Below, piece after piece: positions 1-64,000 of a stretch of 64,000 nt of DNA. Source of the DNA: Diphasiastrum complanatum (lineage: Eukaryota > Streptophyta > Lycopodiopsida > Lycopodiales > Lycopodiaceae); the NCBI GenBank assembly GCA_029204225.1, contig CM055106.1:22263285-22327284 (forward strand), read 5' to 3'. Both the position numbers and the translations under genes were made by a program. The first letter of the stretch is position 1. Each line of letters opens with the position of its first letter. The notes below the pieces were generated by a model. The model saw nothing but the letters and a program-made list of their open reading frames with translations, searched no databases and was not told the DNA's origin.

Positions 1-93
1 CTAAGATTTTCGTTTGACTCGGCAACATTAACCAATAGACTTCAGATCTTTCTTGTTCTATTCTAAGATTTTCGTTTGACTCGGCAACATTAA
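1..93. repeat. 62-bp-period direct repeat at window edge
   Basis: A 31-bp block beginning CTAAGATTTTCGTTTG occurs at 1-31 and again, unchanged, at 63-93, so the two copies are 62 bp apart. The window edge cuts the array, so more copies may lie upstream. No coding potential is seen and the origin is unknown. Confidence 0.8.
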
Positions 94-1008
94 TCCAGGG
101 AATACCTTACGATATTAGCTGTATCTCGTGCATCAGTGCTTTGCCTTAATCTGCTTGAATCATTGCCTCTTTTCAGACAATTTACTTCTATTAGAGTGTT
201 CGTGTTGGAGCTTAAATGTCCACCGGGGACTGGCCACAAGGTACCTACTCATATCCACTTTACTGAGGGACCTCTTTCCTATCTCTACTTTGCAGAGGGA
301 TCTTTCTTTGTTGTCCTCTTTACAGAGGGATCTTGCTTTGTTGTGTTAGGGACCTTTTGGACTACACTTGTCTGTAAGGGACCTTCTATTGTACTTAAGG
401 ACCTCTAGGCCTCTCACAATATTCAGGATAGCTGTCTGATTTTCCTGTGCACAGCTTAGACAGGGGGTGTGAGTTAGTACATACTACATAGGCCTCTTTT
501 CTGTGGACGCACTTAACTTGAACTAGGAGATAGTCTCTTTAAGTTTTCTTGGACTCACTTAACAAGTAGCACTTTTACATCATGTCCTGGCTATAAGACA
601 TCTTACTTTCTTACATACAAAAAATATGACCCTTTCCTTTTGGCCCAATTTTCAATCACCAAGCCCATTTTTCCTCTCAGCTTACATGTTGTCGACAATT
701 TAAGTGTTCAATTGTTTTTAAAAATATATAATTTATCAGAGTGTCTTCAAACAATATTTTGGGTTTATGGAATTCCTGCTATTTTTGTTTGGCTGCTATT
801 GTTTTATCTCCCATTACAGTTCCTTTTAGCATACTATATAAGATTTCTCTGCTATAATACATCATGAATGCAAATCTCTTCACTACTGGTCTATGTAAAG
901 CCATTACAAGTTGATTTCTCCTCTTTTGAAGTCACTCTGCACTGATTCTCATGTGTTTCGGTTTTGCAAAAAAGTCATTCTCAGGGCTAAACATTGCTGA
1001 CGGGGACG
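94..1008. other. Upstream DNA of the UCP3-like gene, with LTR-like debris
   Basis: There is no convincing ORF here. At 240-345 a short phrase ending in GAGGGA(C/T)CT recurs about three times at roughly 30-40 bp spacing, a small degenerate tandem repeat. Around 461-480 a purine run (ACAGGGGG) precedes TGTGAGTTAG, the arrangement of a polypurine tract followed by an LTR start, and CTATAAG follows near 590; this may be the edge of an old LTR. The stretch from about 620 to 1008 should hold the promoter and 5' leader of the carrier gene, but I cannot place a TATA box with confidence. Confidence 0.4.
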
Positions 1009-3089
1009 ATGGCACCAGCAAGTGCATCACAAGAAAACATTTTGCTTCGACTTGTGCTTACCTCTTCCTCTGCAGTTGTTGCAGAGGCTGCCACCTTCCC
1101 CATAGACATAACAAAAACTCGTCTTCAACTTCAGGGAGAGTTGGGCTATTCTTTTGGAAAGGTGAAAAAGGGAGCATTTGGAACAGCAATTGGTATTTTC
1201 AAGGATGAAGGAATCAGTGGCCTTTACAGGGGCCTTTCTCCTGCCCTTTTAAGACATGCTTTTTATACGAGTCTGAGAATAGTAATTTATGAGCAGCTTA
1301 GAACCGCACTGCTAAAAGGTGAGGAGGTTCAAAGTTTGTCTGTGGCAAAGACAGCTTTGATTGGTGGAACTGCAGGCATCATTGGACAGGTGAGGTACGT
1401 TAATGCTGATGCAACTGAGATGGTGTTTGTCCTGGGGGAGAGAGAGAGAGAGAGACACTGGAGTCTTGTCAGTGGCAACTCCGCCAATAGTTATTGCTGT
1501 TATCAAAGGTCAATTGTACTGCTTCAAAGATGAAAGTAGGACACAATGTAATCAAATTGCTTCATCTTACTATCATCATCCAATAATTCACAAAATGCAG
1601 AGCCCTGCCATAAATTTGTTTGACATATGATGCAAGCTGTTTCCAATCGAGAAAGGATTCCAGCAGAAAAGCTGGGAAAGGATAGGATCCTCTTATAGGA
1701 AAATGCTTCTCTTTCGCCTCTGTTTCGATGACATCAGAGAAAAACATAACATGCATCATCTGGAACCAGCGAACCCATCCAGTATATTTGAAAAATCTGC
1801 TGAATAGATTGATTCCTTTCTTGAAGAGGTTGTGCATGTGGAAAAAAAACATCATAAGGCTTGACTTGATTGAAGCATATTTTATTCTGCTAATAATCAA
1901 ACCAATAGCTTTTGCTATCAATGGAATAAATAAGCAGCTAAGTACAGCTGTAAAAGGCGAGGTATTCAAGGTATTTGATCTACTTCTGTTTTGTCCCATA
2001 GATCCTGGTAGGTCTACAGTAGACATTCACAGTATATAAATGAAGAGCTTTCTCTAGTCAAACTAGTTTAGTTGCCAGCCTATATAGTTTGATTGCTAAA
2101 AAGAAATGTACAATAATATTGGATGATCTATCTATTTGCTATTTAATCTGTGTGTCATCACATGGGAGTCTTTAGACCAAGTTTTCTTCATGTGACACAT
2201 CAATGTTTTTCAGATTCATCTATGACATCTGAAGTTCTGAAACTGCGTTGCAATAACATGTTTTACCTAATTGTGTATCCACTGTAGAGCCACAAGTGGA
2301 TATACCTTCATAAACCTGAAAAAGTACATCTTGGATACTAAGTCAATCAAGTATGGGCTGCATGTCTAATAACGGTGGTGCTGTGAACTCTTTTGGAAGT
2401 AGTATATCGAGGCAGGTTCAATTCTTTTTGATAGGACATGCAATTCAGCATGACCATCACTTTACAACACGTTTTAGCTTGAAAACCGGCTTCTGATATT
2501 ACCGGCTAATATTGTCCTTTCTGGTATTTGATGTAATCACCAGGCGGTGGCCAGTCCTGCAGATTTGGTGAAAGTTCGAATGCAGTCAGATGGACGGTTG
2601 GTGAAGCTTGGTCATTCTCCACGTTACACTGGTATAAGCGATGCCTTCTCTAAAATTATCAAGAATGAGGGCTTGTTTGGCCTTTGGAGGGGGGTGGGGC
2701 CAAATGTTCAGCGTGCTTGTCTTGTCAATATGGGTGAGCTGGCTTGTTATGATCAGGCAAAGCAGTTTGTAGTAAGTCATGGCGTTCTTGGGGATAATAT
2801 ATATGCCCACACTGTTGCAGCAATGCTATCAGGTTTGTCAGCAACCATTCTTAGCTGCCCTGCAGATGTTGTAAAGACGAGAATGATGAATCAGGCTATA
2901 GATGGGAAAGATGGAGTTGCAGCTTACAAACATTCCTTGGACTGTCTGACTAAGACAGTCAAAGCTGAAGGGGTTATGGCTTTGTGGAAGGGGTTTTTTC
3001 CAACTTGGACTAGGCTTGGTCCATGGCAATTCGTTTTTTGGGTCTCATATGAGCAGTTGCGCAAATTTAGTGGCCTGTCATCCTTTTAA
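1009..3089 (+). CDS. UCP3: Mitochondrial uncoupling protein 3-like carrier (two exons)
   Basis: This is a mitochondrial carrier (SLC25) family protein of the inner membrane. Exon 1 is 1009-1389 and exon 2 is 2544-3089, separated by a 1154-bp GT-AG intron; joined they encode 308 residues in frame. Three carrier repeats are visible from their signatures: PIDITKTRLQ at residue 31, PADLVKVRMQ at 132 and PADVVKTRMM at 233. The protein ends in GLSSF. Known plant UCP3 proteins have nearly the same length and share the phrases VASPADLVKVRMQ, VNMGELACYD and LGPWQFVFWVSYE, so I assign UCP3 rather than the UCP1/2 or dicarboxylate-carrier branches. Family members move anions or dissipate the proton gradient; the substrate of the UCP3 branch is not settled by sequence. 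The ATG at 1009 was chosen because it fits the short N-terminus of the family; upstream in-frame codons are not ATG. No damage is seen, so it is probably functional. Confidence 0.93.
1390..2543 (+). other. Intron of the UCP3-like gene
   Basis: The donor is CAG|GTGAGG at 1389/1390 and the acceptor is ACCAG|GCGG at 2543/2544. The intron holds a (GA)n tract at 1438-1456 and a 154-codon antisense open frame (1562-2026) that I do not recognise and do not call a gene. Confidence 0.85.
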
Positions 3090-4527
3090 TGGGACAAAAG
3101 TGCCTGCCAATGTTTTAGATTGCTGGTGTCTCATTGTCTTTTCATATAGCATTCATAATTTATCCTGATTTGCACAACTCAACTTATTCAAGAAGATATT
3201 GAGTGTGTCAGATACTTGGCCATATGCTGCCGGTGCTTAAGTTCATAAAGGATTGTTCTAATTTCATCGACTCTCAGATTGTTCTAATGTTGGTAGAAGG
3301 AAACCTGGAAGTTGAAATGATTCTTTATTCGTTTTATCTGAAAATACAGGGTATGTCAATTTCATGCCTTTCTTTTGTTCTCAAGTATCTCATAGGGAGC
3401 ATGTTCTGTAACTGCCATATACATAATAATCTCAAAATGAGAAAGCCCTCAGATCATTAACGTTAGAGGGAGAACCATCAATTTTAAAGCCCATCAACTT
3501 GCCAGTTTCAGAAATTTCTTGGTGTATGTAGTATATGATTATCAGGGAGCAAATTGTGAAGCATAGTGGGGCAAAGTGTTCATCATTACTCGCATGCTTT
3601 GAATTTTAGTTTAAGATGATTGAAACTTGTATTGCGGGGATACAAAACTAGAGTCTTTGTCCAAATTAGCTATCACAAGGTTGGAGAAAATTCTTTCAAA
3701 AGCAAGACTACATAAAGGAAATGTCACAATTGAGAAAAGTAACATATTGTCGGGAAATGTCACAATTGAGAAAAGTGACAGACTATCAGAAAAGTCACAA
3801 ACTGCTAACAACACGTAATGTCTTAATCTTATTTGTGATGCTTAGACTAAGCATTCTTTTAATCTGTTAGCCATGTGTATATACAACAACTTATCTCGAT
3901 TAGATGCTCAATAACTCGATCGAACGTCTAGAGCGCAATTTATTTGTTCTTTCTCTCTGTTATCATAGAGTATTGTTTCAGAAAGAATGTGACTTTGTCT
4001 ACGTTCAGACTTGTTCTCCCTATGACTACACAATCTATGTTCCAGTAATCTAAGTCGTGTACGTTGTGTTGAATGCTCATTTATTCTGTTCTGATCGATT
4101 CTTGCTATGTAGATGAAACTATCTGTAGATTAAATTTATTCATATGACTGATAATCTGTGTCGATTGTAATGCTCTAGATTCCGCACTATTACACTTTTG
4201 CAGCTAAATTATAAATTAACCTACTTCGTGCATGTCTACGGAATCGACTATATCGATCCAGTGACTTTGAAGCTTTAATCAAGTAGAGCGATCATCGATT
4301 TGTTGAGGTCGTCTCGAATCCGATAGACGTAGATCCATTCACTGAGGTTTCTGCTATTTCCAAGCACGATTCCTAACATTGAAGCATTCAAGAAATGAAG
4401 CGGATTATAACATGTCACGGGGTAGTTTGTTTTCATGAGAGCAATTCTTAGTTTCATAATCACGTTCATGCTATGAGTCCACATCTAACCCTAATTCCCA
4501 CTAATCCTAATCACCACAGTCAAGCTT

Positions 4528-4530
<3 letters not shown>
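3090..4530. other. 3' flank of UCP3-like gene; no gene seen
   Basis: This stretch contains the presumed 3' UTR and AT-rich intergenic DNA. Two copies of a 36-bp direct repeat (GAAATGTCACAATTGAGAAA core) lie at about 3718-3753 and 3754-3790. From about 3840 to 4480 the composition changes and contains several CG-bearing words (ATCGAT, CGTCTAG), suggesting a different, probably transposon-derived, origin. Only short ORFs are present and none is recognisable. Confidence 0.5.

Positions 4531-4619
<89 letters not shown>
4531..4619. repeat. Compound (CT)n-(CA)n microsatellite
   Basis: An uninterrupted (TC)24 tract runs to 4578 and passes directly into an (AC)n tract ending at 4619. The serine/leucine and histidine/threonine ORFs across it are artefacts of the dinucleotide repeat. 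Confidence 0.97.
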
Positions 4620-4621
<2 letters not shown>

Positions 4622-4689
4622 TAGAAACAATAAGCAAATTCAACAACTTACAAATCCAAACAACATCAAAATAGCATAAAAACATGAGA

Positions 4690-4994
4690 TATGGAGAAAA
4701 GATAAAAAAAACAAGGACATCCAATCGCAAATTGGTAAGTTCCACCTTCTTCGATTGAATATGTGAAATGCATTACAAAGTACCACTATTTATAGTGGAT
4801 TTTGGGCACTTGGCCTCAATGGCTATTGGCCAATTTCTACCTCCCTTATTATTTGAATTCGAAAATGAGTGGGAACCCATTTTTGTTAACTAACTTGACT
4901 ATTAGGCCTTGCGACATTTAATTTTCGCAATTGGCCTAAAGTCCTTATATTAACAACTATTCAAAAAAATATCAAGTGTGATGATATCCCACAA
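4690..4994 (-). mobile_element. LTR-like segment, minus strand
   Basis: Read on the minus strand, a purine-rich stretch (TTGGAGGAT) at about 4995-5005 is followed by TGTGGGATATCATCACAC, the usual order of a polypurine tract and LTR start. Downstream on the same strand lies CTATAAATAG at about 4790, a good TATA box. The far end of the LTR is not defined and no matching second LTR was found, so this could be a solo LTR or a 3' LTR whose internal region (above 5000) has decayed. Confidence 0.4.
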
Positions 4995-6638
4995 TCCTCC
5001 AAAAAGATTCCAACTTTAGGTGATGCAATAATGTATTAAAACCTAGAGCCTAACTAATTATTGTAATGTTTTACCTAAAAATATTCGAATACTAAATTCA
5101 GGAAAATAAAAACCGATAGGCTCATAGCATATAAGGGGCTCAAGCATGTAGGTTTTTGGAAACCTACAATGAATTTCTTGGTCGGTAAAATTTGTAGGTT
5201 TTTTTTCAATGTATTATAAGTTTTTTGGCCAACAAGTTTAGCCCCATAGAGGTGAGATAATAGGATAAGATGATAATGATGCTTGTTGGGGTTCTCTGAG
5301 CTAATAATTGTGATGATGACACTACTCATGTTGCTCCTACACATTGTTACCTATGACCTATGTGAGATTTTTGGAGCTTATTTGACTAGAATTCAAAAAT
5401 TGTCTTTCTGTGAGAGAATCATTGTCTATTCCCCCCCCCCTGCCTCCACATTGGGGATGTGCTAGTTGGAACATAGTTTCAACATAGGCTTCTTGAAGCT
5501 CCACACGATTATACTAATGCTTGCTCCTCCATGTGTAACCCCCCCCACAACCCTCACCTCCCTTCTCATTGCCATATCCAACTTCGACGCTACCATTCAT
5601 GCCATCTCTTATTAAAATTCTTGATTGACATGAAAATATTTTGCGACATAAATTGTTGTTATTTATGAGGTGATAAACTAAAGAAGATGTGGTAACTTCA
5701 AGAGTTCTTAATATATAGTGCTTTTAGTTGTCACAAAAAAAAAAAAATCCAAAACTCATGCATCTATTTAAATCCAAGCGCATGTTGACATTCTTCAACG
5801 GACTTTATTTAGAAGTTGGCCTTGTAACATGACATTGATGCACATAATAAGATAAATTTTGTTTCATCAACATTAGTTCATGTGGATATTGTTCATTACA
5901 AATTTATTAGTGTGGAAAGAAATTGATTAACCAAATGAAAAACATCACGTCACTATAAGTATAATGAAGAAATACTTGCTCATCATAAATAGATTTTTGA
6001 AGATTGAATAGTTTTTCATAGAAGATGAAAGTATCTTATCTTATTGTAGGACTTCAAGTATGCACTTATTAATATTATGATTGAATCTTGTAAATTTCAA
6101 ATTTGTGAAAAAATCGTTAAAAATGATCAAATGAGATTTATTACCACATATGCACTTCCACAAGGCCTCACATATAGATCTTGACCTCCACTGGCATTTA
6201 AGGGACATAAATGCACCATTGACTTCCACATCAGGAACTTTCCACAACTTTATCACTTTGAGTAATGAATACCTTAGAAGATCAATGTTTATGGGTGACA
6301 TAGCTTGTACTTCTAGTTTATGTGCACGTACTTGGTATATGTAAACCCATTGTTTCAAGTCATCAACACATGTCTATCACTATGTAGCTAGATTTTCTTA
6401 CAAGACATCAAAAAAATTATATACTAAGAATTCGAGTTAAGACTCGGGCCACTATACTAAGCCAAAAACAAAGTCTTCATCACAAAGTATTCAAAGCATA
6501 ATGACTTGAATCTTCAAACTATATAGAATCAATATATTGTACTACTACCACTTAAAAGCACTCATTTGATTAAGGCACTTTTGAAGAGTTCACAAAAGTT
6601 CCTTTTTGTCAAAGAAAGAAAAGCTTTTAAGCATGTAA

Positions 6639-6691
<53 letters not shown>

Positions 6692-7472
6692 TAATTCAGA
6701 TCATGTTCAAGAGCTCAAACTCTGTCAAAAGTATTCATTGCACTTTGGTGTATGAGTTTGGGTACATGGAAGAGATGAGAATAATAGCAAGTGTAAGAGA
6801 TACTTATCTTGTAGATATCATTGTAGTAATAAGTAGGTTAATTCAACTTTTTTAATAAATGTGAAACAAAAAAGCTACTATAAGCTTGTGTGAGCTTAAA
6901 AAAGCTATGTACTATGATCACACACTTACGCATCTCTGAGTTAGTTGTTTTAAATATATATATATATATACTACACAAAAGTTGTTGGTTTCTTCTAGAA
7001 CAAGTTTATTGATATATTTTGGTTCATAACATTATCTAGCATTACACAAATTTTTTTTATGGTTAAAGGATATGAGAAACTATGTAGAATGACTCCTATT
7101 TCTTTTACAATCTTGAATTTACTAGATTACTTTGCTGTCAAAATATTACAACATTTAAGTAAGGCTAAGATGAAGCTTTAATCAAATCATATTTAGTGGG
7201 TACCTTATTGAATCATTTGGTGAATCAAGCAAGTTCAAAAATGAGGTTTCATCATGGTTCTGAATATTAACTCATTACAATGACTTAGCTGGGTAGACTA
7301 GTGCCATACTAGCAAACTCTAGCCATTGTGTAGTTTAAGGAAAGAGCCTTGTGGTCCATGTGTAGGCTTGGCCAATTACTTGATGTACATTGTGTATTTA
7401 TACAAATGCATCTAGTATTCTTATTGTGAGCATCATGTGCCATCTACAACATTATATACTCAATAGAGTTTT
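4995..7472. other. AT-rich non-coding stretch
   Basis: No protein family is recognisable in any frame. The stretch includes poly-C runs near 5433 and 5540, a long (AT)n microsatellite at 6643-6686, a shorter (TA)n near 6953-6970 and poly-A/T runs. It is probably old intergenic or decayed transposon DNA. Confidence 0.6.
6643..6686. repeat. (AT)n microsatellite
   Basis: A perfect (AT)22 tract, self-complementary and able to extrude as a hairpin. Confidence 0.97.
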
Positions 7473-8023
7473 TGTTGGGGGTATTCCCAACATAGAGTGA
7501 ATAAAAGAAAATGAGTCAATAAATGTATTGCGAGGGCATGGCTTCCTGCGCGTATAAGCCCATGGCCCAATGAGCACGCAAGGAGATTGTAAATAGAAAT
7601 AATGGACTTGGGCCGCTTGTATTTAAAATAAAACTTGAGGCCCAAAGTCATTTTAAACTTAGAAGTCTATTATTTTAGAGTTGGGTCCAACTTGGGCTCA
7701 CATGAATCTTGTGAATTCTAATGTACTTTTTGTGGACCCTTGGATTAAGTTGGGTCCAAGATGAATGGATAGGTTTAATGTACATATTAGCCGATAGTAT
7801 TTTGGGGCAAGGGCCTTCCCCATTTATAAAAAGGCACCTCATGTACTCTATTTAGATGCTTAATGAGCTACCAAATTTTGGAGAGAAGCATACTCATTTG
7901 CTATTCACTACTTGCTAATGTGCTTGATTGTGTTTTCCTTTTGCTCTCAAGTTTGCAAGTTTTTGGTTTCCATAGTTAAAGTTTTTGCATTAGCAAGCAC
8001 AAGGAGCATTTGAGCTAACCTCC

Positions 8024-8101
<78 letters not shown>

Positions 8102-8340
8102 CTTTCTCTCTATTACTCTCTTCCTCTCTTCTATTCTATTCTTCTCCTTCACAAGATCATGATGAATGTTAGTTTAGTGGAGTAGAGTTAGGGGTGTGTA
8201 GTTTTAGTGGTGATAGAGTTAGAGAAAAAGTAGAGAATTACCTAAAAGTAGCATCTGTTCATAGTTAGGCACCTATCCAGTGTTCTAACCCTTGTTGATA
8301 GGTGAGAGGGCTACTACGATGCGAGAACTTCGACCCTACA
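7473..8340 (+). mobile_element. Long terminal repeat (about 868 bp)
   Basis: The segment begins TGTTGGGGGTATTCCC, where the start itself forms a short inverted repeat, and ends CCCTACA, giving TG...CA termini. A TATA box (TTTATAAAAAGGC) lies at about 7822, and a primer binding site follows two bases after the end. The LTR contains a (CT)n tract at 8026-8099. It is therefore a 5' LTR of a plus-strand retrotransposon. The LTR found after the copia pol at about 13190 is a different sequence, so the two are not a pair. Confidence 0.75.
8026..8099. repeat. (CT)n microsatellite inside LTR
   Basis: A 74-bp pure CT tract in the U3/R part of the LTR, downstream of its TATA box, so it would lie in or near the start of the element's transcript. 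Confidence 0.95.
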
Positions 8341-8341
8341 G

Positions 8342-8359
8342 TGGCGCCGATGCCGGGGA
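8342..8359 (+). promoter_or_regulatory. Primer binding site, tRNA-Asp type
   Basis: TGGCGCCGATGCCGGGGA matches, with one mismatch, the complement of the 3' end of plant tRNA-Asp as I recall it (TGGCGCCGTTGCCGGGGA). This site is typical of Athila/Tat-type Ty3/gypsy elements, whereas most copia elements use initiator tRNA-Met. Confidence 0.75.
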
Positions 8360-9060
8360 TAGGTTTCCACTAACTAGTATAGCTACATTTTAGCTATTTC
8401 TTGCTTTTTGGAGTAGTTTTAGGTATATTTTTGGGTGTTTAGAGTTAGTTTTCTGTATTTTTCTGTGTTTGGACTGTTCACAGCTAGCGGAGGAGGTGTG
8501 AGAGGGTAGAGGAGACCCTGAACAGTCTCTAAGGGCTTGACATCCAAACCAAAACCTGAGAAAACCCAAAAAACACACTAATCTTCATTTTGGATCTTTT
8601 GTAGATCAAAACACTAAATAGGTCAATATACTTGTTCAATTCCGTTTTTTGAATTCACATGCTGGATTTGGCCGATTTTTGGATCATTGGTTCAGCCTAA
8701 GTGGTGGCTTATAGATTGCATATCAAATTTTCAGCATTTGCATGTAGATTTGGAATAGTCAATTTTTTGTGATTTTGTCAAAACCCTAATTTTGATTGGA
8801 TCTCTAGATAGTGAGGTTGCTGGACTTCATTTGAGTGTGTTTCAATCTTAGGAAGTGGCAAAAGTCATTAGATTGAGGATAGATCATAGGTTGATCAAGA
8901 ATCCATGATTCTATGTGTTGATTTGCTTGGATAAGTGCTAGAAGAGAATTTGTGAGATAGTTTCAAATCTTGGTGATTTCTTTTGAAAGCATTTGTTGTT
9001 GTTCAAAGGAGTGCTTTGTGCATTGAAACAGGTTGAAAGAGAAGATCAGGTCATTGCTAC
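8360..9060 (+). other. Untranslated leader between primer site and copia gag
   Basis: About 700 bp with no ORF of note and no second LTR end or initiator-Met primer site. It joins a gypsy-type primer site to a copia gag start, so either the leader belongs to a chimeric element or a boundary between two elements lies unseen inside it. Confidence 0.5.
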
Positions 9061-11211
9061 ATGGCACCCTCAATTGGAGTCATGTTGGAAGCCAATGATA
9101 GGCTTACCTCAAGTAACTATTCATTATGGAAAGTGAGGATGGAGTCACTTCTTGAGATGAATGATGTTTTGGATATTGTTGTAGGTTTGGAGGAGAGACC
9201 AACAGCACAACAAGATCAATTGAGGTATGACAAGAGGGCCAAGAAGGCTCTACACATGATAAAGATGAATGTTACCAATGAACTTCTTAAGGAAGTTGGT
9301 AAGTGCACATCATCTTTGGAAGCTTGGAATTCATTGAAGAAGCTTTATGAATCCAGGTCTACTTCTAGAGTGTTGACTCTAAGAAGGCAAATCTTTTCTT
9401 GTTTGCAAAAGAATGAAGAAAGTCCAAGTACTTTTGTTTTGAGAATGAAAGCATTGAATGATGAGTTAGCTTGCATAGATGAAAGCATTAAGGAAGGAGA
9501 GCTTATTCAAGTGATTCTTAATGGCTTGTTGGATGCTCATGCTAACATTGTTCAAAGTATTGCTATTCAAAAGACTTTGCCAATTTCGATGGATCTTCAA
9601 GAGATCTTGATCAATGAGGAATATAGGCTTCAAGCAAGAGGTGGATCTACATCGACACTTCAAGAGGATGCTATGTTCACGAAGGGCAAATTCAAGGGCA
9701 AAACCAAAAGCAAGTGGTCTAAAGGGCAAGATCAAGTGGATGCTTCTTCAAGTGGCAAAAAGAAGGATAGATCAAAGCTCAAGTGCTTCTATTGTGGCAT
9801 CAAAGGACACTTTGCAAGTGAGTGCTACAAGAAGAAGAGAGATCAAGGAGACAAGCAAGGTAATCTTACTCTTGATGAGGATGGTTTGGATGTGCAAGAT
9901 GCAAATGATGATGCTTTTGTGATGTCTTCATGTATGCTTTCTAATGATGGAGATCTAGATCCTTGGTGGATTGATAGTGGAGCAAGTTCACACATGACCT
10001 TTCACAAAGAGTACTTCACTTCTTTGTTGGCATGTGGAGATGACAAGAGGGTGATCTACATGGCCAATGATGGTGAGTGTGCAATCAAAGGGATTGGCAC
10101 AATTCCTATTTCTCTCTCTACAAATAGGAATGTTCATTTGGAGGATGTCTTGTTTATTCCATCTATTACCAAGAATTTGCTTAGTGTGAGTCAAATGCTA
10201 AGTAAGGGCCTGAAGGTGGAGTTTGATGGAGATGCTTGTTTGATCAAAAGGAAGGATGTCTTGATTGGAAAAGGTAAAAGGCCAGGGAAGTTTTTCAAAC
10301 TTGATGCTTGTGTTATTGCTAACCAAGTTGGATGTGTTGCAAGGGAGCAAATTTCTATTCAAGAAGTTTGGCACAAAAGGATGGGACACCTCAACTTCAA
10401 GTCATTGGAGGTAATGGCAAGGAAGAAGGTTGTGATTGGTCTTCCAAGTTCCTTAAGTAATGACAAGCATGTTTGTGAGTCTTATGCTTTGTCTAAGTCA
10501 CATAAACTACCTTATACTAGATCTATTTCTAGATCTACAAAGTCTTTTCAACTTGTACATTCGGATATTCATGGATTTACTACAATTAGCAATAGTGGAG
10601 CTAAGATGTATGTAACATTCATTGATGATTTTAGTAGATTTTGTTGGATCTATCTACTAAAGAGCAAGGATGAAGTGTATGATGTCTTTGTCAAGTTCAA
10701 GAATGCAAGAGAGAACCAATTTTCCACAAAGATCAAGTGCTTGAGAGGTGACAATGGTGGTGAGTACATATCTAACAAGTTCAAGGCCTTTTGTGATGAG
10801 CATGGGATCAAGAGGGAGTATACAACGTCAAGGACCCCACAACAAAATGGAGTGGCTGAAAGGAAGAATAGAACTTTATGTGAAAGTGCTAAAGCTATGA
10901 GGTTAAGTGCTAATCTTGACAAACCATTTTGCGATCAAGCTTTGTTGTATGCCAATTTCTTGTGCAATAGGTGGCCGAGTGCTATTTTGGATGGAAGGAC
11001 ACCTTTTGAGATGCTATTCAAGAGGAGGCCGAGTGTCAACTTTCTAAGAACCTTTGGATGCACATGCTATGTCAACATTACTCTTGATGATAGGACCAAG
11101 GAGGATCCATCTTCAAGAAGAGGTATTTTTGTTGGATATAGTGAGGTGAGTAAAGCCTACAAGGTTTACATTCCTTCTACTAACAAAGTGATTGTTGGAT
11201 ATCATTTTTGA
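9061..11211 (+). CDS. Ty1/copia Gag-protease-integrase polyprotein (first part)
   Basis: A 716-residue open frame encodes the front of a copia polyprotein. In order: a Gag/UBN2-type region (about 1-200, starting MAPSIGVMLEANDRLTSSNY), a zinc knuckle CFYCGIKGHFASEC near residue 243, an aspartic protease with WWIDSGASSH near 302, a pre-integrase zinc region (WHKRMGHLN), and an integrase core with D in HSDIHGF, D in FIDDFSRFCW and E in the TPQQNGVAERKNRTL block. The second Cys of the HHCC zinc region appears degraded (CESYALSK). The frame ends at 11211 after VIVGYHF, where the expected continuation (IIFDEGN) is in another frame, so a small indel near 11195 breaks the polyprotein. It is otherwise free of stops, suggesting a fairly young copy. 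Confidence 0.9.
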   Translation: MAPSIGVMLEANDRLTSSNYSLWKVRMESLLEMNDVLDIVVGLEERPTAQQDQLRYDKRAKKALHMIKMNVTNELLKEVGKCTSSLEAWNSLKKLYESRSTSRVLTLRRQIFSCLQKNEESPSTFVLRMKALNDELACIDESIKEGELIQVILNGLLDAHANIVQSIAIQKTLPISMDLQEILINEEYRLQARGGSTSTLQEDAMFTKGKFKGKTKSKWSKGQDQVDASSSGKKKDRSKLKCFYCGIKGHFASECYKKKRDQGDKQGNLTLDEDGLDVQDANDDAFVMSSCMLSNDGDLDPWWIDSGASSHMTFHKEYFTSLLACGDDKRVIYMANDGECAIKGIGTIPISLSTNRNVHLEDVLFIPSITKNLLSVSQMLSKGLKVEFDGDACLIKRKDVLIGKGKRPGKFFKLDACVIANQVGCVAREQISIQEVWHKRMGHLNFKSLEVMARKKVVIGLPSSLSNDKHVCESYALSKSHKLPYTRSISRSTKSFQLVHSDIHGFTTISNSGAKMYVTFIDDFSRFCWIYLLKSKDEVYDVFVKFKNARENQFSTKIKCLRGDNGGEYISNKFKAFCDEHGIKREYTTSRTPQQNGVAERKNRTLCESAKAMRLSANLDKPFCDQALLYANFLCNRWPSAILDGRTPFEMLFKRRPSVNFLRTFGCTCYVNITLDDRTKEDPSSRRGIFVGYSEVSKAYKVYIPSTNKVIVGYHF

Positions 11212-12343
11212 TGAGGGAAACATTCCAAAGGTGTCTTCAAGCATGATTGATGGTAAAATAGATGGATCTAACATTCTTGATGTTGATGAGAAGGATTCTA
11301 CTTTGGATGGTGGTGATGATGGACCTTCATCAAGTCAAAAGCCAAGGAGAACATCAAGAGAAAGACAAGTACCTTCAAGGCTCACATATGATCAAAAGGG
11401 TAAGCAAGTAGTTTTTGGAAATTATGTTGCTTTCCTAACCTCTTTGGATGAGCCTACAAGTGTAGATCAAGCAAGGAAAGAAGAGGAGTGGATCCAAGCA
11501 ATGGATCTTGAGTATCAAGCTCTTATGAAGAGTGAAACATCTTTTGGAAGATCTTCTTGTGTACATGGAGCTATGCGAGTGGATGGATGTTATCTTGCTG
11601 TAAAATCAAGTAATGGATGTGGAAAACAAAGTTTGTTCAATGACTTTGATGGTCAAGTTGAAGATCAAGAAATTGATTTCAAAGCGCTTCAACTAGTCAA
11701 AAGGGAAGTTGGCAATTTGGAGCTAGTCAAGAGCATCAAAGGAGAGGTAATTGGCAAAGGTGTTATGGATCTATTTTTGCAGCATATTGAAGACTCAAGT
11801 AAGGTCAAAGGAGCAGCAAAGAAGTGTTGTTCAAGTTTACTTTACTTGTTCTATCTCATGTTTGAGCAATTTCATGTGGATGTGTTCAAATTGTCAAGAT
11901 ATGGTAAAACTAGCTACATTGGTGAGCATTGTTTTGATGTTGGATTTGTACTAGCATTCTTGGCTGATTTTGCTGATAGAAATGAAGCTATTGGAGGTTC
12001 ATTATGCCACTCATCCATGGCTAAGTTCTCAAGTGTTGAGCTACTTGGTGCTAATGCTTGGAGATTGTCAATTTTTGGTGAATTCATGGTCATTTTCTTG
12101 TGTCAAGTAGATCTTGAAGATGGACTAGTGCAAACTACTTGGTTTATGGAGTCATGTGGTGCTGGATTTGCATCATTAATGTACTCACCTACTCATGGAT
12201 TTCCAAGGTTTGATGGTTTCTTGTGGCAAGATGGAGATGGAGGCTCATTCATGGAGTATCATGGTGGATACATGGCAACAAAGGACAAAGAAGGAGGAGA
12301 CATGCAAGCAAAAGTTGATCACTCACATTTATTGTTTGTTTGA
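11192..12343 (+). CDS. Copia linker fused to an unrelated ORF replacing reverse transcriptase
   Basis: This 383-codon frame starts as the normal copia linker after integrase (IIFDEGN, then KPRRTSRERQVPSRL and EEEWIQAMDLEYQALMK). At about 11535 it leaves copia. The expected RT start (a WELV.-type phrase, then CKWVFK) is absent; instead about 270 codons follow that I cannot assign to any family, in the same open frame, ending at 12343. The RT domain, including its YVDD motif, is missing from the element. Copia sequence resumes at about 12612. The novel part is Phe/Gly/Asp-rich, has no obvious signal peptide or repeat, and could be captured host DNA or a spacer typical of a non-autonomous family. 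That it is translated is not shown. Confidence 0.7.
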   Translation: MLDIIFDEGNIPKVSSSMIDGKIDGSNILDVDEKDSTLDGGDDGPSSSQKPRRTSRERQVPSRLTYDQKGKQVVFGNYVAFLTSLDEPTSVDQARKEEEWIQAMDLEYQALMKSETSFGRSSCVHGAMRVDGCYLAVKSSNGCGKQSLFNDFDGQVEDQEIDFKALQLVKREVGNLELVKSIKGEVIGKGVMDLFLQHIEDSSKVKGAAKKCCSSLLYLFYLMFEQFHVDVFKLSRYGKTSYIGEHCFDVGFVLAFLADFADRNEAIGGSLCHSSMAKFSSVELLGANAWRLSIFGEFMVIFLCQVDLEDGLVQTTWFMESCGAGFASLMYSPTHGFPRFDGFLWQDGDGGSFMEYHGGYMATKDKEGGDMQAKVDHSHLLFV

Positions 12344-12611
12344 TGTATTTTTCCAAAGAGTTCAGAGTTGGAAGCATGGTGGAATCATTTCATTTACATT
12401 CTATTTGATTCTTCATGTTCTAGTCACATCTTTACATGTAAAATTGATGTAAGAAATAGTGAAGCATCCCAAGTGGACACTATTCTCTATATCAATTATG
12501 GTTGTTTCTATTTTGAGCATTACATGATCATTGAAAGGAGATCTATTTTTAGGAAGAAGATCATTCTTATGATAGATCAAAGTTCTATTGGCAAAAACTA
12601 TGCTAGGAGCA
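12344..12611 (+). other. Rest of the RT-replacing insert
   Basis: This is AT-rich DNA after the stop of the novel frame and before copia RNase H resumes. It has no recognised coding sequence and no clear inverted or direct repeat marking the junction. Confidence 0.5.
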
Positions 12612-13194
12612 TTGGAAGCTAGGAAAGCGAGTTTTGAGGTACATCATTGGAACTCAAGATTTTGGCATATTGTATGAGGGACCATCACCTAATCTTTTTG
12701 GATTTTCAGATTCGGACTATGCTGGAGATGTAATGGATAGGAAATCCATTAGTTCTTATTGTATTCTCATAGGTGATGGAGCTATATCATGGATGTCAAA
12801 GAAACAAGCCACTATCTCATTGTCATCTAGTGAGGCCGAGTACAAAACTCTTACACATTGCACAAAGGAGATGGTATGGATCAAGAGGATGATCAAGGAT
12901 CTTCACTTGCTGGATTTTTCAGAGAGCCCAATCATCTTTTGTGACAATCAATCAGCCCAAAGAATGGCATCCAATCCTACCTTTCATGCGAGGAGCAAGC
13001 ATATTGAGATACAATATCATTTTGTGAGGGAGCGAGTCATTGCAAAGGAGGTGGAGCTTCAACATGTGTCTTCAAGGGAATGTGTAGTTGATATCTTCAC
13101 CAAAGCATTGGAAAAAGACTTGTTCATGAAGCATAGGACTTCACTTGGAGTATTATCAAAGTCTATGCTAAAACTAGTTGAAGAGGGAGTGTGA
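12612..13194 (+). pseudogene. Copia RNase H domain, 3' end of pol
   Basis: The frame resumes at the end of the RT thumb (KRVLRYIIGT) and covers the copia-type RNase H: FSDSDYAGD, SSSEAEY, FCDNQSAQ and the HIEIQYHFVRERV block with the IFTKAL tail. The acidic catalytic residues look intact. It is cut off from the upstream pol by the insert, so it can be made only as an orphan fragment. The last codons run into a purine-rich tract (GAAGAGGGAGTG) that should prime plus-strand synthesis. Confidence 0.88.
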
Positions 13195-13795
13195 AAGATT
13201 CAACTAGTTTCATCACATTTTGCAATATTTCCATATTTGGCATATTGAGGCCAAAACTTGTTTTAGACTTAGAGGTTGAATTTTCAAAGTTCATTAGTCT
13301 AAATTTTATTTGAATAAACACTTTTTTGAAAGTGTGGGAAAGATAGAATGCGAGTTTGAGTAGATTCAATTTGAATAAGTTGGGTACATTGAATCTAGAC
13401 CCAAAATTGGTAGGGTTAGCATTTTGGTGGGAAAGCCAAGTGGCCAAATAGGGTTTGGACCTGTTATAAAAGGATGTAACTCGTGGAGAGAGTCATCTTC
13501 TCTCTTCTCTATCTCATTTCATGCTTATACATGGTTCTCTTGGGTTCTACTATCCATTGGTGCACTATCTTGGTGATTGCTTGCAATTCTATGTGTAGAA
13601 TGATCTATATTTGTTATTTTTGGATCCACACGTGTGAAATACAGTAGCTTGCTGGTTTTGTACGGACAGCAATAGTACATAATCATTTCATTCAATTTTG
13701 ATCAGGTTCTATTAGTGTTTGCATCTCAAATTGTGTGTAGATGCTGATTTTTCTACATTGGTGAAATTGTTAGTGTATTTCTCTTTCTAACCAAA
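13190..13795 (+). mobile_element. 3' LTR of the copia element
   Basis: It starts TGTGAAAGATTC directly after the polypurine tract, has a TATA box (TGTTATAAAAGG) at about 13461 and a CT-rich stretch just after it. A CACACGTGTG palindrome lies at 13627. The right end is set only approximately, where an antisense gag fragment begins. No matching 5' LTR is present upstream of 9061. Confidence 0.7.
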
Positions 13796-13797
13796 GA

Positions 13798-14250
13798 TCA
13801 TTCAAGTAGATTGGATCTTAAGGATCTGAAATCTTTCACAGCAAGTTCTCTATGAATATCTTTTACTCTCAAAACATAACTAGATGCACTCTCATCACTC
13901 TTTTGGCTACTTTGAAAGATTTGATTCCTAAGAGTGAGAAGCCTAGAGGTATTCTTAGCCTCATAGATAGCCTTGAGACAATCCCAAGCTTCTTTGGCCG
14001 TTGTACAAGTACCTATCTCCCTCAATATCTCATTAGAGACATTCATCCTAATGTAGTGGAGAGTCATCCTAGCTCTCTTTTTGTATTTTTTAACCTCTTG
14101 AAGAACTTGTGGTTCTTCTTCAAGGCCAAGAACTATGTCCATCACATCTTGAAGGATCAAGATGGACTCCATCCTCATTTTCCAAATTGAATAGTTTGAA
14201 GTGGTCAATCTCTCACTTGGTTCCAACAAGGATGAACCCATTAAAGGCAT
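13798..14250 (-). pseudogene. Copia gag N-terminal fragment, antisense
   Basis: A 150-codon minus-strand frame begins MPLMGSSLLEPSERLTTSNY and continues with the UBN2 Gag pattern (WKMRMESIL, AKEAWDCLK, SRLLTLRNQI). It is clearly related to, but diverged from, the plus-strand Gag at 9061. No zinc knuckle or protease follows on this strand, so it is a truncated second element inserted next to the 3' LTR. Confidence 0.85.
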
Positions 14251-14676
14251 TTGAAGTGAAAAAAAAAAAACTCAAATGATAAACAATAAATGTTGCTACA
14301 CACTCTCAATAGGATCCAATAATAGAGTACTATCTCCTCCTATGAAAGATCTTGCAACTATTTGTGAATTGATTCTTACTAGCTACACAAATCTCTCTAA
14401 CACAAGATCTATTTCACATCAAATGATGGAGTATAGGCAAAGTTAGGATCAAACACTCTTAGCATGTGTGAAGTACTCTAAGAAACCAAATTTGACTCAA
14501 ATACAATGTTTTGCATGAAACAAAATGGCTAAGATCTCAAAACAGTGCCTAGATCACATATAGATGAGATTGGCAAGCATACAACTGTGATTTTGGATCA
14601 ACCAAGCAATCTCTTGACCAAAAAATGTTTTTCATTTTTTTGCAAGTGACTTCAGTATGTTCTAAAATAGTGATTT
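14251..14676. other. Non-coding gap
   Basis: AT-rich sequence between the antisense gag fragment and the CACTA-like exon. No gene is seen. The segment near 14640-14676 ends in a pyrimidine-rich TTTTTCCAG that looks like a splice acceptor. Confidence 0.5.
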
Positions 14677-15009
14677 TTCCAGGTGTTTTTTCAACCAGAT
14701 CAACTAAATAAGATATGGTGGTTTGTAGCTCAAGTTGAACCATGTTCACGACGAGTATTTGAGGGTGCAAATGTTAAGAATGAAATGGAAAACCATCATT
14801 TTAACTATGAGATTGAGCTACCTAGAGATGTAGTAAATTGTCAAACCATACTTGAAGCACCCACTTCCATAGATGTTGAGAATAGAAATTATGATAGTCA
14901 AGATGATGAAATAATTTTTGAAAGTGAGAGTGATGATGAAAATCATCTAAGAGGAGATGAATTGCAAGATGCTATCGCTGATGAAATTGATTCTTGTAAT
15001 TTTGAATAA
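14677..15009 (+). pseudogene. CACTA-type transposon protein C-terminal exon (DUF4216-like), remnant
   Basis: After the acceptor-like TTTTTCCAG at about 14676 the frame reads QVFFQPDQLNKIWWFVAQVE, which follows the pattern of the DUF4216 region of plant CACTA transposon proteins (QVFY..D....W.VV..V.PR). The tail is acidic (DDEIIFESESDDENH), also usual for such C-termini. No transposase core or terminal CACTA motif was seen, so this is an isolated end piece. The assignment rests on a short pattern. Confidence 0.5.
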
Positions 15010-16842
15010 AAATTGATTATTGCAATTCTGAATGAAATTGATTCTTGCAATGCTTTCAAATGATTGTTATTTAGCCAAAATAGAGTCTCATTTATGGTCA
15101 AGTAAGTGAAAAGAAAAGAATAGTTTGACTTCAATCCCATTTTTTGTTGAAAATTGTCACTTCTCACTTGACATTGGTTCATGTAAATATTGATCAAACA
15201 TTAGAATATGTTGACGATCTGATTTCACACGTGTGGAGCCTGTTCCCACGTGTGAAAGAATGTACTTTTCATGTTTGTATATATCAAAATTGATTTTGTA
15301 TCATTCTAGTTAGTGTGGACATCAAGTTGACTAGTCACCTACAAATTAGCTTTTCCTTGCATGTGCATGAGTAAATGCTCCCACATGGCAAGTGGATGTT
15401 CACACGTGTGTATAGAGTACTAGAATGTAAGAGTTGACCATTTTCCTTAGATGCTATTTTGTAGGGAATATTCCTATATTCTAGGAAACTAGCTTTTTGG
15501 ATTTTAGTCATATTCTAGAAGGTCAACTATTGGATAAGGATCAAGGATGGATCAAATGGATAGATCTGGAGCCGTGAATATGGAGAAGCTAGATGGGACA
15601 CCTTTCGACACACCCATCAATGGTAGCCGGTTGCACAAGTACTGGCCACCGCAGTGAGACAGATCCAAGTTTGTGGTGGCATGTTATGAAAAGTTTATCT
15701 GTTCGGCCATCACAACTAGATCCAGGAAGATCAAGCTAGATCCATCAAGATTCAGCCAGATCTAGCAAGATCAGAGAAGATCCAACAAGATCCAAGAGAG
15801 ATCCAGATCCAGATAGGATCAAGAGGGAAGCAGATCATCAGATTACACTAATAAGCCCCCAATTTGCAAATCAGAGACCTCGATCTCAATAACCATGGCA
15901 AAATAAGGGCAAAATTCACCAAAAATTCACCAAAAATTCACCAAAACTGATAGATCTGCTACCAAATTTCTATCAGAACTTCCAGAGAGTTACTAACAGT
16001 CAGATCTAACATGGATGTAGCAGATTACCAGTTTGCAAAAGTTAAAAATCAGAGAATCTCAAGATCTTATCAAAACACACTCTAAAAGAGCACTTTTTTC
16101 ATGATTTTTTGGAGATCCCCTGGGAATTAGCTCTTGAAACTTGGACAATCACTAGATCTGACCTAGATGCATCTATGAAAATTTCTGCGAGAGTTATTGA
16201 TGGAAAAAACATCATTTTTTAGTGTGTACGAGGGTTCCTAGAAGCAGAATCTTCAGAATCCTCGCAGAGCATCAAGATCATTTAACCAACCTTCGCAAGG
16301 GGCATAAATGGAATTGGAGCAGTGAAATTAGCCTATCTACATGGTCTGATCTTGAAAATCCAACCACATGAGCAAGTTGTGCGAGCATTCACTTCCTGCG
16401 AGGATTGAACCCTCGCAGACTGCCTGAATTCTTGCAGAACCTTCGCAGGGTAGTCAAATCACCTTCTGAACTCTCGCAGACTTCTCTGAATCTTAGAATT
16501 TGGTGAAGAAGGTTCCTGCCAAAATTGGAGTGGAACTGAACAAGGGAAAGTGGATTTCACCTAATACGCACTCTAAATTCCGCTATGTAAGGACTGAATT
16601 TGAGTCATTTGTCACCTTTCCTAGCGAAGCTCTGCTCAAATTTTGACCAAATTTTTCAAGTTCTCCAAATGCGACCAAACTCCATACAAGCCATCATCTG
16701 CATACTCTGAACCCAGATCTGTGCTCTGAACTGCTGTTACTACCATCCAACTCTAGTTATTCACTGTTTTTCTCATTTCCATCACTTTTTACCTTTTCCA
16801 CCGTCTTTTCCGCTTTTTCGCACTTTAATTATCACTGCTAAC
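15010..16842. other. Retrotransposon-derived non-coding stretch with gypsy tail
   Basis: At about 15578-15655 a short plus-strand reading (EKLDGTPFDTPINGSRLHKY) resembles the C-terminal tail of gypsy pol after integrase. CACACGTGTG occurs at 15226 and 15401 and CCACGTGTG at about 15244. From 15700 the sequence is rich in AGATC(C/A)A words, a degenerate short repeat, and from 16250 to 16500 the phrase CTCGCAGA recurs. No intact gene is visible. Confidence 0.5.
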
Positions 16843-17287
16843 ATGGCCTCCTCATCTTATGATGACTCTGACACCAAGCACGTGATCCAGCAAGAAATAC
16901 CATCAACCACCCAGATTTGGTTGTTGCCTTCTAAAGCCCTAATCAAACCATGGCTCCAGATTGCTGGCTCACTTCTTGAAGCAATGGGTTTTTACTTGGC
17001 ATTTTTCAGCTCTGACATCAACATGGGCCTCGCCATTCACGCTTATGCCACCTGGGACGCGCGAAGTCGCGTTACCACTTCCTGTACCAGGGGACCACAC
17101 GTACAAGGTACGGATTAACGTAGACTCGATGGTCACTGTCGGCATTATCTCTGGTGATCTTCAGCCCATCTCTCATCGTCAGGCAAAAGCCCTGATAAAA
17201 CCTTTCATCACCCAGACTGCACCAGAAATTTCGATCCAAACTAACAACGGATACCTGATAGAGGCTATCACGGAACCAGTGATTTAG
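16843..17287 (+). pseudogene. Unrecognised frameshifted ORF pair
   Basis: Two overlapping plus-strand frames (16843-17118 and 16961-17287) may be one original coding region joined by a frameshift near 17080: the first starts MASSSYDDSD and the second ends EAITEPVI. I do not recognise a domain. It lies between gypsy debris and an LTR-like segment, so a retroelement ORF is the likeliest source. Confidence 0.35.
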
Positions 17288-17703
17288 AATACAACAATGA
17301 ACTACTCTACTTTATTTTCCACACATTTCAACCTATTTATAGGCATGAGAGACGACTCTCTCTCCTCTCTCTAAAGTCATGCAACCAAAAGTAACAACTA
17401 TGAACTCCACACTACCAATACTGAACCATATGTCCAATTTACATCAAATAAAGATTATTTTGTGATACTGAAATTTTACCATTTCTAAGAATTGTAAAAA
17501 TAAGAAGTAAATAGTACTATTTTATTTAGTCACACGTGTGAAAATTCCGATGAACAATATGTACAAGTTTTGACTCCCTTTGGCCAAAAATAGACAGGTA
17601 ATCTAGTTGACAATTTTCACAAAGGGCCGTTAGGCCATCATCTCAATTCCCTCAACTCCATAACCCTATTGAAAATTTTGGACCATGGGGACTTGCTCTA
17701 ACA
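17288..17703 (-). mobile_element. LTR-like segment, minus strand
   Basis: On the minus strand the segment starts TGTTAGAGCAAGTCCCC at 17703, has a TATA box (CCTATAAATAGG) at about 17335 followed by a CT/GA-rich leader, and ends near 17290. A CACACGTGTG palindrome lies at 17531. A partner LTR was not found. Confidence 0.45.
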
Positions 17704-20700
17704 AAACCATGGCTCATAGTTTATGTTATGACACTTCAAATTCTTGTTCTAAGCTTTAGAGAGTCCTCTCTAAACATGTCTAGAGTCCTCTGGAGTCTCC
17801 TAAACATGTCTCCCTCTTCCCTTAAATGGGTTTACTTATGTGGAATCTTGTGTCTCTTTAAAGACTATGATATGACTAACTGGCAAGTGTACATGCCAAC
17901 AATATTGTGGATAATTTAGCTATAATGGAAGCAAGTTATTGCAAGAGAATATGCCTCTAGGCGGCCTTTCAAGTATCAATCTACCAAAAGCATTATTATT
18001 TTTCTATAAGTTGAACCACAAGTTAATTGTGGTCTTTTGATTTGTGTGATACATCTAATACATCATCGAGCCTACATAGGGAATTCAAGGCTTCAATATT
18101 CGAAATTAAGCCTATACCCCAACAACTATAATAACACCCTTACCCAACAATACATGTTGGACTTGACATTTGGGCAGATTCAGCCTCGAAATAGCACCGT
18201 TTGTACCTTAGCAATGAGATGAAGAGCGCACATTCACCTTGTTTATAGTAAGTCTAGATTACTAGAACTTGACTTGCAAGTTGAATTTTTGTCACATGGT
18301 TAGCCCATTTTCTTGAATTGCCCTTGGCAACTCAATTGGTCAAGCAATGTCATAATGTACACCTTCAATTGCCCTTACATGGCAATAGGCAAGGCTAATT
18401 TACAACTGCACTGCATGCACTCCTTGCACCATGCCAAGGAGTGTATATGCCATGAAAAGAAAAGAAAAAAAATTAAATAAGAGTGATGATTGTACCAGTG
18501 CATTCCTTGACATGGTGTTGAAAATTCATGTGGTGCACTCTGGAACAAGAGTCTCAAACAGCCCATGCCACCTCATGTGTCACATGATAAGTAAACATTT
18601 CTTGCAACAATGGCAAGCCTCCATTTTAATTAAAAAAAAAATTTCCAGCTTTGGAACAATCACAAGAGTCCATTTTTAAATAAAGGCCTTTGGTAGGCAC
18701 CTTCATGTGAGATGTGCCTAAATAAATTATTTAATCTATAGATTCTAAGTGAATTATACACAATATTCTAAGTGCAGGCAATTTTTAAAATTACTAGGAT
18801 TTGATTGATTGGTTGGGGACCAGTGGCATGCATACCCCGAGGCCAACATGTACAACATTTATTCGTGCATGTTGCAGAAAAAAAGTCCATGCACTTACTT
18901 GGTTAGCAGTATAATGGAGAGAAAAAAAAAATATGAAAATTCTTAGGTTGGAAACTTATGAATGACAAATGAGATAACGTTTTGCACAAGTTTAATTGGA
19001 TGGAGAGTGTGAGATGTCAAGGAGTTTGATCTGAAAAGGTGTCACGTCACCATCGTCGTACATTGAAAACTTGCTTTGGGATTTACTGATACTAAGCCTC
19101 AATCTAATCTAGGGACTCGAGAGTCTTGGGTAGTGGGATTGGAAATTTCACACAGTAGTACAAGTCCTGTGCTGGATGACTATCACACCTCTAAGGTCCT
19201 TAAACAATGGTGACTGAAGTCTAGTTTATATTATTCACTGGGAAATTGCAGTGGGAAGTTCAAGAAATTAGCAAATGCCACACTGGGTTGGGTCAAGGAT
19301 CACGGGTTGGCTGATCCCAGAGTATTTTAACTTTTTCAGAATTTACGTCCTTTTGAATTCGGTTTCTCTTCAAATTCCGATACCCGCTCAAATCTGAAAA
19401 TTGCAGAGTAAGATCTTTGGAGAGTGTTGACGAATAGTGTTGCAATTCATCAGTTCGAGCATTCATTAATATCTACCGGTGACATCTCTAAACTTTTAGT
19501 AAATTATCACCATAGCTTATCAATATCGCAACAAAATAAAAAATGTACAAGATTTCGCCCATTATTGTGATCTACACTCATGGGTATGGCTCCCATTTCA
19601 TACTTGAAACTGATTTGGGAAAGCAAAGCAAATGCACCTAAGGCTTACAAATTCAGACGTAAAAAACAAATGCATGGTACTTTTGAAAATTTGTTGATTA
19701 TGTTCAACGTGACTGTTGACATCAAAACATATTATACAACTTCTATATCAAAGTTAACACTTTTATTTATACTAATATTGAAGGGTAAACTGAATTTTAG
19801 CCATGACGTGGAAAAAAAAATATTAAGCAAAATACTCAGGCAACCGTCACTTCAAAAAAGAGGCGAGGAGGTCGACTTTGCTCAAAGGTGACTCAGAAAA
19901 AAAAAGGGGACCAGGCAACCTCAACTTTCAAGTTGCAAGGCAGCCCGAAGGGAATCAAATTAGGACTGTTTGCTTGTCGCTGCTTAAATAACTAACACTA
20001 GGCTGCATATAAAATTGAATATAAACTTAATAGGACACATGAGGCATTAAATTCCAACCTGCCACATTGGTGATGAATGCATAAGGGTGCTCATGAAAAA
20101 TTGACATACACAAACATGAGAATTGTTGGAATTCACATTTAATGGCGTCATTTTTAATTTTTTTAGGTTTTTTATGGTTACAATCAGTTACTTTTAGTTA
20201 TAAATTCTGAATTTAAAGGTTCTATCCTTTACCAATCCCAAAAAGAGTCTTGTTTTTTGTAAGGCTAGTTTGAAATGTTTTTAACGAGCACTGATGCACA
20301 AAGGAATGAAGATGAAATCTGAACAAGGATGAGGTTACAGGTACCAGAAGTCGGCAGCAGCAGAGTAGGTAATGTAGTGGGCACAAATTATTAATACATA
20401 ATAGGACAGACAAAGGTGGTGACTGGAGTCTGGTGCCTATAGAAAAGTTAAGCCGGGCAAGCGACAAGGCAGCTACCTGTAAATTGTAATTTGTAATACA
20501 TACGAATGCTTACCAGTTCTTTGTGGATCAGCATCCAGCATTTAAGGATTATTCCTGGCATAATGCACAGTCCAGACTCCTAAGTCCCCACACCTGGAAA
20601 ACTTTAACTAGCTATCTCCAATCCAGTATATTAGTACATTATTGTGTGTTCTAGAAAAAACAGGCTCTGACCTGGGTTACGGATAATTCATTAGCATCTA

Positions 20701-21106
20701 TTGAGTCAGGAGCAGGTACCCAAGTCATCTTATCTTGAAGAGTCCGATTTCTGATCAAGCTATCAGAGTTTGACTAGGCTAACTTTATTCATATATGCAT
20801 AGCTGCACTGTACTGTATACAGGATATTGCAATAGATTGACAAAAATTAGGTGTATGTGATAAATAAGAGCATTTCGAAAGTCATTTTCAGCTCCTTATT
20901 ATCAAGTTGCTATCATTTGGCCTAACCTACCCTCTAACAAAATTATAATGACCTCTTTTCCTGATATCTTCCCAATCTTTTTAAGTGACATCTTTGCCAT
21001 GATGGATGCACAACACCAATCTACAGTGCACCACAACAGCTCAAAGGGAAGACCCCAGAAAATAAATAAATGCTAAATTTTAAACTTCCAATCTAGGGAA
21101 TCTTAA
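17704..21106. other. Intergenic DNA downstream of TTL; no gene seen
   Basis: About 3.4 kb with only short, unrecognisable ORFs. The last few hundred bases up to 21106 should contain the 3' UTR and terminator region of the minus-strand TTL gene. A small G+A-rich patch occurs at 19890-19910. I see no RNA gene, LTR pair or transposon domain. Confidence 0.6.
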
Positions 21107-24100
21107 TCAATGTATACAGAGTTGGACAGCCTGTTCAAGAGCCTGATGACTTAGTTCTATACTTTCCTTCACTTTCAACCCATTCTTATACATTTTGCAA
21201 GTGGGTACAAAGTTGACATTTTCCATCTTTGCAAGATATGGATTCTCTTCAATATCCACCTGCAAGGGACACCATTTTGGTCAGATATGCTGTCAACATC
21301 AATAAACTACCTAGCAAGATAATTTCTTAGTGACGATGCTGGCTACATGATGTATTTTTTCATAGCAATTTATGAAACATGTCCTCTTTAACCACATTGA
21401 AATGGTGCACAACCTTGATGAAATTGACAGCAGGGTATTGCTTGCAGAGTTGTCCAATCAACTTTGATATTTGAATACAACGATCGTTACTCCTTAAAGT
21501 GAAGTGTACAACTGCCAAACCTACAAAAAGATGTGAATGAGTATATAAGGCATTGCCTCTGGCAGTAGTTGATTGAGGCTATCCCACTAATCCAAAATAA
21601 AGATCACCAGACTATAACGTATACCATTTGAGCACTTCAATGAGAAAACTCGTCTTATAGGCCATGTTGTAAACTCATAACATTTTTTCCCTTGAAAGTT
21701 GAAGCCTATTATTTGTTTTATTCTGAAAGGTACAGCATAATTTATGGGAATGGAATATAGTATATGCATTCGGAGCCACAAACCTGGAGAAGAGATTGCT
21801 TCTCTGAATTGTTCGCTGCTGTAAACTACATCTACTTCACCAAATCGTTTCGTAAATGTTTCTTCACCACGAGATTTTTTCAGGGAAACTTGCACATCAA
21901 AGAGGGCTTGAGCAACCTCCAGGTTCCCCGGTAGTTCTCTCCTTAAAATCTCATAATCCCTCAAAGCCTCCTCCCACTTCTCCAACTGCACAAGAAGAAA
22001 AGGTATATAATTGAGAAGGTCAACTGCCATCCAACCTTTCTATATGCTATCTGACGAGATGCATGTTGCACCATATAGCAAACAAGAAACTCTATGATGT
22101 GAAAACAGTTGCAAAATTAAAGATTTTGAAATATAAAGCATCTGCTTTGAAATTGTTCCAAACCTTAGCATTTGAATGTGCTCTCCTAAGGCGAGCTTTT
22201 TTATAATTGGGTTGCACAGCCAAGGCAGCATTACAGTCCTCAATGGCTTTCTCCCATAGCCCAAGATTGGATCTGCATGCTGCCCGATTGCAAAGCAAGA
22301 CTGCATTCACTGGATCAACCTCTAGACCTTCACCATAAGCAGCAGAAGCCTCAAAATATTTTCCAGCCTTGAAAAGTTCGTTTCCAGTTGCACGTAATCT
22401 CCCAATTGTGCGAGCCTTTTTCAAGAGAATGGCAGCATCAATATTTGCTGGTTCCATTTTTACTGCCTTTTCAACTGTTGTTATTGCTTCCTCAAACCTG
22501 TAGCAATCGAGAGAGGCCTGAGAAGCATAACAACATTTATGCACTAATTGCACAACCATTGGAATGCCCCAAGTTAAGATGCTAGGACTCAACATTTTGC
22601 CTGTCTAGCAACATAAGGTGGGAGATATTCCAAGTTCAGAGCTTAGGATGAAATATGAAAGTTTAACTTCTTGATAAGATGCATTTTGATACCAAAAGAT
22701 TGTCTGACTTGGTGCTTATCAAGCTACAATTAAAACTAGAGGCATTCAACAGCAAACGCATAATTTCAATAGGCATAAAGGAGACATACTTTCCCAATGC
22801 CAGGTCAATCTTTGCCTGGATAACATAAACAATGCTATGTGCCAATGTATGTTTGCGTGTGTTCACAGTGATCTCCAACCTTTGCGCTGCAGACATGACT
22901 CTTATTGCTTCCTCGATTTTACCAAGCTTGAGTAGAGCTTCTGCCTTCAAAGCAAAAATCTGCAGAGATGATTTTCAAGCACTAACATGAGCAAATACGA
23001 GCTGCCAATGTCTCAGAAGAAAACAAGAAACTGTGGCAATTTGGTTTCGAATCCATTTCCTTTCTTATCAGTTTTGCTATAGATCATTCTACAAGGTGCT
23101 TTAAGTCGCTACTTAAGTATCTCCTAGAATTGCAGCTTGTCAAAAGCATGCTGCCATGGATACCTGTGGTGCAGAATCAGCACCTGCCACAACAGCAGCA
23201 TCACTTTCCTTGATCATACACAGCCAATCTTTAGAATGTCTTGCCTCGAAACACTTTTTTACATGCCCTTCAATAATGTCAGAGGATTGAGTGACCCTTT
23301 CATCTTTGTTGCCTGCAGCTTTTAGATGCCTTTTGGCATCTCCAATCCGCCCTAATCTGTACGATGCAATGTAACTGAGTAATTAGAAGACCGATTGGAA
23401 CATACTAATAGCAGAAAATAAAGGCATAGAGCGCCCTGGGTATTGCCAAAGCTAAGTGATCATCTTAGAATAGTCAGCTAGGCAACCAAGGTTTGAATCC
23501 AGTTGGATGACCAGCTTAAGAACAGATTTGCAAGTCACGGTGAGACCCCTGATGAAGGAAGCCGAGTGATTATTTTAGAGGCACATCCTTGTGAGAGAGA
23601 AGGCAAGCAAAGCAGTGTTCAGAAAAGTCGTGTGAAAAGAGTCACCTGATGAATAAAGATGCCAAACGCTGATGAGCCCGAGAATAAAAGGAGTCAATCT
23701 TAATGGCTTCCTGACACTCCTGCACAGCATCCCCTAAACGTCCAAGGGCTGCTAATGCAGCGGCCCGATTACTGTGAAATGCGGCTTGTCCAGGCAATAA
23801 TGCTATGGCTCTGTCATACAAAGAAAGAGCTTCAGAGATACGGCCTTTTCTGTAATATTCGTTTCCAATGCTCTTCACTTCGTCTGGATCCATGCTAGAA
23901 AGACCTCTTCTCATTTCGTCTACCAAGTGCTTTTGGGCCGATAAAATGGCTTCCGTTGGATCCTTTTGATGATCCGGATTAGGATTATCTTTAATTACGT
24001 TTCCATAGCTGGACTGAGCTGTGGTAAGCTTGCTTCCGTTGGTGATGTTTCCAAATGCTGAAGTGCTCACTCCCTGCTTAGAAACGGCTTTTGAAGAACC

Positions 24101-25894
24101 AATAGCGTTAATTGCAGGCCCAATTTCACTTCGCCCGAAACTTCCACCAGTGATGATACCTGTAGTGGGGCTTCTTTCATAGCCAGCCATTGCAGTTTGA
24201 TTGCCAACATTTGAGGCTCTTAACTCAAATCTATCTCTGTTTTGACTCGTACAAATGGACTGCCTTGTACACGCACGAGAGCTATCAGAAGCCGCATAAA
24301 GGCTCGCAACTTCAAAACTTGTAGTACTGTGAGCGTTACTAGAATGAGTAGTTCGTGGAGTATCGCAAGGCTGTTCTTTAGGAAATTTTATTGAAGACGA
24401 CGCATCGCACTTCGTCTGGTGTTCTCTCGTTCTGGTATCTAAACCATTTCTGTCTCTTAGACTAGCTTGACTGGGTAAACCTACGAGCTCGCAATCAGGC
24501 GTAAGAGTACCAGATCGTGGGAAATTTACCTCTGTGGACGTGGAAAATGCATTATTGGATCTTGCCTGACTCATTTGCGCTTGTTTGGAAAGAAGGCAAT
24601 CTCTGAAGCTTGACACCGTGGAAATATCTTCCGAATCATCGACCCCTCTGTTCCAATCCCTTGAGCTGCCCTTTCTGGGGCTACCGGCGTGCGACCTTGG
24701 CTCGTTCACATTTCCTTCCTTGTTAACTCCAGCGAAGATCAGATTGAAACTTCCTTCACTAAGGTTCCTTGTTCTAACCACGGCTCTCAAACTGGCTGGA
24801 CTGCTCGGCCAGCTTTGGATATCTGTTCTGGGAGAGTTCGCTTGGACATGCGCAGCAGTCCTAGGACTCCACACCGGGGAATTAACAGCAGAGCCTGCGT
24901 CCTTATTCATTTCCCCACTGCGTTTCTCTTTTCTCAAATTTGAACTTGTGAGCAGCCGATCTGAGATTGTTCCAGCAACTACTCCCTCACTTGCTTTAGA
25001 GGGGCCTGTGTTTGCAGAGCTGTCTGCTACAGAATTCTCTCGCAACAATACCTGGTTCAGCTTCTGCGACTTGAAAAAATTGCCATTACCGACCACCAGT
25101 TTCCCAGAATTCGAATTTTCACCACCATAGCTTTCTCCAGTTGCAGCTGGCGACTGACAGTTGCCGCTCAATCCATCTCCAGATTTTGATTTTCCTATTT
25201 CAGAGGCGTCTCCAATGGCAGCGCTGGAACTTGAAATGATAGAATAACAATGGCTAGCACTGATTCCACCAGCATCCAAAGGTGCTTTTTCCATGGCAGC
25301 AGAGCTAACCACAGAACCAGCCTTCAATGGCACATTTTCTCCCCGTTGCTGATTTTTAGAAAGAAATCTTTTTTGTGCAATGGATTTGGCAACAATTAAT
25401 TTATCTCCATTACAGATTTCTCCCATTGAAGCTGCATCAACTGTCATTGCCCCAGCGGAGTTTCTTCTGTCCTCCACGATGGACAGTTCTGAACTTGAAT
25501 CCTCAACCCTCGACTTAGTTACGCCACCTCTGGACAGAATTGGATTGATACATCCACCAGTTCCGTCTGTACGAACAGATTTGCTGTGGCTTCCCATAGA
25601 AGTTGCGAGTCTTGTCCTTGCTACTTGCCTAGGTTCCACTTTCTCGTACAAGCCACCCATATTGAAGCTTCCGTAGCCTCTGATTGATCCACCTTCCTTC
25701 CTTGAGTTGTCATCGGCATCGCCATACGTTGCAACCTTGGCCTGGTTAGCAACAGGGTATGAGCGAAAATTGTGAACATGCGCCACATGGCCTTTAGCAA
25801 CTTGAGAAGAATGAATTCGCCCATTGCAGCCACTGCTATGCATATCTAAATTACCAGTGTTTAAGTGCTTGGATTCTGCAAAGCACTGTGCCAT
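21107..25894 (-). CDS. TTL: TPR repeat-containing thioredoxin-like protein (TTL family), seven exons
   Basis: Exons are 25894-23646, 23356-23164, 22959-22790, 22497-22164, 21985-21784, 21520-21414 and 21259-21107, all with GT-AG introns and matching phases; they sum to 3408 nt, or 1135 residues. Residues 1 to about 640 are Ser/Gly/Asn-rich and probably disordered. From about 645 come TPRs (for example [20 protein letters not shown] and [20 protein letters not shown]), then a second TPR block ([40 protein letters not shown]). About 1030-1135 is a thioredoxin-like fold. Its active-site region reads RSNDRCIQ in place of WCGPC, so a redox-active CXXC is absent, as in known TTL proteins. Arabidopsis TTLs are scaffolds in brassinosteroid and osmotic-stress signalling; the same role here is inferred. 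The N-terminus is far longer than in Arabidopsis TTL1 (about 700 residues in all). The gene looks intact. Confidence 0.92.
23357..23645 (-). other. TTL intron 1 with a tRNA-like fragment
   Basis: The first intron of TTL contains GGTTTGAATCC at 23489-23499, close to the pol III B box GGTTCGAATCC, and a weak A-box-like AGCTAAGTGATC about 40 bp before it on the plus strand. A short tRNA-derived SINE is possible but not established. Confidence 0.3.
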
Positions 25895-27574
25895 TGTTTA
25901 TTGACAACTAGGAAGAAGATTCGTCGAAATCTTGTTCGTGATTTCGCCTGTAATCTCACTAGTATTGAGGAAAGGATAATCGGGCCAAAAACGTATCCGA
26001 AGATGTAATCGAATCTTCAATAGCAAAACAGTACCCGTCTGTTCTCCCTCTAACCTCTCTTTCTGAAAATCATGACAGTAATGCGAATTCGATCCAGAAA
26101 ATGAGGTACAGAAATTTGATCAAATCGCCATAGGAAAAGCAATAGCGAGGCGAAGTGACTAGTTTATCTTCTAACGAGTTTCAAAGACTGCTTGCGTAGA
26201 TTTCTTTCAAGCTGAAATGGAAAAGCACATTCCTGCTCAAACAAAGACAGGCAATATAAGACTACTTGTAACGAAGCTAAGGCGCATCAAACTTCGACTC
26301 TGAACACGAAACTGTATGAATAAGAAAGTCGCACAGTATAGTGAAAAGCGGACAAAAACAATAACTGCTATGCAGCAACAAAAATTTTATGAAAAGCAGA
26401 CGGAGGCAGTTGAGCTTGTATAAGAAAGATGCAAACATCAAAACCTAGGCAATGCTGAACAGATCATTTATGCAAAACTTAAGGGCTAGAAAATGTCAGT
26501 CTGAGATTATAAAACATAACATTCATATGCTAAAGGAGTTCCAAGACAACTTGGACTCCTTTTCAGTCGCTCTGTATCCTCAATCATTTACGCAAGCTTC
26601 ATAGAATACATTATGAAAGCGTTGTTCCGGTTTCGTAGAAAACGATGATTAGTTGGACGAGATGCCGAATGCAAGTTGTTATCAACTTTTGATAAGCAAA
26701 CGGACTGTTCTATACTTCAAAACTTTCGTCTAAGGATAACATACTCCTGGAGCTGATGAAGCCAGATAAAGAAACCTTCAGGCATCAACATTCCCTTCAG
26801 CAAGGAGCCTAACTGTTTCACCTCCAAAGCCGAGCTAGAAAGCATTGGCACAAGGTGCAGCAATCAGCCAGCTCTTGGAAATTGCAAATCCGAATGATTA
26901 TAGATTCTCAAACAACAACAACAATGCCTCTGAATTAGATCAAGCGAAGCTATACAAAACACCATGAAATTGCTCTTCAAAGCTGCCAGAAATCTGCTCT
27001 TGAGCCTACTGAGAGATCCCAACTTCCTCACAATCACTAAGCGAACATCCAAACCCCGATGGCCCCTATACTACGAGAGAGAGAGAGAGAAGAGAGACGA
27101 GAGAGAGAGCAAAGGAGAAAGACGAGAGCGATGGAGGAGGGGATCGACATGTGTGTGTTTTGTTCATGAAAACAAGAGGCGCATCTACTGTGGCTCGCAT
27201 TAGGCCATGTGGCAACCCGGGCCCAGCCTCCATCACAGTTACCGCTCTCTTGAAACCACCCTACGTGTCCTGACGATGCGAACCACCGGACGCACCAGCA
27301 AACCGCCAGAGGCGACACCCGCGCATCCCATAAATGCACCTCCACGTCTGAAGCCCTTCACATAACCGAGGGTGGCACAGCCGGTGGCGGTTTGGCAAAT
27401 TTTCTCAAACCAGCCCTAATTCATCATGTGACCATCATTAGAAGCTGCCACATCGGCGGCGACAGCTCACCGGAGACAGCTCGGCGTGAGCTGCCGGCAA
27501 CCTTTTCCCGCCACATCGCCGGTCACTTTCCCGGCCCCATTTCCACGCCATTCTTAATTCAAACTAAATTAATT
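25895..27574 (-). promoter_or_regulatory. TTL 5' leader and promoter region
   Basis: No ORF of note runs antisense or sense here. On the gene's strand a CT-rich tract (27075-27109, reading CTCTCTC) is typical of plant 5' leaders and suggests transcription starts near or upstream of 27100, giving a leader of about 1.2 kb that may contain an intron. Upstream, 27190-27560 is GC-rich, with a plus-strand CTACGTGTCC at about 27262 that resembles an ABRE/G-box core. The exact start site cannot be set from sequence. Confidence 0.45.
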
Positions 27575-27641
27575 ACCACACACACCCATATAAAAAAAAA
27601 TACGTGTATATACACGTATTTTTTTTTTGGGGGTGTGTGGA
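27575..27641. repeat. Long hairpin palindrome
   Basis: The centre TACGTGTATATACACGTA at 27601-27618 is a perfect palindrome. It is flanked by A9 on the left and T10 on the right, then by CCACACACACCC and GGGGGTGTGTGG, giving arms of about 33 bp with few mismatches. It could form a cruciform or a transcript hairpin and may be the fused ends of a small inverted-repeat element. Confidence 0.85.
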
Positions 27642-27930
27642 TGTAAACTTGTGTCCTTTTGTAAGGACAAAGTCTTCAAGGACCTTGTGTATTGGAGAAT
27701 GGATTTTGTGGTGGTCCTCTCTCTTGTCCCTTCCAATCTTGTCATTGGATGTTAAATTTATGAGGCAATTAGGTCGGGAGCCATTAATGAACATCGATCA
27801 AAAATCACATGGCATCCTTTGCACGTGTAAAAGATGGCGGAGTCCACTCCTTTATATTGCCAAATTTGTTCTGTGAGATTAACTTTTTGTCTGTCTATTG
27901 CATCGTAATATCCTTCTACTCATTCAACGC
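27642..27930. other. Short unassigned stretch
   Basis: Non-coding or decayed sequence between the palindrome and the SINE-like cluster. A 90-codon plus-strand frame crosses the palindrome and is not recognisable. Confidence 0.5.
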
Positions 27931-28200
27931 GGTTGGCTCAACTGGTTAACTTGGCATCCAAAGTTTCTTTGGTTTGGCTCAATTGGTTAGCTTCGCGTCC
28001 AAAGTTTCTTCGGTCCCAAGTTCAAGCTCAGCTTGGAAATCGACATTCATAATCTCCTTTTACATCCTCCGTTTGATGTCATATTGTTTTATGGCATTCA
28101 AAGTTGCTTTGGTTTGGCTTGGCATCCAAAATTTCTTTGATCCCAGGTTCAAAGCCCCGCTTGGAAATTGACATGCATAGTCTCCTTTTACATCCTGCAT
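27931..28200 (+). repeat. tRNA-derived SINE-like cluster
   Basis: Three related units begin with a tRNA-like head. A-box matches are TGGCTCAACTGG at 27934 and TGGCTCAATTGG at 27975; a third, truncated head starts at about 28111. B-box matches are AAGTTCAAGCT at 28018 and GGTTCAAAGCC at 28146. The spacing of A and B boxes and the phrase GGTCCCAAGTTC resemble Au-type plant SINEs. The last two units share a body ending TCTCCTTTTACATCCT(C/G)C. These look like tandem or nested partial copies with no function beyond pol III relics. Confidence 0.6.
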
Positions 28201-28960
28201 TCTTATGGACAATAATTTGTTGTCCTATTATTTTATGGATGAACATTTCCATAATATGTTGCAAAAAAAGTCATGTAGATGTTGCTTATTAATTTTTTAG
28301 GGAGTGCATATGAAAAAATATGCACAAAAAAAGACACAATGAAGCATACATATTATGCCAAACCCACTCACTCGTAGGGACCATTGTACCTACTACATTA
28401 CTATCTAAGGATCTCATTTCTTTGCAAAGAATTATACCAACTATGATCCGATTGCTTCCTAAGAGCCTCATTTCTTTGCTGGGTTTAATTCTTTACAGTG
28501 GCATACAATAAAATTCCAATTTTTTTTTATGAGGTTTAGACCTCTTACTCATGAGTGCCAAGGATTCTTTGGATGTCAAAATCCATGCTTGAGGGTGGAG
28601 CGAAGCAGATTTTACAAGTTCTCAAAACCATGTCCAACATTGTAGGCAAAAATTTTACTAGGTACATATTTGAAACGTTAGTACATTCTTTTCATTGACA
28701 TACAAGGGTGAGAGGTCTCATGACCATTTTAATCCCATGTATGTGCAAAGTTAAAACATTTTTACTAGGTAGGATATATGTAGGCATAATGCTCTTAACA
28801 TAAGAAGCGCATGTGTCATTTGCATAAAAATAAAAAATAAAAAATATGGCCATTTGTGCCCCGCAAAATTAGCACGAAAAGTTTGATTAAAATTTTAATA
28901 TATTCGTGATTGAGTACGACACACTCATGACGAAACTCGCCTACAATTCTAAATAGCTAT
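28201..28960. other. Intergenic stretch, no gene seen
   Basis: AT-rich DNA with several ORFs of about 60 codons but no recognised family. Confidence 0.6.
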
Positions 28961-28961
28961 G

Positions 28962-29677
28962 TCAAATGTCTGCTACTGCTTGTACAAGATACAATAAGTC
29001 TCATTCAGTACTGGTTATGTCAAACTACCATCTTTAGTATCAAGTACTTATCTTGGTTGCAATAATAAACTCGAAGTACTTGTCAAACAAATAATGCTCT
29101 CTATTTATATGTGTATAGAATCAAAGCAAGAATGATTTGATATGGATCACTGGAACAAATGTATGAGAATAGAGATAGTTGTAATCATATTCATCAAACA
29201 AATAGAGACATAGCGAACAACGTCTAGTATCTACACAATAGTTTCAGTATTGTATCATTAGTCTTTGAATCGATTTGAGAAGGCCACACAACACTTCAAT
29301 GATTTCAATCAATGTAATACTATAGTTTCATATTGGAATGAATTATCTTTTGAGGATCATTTCAAACATCTTAATCAATTCACAATCTTTGTTTGTTCTA
29401 TTTAGTTCTATATATTCTTTATTCCACATTGCTAATTGACTAATCAGACTAACCAACTATCAGAATAACCATGGTTGTCTATGATGTCTCAAATTGTTTT
29501 GAACAACAAGTTAGATCGATCGTCCGATAGTATCATTAGCATGATAGCGAATTTGTGAGAATTTTATACAATTACGAAACTAGAAGGTAGTTGTATCTAT
29601 TTAATCATTTAGAACAAGATATATAAGTTTTCATACTCAATGTGAATCCTTTAAGTCCATCATCATATTTTTCTGAA
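28962..29677 (+). mobile_element. Possible 5' LTR of a decayed copia element
   Basis: The stretch ends at TTCTGAAA and is followed by TGGTATAAGAGAAGG (about 29679), a degenerate version of the initiator-Met primer site TGGTATCAGAGC. That places an LTR upstream. Its left end is a guess (TGTCAAATGTCTGC), and no partner LTR was found. Confidence 0.35.
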
Positions 29678-29829
29678 ATGGTATAAGAGAAGGTTACTAC
29701 TTGAATATATCAGAGCAGGTTATTGCTTGAACCTTAATAGACTACTTGAACTGTAATAGATTGAGAAAAGCTAACAAAAACATTCCATTCATTATCTCTT
29801 CTTGTCATAATCATCCACACATGGATTGC

Positions 29830-30482
29830 TCCAGCAATACAATGTTGATGATCGACAAACTAGATGGGAGTAACTAACACATGTGGAGGTTGAAAATGAT
29901 GTAAAATACAAGAAGCAGTAGCAGAAGCATGCAGATCAGCACCAAGTGAATGATGTGGAAGCAACAGAAGCAACAAAGACCAAGGATGATCAATTTGCCT
30001 TCATGGAAAAGTCAGACGAATTGATTGGAGACAACTCATGGTACCTAGACTAGAGTATACAACACATACCTTTCACAAGGAAGAATTTGAACAATATAGG
30101 CTAAATGTCGCCAACAAATTTGTTCAACTAGGTGACGATAGTGCTCACTATATCATTGGTGAAGATACCACAAAGCTCACTTCCAAAATGAAAAAGAAAA
30201 GTCCATTCCTAATTTACTATACGTCCTTGAATTACAAAAGAATCTACTTTCTATAAGCAGAATAGCAAACTTAGGACAAAAAGTTGCATTCGATTCTGAT
30301 TTTTGTCAAATCTATGATAGTTCAGTGAAGATTCTTCCACTCAGAGTAAGATTTTTTTTCTAATGCCCAAGCTTTAAACACTTTCATGTCAATAAATAAG
30401 AATCTATTTTTGCATTATAGATTAGGTCACATTAATTACAATTTAATATTGCACATGTATAAGAAAAATCTAGTACCCGACT
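29830..30482 (+). pseudogene. Copia gag/protease/pre-integrase fragment, plus strand
   Basis: Broken frames on the plus strand show a Gag start (MLMIDKLDGSN, then MWRLKMM after a stop) near 29850, a protease-neighbour stretch (TTHTFHKEEFEQY and VQLGDDSAHYI) at about 30060-30160, and a pre-integrase phrase (HYRLGHINYNLILHMYKKN) at about 30415. Large pieces between them are missing. At about 30482 the sequence switches to the minus-strand RT, consistent with an inversion breakpoint. Confidence 0.65.
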
Positions 30483-31845
30483 TAGATTTCTTTAGGAATG
30501 TGGTCGATAGCATTTCCATCATAACATAAAATGTAGTCTAAACTTCCCTGAATACATCTAATCACTCTCTTTAATATTTTCCAATGAGAGATCCTAGGTT
30601 TAGACATGAATTGCTTTATCGTACTAACAGTGTATGTTAAATTTGGTCTAGTACATAGCATTGCATACATTAGAGATCCGATTAGTGAATGATAAGGGTA
30701 CTTCGCTAAGTCGAGTACTTCACTATTAGTCTCAGCACAAGAAGGTATAGTCAATACTATACTTGGATCCATTGGAGTATCAATTGGTTTGCAATCGGAC
30801 ATATGAAATACTTCTAAAATGCCTTTTAGATATGTCTGTTGGCTAAGATAGATCTTCTTCTGAAGTCTATTTTTAGTAATGTGAATTCCTAACAAAGAAT
30901 GAACAACTCCTAAATCAATCATGTCAAATTCTTTTGACAGATCACTCTTAGTAGTGTGCAGTAGAGAGGTGTCGTTAGACAAAATAAATGCATTATCTAC
31001 GTAAAGAGCTATGTGAACTGAATTGGTGCCTATATGTTTTGAATAAACATTACAGTCAGTTGAATTGTTTGCAAATCCTAATTGAATGAGATAAGAGTTG
31101 ATTCTATCGACCCATGCTCTTGCGGCCTGTTTCAGACCGTAGATTGCTTTGTGCAGCTTGCACACTTTGTGCTCTTGGTCTTTGTCTTTGAATCCTTCCA
31201 GTTGGAAGGTATACAGCTCCTCTTCAACATTGTCATTGAGAAATGTTGTCTTGACATCCATTTGGTGCATTTCGAGGTCTTCCGTGGCTGCTAACGCAAT
31301 CAAAGTCCTGATTGACTGCATCTTGACTACAGGACTAAAAATTTCTTGATAATCCACTCCTTGGACTTGAGTGAATCTTTTAGCCACCAGCCGCGCTTTC
31401 CAGTTTGCAATGGAACCATCAGAGTTGATTTTCCTTTGAAGATCCACTTATTGTCGATAACTCTCTTGTGAGTGGGGAAGTCGACTAGCGTCCAGGTCTG
31501 ATTCGTCAAAAGTGAGTTGTACTCGCTTTGCATAACTTCTTGCCACTTCACAACATCCTTGGAGCTAATTGCTTCGGCTAGGCTCTCTAGTTCTTCTGAT
31601 GAAGTCCAGAATGATTGAAGTGCATACCTCTCAGGAACTGTCCGAGTCCGTGAGGATCTGCGGACATTGGGTTGACCAGGATGCGATGATGCTTCTTCTT
31701 GAATTTCTTCAGATCTGTTCGAGCTAGCTTGGTCTGGTCTGATGACAAGTACTGTCAGCTACTCGGCTTCTGTAGTTGTGGCTGCAGGTCCTGTAGAAGG
31801 AACATCAACGTTAGAAGAATCCATGCTACGTAAAATAGGATGAAA
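30482..31845 (-). pseudogene. Copia reverse transcriptase fragment, minus strand
   Basis: The minus-strand frame 31447-30482 carries most of a copia RT: ARLVAKRFTQVQGVDY, MHQMDVKTTFLN, KVCKLHKAIYGLKQAARAW, LYVDNAFILS and SLIGSLMYAMLCTRPN. The catalytic YVDD is changed to YVDN. The N-terminal part continues upstream in a shifted frame (KWQEVMQSEYNSLL, NKWIFKG), so there is a frameshift near 31440 and a stop near 31760. The sequence ends abruptly at about 31845 where a gypsy element begins, and no RNase H follows. The element is dead. Confidence 0.88.
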
Positions 31846-31879
31846 TGACATAGCATCATTTATCGATGGTTGTTTAAAA

Positions 31880-34800
31880 TCAAATCTGCTGAATATAGGT
31901 GCTGCTAAGGGGACTAACATCACCTTACCTTTGTCCTATAAAGACCATCCCGTAGTATTCGCTATCCTTGATAGCGGATCATGCATCAATATAATGGCTT
32001 TGTCATTGGCAAAGTCATGGGGTTTTCATACCCTCAATCACCCACGATATAAACTTCGCATGGCTTATCAACGAGTTACAGACCTTGCTGGTCATTTATC
32101 AAATATTAAAGTTCGAATAGCAGGTGTCAAATTTGTGATCAATTTTGTCATCTTAGATTTTCCAGAAGATGCCAATACGTATAAATTCCTTCTTGGTACA
32201 CCTTGGCTCCAGATGGCAAGTGTTGTCCAAGATTGGAAGCATAGCAAATTCACCTTTGGCAATCACGACAAATGAGTCACTGTTGACTCAACTAGCCATG
32301 TCAAGCCTGCTAAAGTTTATGATGATTGGTCATCAACAACTTATGACAAATCAGATAGTGTCCCGATCCACCCAGACGGCCACTTTACAAGATCCACGGA
32401 CATAATCAATTGGGATCAAGCACTAGCGATTGTGGACTGTGCTGATTCCAATCAATGTCATATCGAAACTGCTGTACAAGATGTGGATATTCTCCCATCT
32501 TCTACAGACATTGACACACCCATTATCCCACTTATGATGATTGACCCTATTCCTATAGCTTGGTGCCCAGGAGAACCTAGTGTCTCTACCGCCAATATTT
32601 CAGAAGAAGGTATTCTTTCCATGGATGATGTAGAAATGACGGATGAACATGTACTCCTATATCTAGATGCCCAACCTTATTCACCAAAATCAATCCCTAA
32701 GGAGGTTAAGACACTATGACCATTGGCTCACGTCCAACTGACATCCAAGGTACCCAACACACAAGCATACATGCCCAAACCCAAAGTATATACATGGGAC
32801 ATGTATCCAGATGAAGTTTGGCATACAATCGATGAAGACATAATAAGTGAGGTAACAACACCACCCACTCAAAACCCTCAAAAACCTCAGTTACAAAAAA
32901 AATAAAATTATTGATACAAAATTAACCGAGCGTCAAAAACAAATGCGTGAGAAGCTTAAATAGCCGATCAAGCCCTTGTCTAAGGAGACAGAAACCAAAC
33001 AATCAGACCAAACTTCCACCTCAAGTAGTACCTCAACTCAGATGATTCCCAAAGTCCCCGAAAACTTTGTGGAACCACCTTTTGATCTTCCACAGAAGTT
33101 CAAAGATTTCAAGCTGGATGACGTTGTTACCCAGCTACCACAGCCACACCAGGAACCTACACCAAGTTCCAACTCCTTTGAAGGACCAACTAAAACAATT
33201 CCGCTAAACCTTAAAGATCCTGACGAGGAGATAATCGAATAGTCCATGTTGGTGCACATATGTCATCAACCCAACTTTTTGATCTGGAAACTTTACTTCG
33301 CAAATACAAGAATGTATTTGCATGAAATTATATAGAAATGAAAGGAATCCCATCTAAAATAGTGGTCCATAATAATCCTTTAGAAGACAATACTAAGCCT
33401 GTTAGGGCTAAACCTTATAGATCTAACCCTGTCTATCGTGAGAGGATCGATGAGGATATTGAGAAATTACTGGATATTGGCTTCATTTATGAAGTTCAAC
33501 ATACTGATTGGGTACCACCCATTGTGGTTGTACCCAAGAAAAACGGCAAGCTTCGTATCTGTGTCGATCTTAAAAACCTTAATGCGGTTATGAAGAAAGA
33601 ACATTTTCCCTTCCCTTTAACGACCCAAATCTTAGAGGAAATGGCAGGAGCTGAAGATTTCAGCTTCTTGGATGGATTCACGGTTATTTCCTTGTTCAAA
33701 TAGCCCCTGAAGATAAACATAAAACGACCTTTTCCACAGAGAACGGGGTTTATGCTTATAACGTTATGCCTTTTGGCTTATGCAGCGCCCCTTCAACATT
33801 CCAGAGGGTCATGCAACTGGCCTTCACATCGGACTGTGGAGATTTATCTCAACAATCTAGGTGTACATTCCTCAGCGGCTACGCATCTTGACGCACTGGA
33901 GAAAATCTTCATTCGTTGTCGTAGATTTGGAATCTCTCTAAACCCTGATAAATGCCATATATGGGTCACCCATGGGGTTGTACTCATGCATATAATTTCA
34001 AAAAACGGTTTATCTACCGACCCGTCAAAAATCAAGGTTATAGTTGAAATGCCCTTACCTACAACAATGAAGGAGGTTTATTCTTTCTTGGTCATACAAA
34101 TTATTATCGCATCTTTATAATCGACTATGCCGGGAAGACACGCCTCGTTTATTTAGTTGTGGTAGATCCTCGCTTGACCGAAGAATGAATTAAAGCCTTT
34201 GAGGAGTTGAAAACAGCCCTTACCACGACACCCATACTCCGCTCACCAGATTATACGAAAGAGTTTCATGTGCATACTGACGCAAGTAAGTATGCCATTG
34301 GAGGTCTTCTTGCACAACCAGACGAGTCTGACAAAGACTTCCCAATACGTTTCTTGAGCAGGCAACTGGTGCCTACCGAAGTAAACTATACAACCACCGA
34401 GAGAGAAACATTGGCTATGGTCTATGATGTACAACAACTAAGACATTATTTATTAGGCCAGACCTTTGCGTTCTACACCGACCATCAAGCCCTATTATAT
34501 ATCATTAATAAATCTTGTAAAACGGGACGTATAGCTTGATGGCTGTTGATATTAGAAGAATTTAATTTTCACGTAATCGTTCGAAAAGGGACCCAACATT
34601 TCATGGCGGATCACCTTTCCCAGCTACCTAATGATGAAAAAGCAACTACACCAGTCAATGATGATCTCCCTGATGCATGCCTTTTTCAGATTCATGCTAC
34701 ACCCTTATGGGCTGAGGAGATCACTCAGTTCCTAACAACAGGCAAACTCAATCAAGGTCTGACTATGGTGGCAAAAAGAAATTTTTTGCTAAAATCAGCG

Positions 34801-35978
34801 CCCTTTTGGTTAATAGCGGAACAACTTTAGAAAAGGGGCATTGACAGTATCATTCGACGATGTGCTTATGAATTTGAGATACGACCAATCATATCTCAGG
34901 CTCATGAGGGCATTGGCGGCGGCCACTTTTCTGCTGAAGCCACAGTTAAGATTATCCTACGAGCATGATTGTGGTGGCCATCTTTATTTAAGGACATGTT
35001 TGCTATCATTAAAACGTGTGATGTCTGTGAACGAGCCAAGAAAAATACCAAAGCAGACTTCATGCCACTGACTCCCATTATAAAAGACGAAGCCTTCTAT
35101 AAGTGGGGAATTGATTTTGTTGGACCAATCAGTCCAGTAGCAAAACATACCCAAGCTCGTTACATCCTCTTAGCAATAGATTACGCCACTAAGTGGGTTG
35201 AGGCTCGAGCAACAAAGGATGCCAACGCAAAAACTGTCGTGTGTTTTCTTTACGAAAACATTATTACAAGTTTTGGCTGCCTTATAGAGCTAGTTAGTGA
35301 TCGCGGCACGCATTTTTTAAATGTTGTCATTGATAATTTACTAAGCCATTACCTTGTCATCCACAGGAAGAGCACACCGTACTATCCTAGATGCAATGGC
35401 CAGGCCGAATCAACTAACAAGACGATATGTAAAATTTTGACAAAGATAGTCGAAACCAGTCGCTCTGATTGGGAAACGAAAGTTTTTTTAGCTATCTGGG
35501 CTTACCGCACCACCCCAAAGAAAGCCACTGGGTGTGGTACCCCTTTCCACTTAGTATATGGTCAAGAGGCAGTAATGCCCGTAGAATTCTTAATCCCTTC
35601 GCTAAGAGTCATGGAAGCTTTTTCTAAAGATCTATGTGAAAAGCTACAATTGAGCAACAAGTCAAAACTAGGCTATTTACGTTAGCCCAGTTATGCGAGA
35701 CAAGACTCATATCTTACCACGCTCAACTGGTTAACAAATGATGCCAAAAGGCCTGACATGATTGTCACTTATGAAATAAAGATGACCAGGTGTTTCTTTA
35801 TACATCAAAGAAGCACCTTGACAAATTGAAATTCCGAAGTGAGGGGCCATATGTTATTAATAAAATCTTTCCTAATGGTGCAGTCCAATTGCAAACACTT
35901 GACGAAATATTCCTAGAAACTGTCGTCAATGGTGGTCATCTACAGCGGTATTACGAAGAGTTAACACCTTTTCCCTAG
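31880..35978 (+). pseudogene. Ty3/gypsy pol (Tat/Athila-like), decayed
   Basis: In order: aspartic protease (FAILDSGSCINIMA near 31955), RT (GIPSKIVVHNNP, WVPPIVVVPKKNGKLRICVD, then NVMPFGLCSAPSTFQ in another frame), RNase H (VHTDASKYAIGG, FYTDHQALLYI), a zinc-binding region (CDVCER near 35020) and integrase (YKWGIDFVGPIS, DRGTHFLN, YYPRCNGQAESTNK). The tail LEFRSEG-like block ends at 35978. Frames break at about 33700, 34120, 34540, 34830, 34965 and 35685. The RT metal-binding motif reads YLNNL instead of YLDDL. Gag and a 5' LTR are absent; the left edge abuts the inverted copia RT. The gene order and the repeats and extra frames downstream suit the Tat/Athila branch. Confidence 0.88.
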
Positions 35979-36380
35979 TATATATTTTACACTTTTATTC
36001 TTTTCATTTTATTTTAGTTTCTTAATTCCTTGATTGTTATTCTCGTTTTGCATGTCTATTTTAACCTCGTTTCTTGTTTATAACTCAAACCTAAATTTAT
36101 TTACTTTCTTTGCATCTTCTTTTTTCTATTATTACCCATTTGTCAATAATGTTCTAGGTCAACAAGTGATAGGCTACACCATATGAAAAAGATTTTTGAC
36201 ACTTATTGCCCACCTCATTTCTGTCTGTCTAATATCTCAATATTCCCAATTATGCATACACTCATTTATTAAGATATTTCTTTTCCATAAGAACTTGTAC
36301 TTTGAGCCACAGTCATATTTTCAACCTGGAAGTTCTTCACTTGCATTACATAGCTCCATACAATACTCCTGTCACATCTC
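35979..36380 (+). other. Spacer between gypsy pol and tandem repeats
   Basis: T-rich non-coding DNA following the end of pol. No gene is seen. Confidence 0.6.
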
Positions 36381-37345
36381 AACTGACGAGTTTTCTGTCA
36401 GATCTCAATCAACGGATTCGTCTCAGATCTCAACCGGAGTGCAGCGTCCTATTGATTTTCGACCGAAGCGTACAGTTAAATCTCGACCAAAACACCTGTC
36501 AGATCTCAATCGAAGCACCTGTCAGATCTCGACCGAGGCTCTCATCAGATCTCGACCGAGGCACTCATCAGATCTCGACCGAGACACTACTCGGATCTCG
36601 ACCGAAGAACCTATCAAATCTAAACCAGAGCGACCTCTTCGATCTCGACCGGCGCATACTGTTAAAACTCGACCAAAGTACCTATTAAATCTCGACCGGA
36701 GGTCCTAAATTCAAAATCTAACAAACCGGCACGTCCCATCTCGCCCGCAACCAAATGATGGCGTCCATAAATGCCATCACCTTGATGCCATTCGCACCTC
36801 AGCAAAGTGCGAACTCTGGCATTTTCTTTTCACATCATACTTCATTTCCCACACATCTTCCACACCGTTCTGTCCAACACACCTCCGCTTTCACACACCT
36901 TCCCTTCCCAACCTCCATCTTTCACAAACCTTTTCTTACCGCACCATACATTGCTCCACACACATCTTCCAATCCCTTCTACACAACCATTTTCACCTTC
37001 CATATCGACCGGAGCCAGTCCATCCATCTCGACCGATGCCATCTCTCACATCTCAACCGAAGTCCTGTCTCAGATCACGATCGACTCCATCTCTCACATC
37101 TCAACCAGAGTCCTGTCTCAAATCTCAACCGACACCATCCCTCAAATCTCAACCGGAGTCCTGTCTCAGATCTCGATCGACGCCATCCCTCAAATTTCAA
37201 CTGGAGCCAGTCCATCCTATCTCAACCGATGCCATCCTTCAAATCTCAACCGACGCCATCCATCAAATCTCAATCGGCACCATCCATCAGATCTCAACTG
37301 ATGCCATCCATCAAATCTCAACCGATGCACCCTTAACCCTGTCTG
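36381..37345 (+). repeat. Tandem repeat array with CAGATCTCGACCGA core
   Basis: Two blocks, about 36381-36705 and 37005-37345, consist of units of about 24 bp (the second partly as 48-bp dimers) built on (C)AGATCTCGACCGA or TCTCAACCGGAGTCCTGTC. Because the unit length is a multiple of three, all three frames stay open over hundreds of bases and give repetitive Ser/Asp/Leu/Arg/Thr peptides. About 300 bp of non-repetitive DNA separate the blocks. Variable tandem repeats between pol and the 3' LTR are a known trait of Tat-type gypsy elements. Confidence 0.9.
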
Positions 37346-37400
37346 AAATCTCAACCAACATAGTATTGCCAGACCCCTGTTTTGTTCATTTTTTTCACCA

Positions 37401-39850
37401 TGTCATCCAATCCCAGTTCCAGTTCTGAAGACTCCAAGGCAAATAAGTTTGACATCCAACTATGTAAGTTAGATCTTATAGAGATGCAGACTTGGTACCA
37501 GCAGGTAGAGTCTTTCTTCAAGGCCATGGAGTTCCAGATCTCTATCCTGACAAGATATCAAAGCCTGTACTGGTACGTATGGCGTATGCCAACTATAATG
37601 CAATGACAAGGTCATGTCAACTCATAGTTCCCCCTATCAGGAACTATGTTCATAACGTATCTTTTGTAGCAGTTGACTTGCAACCTTTTGGGTTCCCTCG
37701 AGGACCAAATGCTGTCATAAGGATACTCCAAAAGATAGAGCAGACACCAGCATCAAATGCTCAAGAACAAGGTCAAGTACCAGGACCAGAAAATTGCGCA
37801 ACAACAGAAGCTGGCCAAGGACAAGAAAAAAGAGACAGAGAAAATCAGATCTGTGACAACTAGGTAAAAGACCACTTTGGAAGAGGTCCAGCAGCAATTG
37901 AAGCACTAGATGTCCAGATCGACAAAGTACGAGACAGATTGTCGGGTGCAATGACAGTTGATGCCCATCTAGTTAAGCCCGAGGATATACAATTCCAGGC
38001 CCCACAGGCCTCAACCATCCGGATGGAAAAGTACGTATGGCTGATCCAAGAACGGGAAGCCGAGAAAAAGAATTTTGAAAATATTGTGGCTAAGCAAGAA
38101 GAGATCATCCTGGAGTCCCAGAAGCAGCTAGAAGACACAACGAAGGCCCTGCAACAAGTCTTGGACAAGGTGAACCAGTTGTGGGACACGACGTGCAAGG
38201 CTCAAGCAGGTGCTCATTCAAAGAAGCCACATGACGATGATGAGAATGAAGGAGCCGGAAATAAGGATGGGCAAACTCGACCATCAGATGGTAGTTCAAG
38301 ATCGGGTAGCTAGAGAGCCGGAGCTGCTTCTAGAGCTTTTCCCCCTCCCCCTCCCACTTTTAACCCCTCCTCTTATTCTGCATTTAATTTTTCCGAAACA
38401 TTCATTTCAACTTACCCTGTTTTTTCATCTTTCCTCTCTCCACCACCTCCTAGTAGAATAATGGGCCCATCAAAAGGTCCAGCTGACATGTACAAGGCCC
38501 GACGGGACAAGTTCCTTCAACAACTCCACTCCCCCAGTGCGGCGTACAATTTGTTAAACCCACCACCTCCCCAACCTGTCATCCCTGCACCTCTCTCTCC
38601 AGATCACTCCGTCCCTGACCTTCCAGATATTGGGGGTAATGATGACTTCCTTGCAGACCCACCAGAAATGAAAAGATTCTCGTCCAGACAAGATACGGGC
38701 GCAACTGAGCCATCAACGAGCGAACGGGCCAAGGACAAAGATACGGGCACCAAGGCCTTGGATGATTACCTAGCGAGGCCACCACAACCACGTAGGACAA
38801 CTTCTCCTACCAGGACCAGGAGCAAGATGGCTGATACAAAGGAAGCTGATAAGTCTGAAAGGAAATACCCTCTCAACATGAGGGGAGACAAATACGAGAT
38901 AGATCAAAGCCATATTCCACCAGGGCTGAGATCATTGCGGCATTACAACTGCAACCAGAATGGTGTAATAAGATCCTGAAGGATAGTAGGCGGCTCCAAG
39001 AGTACCTGAAGGCATCGGCATGGAAGCGAGTGGATCCATTTTACATGTCGCTTAAACGCAAAATCCATGGCTGGCAGAAAAGCCACGGGTTGAGTTGGTG
39101 AACTGGCCAGTGATTCTGAGAATTTCAGAGAGAATCTCTCCGGATAACCTGAGGTTGCAGTTACTTGATTTCGGGCACAAATACAAGACAAGTGCCAATC
39201 TATGCATGCAAGAAAGTGCCGAATACTGCCAATCTATGGCCTTTCTGATGTAGCAAGATTGTTTCTGGGATTGTGGTTTGAATCCAATCAAGATCAATCC
39301 CAACATAGCCCTCCAGTCAGAGGAAAACCATGAGATGATGGCCCGACTATACTACAGAGTGGCCTTCATGTCGTCACGATATGTGACCATGGTGGAAGAC
39401 TGGCATGAGATGGACTTTATTGAAAAGATAAGAGAGTACCTAGGACCACTAAATTTTGAAAGTAAGCTCCCTTCCAGGTATTTGAGGCCCTGGGGCAAAA
39501 GATGAGCAAGCGAAAACAATCAGCAAGATGACAAGGCGAGTAGGACTTGCAAGAGGTTCTCAAGGGGGCTGGAATATAGCGGCCATTGAGAGACTTTCAT
39601 TTTTGAGAAACAATTTTGCGGATAATAAGCACCTGATTTTATGGAAGCAAATGAAGATCCATGCTTTTCCAAGTGCCGAGTGGAACGACATCACCTGTGT
39701 TAGTGGGTCCTGCAACAGATTAGGGGTGGATTATGTTAGTGGATTCCAAAGAATCTCCAGATGCTGAGCCAAGTTGAAGACATAGATTACCTCTCACCCA
39801 TGATCGAGGAGGTCTCAGAAGGAGGAGAGCAGAAGAAGCTGAGAGTCTAG
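37401..39850 (+). pseudogene. Extra ORF region after gypsy pol, broken
   Basis: A series of plus-strand frames (37401, 37492-37863, 37939-38313, 38461-38979, then scraps to about 39850) looks like one former protein of about 800 residues interrupted by frameshifts and stops. It begins MSSNPSSSSEDSKANKFDIQ. The middle part has a heptad-like, charged segment (REAEKKNFENIVAKQEEIIL) that predicts a coiled coil, then a Pro-rich stretch (LLNPPPPQPVIPAPLSPDHS) and basic/acidic low complexity. No known enzymatic domain is seen. Its position between pol and the 3' LTR fits the additional ORF reported in some Tat elements, whose function is unknown. It could also be a captured sequence. Confidence 0.6.
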
Positions 39851-39935
39851 CATGAGAGCCGAGAAATTACTAGCTAGGATGACAGTGAATTATCTATGTG
39901 AGTCTACTTGGTGTATCCCAGAGAAGGAACGACCA

Positions 39936-40741
39936 TGTAGGAGCTAGTAATATTTCCTAGGCTTTGTAAATAAATGTAGACCACCCTTAAATAATTTAGA
40001 GTGAGCCACCTTTTGATGGTGACCTCTAGTGGAAGGGCAATTTTCACATGTAATTTTTAATCTGGTGGAATTGCCACTTGGGCTCCACATGGGCAGCCCT
40101 CTTGCTTATTTAAGGGGCCCCCTCTCTTGTGAGGGAACTTTGAATGTATTGTCAAGTTCTCTTGAGTGAATAAATAAGATCTTCCATGAGTTCTTGATGA
40201 TTGTAAAGCTCCTTGTTCATGGCAATGTTCTTGAGTGAAATTCCTATGAGCATGTTTTGATCTCCTTTGTGTTTGTGGATTAACTAGATTTCTTGCTTAC
40301 TCTCTTGTTTTTAGTTGTGATTTAGATTTCATTTCTTGTTTGTGGATTAATGTAGGAATCAGCATTCAAGTAAACTAAATAGGCTGGATTTGTGGTATAG
40401 ATCTTGCATATTCTCTTACATTCCAGTTCTTGATTGTTCTTGGATCAAGAAATGGGTGTTTCTTGATTCTTGCGTTGCTAGAGTGCTGTTAGGAATCTAG
40501 TTTTCTTGTTTCTTGTTTCTTGTTTCTTGTTGAGTAGTTTAATCTTGTTATTGTTTTGTTCCTTGATTTTAGTAGATAGATTGTGGAATTTCTCCCTGAT
40601 TCAAAACGCTGATCCATACTGAGCTAGGATTGGTTGCATGGCTTGTATGTGCATGTAGCTGAGTAACGAATCTGTCTCTCCCCACTGACAGGCTGGGGAA
40701 TACTCATTGTAATCTGAGAACATGGTTCTGCTTGGAAACCA
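39936..40741 (+). mobile_element. Possible 3' LTR of the gypsy element
   Basis: The segment starts TGTAGGAGCTAG after a purine-rich AGAGAAGGAACGACCA and ends near GGAAACCA. It contains a TATA-like CTTATTTAAGGGG at about 40107, a run of TTTCTTGTTTCTTG short repeats at about 40501-40535, and no ORF. No 5' copy exists in the window to confirm the ends. Confidence 0.4.
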
Positions 40742-40818
40742 TTCTAATAAGAAGACCAAATCGTAAAGAACCGTAACCTACAGAAGAAAGAACGAACGAA
40801 TAACGGTAAAGAAAACGT

Positions 40819-40846
40819 GTTCACAGATTCAGTGGAATCTGTGAAC
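40819..40846. repeat. Perfect 12-bp stem hairpin
   Basis: GTTCACAGATTC at 40819-40830 pairs exactly with GAATCTGTGAAC at 40835-40846 across a 4-base loop. It lies just past the end of the small minus-strand ORF 41047-40868, where it could be a structured 3' end or a transposon relic. Confidence 0.85.
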
Positions 40847-40867
40847 AAGAAAACAGGCTTACTAACA

Positions 40868-41047
40868 TATATCTCTGAATCTAACATAATGTTCATAAAA
40901 TACGTCAAAATTTGGTTGTGCAGTCTTGAAAACATGTAAATATGGCCTGAATAGATTGTGGAAGTAGTCTAGATTTTCAGTAATCCCAAATTCAGTAAAA
41001 AATGAACTCAGGCCTGAATCTCGTGAAGATCCTGAGGAAGAGGCCAT
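40868..41047 (-). CDS. Small divergent ORF, unknown
   Basis: A minus-strand frame from the ATG at 41047 encodes about 60 residues starting MASSSGSSRDSGLSSFFTEF and ending YVRFRDIC. It points away from the H3-like gene and shares the same 0.8-kb upstream region, so it may be an independent small gene or the first exon of a longer one; a GTTAGTAAG donor-like site lies near its end. No family is recognised. It may also be chance. Confidence 0.35.
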
Positions 41048-41882
41048 GGAACTAACGTAGATATTGCACTTGTGCGCGAGGGAGAACAAGCAAAACAAAA
41101 CTAACTCTCAAGATTGCGCACAAGAGGGATATGTACGGCAGGTAGCCACTAAATATTTGCACTTGTGCGCAAGTAGGTATCGTTGCAAACAAATGGACAA
41201 CAATGCGCGTGCACAAGAGCGATATGCCGTGAATTTCGAGAACAAAAAAAGTAAAAAATTAATCGGGTTTCGTGGCTTTTATACTAAATTTTCACACATG
41301 TGGTCAACGATCAATGGACACATGTCTACTTTTGATTGGACTACATGCACTGGCACATGTGAGGTGACACCTGAACACGCATGAAATGACACCTGTACAT
41401 GTGTCTCATGCTCATTCGTTTGTTCGACAACACATGTCGCTCTCGCATTTGCCCGTACAAATCCCACATGTGTAAACTGACAACGTGACACGTGTTGCTC
41501 TTGCATTTGACCGTAAAATTCCACACGTACGACAGGACGTTCTTTTGCATGTGCGAACCGAGATATAAAATCACAAACTCCGATGAATTTTTTTCACTTT
41601 TTTTTTCGCTCCGCATATCGCACTTGTGCGCCTCCTTCACAATCGATATTTTGCCTACTGTCTTCCATGCGCATAGGTCCGATACATCTGCCTACGTGTC
41701 TCCTCATATCGCACTTGTGTGCCTTTCTTCTATACTAATCTATCTCTCTGATATTCGGCTCGCACATGTTCAATATATCGTAAATTCTGTCCGTACATAT
41801 CGGTCCTCTACGAGGGCTTTATAATCCTTCCCTGCTCATCCTAGTCGTCACGCACAAGTCCGATATCCCATGGTACACTTCC
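41048..41882 (+). promoter_or_regulatory. Motif-dense upstream region of the H3-like gene
   Basis: Between 41288 and 41555 there are about eight E-box/G-box-like words (CACACATGTG, ACACATGT, GCACATGTGA, GTACATGTGT, CCACATGTG, GACACGTG), spaced 20-50 bp apart. GCACTTGTGCGC-like words occur at about 41066, 41158 and 41620, with GCACTTGTGTGCC at 41709 and the complementary GCGCACAAG form at about 41114. A TATA-like CTTTATAATCC lies at about 41817, 60 bp before the ATG. Together this looks like a promoter, possibly two-sided, or the motif-rich terminal region of a DNA transposon. Confidence 0.5.
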
Positions 41883-42656
41883 ATGGATAGGAGAAACCAG
41901 ACAAGTAGGGATTTCTTCTCTGTTGGCTCGTCCTCAACTCCTGCGATTGCCATTACACCTCCCACTAGACTTAGAACGTGCAACCGCAGCAGGTGGCTCT
42001 CTAAAATACGTAAGTATCAGAGATCAACTGCTCTATTGATTCCCAAAGCTCCATTCTATCGTATCGTCCGAAACATAACTAGAAATGATCTCAAACAACT
42101 GGTTAGATTCACACCCACTGCTCTTCAGTGCCTTCAGGAAGTTGCTGAAGACTATATGAGTCTTTTTTTTGAAGATTCATTTTTGCTTGCAATTCATTCC
42201 AAGAGAGTCACCATAATGCCCAAGGACTTTCAGCTATTGATGAGCATGAGGGAGAGATTATGCAAGTTACACATATCTCAACCTGCTGCTCCCAGACCTG
42301 TTCCTCTAGATAGGACTGATCTTCCTACCAAGCGTCCTAGGAAGCAGACAACCCCCAAGAGAGCTCTGAAGAAAGTAAGGAGGGTAGACACCACAAAATC
42401 TGCGAAGCCTAACCCGGAACCAATTGTAGATAACGCTGCTCTTGATAATGTTGTAAATATAGCTACATCTATTTTGGATACCCCTGTAATTCCTGTAGAT
42501 ACTACACATCCACCTCCTCCTCCTCCTCCTCCTTCAAATCTTTATACATATATAGATTTCAATGATTATCTTAGATTTGAGAAGGACATATCCGATGCTA
42601 TAGATACAATTGGTACTCCTTTTTGTTTTAGACTAGATGAACTTGACTTAGTATAA
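41883..42656 (+). CDS. Histone H3/CENH3-like protein with long C-terminal tail
   Basis: A 257-codon intronless frame. Residues about 37-127 follow the H3 fold: KIRKYQRSTALLIP (alpha-N), PFYRIVRNIT (alpha-1), TALQCLQEVAEDYMSLFFED (alpha-2) and AIHSKRVTIMPKDFQLLM (loop 2/alpha-3). Several choices are those of centromeric H3: LLIP, VR.IT, AEDY, KDF.L, and a loop 1 one residue longer than canonical H3. The first residues MDRRNQTSR echo the H3 tail MARTKQTAR, with K4 changed to N and K9 to D. Unlike any canonical H3, about 130 residues follow the fold: a basic patch (KRPRKQTTPKRALKKVRR at 150-167), then PPPPPPPP near 210 and an acidic end. The frame stops at 42654-42656, and a protease-like region starts in the next frame, overlapping by a few bases. 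Nucleosome incorporation is not known. It could be a captured and altered histone gene in a mobile element. Confidence 0.75.
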   Translation: MDRRNQTSRDFFSVGSSSTPAIAITPPTRLRTCNRSRWLSKIRKYQRSTALLIPKAPFYRIVRNITRNDLKQLVRFTPTALQCLQEVAEDYMSLFFEDSFLLAIHSKRVTIMPKDFQLLMSMRERLCKLHISQPAAPRPVPLDRTDLPTKRPRKQTTPKRALKKVRRVDTTKSAKPNPEPIVDNAALDNVVNIATSILDTPVIPVDTTHPPPPPPPPSNLYTYIDFNDYLRFEKDISDAIDTIGTPFCFRLDELDLV

Positions 42657-43647
42657 ATTATAGAGATTGTTTGGATCTCAAAGATAGACGAGCTTCTATC
42701 AGTGATCTTGTGATAGAGTCTGGGCTTACACTCTTGCAATATGACATTGCAAGAGATTCATCCAATGAGTTGTTGGTGCTGAGTAACTTTTTGCTTCAGG
42801 CCTTCAAGGAGAATAATGACACATTGTCACAATGTCTGACTAGTGGATTCACACCAGCAACAAAATACATGCTCGTCCCTTATCATACCAAGTAAGATAT
42901 ATTAAATGCTTTTTGTTGTTTAATGCTTTATCATTGGCATTGTCAATGGAAATAGTTCTTAAAATTGCAGCTAAAGAAATTTCAATCTTATTTTGCAGTG
43001 ACCACTGGAGTTTAAACCTGATCTCTATTAAGAGATATGTAGATAATACTATTAAAGGTTTTTGTGTCAAGATGAACTCGGCGAGCAATACGCATAAGGA
43101 TGTAGATATATACCTTCCATATTTAAGTAAATATATTCCTATAGATGTTCCCCATTTCGTGGACTGGCAAATCGTTAGTTTGGAGGTAAATTCTGTCTTT
43201 CTTAACAACATTTTGAAATCAGTATTCTAATGTATTTGTTTCATTCTAATTCATTCTGTTTCATAATTGATTTTTTGTGTGCTGAATTTTTTTGCAGTCA
43301 CCCCAGCAAAATGATTCTTTCAGCTGTGGGTAGTACACATTATACAATGCAAAGTTATTTTTTGAGTGGTTCAACCTTTCAAGAAGATGTTGATATTTCT
43401 AAGGCAATAAATTCTGTTTATTCTTGTTTTTGGAATCATGATTAATTTTCTATTTTGTTGATGCTTTTATCCATTACTAATACATGAATGTTCTATTTTG
43501 TAGTTTACATTTCCTGAGTACACATAAAGCCAGGTGTACAGATTTAGACAAGCAATTAACGTGAGCACACTGGCTAGGGCAAGGCTTCAGCCTCCCGTTG
43601 TTGATGATGGTGCAAAGGATGATGTAATTATACTAAATAAAGATTAG
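42647..43647 (+). pseudogene. Ulp1-like (C48) cysteine protease, intron-containing and decayed
   Basis: Likely exons are 42647-42891, 42999-43185, 43298-about 43444 and 43504-43647. The first two introns are 107 and 112 bp with good GT-AG sites and matching phases. The joined reading gives the Ulp1 order: DHWSLNLISI (catalytic His), FCVKMNSASNTHKD where family members have hhDS, then WQIVSLE and SPQQNDSFSCG (oxyanion Gln and catalytic Cys). The triad Asp appears as Asn in KMNS. A TAG follows SCG directly and another stop lies in the last exon, which otherwise ends cleanly in DDVIILNKD. Ulp1 proteases remove SUMO-like tags, and transposon-borne versions are known in plant MULE and CACTA elements. 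The frame begins next to the H3-like stop, one base out of phase, so both may once have been one protein. Confidence 0.65.
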
Positions 43648-43843
43648 AACAAATACAGATAGCATAGAACAGAAATAGATTGCACATGTATAGAATTCAT
43701 AGATAAATATACATTGATATATCAAATGCTGCTCCATTTTATGAATTTGGGAGCACAAAATACATGTACTGATGCCCAACTTGGGCTTTCATTTATTGAA
43801 TGAAAGAGTGTATACACAGATTTTAACTAAAGTTTATTTGAAA

Positions 43844-45419
43844 CTATTGTTCTCCCACAATGGTGATTGTTGTAGGTAGATCTTTGCAGCACGTTATTAG
43901 ATCCTGTCTTTTTCGCATCTGTGACATGACAAATATTAGTGAATGTGCAATTGTAAATGATGACATTTTCAATTATTTTGTTCTATTTTGAAATGGCAAT
44001 AAACATAAAGTACTTACGAGTCTTCCGTTGATGATAAATCTAAAATATGTTGGTAGATTGGTTTGTAATAGCATGAGCTCTGTTCTGATAAAATCAAGCT
44101 TCCAATGCTCTTCCACCTCAACCGTAGTCAAATATTCCTCATTGTAAATAATGCTTATCTCCATTCGGTTTGTGTGACCATTTAGTTCAAAGTCTTGATC
44201 CAGTGGTAGCCATGTACTTTCAATTTTCTTGTATCTCTGGTAGCTAAATGTGAGACTAAGCATTTTCTTTTCGATATGATAATGAAAGATCATTGAAGAC
44301 TTTTTAATCCTGCATTCTATGTCATTATTTGTTTTATTATCCCAGCCTTGATCCATGAGATCTAACAAAGGTAAATCCTTGCAAACAAATAAAGTTGGTG
44401 TCCTACGAACACTAACACGAGAGAAAAAATCAACAAATATATGTAATGAGATAAACCAACTTAAGTGAACAATTTTTGAGCCTATGCTTATCTTCATAGC
44501 ATTTCTAATATCAATGAGTAGCTTGCATCTCAAGGATTTAGAAACAATACTGTCAGGAGTAGGCCACTCATCACTTTGAAAACTAGGCAATGGAATTGCT
44601 TCGAGCTTGCCAAATCCTCCGTCTGTTTGTGGCGTATATAAAGATTCATAAAAATAGATACCACAATCTGCAAGTTCCTTTGGACTTCTTCCTCTGTATT
44701 GCAGCTTTCCAACATCAGAGTGAATCACGTCTAATATTCCTACAAGTGATTGTGCGGGCTTCCATTCACTTATAAACATAGAGTACTTACGAGTCTTCCG
44801 TTGATAATAAATCTAAAATCAATTGGTAGATTGGTTTGTAATAGCATGAGCTCTGTTCTGATAAAATCAAGCATATAATCTACAAGTTCCTTTGGACTTC
44901 TTCCTATGTATCGTAGCTTTCCAACATCAGAGTGAATCATGTCCAATATTCCTGCAAGTGATTGTGTTGGCTCCCATTCACTTATGCATGATGGATATAA
45001 ATCTGAAAGAAAAAAAAAATGTTGAGGCATTTAAATCATAATCTGAAGAGCATCAATAAATAAAATCACCTATGATTGTTGTAGAGTGCATATGTTTTGA
45101 TATATTTACAATTACATTTTTGATGATCATGAGGATTGATATCATGTACTTTGATTTCTGAATGCATATATACATGTACTACTAAAACTTCTGATATTGA
45201 TTGACCGCTCGGGGTAGTCTTAAACTCCAAAATTTTTGCTTTCCAAAAAGATTTGTAAGTTATTTTTGCTCTTTTCTTTTGTCGAAAATTGCCCTTTGAT
45301 GATGGATGCAGCAATACCCATGAATTCTTCGTATATTTTGTTGGCTTCCAGTTATCAACTTCATCTTTCTCATTGTAAAGAATCACAGACTCGATTGTAG
45401 ATCTGGGTCTCCTTGCCAT
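43844..45419 (-). CDS. Three-exon gene of unknown function with duplicated middle exon
   Basis: Exon 1 is 45419-45070 (ATG opening MARRPRSTIESV), exon 2 is either 44980-44791 (copy A) or 44768-44018 (copy B), and exon 3 is 43918-43844 (MRKRQDL...IVGEQ, stop). Splice sites fit: CATAG|GTGATT, ATAAG|TGAATGG, GACTC|GTAAGTAC twice, TCACAG|ATGCG. Exons 1-2B-3 sum to 1176 nt (391 residues) and exons 1-2A-3 to 615 nt (204 residues), both in frame. 2A joined to 2B would shift frame, so the two are mutually exclusive. 2A is a copy of 2B with a 561-nt in-frame internal deletion. Visible phrases are SFWKAKILEFK in exon 1 and RGRSPKEL, CGIYFYESLYTP and WFISLHIFVDFF in exon 2. I do not recognise a family. 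It is convergent with the H3/Ulp1-like genes, the two stops lying about 200 bp apart. Being intact in all exons, it may be expressed. Confidence 0.55.
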
Positions 45420-48400
45420 TGCTATTTTCAAAGCTTTGATGCCAAAAATCTCTCTGATATGAAATTGTATCACATTTAATCTAATGTGAATGCCAACATA
45501 GTCACAGTTACTGGGTATACCATATTTTATGTAACTGTACGTGTTGTATTTCTATAAATGTAACTAGTATAGTTAGAAAATTTCATTATACTAACTAGCA
45601 CAGTCAAGTAGATTTAACTTGAGGTATTGACGTCGGGCAGATTAGCACGTGTCGGGCAGGAAGAAGAAACCAATGGGATACGTCCATGCTGCTTGGACAC
45701 AAATTTCAAAGTTTTCTATATTGCATTTTCATTTCTCAGTTAATTTGAACTACGTTACGTAGATTTCAAATCTGTGCATTTTGATTGGGCCTAGTGATGG
45801 TCGAAACTAAAGAAAAAAAAAGTATATTTACAAAGGGTCTTTTTTTACTTTGGAACTCTTCTAAAGACCATCACAAGGTGGCTCACTCTACTTTCTTTAA
45901 GAGGGGTCTACTTGCATTTATTACCTTGCCTAGAAATACTAGTTTCTACATGGTCATTCCATCTTTCGGGATTCACCATGAGGCTTACACAGTTCTTGCT
46001 TGTCATTCCTAATGGCAATTCTCGGCTCTCATACTCGGCTCTCAGTCTTCGTTCATCTCATCTTCTCAAAGACCTCCTCAGTGAGAGGTGCTCTTGGGTA
46101 GCTCTATCCAAATATCTTGGGGATTCGTCAGAATCAGCCAACATCATCCCACCCCTAATGTGTTGTAGGACCCATTGCAACTCATATTGGACGATGTCGC
46201 TTTGCTTCCGCATTGGCATCTTCGATTGGCACTTGGAAAAGCGTAGATCCTCGTTCGTTTACATAAAACCAAGTGCTTATTGTTGCCAGTCTTTGTCAAA
46301 AAACTACTTTTCGCAATTTAACCAGAATGTCTTATTGCCGCAAATAGTTGACATCTTCAAAATTGGAGAGCTCCCATCAACTTGACAACTCTGCATGCCT
46401 GAGTGCTTTTCTCATGTCTTTGTCTTATTTCTTTCATTGCATCTGCCATGGATGATTTCACTTATAGTTTCTAGATAGATTCTAACTTCTGGGAGGTTTG
46501 TATCCTCCATATTGCTTCTAGGTGTTTCCGCAATTCTTTTCTCAATTAAAGTTCTAGTCTTGTTGATGCTCTTTCCTAATAGGTAGCACAAATCTTGGTT
46601 ATCAGTCTTCAAGGAAATGGACTCATCCACACATTGGTGGTAGAAATAGATTCGATGAATGGTTTGGTGACGACAAGGAAACATGATGAAGGCTTGGTGG
46701 AAGGGTGAAGGGACTGATAGTTCTACAGTTGCAGCCTTGTACCCTTGCAATGCCGAGCTTCGACCACCACTCGCTGGGTGAGGAGCTCACTTTATTTTGC
46801 AGGTTCACGGTTGTCTTCATCTTTATTTTTCTACAGCTCTTTCCTTAGATCCATTACTTTTGGATCTCTTTGGGCTTTATAAGAGGGGATTCAACTATCA
46901 TTGCTTTAGAGAGTCTCTTTTGATCAAGATTGATCTGACTCAACTGTTGCCTAAGTTTTGTCCTTTCCTCCTCAGTTTTTTGGATTTTTTTTTTCTTTAT
47001 TTTTTTTAGCTACTTTGCTTGCTTTTGTAGACCTTTTTCAGCTGAACAACCAACGTACGTGGTAGTTGGTCTCCGCAAGACATTTGCAGCTGCTTCGGTA
47101 AGACTATAAAAAACTAGAGTTTTCTCAGAAGAATAGTGAACTGATGATAAACAAACAGATGGCAGGTAGGGTGGAGGTGGTGACATCGGTAGATGGTGTG
47201 GATGATAGGCATGAGAATGGGCACAGAAGTATGCCAAGAGGCCAGTTGAAGAAGGATACTAATTTTCCAATGCTTGTGTTTCTCTTTTTTTCAGGATCTT
47301 CGTTGTGACTGAGATAGTTCTTCTGATTGAGTCGCTTTGGATTGCCCATATGTCTTCTTAGCCTTGTCGTTGTCGACTTTGAGTTTGTGACCTTGGCTGT
47401 CGATCTTGCTGATGTTGTTGCTGGCAGCGCAACTACTTCAGTGGATCCAAGCAAATCCACTCTCCCCCCCAAAAAAATCTATTGACAGGGATGTTGTTAT
47501 TGGCCATTGTTCATGCTCAAGATTGGATTGGCGTGTGGAACACATAGTTGAAAACATGTTGAACATGTGACTGGAATAAAGATTGAACAAATTTTAACTA
47601 AATCTATTTTGATCTTGCTGTAGTTGATTCAAAGATAAATATGTTAATGAGATGCAAGAATCGACTCTAACGTGATCTGTACTTTGCAGATTTGGAATAT
47701 GCTCAAAAATCCAAAACTTTGTATAAGGTGAGTTGAAGATTGATAGAGGAATGACAAGTTATTCTTGAGATACGCGACATGATGTCTTCTCCTGTTCAAT
47801 GGCTATCCTTGATGAACTAAAAACAAATCTAGAAAAAGATATGCAATTAGAAGAAATTACCAAATCAAAAAAATGACAAAAACTAGACAAGGAAGATACC
47901 TATGTTACAGAGAGTGAAACATAGAGCACTTGTCAAACAAAAAGTCATTCATCAACATGTATAATTCACCTGGACAATTTCATGTTTTTATTGGTCTTTT
48001 AGAGTAATGAAAGAACTCTCATAAGCCCTTGTCAAAAACAAGGTAGGAATAGTGACACTGAATCTAACATCGTTGATAGTAGAAGCTGTGAGATATAGCT
48101 TGAGATGTAGTTATGGTTGAGGTACTATGTCCTAAATACCTCTATGAGCAAGAGATTCAGACCGAATCTCTATCCGGATTTCGATTCCTAGATGTATTGT
48201 GTACTGGCACATTGGAAATCTTATCAGCATGTGGAAAGACAAATAGATTTGAGGTTGCAAAAGGGGAGAAAAACTGTCAATTCTTTGTGGAGGTTGCTCT
48301 TGGTTGGACATTGTAGTAGATGACGAAATATCGGTTTTGCTTTTCTCCTACAAGGGCTCATGTCATATTAGTGTCTTTTTGCATTATGGAGCTGGTGAAT

Positions 48401-48497
48401 TGCGTGATAATGTAGAAGTTTGCAAGAAACTTCTCGAGTGAGCAACAAGTTGAGCGATTGGGTGCTATGGTGCTCGTGTTGTATTGTCGTGAGGATC
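45420..48497. other. Unassigned stretch, probably decayed transposon DNA
   Basis: Upstream of the three-exon gene, TTTATAG-type TATA words occur on the minus strand near 45556. ORFs of 60-157 codons are present on both strands (for example 45912-46385 +, 46412-46750 -, 47125-47472 -) but none shows a known domain. At about 46870 CTTTATAAGAGGGG resembles an LTR TATA box. No gene is called. Confidence 0.5.
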
Positions 48498-49103
48498 CTA
48501 TCGGTATTCATAACTGACGTGGCGGGCAAGTAGGATCTTACTTGGTTGTTTTGGGCAGTCTTTGAAGCTGTGTTTTCTGACACGATCGGGACACTCGACG
48601 TGGTACTTGGTCTTGATTGGACAGTCAACCATGAAATGGCCGGTTTCACCACAGATGAAACATCTGTTGTTCAATGGCCCTTGTATAACGGCATAGCCAT
48701 CTTGTATGGCTAATGGTTCTGGACTTTCAGGTGGATATTCATGATAACTCAAGGAATGTCCAAATTGTGACAATTGTTCTTCATATTGTTAAACTGTATG
48801 TGCTTGGATAGGCTGATATGAAGGACAAGCATCAACAAGATGTGTAGTCCGGCAGTGTGGGCACCATATTGATTTTCGTCTATAAGGTACCTGTGCAGGG
48901 TTTGGCTGACTAGGCATACTGCTTTGGATAGACTTTAGGGTAGTTTGAAACTGATTGGTGAGTTTCTCCATCTGAAGTTGGTGTTGCTTATTAAGCAACT
49001 CTGACTGGAATTTCCAAAGCTGATCTTGGGTGTCCTCGATTGGCTTTGACTCATGGATAGGAGCACAACAGATGACAGAGACCCTTTTTGCACACAAAAC
49101 CAA
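48498..49103 (-). pseudogene. Gag fragment with zinc knuckle, minus strand
   Basis: Two minus-strand frames (49103-48789 and 48773-48498) are in the same phase and separated by a single TAA, so they form one Gag-like piece. The first has a Gln-rich helical stretch (LWKFQSELLNKQHQLQMEKL) and a CPHC...HLVDAC motif; the second has a clear zinc knuckle CFICGETGHFMVDC. Protease and RT do not follow on this strand. It is probably of gypsy type. Confidence 0.75.
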
Positions 49104-49820
49104 ATAAGGATTTGGTGTTTGTCAAAACTGTCTTTTCACTCTAAAAAAAGAAAACATGTACCATCTACTGAACCATTAAGTGAGTGCTTTACGTATTATA
49201 TTAATGGTTCAAATAGGAGCAACATCAAGATAATGTTGGGCTAGCCTTGTGGTTCAAAAAGGGGTAGCATCCAAAAAACATCGATAAGATCAGTATATAA
49301 TTCAGATTATGTGAGTGGTGTAGAAGATGTTGAAAATAGATCTGTCGACTACAAAACAACAAGATCAAGTAACTATAACTCGAATATCTTGACAAGAATC
49401 GAAGATAACTCAGATATTTTAACAAATGTCGAGGATGTGGTTTCTCGTAATATATCTACATCAGCGTACAACTCGAATATTCTTACAGGTGTTGGAGGAT
49501 GTTGGAGAGACTGTTGATAACAACAAAAATAAAAGACGTCATTTTGAAATCAACAATCAAACAAAGAGTATACCGAATTCGTCAATTTGGGCAAGTGCAA
49601 ATGCATCCACCTGAAATTAAAATTCAAATTATTCAAAATTCGATTTCGACGAACATGATTACACAAGCAACATATTACATGATACTAATATGACAAACAA
49701 TCCTACAAAATCAAGATGATCACAAAGCATATGAAGTTTTTGAAGATCTACAAAGAGAGCCTCAAGTATGTCCGACATCTTTTGGAACTCCTTTATGTTG
49801 TACCAGAAAAGACAAAATAT
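49104..49820. other. Decayed repetitive stretch
   Basis: Between 49310 and 49510 a related phrase (AACTCGAATAT(C/T)(C/T)T followed by ACA and a GA-rich segment) recurs about three times, giving weak internal repeats in an otherwise unrecognised plus-strand frame. No gene is seen. Confidence 0.45.
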
Positions 49821-49821
49821 G

Positions 49822-50730
49822 TTTAACCTTAGCCCTTGGCCCTTAAACCTTGGCCCTTGTTCCTTAACCTTAGCCCTTGGCCCTTAGCCTTAGCCCTTAT
49901 CCCTTGGCCCTTACCCTTACCCTTCAACCCTTAGCTTGTGGCCCTTAGCCCTTAACCCTTGGCCCTTGTCCCTTGGTCGGTGGCCCTTAGCCCTTGGCCA
50001 ATGGCGGGTGGTCCTTACCCCTTAACCCTCAGCCTTAGCCCTTTGGCTCTTACTAGTAGCCCTTGTCCCTTAGCCCTCGGCTCTTAGCCCTCGACCATTA
50101 GCCTTAGCCTTAGCCCTTGGCCCTTAACCTTAGCCCTTGACCCTTAGCCTTAACCCTCGACCATTGGCCCATGGCTCTTGGCCCTAGGCCCTTAACCTTA
50201 GCCCTTGGCCCTTAGCTCTTAGCCGTTGGCCCTTACCCTTAGCCCTTACCCTTTAGCACTTGGCCTTTGGCCCTTGGCCCTTGGCGCTTATGCCTTCGCC
50301 CATAGCCCTTATCTAACCCTTGGCCCCTGGGCTTAGCTCTCAACCCTTAGCCTTAGCCCTCGGCCCTTGGCCCTTGGCCTTAGCTGTTAGCACTTAGCCC
50401 TTGGCCCTTAGTCGTTAGCCCTTAGTCCTTCATCCATTGCCCTTGGCCTTTCGGTCTTAGTCCTTGGGCCCTTTGTTCTTAATCCTTGGCCCTTAGTCCT
50501 TGCGGCTTGGACCTTAACTATTGGGCCCTTAACCTTGATCTTTGGACCTAGTCCTTAGCCTTTGGGCCTTGGCCCTAGCCCTTAGCCCATTGGCCATTTG
50601 GTCCATTGGCATTAGCACTTGACCTTTAAGTTTCAGCTTGTGGCCTTTAGCCCTTCATCTTAGTCCTTGGCCCGTGGCCCTAAGTCCTTTGGCCCCTTGG
50701 CTTTCAACTCTAATCCCTTGGCCCTTAGTT
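49822..50730. repeat. Degenerate CCCTTRG satellite, telomere-like
   Basis: About 900 bp made almost entirely of 6-7-bp units CCCTTGG, CCCTTAG, CCCTTAA and CCTTAG in irregular order. The pitch is about 7 bp and each unit starts with CCCT, as in the plant telomere strand CCCTAAA, but the canonical unit is not present in runs. The complementary strand is G-rich (CCAAGGG, CTAAGGG). It could be a mutated interstitial telomeric tract or an independent minisatellite. No ORF longer than 60 codons crosses it. Confidence 0.9.
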
Positions 50731-51251
50731 TTTTTAGTTTATTTATTTATTTTCAAAGTTGTATTTTATTTTTAAATTTTTAGATTATTTTTTAGTTTTT
50801 TTAGATTTTTTTAATTTTTTTTATAATTTTTAGATTCTGTTATTTTTTTTTTTTGACATTTTAGATTTTTTTAAAAATTTTTAGGTTTATTTTTAAAATT
50901 AATTTTTTTTTTGTTATTTATTTTTTATTTTTTAAATTTATTTTAAATTTTAGATTTTTAATTTTTTAATTTTTAGATTTATTTATAACATTTAGATATA
51001 TATCTAAGGTAGTACTTTCCAGCGAGTTATGCAGGCAACATTCAAAGAGTACTTGCAAAATTTTTTGGAAATCTTCGCCCGGGTCGGCGCGCTCGGGTGC
51101 GCCCGGGGTTGGTGCGTTCGAGGTGGGTGCACATTCTTTTTTAAAAATTTTTTTACTTGTATTTTAGGTTAAAATTAAAAATATATTTATGATTTTTAGC
51201 TTTTTTCTCTTTTGGATAATGTAGAATGGATGGAGGGACGAGGAGAGAACA
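50731..51251. other. T-rich block followed by a GC-rich patch
   Basis: From 50731 to about 51010 the sequence is mostly T and A (TTTTTAGATTTTTT-like). At about 51078-51130 it changes sharply to GC-rich DNA (CCCGGGTCGGCGCGCTCGGG), then returns to AT. No coding function is seen. Confidence 0.7.
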
Positions 51252-51518
51252 TTAGATTCCCATATTTATCCCATAAGCATAAGCATCAAATGCTTCCAAC
51301 ACAACTCTACAATGACTCTGATTTTGAAATAATCCGTAGCAATGCCATGTCTTGATATCACATGTCCAAGAACCTCTTATAGTTAGCTTTACATGAGGCT
51401 CCATAGGTGTCTCACAAGATTTTGCATCTACCATATGAAATATTTCTAAAATAGAATTATCATACTTCTCTTGAAACATGAAAGTAGATTGATAAGATCT
51501 AATAACTTCTATTCCCAA
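51252..51518 (-). pseudogene. Copia RT fragment, minus strand
   Basis: A short minus-strand frame contains the C-terminal copia RT phrases GIEVIRS, LEIFHMVDAKSCETPMEPH and VKLTI. It joins directly to plus-strand gypsy Gag at about 51520, so it is a cut-off relic of an older element. Confidence 0.7.
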
Positions 51519-51519
51519 A

Positions 51520-54500
51520 ATGTAATGCTACATCTGCGCATTCAAAAGAAGATCGTAGATCTGTGAACATAAAGTATGTCGAAGATCCTTCTCAGGAAGT
51601 ACTATTTATATCTCAAGATAATGCAACTACCAATTATGTTCAAAGTTCTACAGCTCCATTTCAACAAGGCAAACCAAAGTTTGCACCCAAGAGACACAAC
51701 CCACCAAAATTTGTTGGTCCTACCAGTTTGAATAAGCCTATTTCGGGAAACTGTTATAATTGTGGTGAGCTAGGACATTTTTCGCCTAACTGTCCACAAC
51801 CATGGAAGCCAATCGGATTTATACCTTTATGCTCAAACTATAAAGAACCTGGCCACAAGTATCTGGACTATCCACAACCGTTGAAGTCATGTCCAAAGTA
51901 CCAGTATGTTGCTACACCTGCTGCTACTGTTGATACAAAATTAAAATCTTTGGCTGATGTTGTTGTACAGAAGGTTGATGTCATCAAAGCCAAACAGTCG
52001 AAGATAGTTGACCAATCTTGGCCAAGTGATGTTAAGAAGTTATTTAAAGTTACTACAAGAAGCAAAAGCTCCCCGAAACTTGACACGAAAGTATCTTTAA
52101 AGAAGCGAAGAAAGTCCTCGAAGAAGAAAGCTTCGAAGAAGTCAATAACGAAAGAAGATCTTAAAGCTGATCCTAATTATGATCGTGATGCAGCCAAGTT
52201 ATTCTCAAAGGATATTTCTGCAGAAGCAAAAGAAATTACCAATTCTGAATTACAGATAGCTGCTGTAGAAAAGAAAGTTACCTTTGAGGAAGGGGATGTG
52301 GAAATCACGAAGACAAAGCTTTCGGAGGCCATTATTGATAAGCCTATCTCGAAAGTGAAGACAAAAGACTATGATATTGTAACTGATATTGGTTCTCTTC
52401 GTCCCAATATAACTTCTGAGCAATTGTTGGCAGACGACAATTATTACCGCAAGCAGTTAAAAGGTCTCTCTGCTCCTAAGAAGAAGAAACAAATTTCTCT
52501 ACCAGATGTTCGCATATTATCTATTTGGATCTAGGAGACCTTGGTGCTCCGGAAATTGATGTCACAATTGCTGGATGCTTACTCAAAAAAGTGTCGATTG
52601 ACTCATGTTCGAGTGTCAACATAATAACTAAAGACATTGCTCATGCCTTGGGTTTGACTAATATTCAAACAACCCAAAGAAATATCAAGTTGACCGATTC
52701 GACACGAAGAAAGCTTGTTGGTGAATTGAAATACGTGACTGTATACATATAAGCCAAGTCTTTGACGATGAACTTTATTGTTATCAAACCACTTGGTTTG
52801 TCATCTTACTCTATTTTAATTAGTTGACCTTGGCTTTATCAGACTAACGCAAGTGTACACTGGAAGTCAAGAGAACTAAGATTCCAGATGGGAGAGAAAA
52901 ATAATCATGGAAAGCCAAAAGAACAGATTATTACCTAGAGTCGTGATAGATAGGAAGGTGAAACTCCTTTGATCGACACCAATTTTACTTCAGAACATTC
53001 TTCTTATGACCTTAATATATTCTCTAATGCATCAAACATCGAAGTAAATTGTTTTGAATGCTATGAGAATAATGATTCATCGGATGACGAAGAAGAATTC
53101 TTTGATGTAAGAAATGTAGATGCTGATGAAAGTGAATTAGAGGCTGCAGATGAGAATTCTGAAAATTTTGATACAGATGACTAAGAATTTGGTAATAAAG
53201 ACCAGGCTGACGACAAGAACAAATCCATGGAATCAGCCATACGCGAAATTCATGGCCATACCCAGGCCAGTATGATGGAAGGTATAATTCTGCTAGATTC
53301 TATAGAGTTAATTGAACTTGCACCTGAAAAATTTGTGCATGTTTCTAAGACTCTTGGAGAGAATTAGTAGAATTTATTGAGCTGTTGAAAGAGATGTCTT
53401 TGCATGGTCGCTTGAAGATTTGAAAGGAATTCCTGCTGACTTTGGCGAGCACTGCATTGATCTTAAAGAGGATGTTGTTCCTGTTCGACAAAGACAGTAT
53501 CGTCTCAATCCAAAGTACTCTCTAATGGTAAAAGAAGAACTCAACAAGCCCCTTAAGGCAAGTGTTATCTATTCCGTCTTAAGTAGTGAATGGGTATCTC
53601 TAATTGTTGTAGTTCCAAAGAAGAAGACTGGCAAGATTCAAATTTGCTAGGATTTCAGAAGGCTGAATGCTGCTACAAAGAAAGATCACCACCCATTACT
53701 CTTCACGGATTCCATTCTAGACCAGGTCGCTGGGCAAGAACGTTACAGTTTCTATGATGGCTTCTCTGGCTACAATCAAGTTGGAGTAAGGAAAGAGGAT
53801 CGACCGAAGACCACTTTTACTATTGATTTATGCCTACAACAAAATGCCCTTTGGTCTTTGTAACGCACCAGCTACTTTGTAGAGAATTATGATGCTAATT
53901 TTCGTTGCTTTTCTAAGAAGATTTTTTGAAATTTTCATTGATGATTTCTGTGTTTACAATAATATCAAGACTCATATATAGAAACTGAACCTTACATTGC
54001 AGAGGTGTCGAGACACTTGTTTGTCACTTCACCCTGAAAAATGTTTTTTTTGGTATGAGAGAAGGTATACTTCTGGGCCATAGAATATCTAGCAGAAGAA
54101 TTGAAGTCGACAAAGATAAAGCCAAAGTCATAAAGAATCTATTGGTATCAATGAATCTACGTGAACTAAGAGGTTTCTTGGGACATGTTGGTTATTATTG
54201 AAGATTTATCCAGAATCATGCCTATATTGCTGCAGCCCTTACCCAGCTACTTAAGAAGTACGTTGCTTATATTTGGATGATAACACAACAGAAAGCATTC
54301 ACAAAACTTAAGCACGTTAATGCTCCAATTCTGAGACCACCTAATTAGACGAAACTATTTCATTGTTATGTTGATGTGTCATCATTTGCTATTGGTGTTG
54401 TCTAAGCCAGAAGGACGAACAGAAGAAAGACCATCCAATATATTATGCTAGTCGCCAGCTTAGTTCCTTGGAGAAAAATTATTCGGCAACAGAAAGAAAA

Positions 54501-54700
54501 GCACTTGGAATGATTTTTACTATAAAGAAATTTTGGCATTATTTGCTGGGAAAACATTTTTATATTCCATGTTGATCATTATGCTTTAAAGTATCTTGTT
54601 AATAAACCTGATTTATCTGGCCGAATAGCTCGCTGGATGGCGAGAATCCTATCAAGTCAAAGATATTCACTAGTCAGAATATCATATTCATCAAAGATCA
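51520..54700 (+). pseudogene. Ty3/gypsy gag-pol remnant
   Basis: A Gag frame (51563-52534) carries one good zinc knuckle CYNCGELGHFSPNC and a second that has lost a Cys (CSNYKEPGHKYLDY), then a long Lys-rich region (KKRRKSSKKKASKK). A protease-like frame follows (52525-52752; VSIDSCSSVNIITKD, where DSC replaces D[ST]G). RT begins at about 53420 (GIPADFGEHCIDL, SEWVSLIVVVPKK) and continues through stops and shifts with YSFYDGFSGYNQV, MPFGLCNAPATL and FEIFIDDF, in which the YxDD-equivalent is kept. RNase H pieces (CYVDVSSFAIGVV, DHYALKYLV) run to about 54690. Integrase is missing; copia sequence starts immediately. Confidence 0.82.
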
Positions 54701-54719
54701 GTTTATCGACCTCAAAGGT

Positions 54720-55305
54720 AAGGGCAAAGCTCATATAGTCGAACTATCGGACTCTCCTGAAACATCGAACTTTTCAGTTCCCAAGTCGACTATTCCTTTT
54801 GAAGGTCCTAGCTTGTCTACTCTAGACGAACGACTTATCAGCATCGAATCTGAAAAAAACGATGTTGCAATCTAGCAACTACAACATGATGAAAATACTC
54901 AACTTCGCTCATTACCTAGAAGATCGACAAGAGAATGCAGACCACCTATAAGGTATATCTACGAGTCTGCAGCTTATCTTGTTCAAGAGCCAACTATTAT
55001 CGAAGAGGCACTTAGTCAGCCCGATTCCGATCTTTGGAATGAAGCTATGGATAAAGAGTATTTATCTCTTATCAAGATCCAGTCTTGGACTATTGTCGAA
55101 TTATCTGCCAGTAGAAATGTGGTTAATTGTAAATGGATATTCAAAATCAAATACAAGACAGATGGAAGCATCGATCGAAGAAAGGCTTGACTTGTTGCCA
55201 GAGGATATTCTCAGGTACACAATGTCGACTACACTGAGACTTTCAGTCCAATAGTTGAACATTCTTCAATCAGACTTCTATTGTCATTTGTTGTTGTATG
55301 TAATT
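54720..55305 (+). pseudogene. Copia pol, left part of a split element
   Basis: Plus-strand frames show the linker and start of a copia RT: RSTRECRPPIRYIYESAAYL, SDLWNEAMDKEYLSLIKIQS, NCKWIFKIKYKTDGS and YTETFSPIVEHSSIRLLLSF. A stop replaces Arg/Ala near 55190. The RT is cut at 55305 by a nested LTR element and resumes at 59690. About 45 residues of RT (the region of the first catalytic Asp) are missing between the two halves. Confidence 0.85.
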
Positions 55306-56994
<1,689 letters not shown>

Positions 56995-56997
56995 GTT

Positions 56998-57009
56998 TGG
57001 TATCAGGGC
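56998..57009 (+). promoter_or_regulatory. Primer binding site, initiator tRNA-Met type
   Basis: TGGTATCAGGGC at 56998-57009 differs by one base from TGGTATCAGAGC, the usual plant copia primer site. It follows the LTR end by three bases. Confidence 0.85.
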
Positions 57010-58224
57010 TATGGTTTAATATTTCGTGAACTTGATGTGAAGACCTTGTATGTTCATGCATGCAGAAGAACATAAAGCTGCATCCGATGTTCAAGAGGCC
57101 TTGTGCTTCAAAAAGCAAGAACTGCATGGAAAAGATCAAGAAGACAAAGACTCTTGATAGGTATGACGAAGAACCTGATGACAACGAAACATTGGAAGCC
57201 TACTTGCGGAGAACCAGAAGGTCATTTATATCAAGAACATACAACCCGAAACTAGTTACGACCATAAAATCATTGAAGGCCGTACTAGTGAAACAAGGGA
57301 AGAATTTCTTGAACCATAATAATTATTCACTAGCATCGCAAGAATGGTTTAAATGTAGATCTCGAAATGCTTTAAAAAAAAACATCAAATAGGATGGTAA
57401 ATCCTAAGTTGTTTCCAAAAATGATTTTGATTCAATACTATTGGTATTTTTTCATTGAATGTTTCAAACATGCATGCTATGTGATCTGAGCTTTTAGTAG
57501 CTTAATGCATGTCAAGTAATGTTGATTTAAGCATTCATGTCATGTAGTGTTAGTTTACACTTGTTTGCATACTTTATGCAAAAGTAAACCTTGATGATAT
57601 GTTAAATTAAATCAACCATACATGAGAAAGAATTCCTAGTGATTATCCTTAGAGTATAGAAGCATTGCTTCTTAAAAATCACTTCTTGATTAAGATGGAC
57701 CTAGAGCAACTTTTGAAATCATGTATAGGGAGCCACAACTTGTTAAAACATTATATAAAAGAATGACTAGTATGCTAACATACTAAGGATGAACGGAGAT
57801 TGAAAAAAATTCCAAGACCACTTTTCCCTTTTATCCATTTCTAAATCCCTTAAGAAACCTTTTGCTATGAATTCTGTTTCTGGGCTATCTTAAACCCAGA
57901 ATGGAAATGAAATAATTTGGACTATCCTAGATTGATTCAGAAAGAAAGCTAATCTTATTTCATAGCTCAAGAGATCTGAAGTAGATCAAGGAATCAAAGA
58001 GATTCTTCAACCAAAGAAGATCTTAATGTATAAGATCAGATTTGACACTAAGATATTAGCAAAAACACTATATCTCCTCAAGTTAAGAATCATCCATCTA
58101 TGGATGCAAGATGAATGGAACAAGAATTCTTCCAAGAATATCCAAATTTTTTTAAAAGATTTAAGACTCTTAGTTGAGAAATTTTCGTTGAGGACAACGC
58201 TTTATGCATTGGAGGGGTGTAATT
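57010..58224 (+). mobile_element. Internal region of the nested element, no pol
   Basis: About 1.2 kb between the LTRs. The largest frame, 57060-57392 (110 codons, beginning MQKNIKLHPMFKRPCASKSK), is Lys-rich and unrecognised; it does not match Gag. A polypurine tract (GGAGGGGTG) lies just before the second LTR. Lacking gag and pol, the element must have used proteins from another copia element, so it is a LARD-type non-autonomous retrotransposon. Confidence 0.75.
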
Positions 58225-59686
58225 TGTAGAGACAAATTGCCCCAAAGTAATAAAGACTTTCCCAGCTTCAAAGCCAGGATAGACTTTGATGATATAGAAT
58301 TATCAATGAACAATATTCTTTTAAGATATTGTATGAATTTATTACTTGAATGAATTGAGTAACAGGCATGGATACCTGTAGAACTAAGAATCTTCTATGG
58401 ACCATGTTTGATGGTATTATGAACAATGACCTTTTTTTGAAGGGATGTGCAGGTACTCACGAATGTACCTGAAGAATCAGAGCAAGAATAAGAAGCCCTT
58501 TGGGCTTAAGGACTGACCTCTCTTTGAGGATATGTGTAGGTACGCAGGAAAGTGCTAGAAGAACAAGAATCAAAGCAAGAAGTTTTCTAAGCTTAAGACC
58601 GTAAACAAGAAGGCTTTTGACAAAGTCTATAAAGAAGGCTCAAAAGAGTCTATGAAGAAGGCTTATTTTTAAGTCTATAAAGAAGGCTCAAAAGAGTCTA
58701 TAATAAAGGCTCAGTGGAGTCTATAAAGATCAGGAATAGGCCAAGGGAGTGATCACCCTTTTGACCCTATTCACCATGATCGAGTATGGGCAACCTCTAA
58801 AAAATAAGTGCCAATGACCATGATTGAGGATGGGCAACCTCTAGGAAAAAGGGCCTAGGAATTGATGGACATTATGCAAAAACAAGATGGATATATACTT
58901 TGGCTCTTCCTTAGGAACATTGCACTTGGGTGAATTTCCAAGCTGTAACCATGTAAAATTATATGTAAATAAAAGTCCAGTTTGAACCTTGTACCACCTA
59001 CCTCCCACCTACTTTTCCACATGCATTCTAGGCTATTTGACACCTAGAATGGGACGCCCTCCTACACTCTCACTTCATATGCCAAATCATCATAATAACT
59101 CTCCCTAGCTAATACACATCACCCATTCACCCTCTCTAACTAATACACCTCATCCATGCACTCCACTTCACCATAAGTCCAATTGGAGTCTTCCTCACAC
59201 CTCATGCACTTGAACTTGACACCTCACTCACTTTGGAAGGACTCTCCACTCTCTATATAAGCGGAAATGCGCCCCACTACCAAGAGGATTGAAGGATGTT
59301 GCATCCAAGCTCTTCCCATTTGTTGTTTGTTGTGTACAGGTGCTTTGTAGAAGAGGATTGAGGCATTAGCTCAAGGAGGCTATGCTAATTTGTGGACTGT
59401 AGGATTCTTGGAGCTCAAACCCTCTCGGATTTCTATCTCTCTTTCACATCACACACACAAATACTCTCTCTCTCATTCTCTCTCTCACTTTCACTTTCTT
59501 TTGAAATCATGGTATGCTCTTGAATCTGTTATCCATATGTAAGGATGATTGATCATTACCATTGCATGTTAGGCTATCTGTGGCCTAATGTCCATGCATG
59601 TCAGATCTAAAGCTTGCATGTCATGCTATCTATGGCCTATTGCCCATGCATGTCAGATCCAAAGCTTGCATGTCAGATTTGAAGCT
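58225..59686 (+). mobile_element. 3' LTR of the nested element, truncated
   Basis: It starts TGTAGAGACAAATTGCCCC and tracks the 5' LTR, including the TATA box at about 59252 and the start of the GCATGTCAGAT repeats, but stops at about 59686, leaving out roughly the last 130 bp. Copia RT resumes directly. Loss of the LTR end together with adjacent copia sequence indicates a deletion after insertion, which also explains the missing target-site duplication. Confidence 0.85.
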
Positions 59687-59689
59687 AAT

Positions 59690-60676
59690 CATGTATGTAA
59701 AATCCATAAAGCACTTTATGGCTTGAAGAAATCTGCTCGAGCATGGTTTCAAAGGATCAACGCTTTTCTTATAAATCATGGCTATAAATCAAGCACTTCA
59801 GATTCTAATGTCTATTTCAAGTCAGTGCAACATTCTTTTATTATCATCACTGTGTATGTGGACGACACATTGCTTTTTAGCAACAGTATCGATCTAATAA
59901 AAGAAGCCAAGACAATGCTATCTTCCGAATTCGACATGACCGATCTGGGCGAAGCTCATGACTATTTAGGTATTCAAATCCAAAGAGACAGAAAACAATA
60001 GTTGATTTACATTACTAAGCAAAGATACATTCACAATGTCTTAATCAGATATGATTTGATGAATTGCAATTTAGCTCACTCATCGATGGACCCAGGATTC
60101 AAGATGTCGAAGGATCAATGTCCTCAGACAAACAAAGAGAAGGAGCAGATGCATGAGTAGCCTTATCATTTGGTAATAGGATCGCTTATGTACACGATGA
60201 TCTGTACCAGACCAGAAGATGTAGACACTTGTAAATCCACTTTTGGATTTACGTTCTTTCTCAACAATGGTCCTATTTCATGGAACAATCGCAAGCAAAC
60301 TTCAATTGCTCTATCTTCTACTGAATCAGAGTATATTGCAGCCTCTCAAGCTCTAAAGGAAGCAATATGGTTGAGAAATTTACTTTCAGATGTTAGTCTG
60401 AAACAATATGCTCTGACAACTTTATTTTGTGATAATCAAAGTGCTATTGCTTTATCAGCCAACCCTAGATTTCATTCTAGGAGTAAGCACATTGAAACTA
60501 AGTATTCATGTCAGAAGAAAAGTTGTCAACAAAGAGGTAAACTTGTAGTACTGTTGGACACAAGATATGACAACATATATTTTCACTAAAAGCACTATGC
60601 TTGGATGCACAAAGAAAATTTTGTGCAGAACTAAGTTTGAAGTTCAAGGCATTCATGGATTCAGATTAAGGGGGAG
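59690..60676 (+). pseudogene. Copia pol, right part of the split element
   Basis: The frame resumes at HVCKIHKALYGLKKSARAWF and includes the intact RT motif VYVDDTLLFS, then MTDLGEAHDYLGIQI and GSLMYTMICTRPE. At that point about 70 residues are missing and the sequence jumps to DVDTCKSTFGFTF, so the first RNase H Asp is lost; SSTESEY and FCDNQSAI are kept. Stops occur at about 60000 and 60160, and the frame breaks after HIETKYS. A purine tract (TTAAGGGGGAGTA) at about 60667 ends pol. Confidence 0.87.
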
Positions 60677-60679
60677 TAT

Positions 60680-61446
60680 TGGATTATTCTACTATCGGAG
60701 TGTTTCATCCTCCACTTTTGTTGGAGGATTTGTAGATCCCAAGACCACCCTAACCCTAGTTAATAAGTGAGAGGGATTTGGCACCCTGTGTGTGTAAGTC
60801 CAACACGATGATCACATAGAGATTTGATTAATTAGAAAGTCAATGAAAGGACTTTAGGACTTTTTGCAAGACTTTTAATGTCATAGGGCCTAAAAGTCAA
60901 GTTAGTAAATAAAGTAGGGGTTTCCAACAAAATTCATTTTCAAATTGGGTTCTCCAATTAATGAGTTACAGAGCAAGGACATTCCACATCCATTCCATAA
61001 GAAGTCCAACCTGCTTGTATTGAAATGAAGAGATAACATGTACAATGATTGGAAATTGCTACTCATATAGTGAATTGAGGAGATGGGCATCCCAATTCCT
61101 ATTGGCTAATTCTAACCTAGGCATTTAAAAAGTGGAGAGAAGCCTCCATCTCTCATGCTTCCTTTGTGTTTGCTAATTGTTGGATTGATAATTATTGGGA
61201 TTGCTAATTCTTATGCCTTTTTGAGTGAGAAAGAGAGAGAGAGAAGAGTAAACTTCTATCTTTGTGGATTTAGTATTAAGTAGGATTAATGCTTAGTGTA
61301 AATGGATCTTAGTGTTAATTGTGGATCATCAATGCATGCTGGATTTTGATTTACGCTATCGCTCTCATGGGATCGAACCTTGTCTCCTTGATGCTTGTGT
61401 GCTTGGATCTCGGGTTGAGGCTAGGGTAGGAAATAGCACCACAAGA
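60680..61446 (+). mobile_element. LTR-like region before a second tRNA-Asp-type primer site
   Basis: The left part (from TATTGGATTATTC at about 60679) should be the 3' LTR start of the copia above, whose expected TGTTGG has become TATTGG. The right part ends CACAAGAA a few bases before a gypsy-type primer site, so it includes the 5' LTR of another element. The boundary between the two is not visible. A short (GA)n lies at about 61228-61240. Confidence 0.5.
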
Positions 61447-61450
61447 ATTT

Positions 61451-61469
61451 TGGCACCGTTACCGAGGAT
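61451..61469 (+). promoter_or_regulatory. Primer binding site, tRNA-Asp type, mutated
   Basis: TGGCACCGTTACCGAGGAT differs from the tRNA-Asp complement TGGCGCCGTTGCCGGGGAT by three G-to-A changes only, the pattern expected from cytosine deamination on the opposite, methylated strand. Confidence 0.7.

Positions 61470-64000
<2,531 letters not shown>

Follow-up and report, generated by a model that had tools for sequence, protein, structure and literature searches.

An H3-like histone gene with a C-terminal Ulp1 domain in a high-copy DNA transposon of the clubmoss Diphasiastrum complanatum: a candidate anti-silencing factor

A high-copy plant DNA transposon in the clubmoss Diphasiastrum complanatum carries an accessory gene whose first exon is an open reading frame for a histone H3-like protein. 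The frame opens with an ATG and runs from 41883 to 42656 on the + strand of the 64,000-nucleotide stretch of DNA that we analyzed as a whole (the window), specifying 257 amino acids. From comparison with related copies the complete gene is predicted to encode a divergent H3 fold, a long linker and a Ulp1/C48 protease-like domain (Table 1), and that the frame belongs to a transposon gene combining an H3 fold with Ulp1 is close to certain. On balance we favor the explanation that this is a selected H3-Ulp1 accessory gene of the transposon and a candidate anti-silencing factor.

Table 1. Coordinates in the window of the transposon copy and the parts of its genes
Feature	Position	Strand	Basis or remark
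Family A transposon copy, 5'-truncated, decayed	40848..45866	+	similarity to L016, L017, L018, L021
MASSS gene remnant (divergent second gene)	40848..41047	-	aligned to L021 exons
Region between the divergent genes, with GCACTTGTGC and CACGTG/CACATG palindromes	41048..41882	.	
H3-Ulp1 gene, exon 1	41883..42891	+	N-tail, H3 fold, linker, start of Ulp1
H3 fold within exon 1	about 41988-42254	+	
Linker within exon 1			basic/proline/acidic, between H3 fold and Ulp1 domain
H3-Ulp1 gene, exon 2 (Ulp1, HWSL, catalytic His)	42999..43185	+	same exon in relatives
H3-Ulp1 gene, exon 3 (Ulp1, PQQNDSFSCG, catalytic Cys)	43298..43403	+	end set by eye against L021
H3-Ulp1 gene, exon 4 (end of Ulp1 domain)	43504..43647	+	comparison with L021
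Convergent right gene, with local duplications in the window copy	43973..45419	-	homologue in family B
Right terminal inverted repeat, diverged	45835..45866	.	by eye against relatives

An earlier note on this DNA had recognized the helices alpha-N to alpha-3 of histone H3 in their order, and the profile and structural comparisons, among them two of the checks that it had proposed, bear this out: 1) Residues 26-120 recover the Pfam Histone model (PF00125) with E=2e-26 and 93.1 bits, where the cut-off is 26.4, and this core-histone model lies far above those of CENP-T_C, CENP-S and CBF/NF-Y, which give weak sub-threshold matches. 2) Residues 18-123 match histone H3 in the PDB with E of about 1e-21 (the best being 6.7e-22), and all 60 chains listed carry H3 or histone-domain names. 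3) An AlphaFold model of the frame places the helices in the H3 order (aN 35-47, a1 55-69, a2 78-105 and a3 113-132), with a pLDDT of 64-93 by blocks of ten residues over the helices, low confidence outside them, an overall value of 66 and a pTM of 0.39. 4) Foldseek aligns this model with nucleosomal H3 at a best E of 1.8e-7 with an rmsd of 7.0, more compact matches reaching a target TM of up to 0.88 at an rmsd of 1.4-1.9. Loop 1 exceeds that of H3 by one residue in the PDB and tree alignments, as the earlier note had it, and a serine stands where H3 has Thr107; this position, and Arg63 below, are given in H3 numbering.

The remainder of the frame had been described as a 130-residue extension with an acidic end in an intronless gene. 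The extension is genuine in that it is kept in 147 other scored copies in the genome, and a tail of 130 codons would stay open by chance at the local base composition with a probability of about 6e-4; the conservation of the tail excludes an ordinary H3 pseudogene followed by out-of-frame flank. Nevertheless, it is a truncated view of the H3-Ulp1 fusion: the stop at 42656 results from a frameshift of the window copy, the relatives continue into Ulp1, their acidic stretch is part of an internal linker, and the Ulp1 part spans further exons to about 43647. A single frame leads from the H3 fold through the linker into the first exon of Ulp1 in L017 (in part), L020 and L021, and the single product of L021, spliced by hand, combines a match to Histone (E=9.4e-28) with a second one to Peptidase_C48 (E=1.1e-10). 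For the latter model (PF02902, cut-off 20.7 bits) L021 scores 42.2 bits and the pieces of the window copy 24.6 bits. In the PDB the Ulp1 domain comes closest to the SUMO proteases 6dg4 (E=8e-4) and yeast Ulp1 (E=1.2e-3). The His of HWSL, the Gln of PQQ and the Cys of CG align with theirs; a catalytic Asp is not evident in this alignment, and hence the protease may be inactive. Of six copies compared, four have an intact HW and four an intact CG. By a simple splice score over 38-46 kb, the acceptor of exon 2 ranks 4th of 499 and its donor 3rd of 414, and the acceptor of exon 3 ranks 1st of 499. We discarded the idea that splicing connects the H3 and Ulp1 frames within the window copy, as the candidate sites are poor and the relatives have a continuous frame. 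The window copy is a decayed relic, because it has the frameshift, placed near 42650, together with a premature TAG in exon 3 and an in-frame TAA in exon 4.

The suggestion of the earlier note that a mobile element carries the histone is supported by terminal inverted repeats, by the number of these repeats in the genome and by the dispersal of the copies. Pairwise similarity to L016, L017, L018 and L021 spans 40848 to 45864 of the window, and the last two bases of the element were placed by eye against the ends of its relatives. The left end of the window copy is lost, with retroelement-like DNA adjoining it at 40848. The right ends of the four relatives read ...GATATTGAGAACTCCTCTAATG and fall at the same place in all of them. 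A full-length copy of this family (family A), at C7:71809545-71818225, measures 8681 bp and has an identical 35-bp inverted repeat at both ends (L030:8746 and L021:7670), which starts CATTAGAGGAGTTCTCAATATCAAAAAGACCC and gives the termini CATTAG..CTAATG. From left to right it carries a transposase-like gene (+), a gene whose product begins MASSSSSS (-; the MASSS gene), the H3-Ulp1 gene (+) and the right gene (-). The MASSS gene finds no significant Pfam family, and its dN/dS is below 1 in most of the larger exon comparisons of the relatives. Between the divergent genes, the palindromes of L021 amount to 11 motif matches, where 1000 mononucleotide shuffles average 0.05, and GCACTTGTGC and CACGTG/CACATG single motifs were also counted in the window copy, L017 and L018. 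In the window copy CACATG is commoner than in L021 and L017, whose versions contain CpG, as is expected from the decay of methylated cytosine.

A search of the 1.74-Gb source assembly with the frame scored 148 of 8130 candidates, all 148 at an identity of at least 75%. The 147 besides the window copy show 75-85% identity over fold and tail, so that the copy count proposed in the earlier note does recover many copies sharing the tail; the matches of the scored copies start at residues 1-21 and end at residues 244-257, and they are found on each of C1-C24. By eye, 26 of the 148, including that of the window, have no stop in the matched stretch. The 32-bp terminal repeat, allowing up to 3 mismatches, occurs 1177+1240=2417 times genome-wide with a reversed control of 0, and an extension of it specific to the left end 563+631 times. 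The flanks of seven full-length family A end pairs (8.1-9.45 kb) show a 3-bp match in one case and a 2-bp match in another; four of seven further elements, having no right repeat in the stretch examined, were dropped from this set, and a nested 2.6-kb end pair was left out. No flank duplication was seen at the one family B end pair, and no 8-bp target duplication in the end pairs of either family.

A second, related transposon family likewise carries an H3 gene, there without Ulp1. This family B accounts for 14 of the 20 loci first fetched (L009-L015, L019 and L022-L027), each with an H3-like gene in which a long polyQ/polyP N-terminal region precedes an H3 fold at the C-terminus; its example in L010 (551-9359) is 8809 bp long, with terminal inverted repeats at 551 and 9359 and the ends CATTAGGGCCC..GGGCCCTAATG. 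The transposases of the two families are about 40% identical in their longest matches (E down to 8e-75, nine family B loci) and their right genes about 31% identical by tblastn (E down to 3e-41), and neither Ulp1 nor the MASSS gene finds a match in the family B loci at E<=0.01. A search with the family B transposase scored 150 matches of 10776 candidates, many of them without a stop, and by eye we counted at least 24 H3 matches no more than 4.3 kb away from a member of these 150. A further locus, L028, is likely to represent a third family: it has two adjacent H3-like stretches (3602-4290 and 6194-6810), of which one starts MARTKQTAREP and one is a distant relative of family A, and L028 also holds a homologue of the MASSS gene with up to 39% identity.

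The residues D, D, C(2)C, H(4)H and E are invariant between the transposases of families A and B. The CMCT clade (EnSpm/Mirage/Chapaev/Transib-like) is characterized, in the available portion of PMC12730594, by C(2)C and H(3-4)H motifs between the second D and the E and by CA..TG ends. With C(2)C, H(4)H and CA..TG termini both clubmoss families resemble this clade, to which they may be assigned by motif only. Pfam transposase models gave no match at E<=10 to either transposase and PDB transposases gave none; hAT Pfam domains were absent from the transposases of both families, and no Pfam match to a MULE transposase or VANC domain was found in the proteins scanned.

The N-terminus of the H3-like protein keeps the H3 tail motif RxKQTxR in families A and B. 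That Lys4 and Lys9 are both replaced, as was read from the window copy, holds for the family at position 9 and fails at position 4: in 25 in-frame family A N-termini (20 scored copies picked by hand, mostly with few stops, and 5 other loci, L016 being left out for a frameshift at its start) 23 have Asp at residue 9, 24 have Arg at residue 8 and 22 have Lys at residue 4, and Lys4 is gone only in a few family A copies, that of the window among them. Family B has Lys at residue 4 in 14/14 and, at residue 9, Asp in 12 and Gly in 2 of the 14; the H3-like gene of L028 has Glu there. Both host H3 copies inspected (n=2) have Lys9. In family B MSEE precedes MARTKQTARD, and the tail may thus not be N-terminal in that family. 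The position of H3 Arg63 is Pro in 22 of the 25 family A copies; this removes a DNA contact, and changes of this sort could be the sign of a protein that stays out of nucleosomes altogether. Together with the long C-terminal fusion and the sub-threshold CENP-T_C, CENP-S and CBF/NF-Y matches, it is what one would expect if the fold served only to dimerize inside the transposition complex, in the manner of NF-Y or CENP-S/T, and not in nucleosomes. We consider this unlikely, given that the core-histone match is far stronger and that the RxKQTxR tail, needless for a mere dimerization domain, is kept.

Selection was gauged on six copies, in which the H3 fold has a dN/dS of 0.07-0.17 in 11 pairs at dS 0.48-0.69, the linker 0.40-0.69, and the first exon of Ulp1 0.11-0.29 in diverged pairs and 0.40 in one. 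Close pairs among the six give higher values, often near or above 1, and between L017 and L021 the fold has 12 non-synonymous and 0 synonymous changes. Across 25 copies the dN/dS of the fold decreases with divergence, being 0.60 for close pairs and only 0.12 for the bin of the most diverged. Judged by these ratios, the H3 fold and Ulp1 exon 1 are under purifying selection, and the pattern can be read as that of a working gene which decays after insertion. A host H3 or CENH3 captured and copied without function, as in the hAT element of Pseudocercospora fijiensis, would account for the stops in most scored copies; gene capture is common in plant transposons (PMC13317346, in part) and inactivated hAT-borne H3 copies are described from fungi (PMC6710886, in part). 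Because of the P. fijiensis precedent we rate this slightly above the near-negligible standing that it would otherwise have, and it is still very improbable in view of the purifying selection on the fold, the retention of the H3-Ulp1 frame in several copies and the presence of H3 in two transposon families with transposases of about 40% identity.

The likeness to CENH3 that the earlier note had emphasized stands as regards the length of loop 1, to which the serine at Thr107 can be added, and is not extended by the phylogeny. In two trees, with only two named CENH3 references, the forks that bear on the position of the family relative to H3 and CENH3 are supported by 47/88 and 51/85 and give no placement. 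The second tree unites five family A rows (99/96) and three family B rows (99/99), joins the L028 stretch weakly to family A (82/73) and puts the transposon H3s together on one side of a branch with a support of only 67/0; the family does not group with the Arabidopsis CENH3 reference, a result that is weak either way given the long branches. This lack of grouping weighs against the gene being a transposon-borne CENH3, for which the two features above can be cited together with KDFQL, which resembles the KDFEL of Arabidopsis CENH3; we hold such an identity to be quite improbable. Like CENH3/CENP-A, the transposon protein is a divergent H3 with a longer loop 1, but it differs in the C-terminal Ulp1 fusion and in its location in a high-copy transposon. 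When the assembly was searched with P0001, which is a CENH3 by guess only, host H3 and transposon-type copies came first and no host CENH3 was recognized; L076-L078 proved to be last exons of ordinary host H3 genes.

The longer loop 1 and the serine at position 107, both CENH3-like, along with the many copies, could also fit a role in targeting. Here the transposition machinery would be anchored by the H3 domain to, for instance, centromeric or replicating chromatin so as to choose insertion sites, with Ulp1 serving to mature the transposase or to free it of SUMO. An Arabidopsis retrotransposon reportedly integrates centrophilically by way of CENH3 chromatin. The spread of the clubmoss copies found over C1-C24 and the lack of a fusion between H3 and transposase render such a role fairly unlikely.

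We propose instead that the H3-Ulp1 protein may act as an anti-silencing chromatin factor. Its H3 fold would pair with host H4 and either enter nucleosomes or bind histone chaperones. The tail, which keeps Arg2, Lys4, Gln5, Thr6 and Arg8 and has an acid in place of Lys9, might be readable like that of active H3 and, because of this acid, would lack the Lys9 methylation used in transposon silencing. The fused Ulp1 domain would remove, or at least bind, SUMO on nearby silencing proteins, and the clustered palindromes between the divergent genes may be the site at which a transposon protein acts. As no Ulp1 match was found in the family B loci, Ulp1 would not be essential to this scheme. The mechanism is putative, and we see it as a serious possibility that falls somewhat short of probable. 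The available text of PMC6084981 has Arabidopsis MOM1 and the SUMO ligase-like PIAL2 acting in silencing, and also reports that the MOM1-SUMO interaction is not required for silencing in Arabidopsis, which counts against the mechanism. PMC12903445 (in part) points to a link of SUMO with the targeting of CENH3 by way of KNL2. Transposons are known to bear comparable genes, as VANC proteins, some with a Ulp1 domain, are transposon anti-silencing factors (PMC13317346, in part) and other transposons have genes of the TET/JBP or SET type (PMC12730594, in part). We further count against anti-silencing the many decayed copies, with only the 26 of 148 free of stops, the dN/dS near or above 1 in close pairs, the MSEE before the family B tail, the Pro at the position of Arg63, the missing counterpart of the catalytic Asp in Ulp1 and the inactivated hAT-borne H3 of P. 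fijiensis. More tentatively still, a lineage of plant DNA transposons, undescribed in the literature within our scope, may hold an H3 variant as a standing member of its gene set, with which it builds or mimics nucleosomes that have Lys4 but an acid at residue 9, its element chromatin thus escaping Lys9-based silencing; in one branch of the lineage the H3 would have become fused to a SUMO protease by which silencing complexes are stripped.

The earlier note knew of no described family with this layout; H3-like genes of fungal hAT elements are in print, though without Ulp1 in the text available. The hAT of Pyrenophora tritici-repentis contains, besides its transposase and a central ORF, the H3-like gene H3L, and the question has been raised of whether the altered histone affects chromatin (PMC3538342, in part). 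P. fijiensis and its relatives have such hAT elements too; in P. fijiensis these show 8-bp target duplications, and the H3 copies are passengers inactivated via RIP (PMC6710886, in part). Like the clubmoss families, these are DNA transposons with terminal inverted repeats that enclose an H3-like gene and reach tens to hundreds of copies; unlike them, they have a hAT transposase and, in P. fijiensis, 8-bp duplications, neither of which was found in the clubmoss families, and the portions of the two papers at hand mention no Ulp1. What sets the clubmoss families apart is their plant host, the fusion with Ulp1 in family A, an acid at residue 9 and selection seen across both, and these features, together with the other transposase type, are what is new as far as we found. 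Since H3-like genes also occur in fungal hAT elements, histone capture appears to have happened more than once. The TET/JBP-carrying transposons of fungi include KDZ elements. They resemble the clubmoss families in bearing a gene, in their case for DNA modification, that is thought to counter silencing (PMC12730594, in part), whereas the clubmoss cargo is a histone with Ulp1 and the clubmoss transposases have no sequence match to known ones. The Arabidopsis Vandal elements, with VANC and Ulp1-bearing KIU genes, offer another case of a plant transposon with an Ulp1 accessory gene, and their VANC, which counters silencing, acts on motifs in non-coding DNA of the transposon; but they are non-TIR MULEs for which the available text of PMC13317346 mentions no histone fold, and no MULE or VANC model matched the clubmoss proteins. 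SET-methyltransferase genes in HarbingerS (PMC12730594, in part) and in a proto-Helentron (PMC4067079, in part) also give transposons a histone-related activity, with the difference that the cargo is an enzyme that marks histones and not itself a histone. Histone sequence lies inside a Culex Helentron as well, in the form of H4 and H15 gene fragments, but these are broken, belong to other histone types and sit in a rolling-circle element of eight copies (PMC4067079, in part). Lastly, core-histone-like proteins are encoded by other non-cellular elements, the Marseilleviridae and Medusavirus (PMC8015243, in part), which differ in being large DNA viruses that package their own genomes.

A scan of viral_contigs gave no relative of the frame. 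Among 5.8 billion proteins, searched over candidates of at least 0.55 times the query length and hence leaving out the 136-residue H3s, the frame finds 17 matches at E<=1, of which 9 reach E<=0.001, with alignments that cover the fold only, and there is no match for the tail plus Ulp1. A transposon histone with Ulp1, or one in plants, was not recognized in the literature within our scope, outside of which most subscription papers lay. The clubmoss families suggest that some transposons supply their own chromatin parts, perhaps avoiding silencing in this way. If so, histone capture would, together with the fungal H3L, be a recurrent strategy of transposons and not a fungal curiosity, and it becomes a testable question whether a selfish element can escape silencing by means of its own histone with Lys9 replaced. 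Surveys of H3 and CENH3 in such genomes may be flooded by transposon copies.

Further repeats were noted in and around the element. Flanking the transposon copy are two inverted, retroelement-like copies at 39585-40020 and 45867-46317 that are about 69% identical. Further to the left, at 36480-37328, tandem repeats of 23-24 bp lie upstream of a gag-like frame, and their open frames specify repeated peptides of the SRPRHSSDLDR and ISTDAIHQ types. The local duplications in the right gene of the window copy pair 43999-44099 with 44772-44872 and 44665-44773 with 44877-44985, at 91-95% identity. To the right, 55299-56566 and 58218-59499 form a direct repeat of 1.28 kb that is 92% identical. At 49827-50501 a 7-bp unit of the CCTTAGC type is repeated in a long and degenerate array, and similar-looking CCTTAGC-type sequence lies to the left of the L018 element (in L029).
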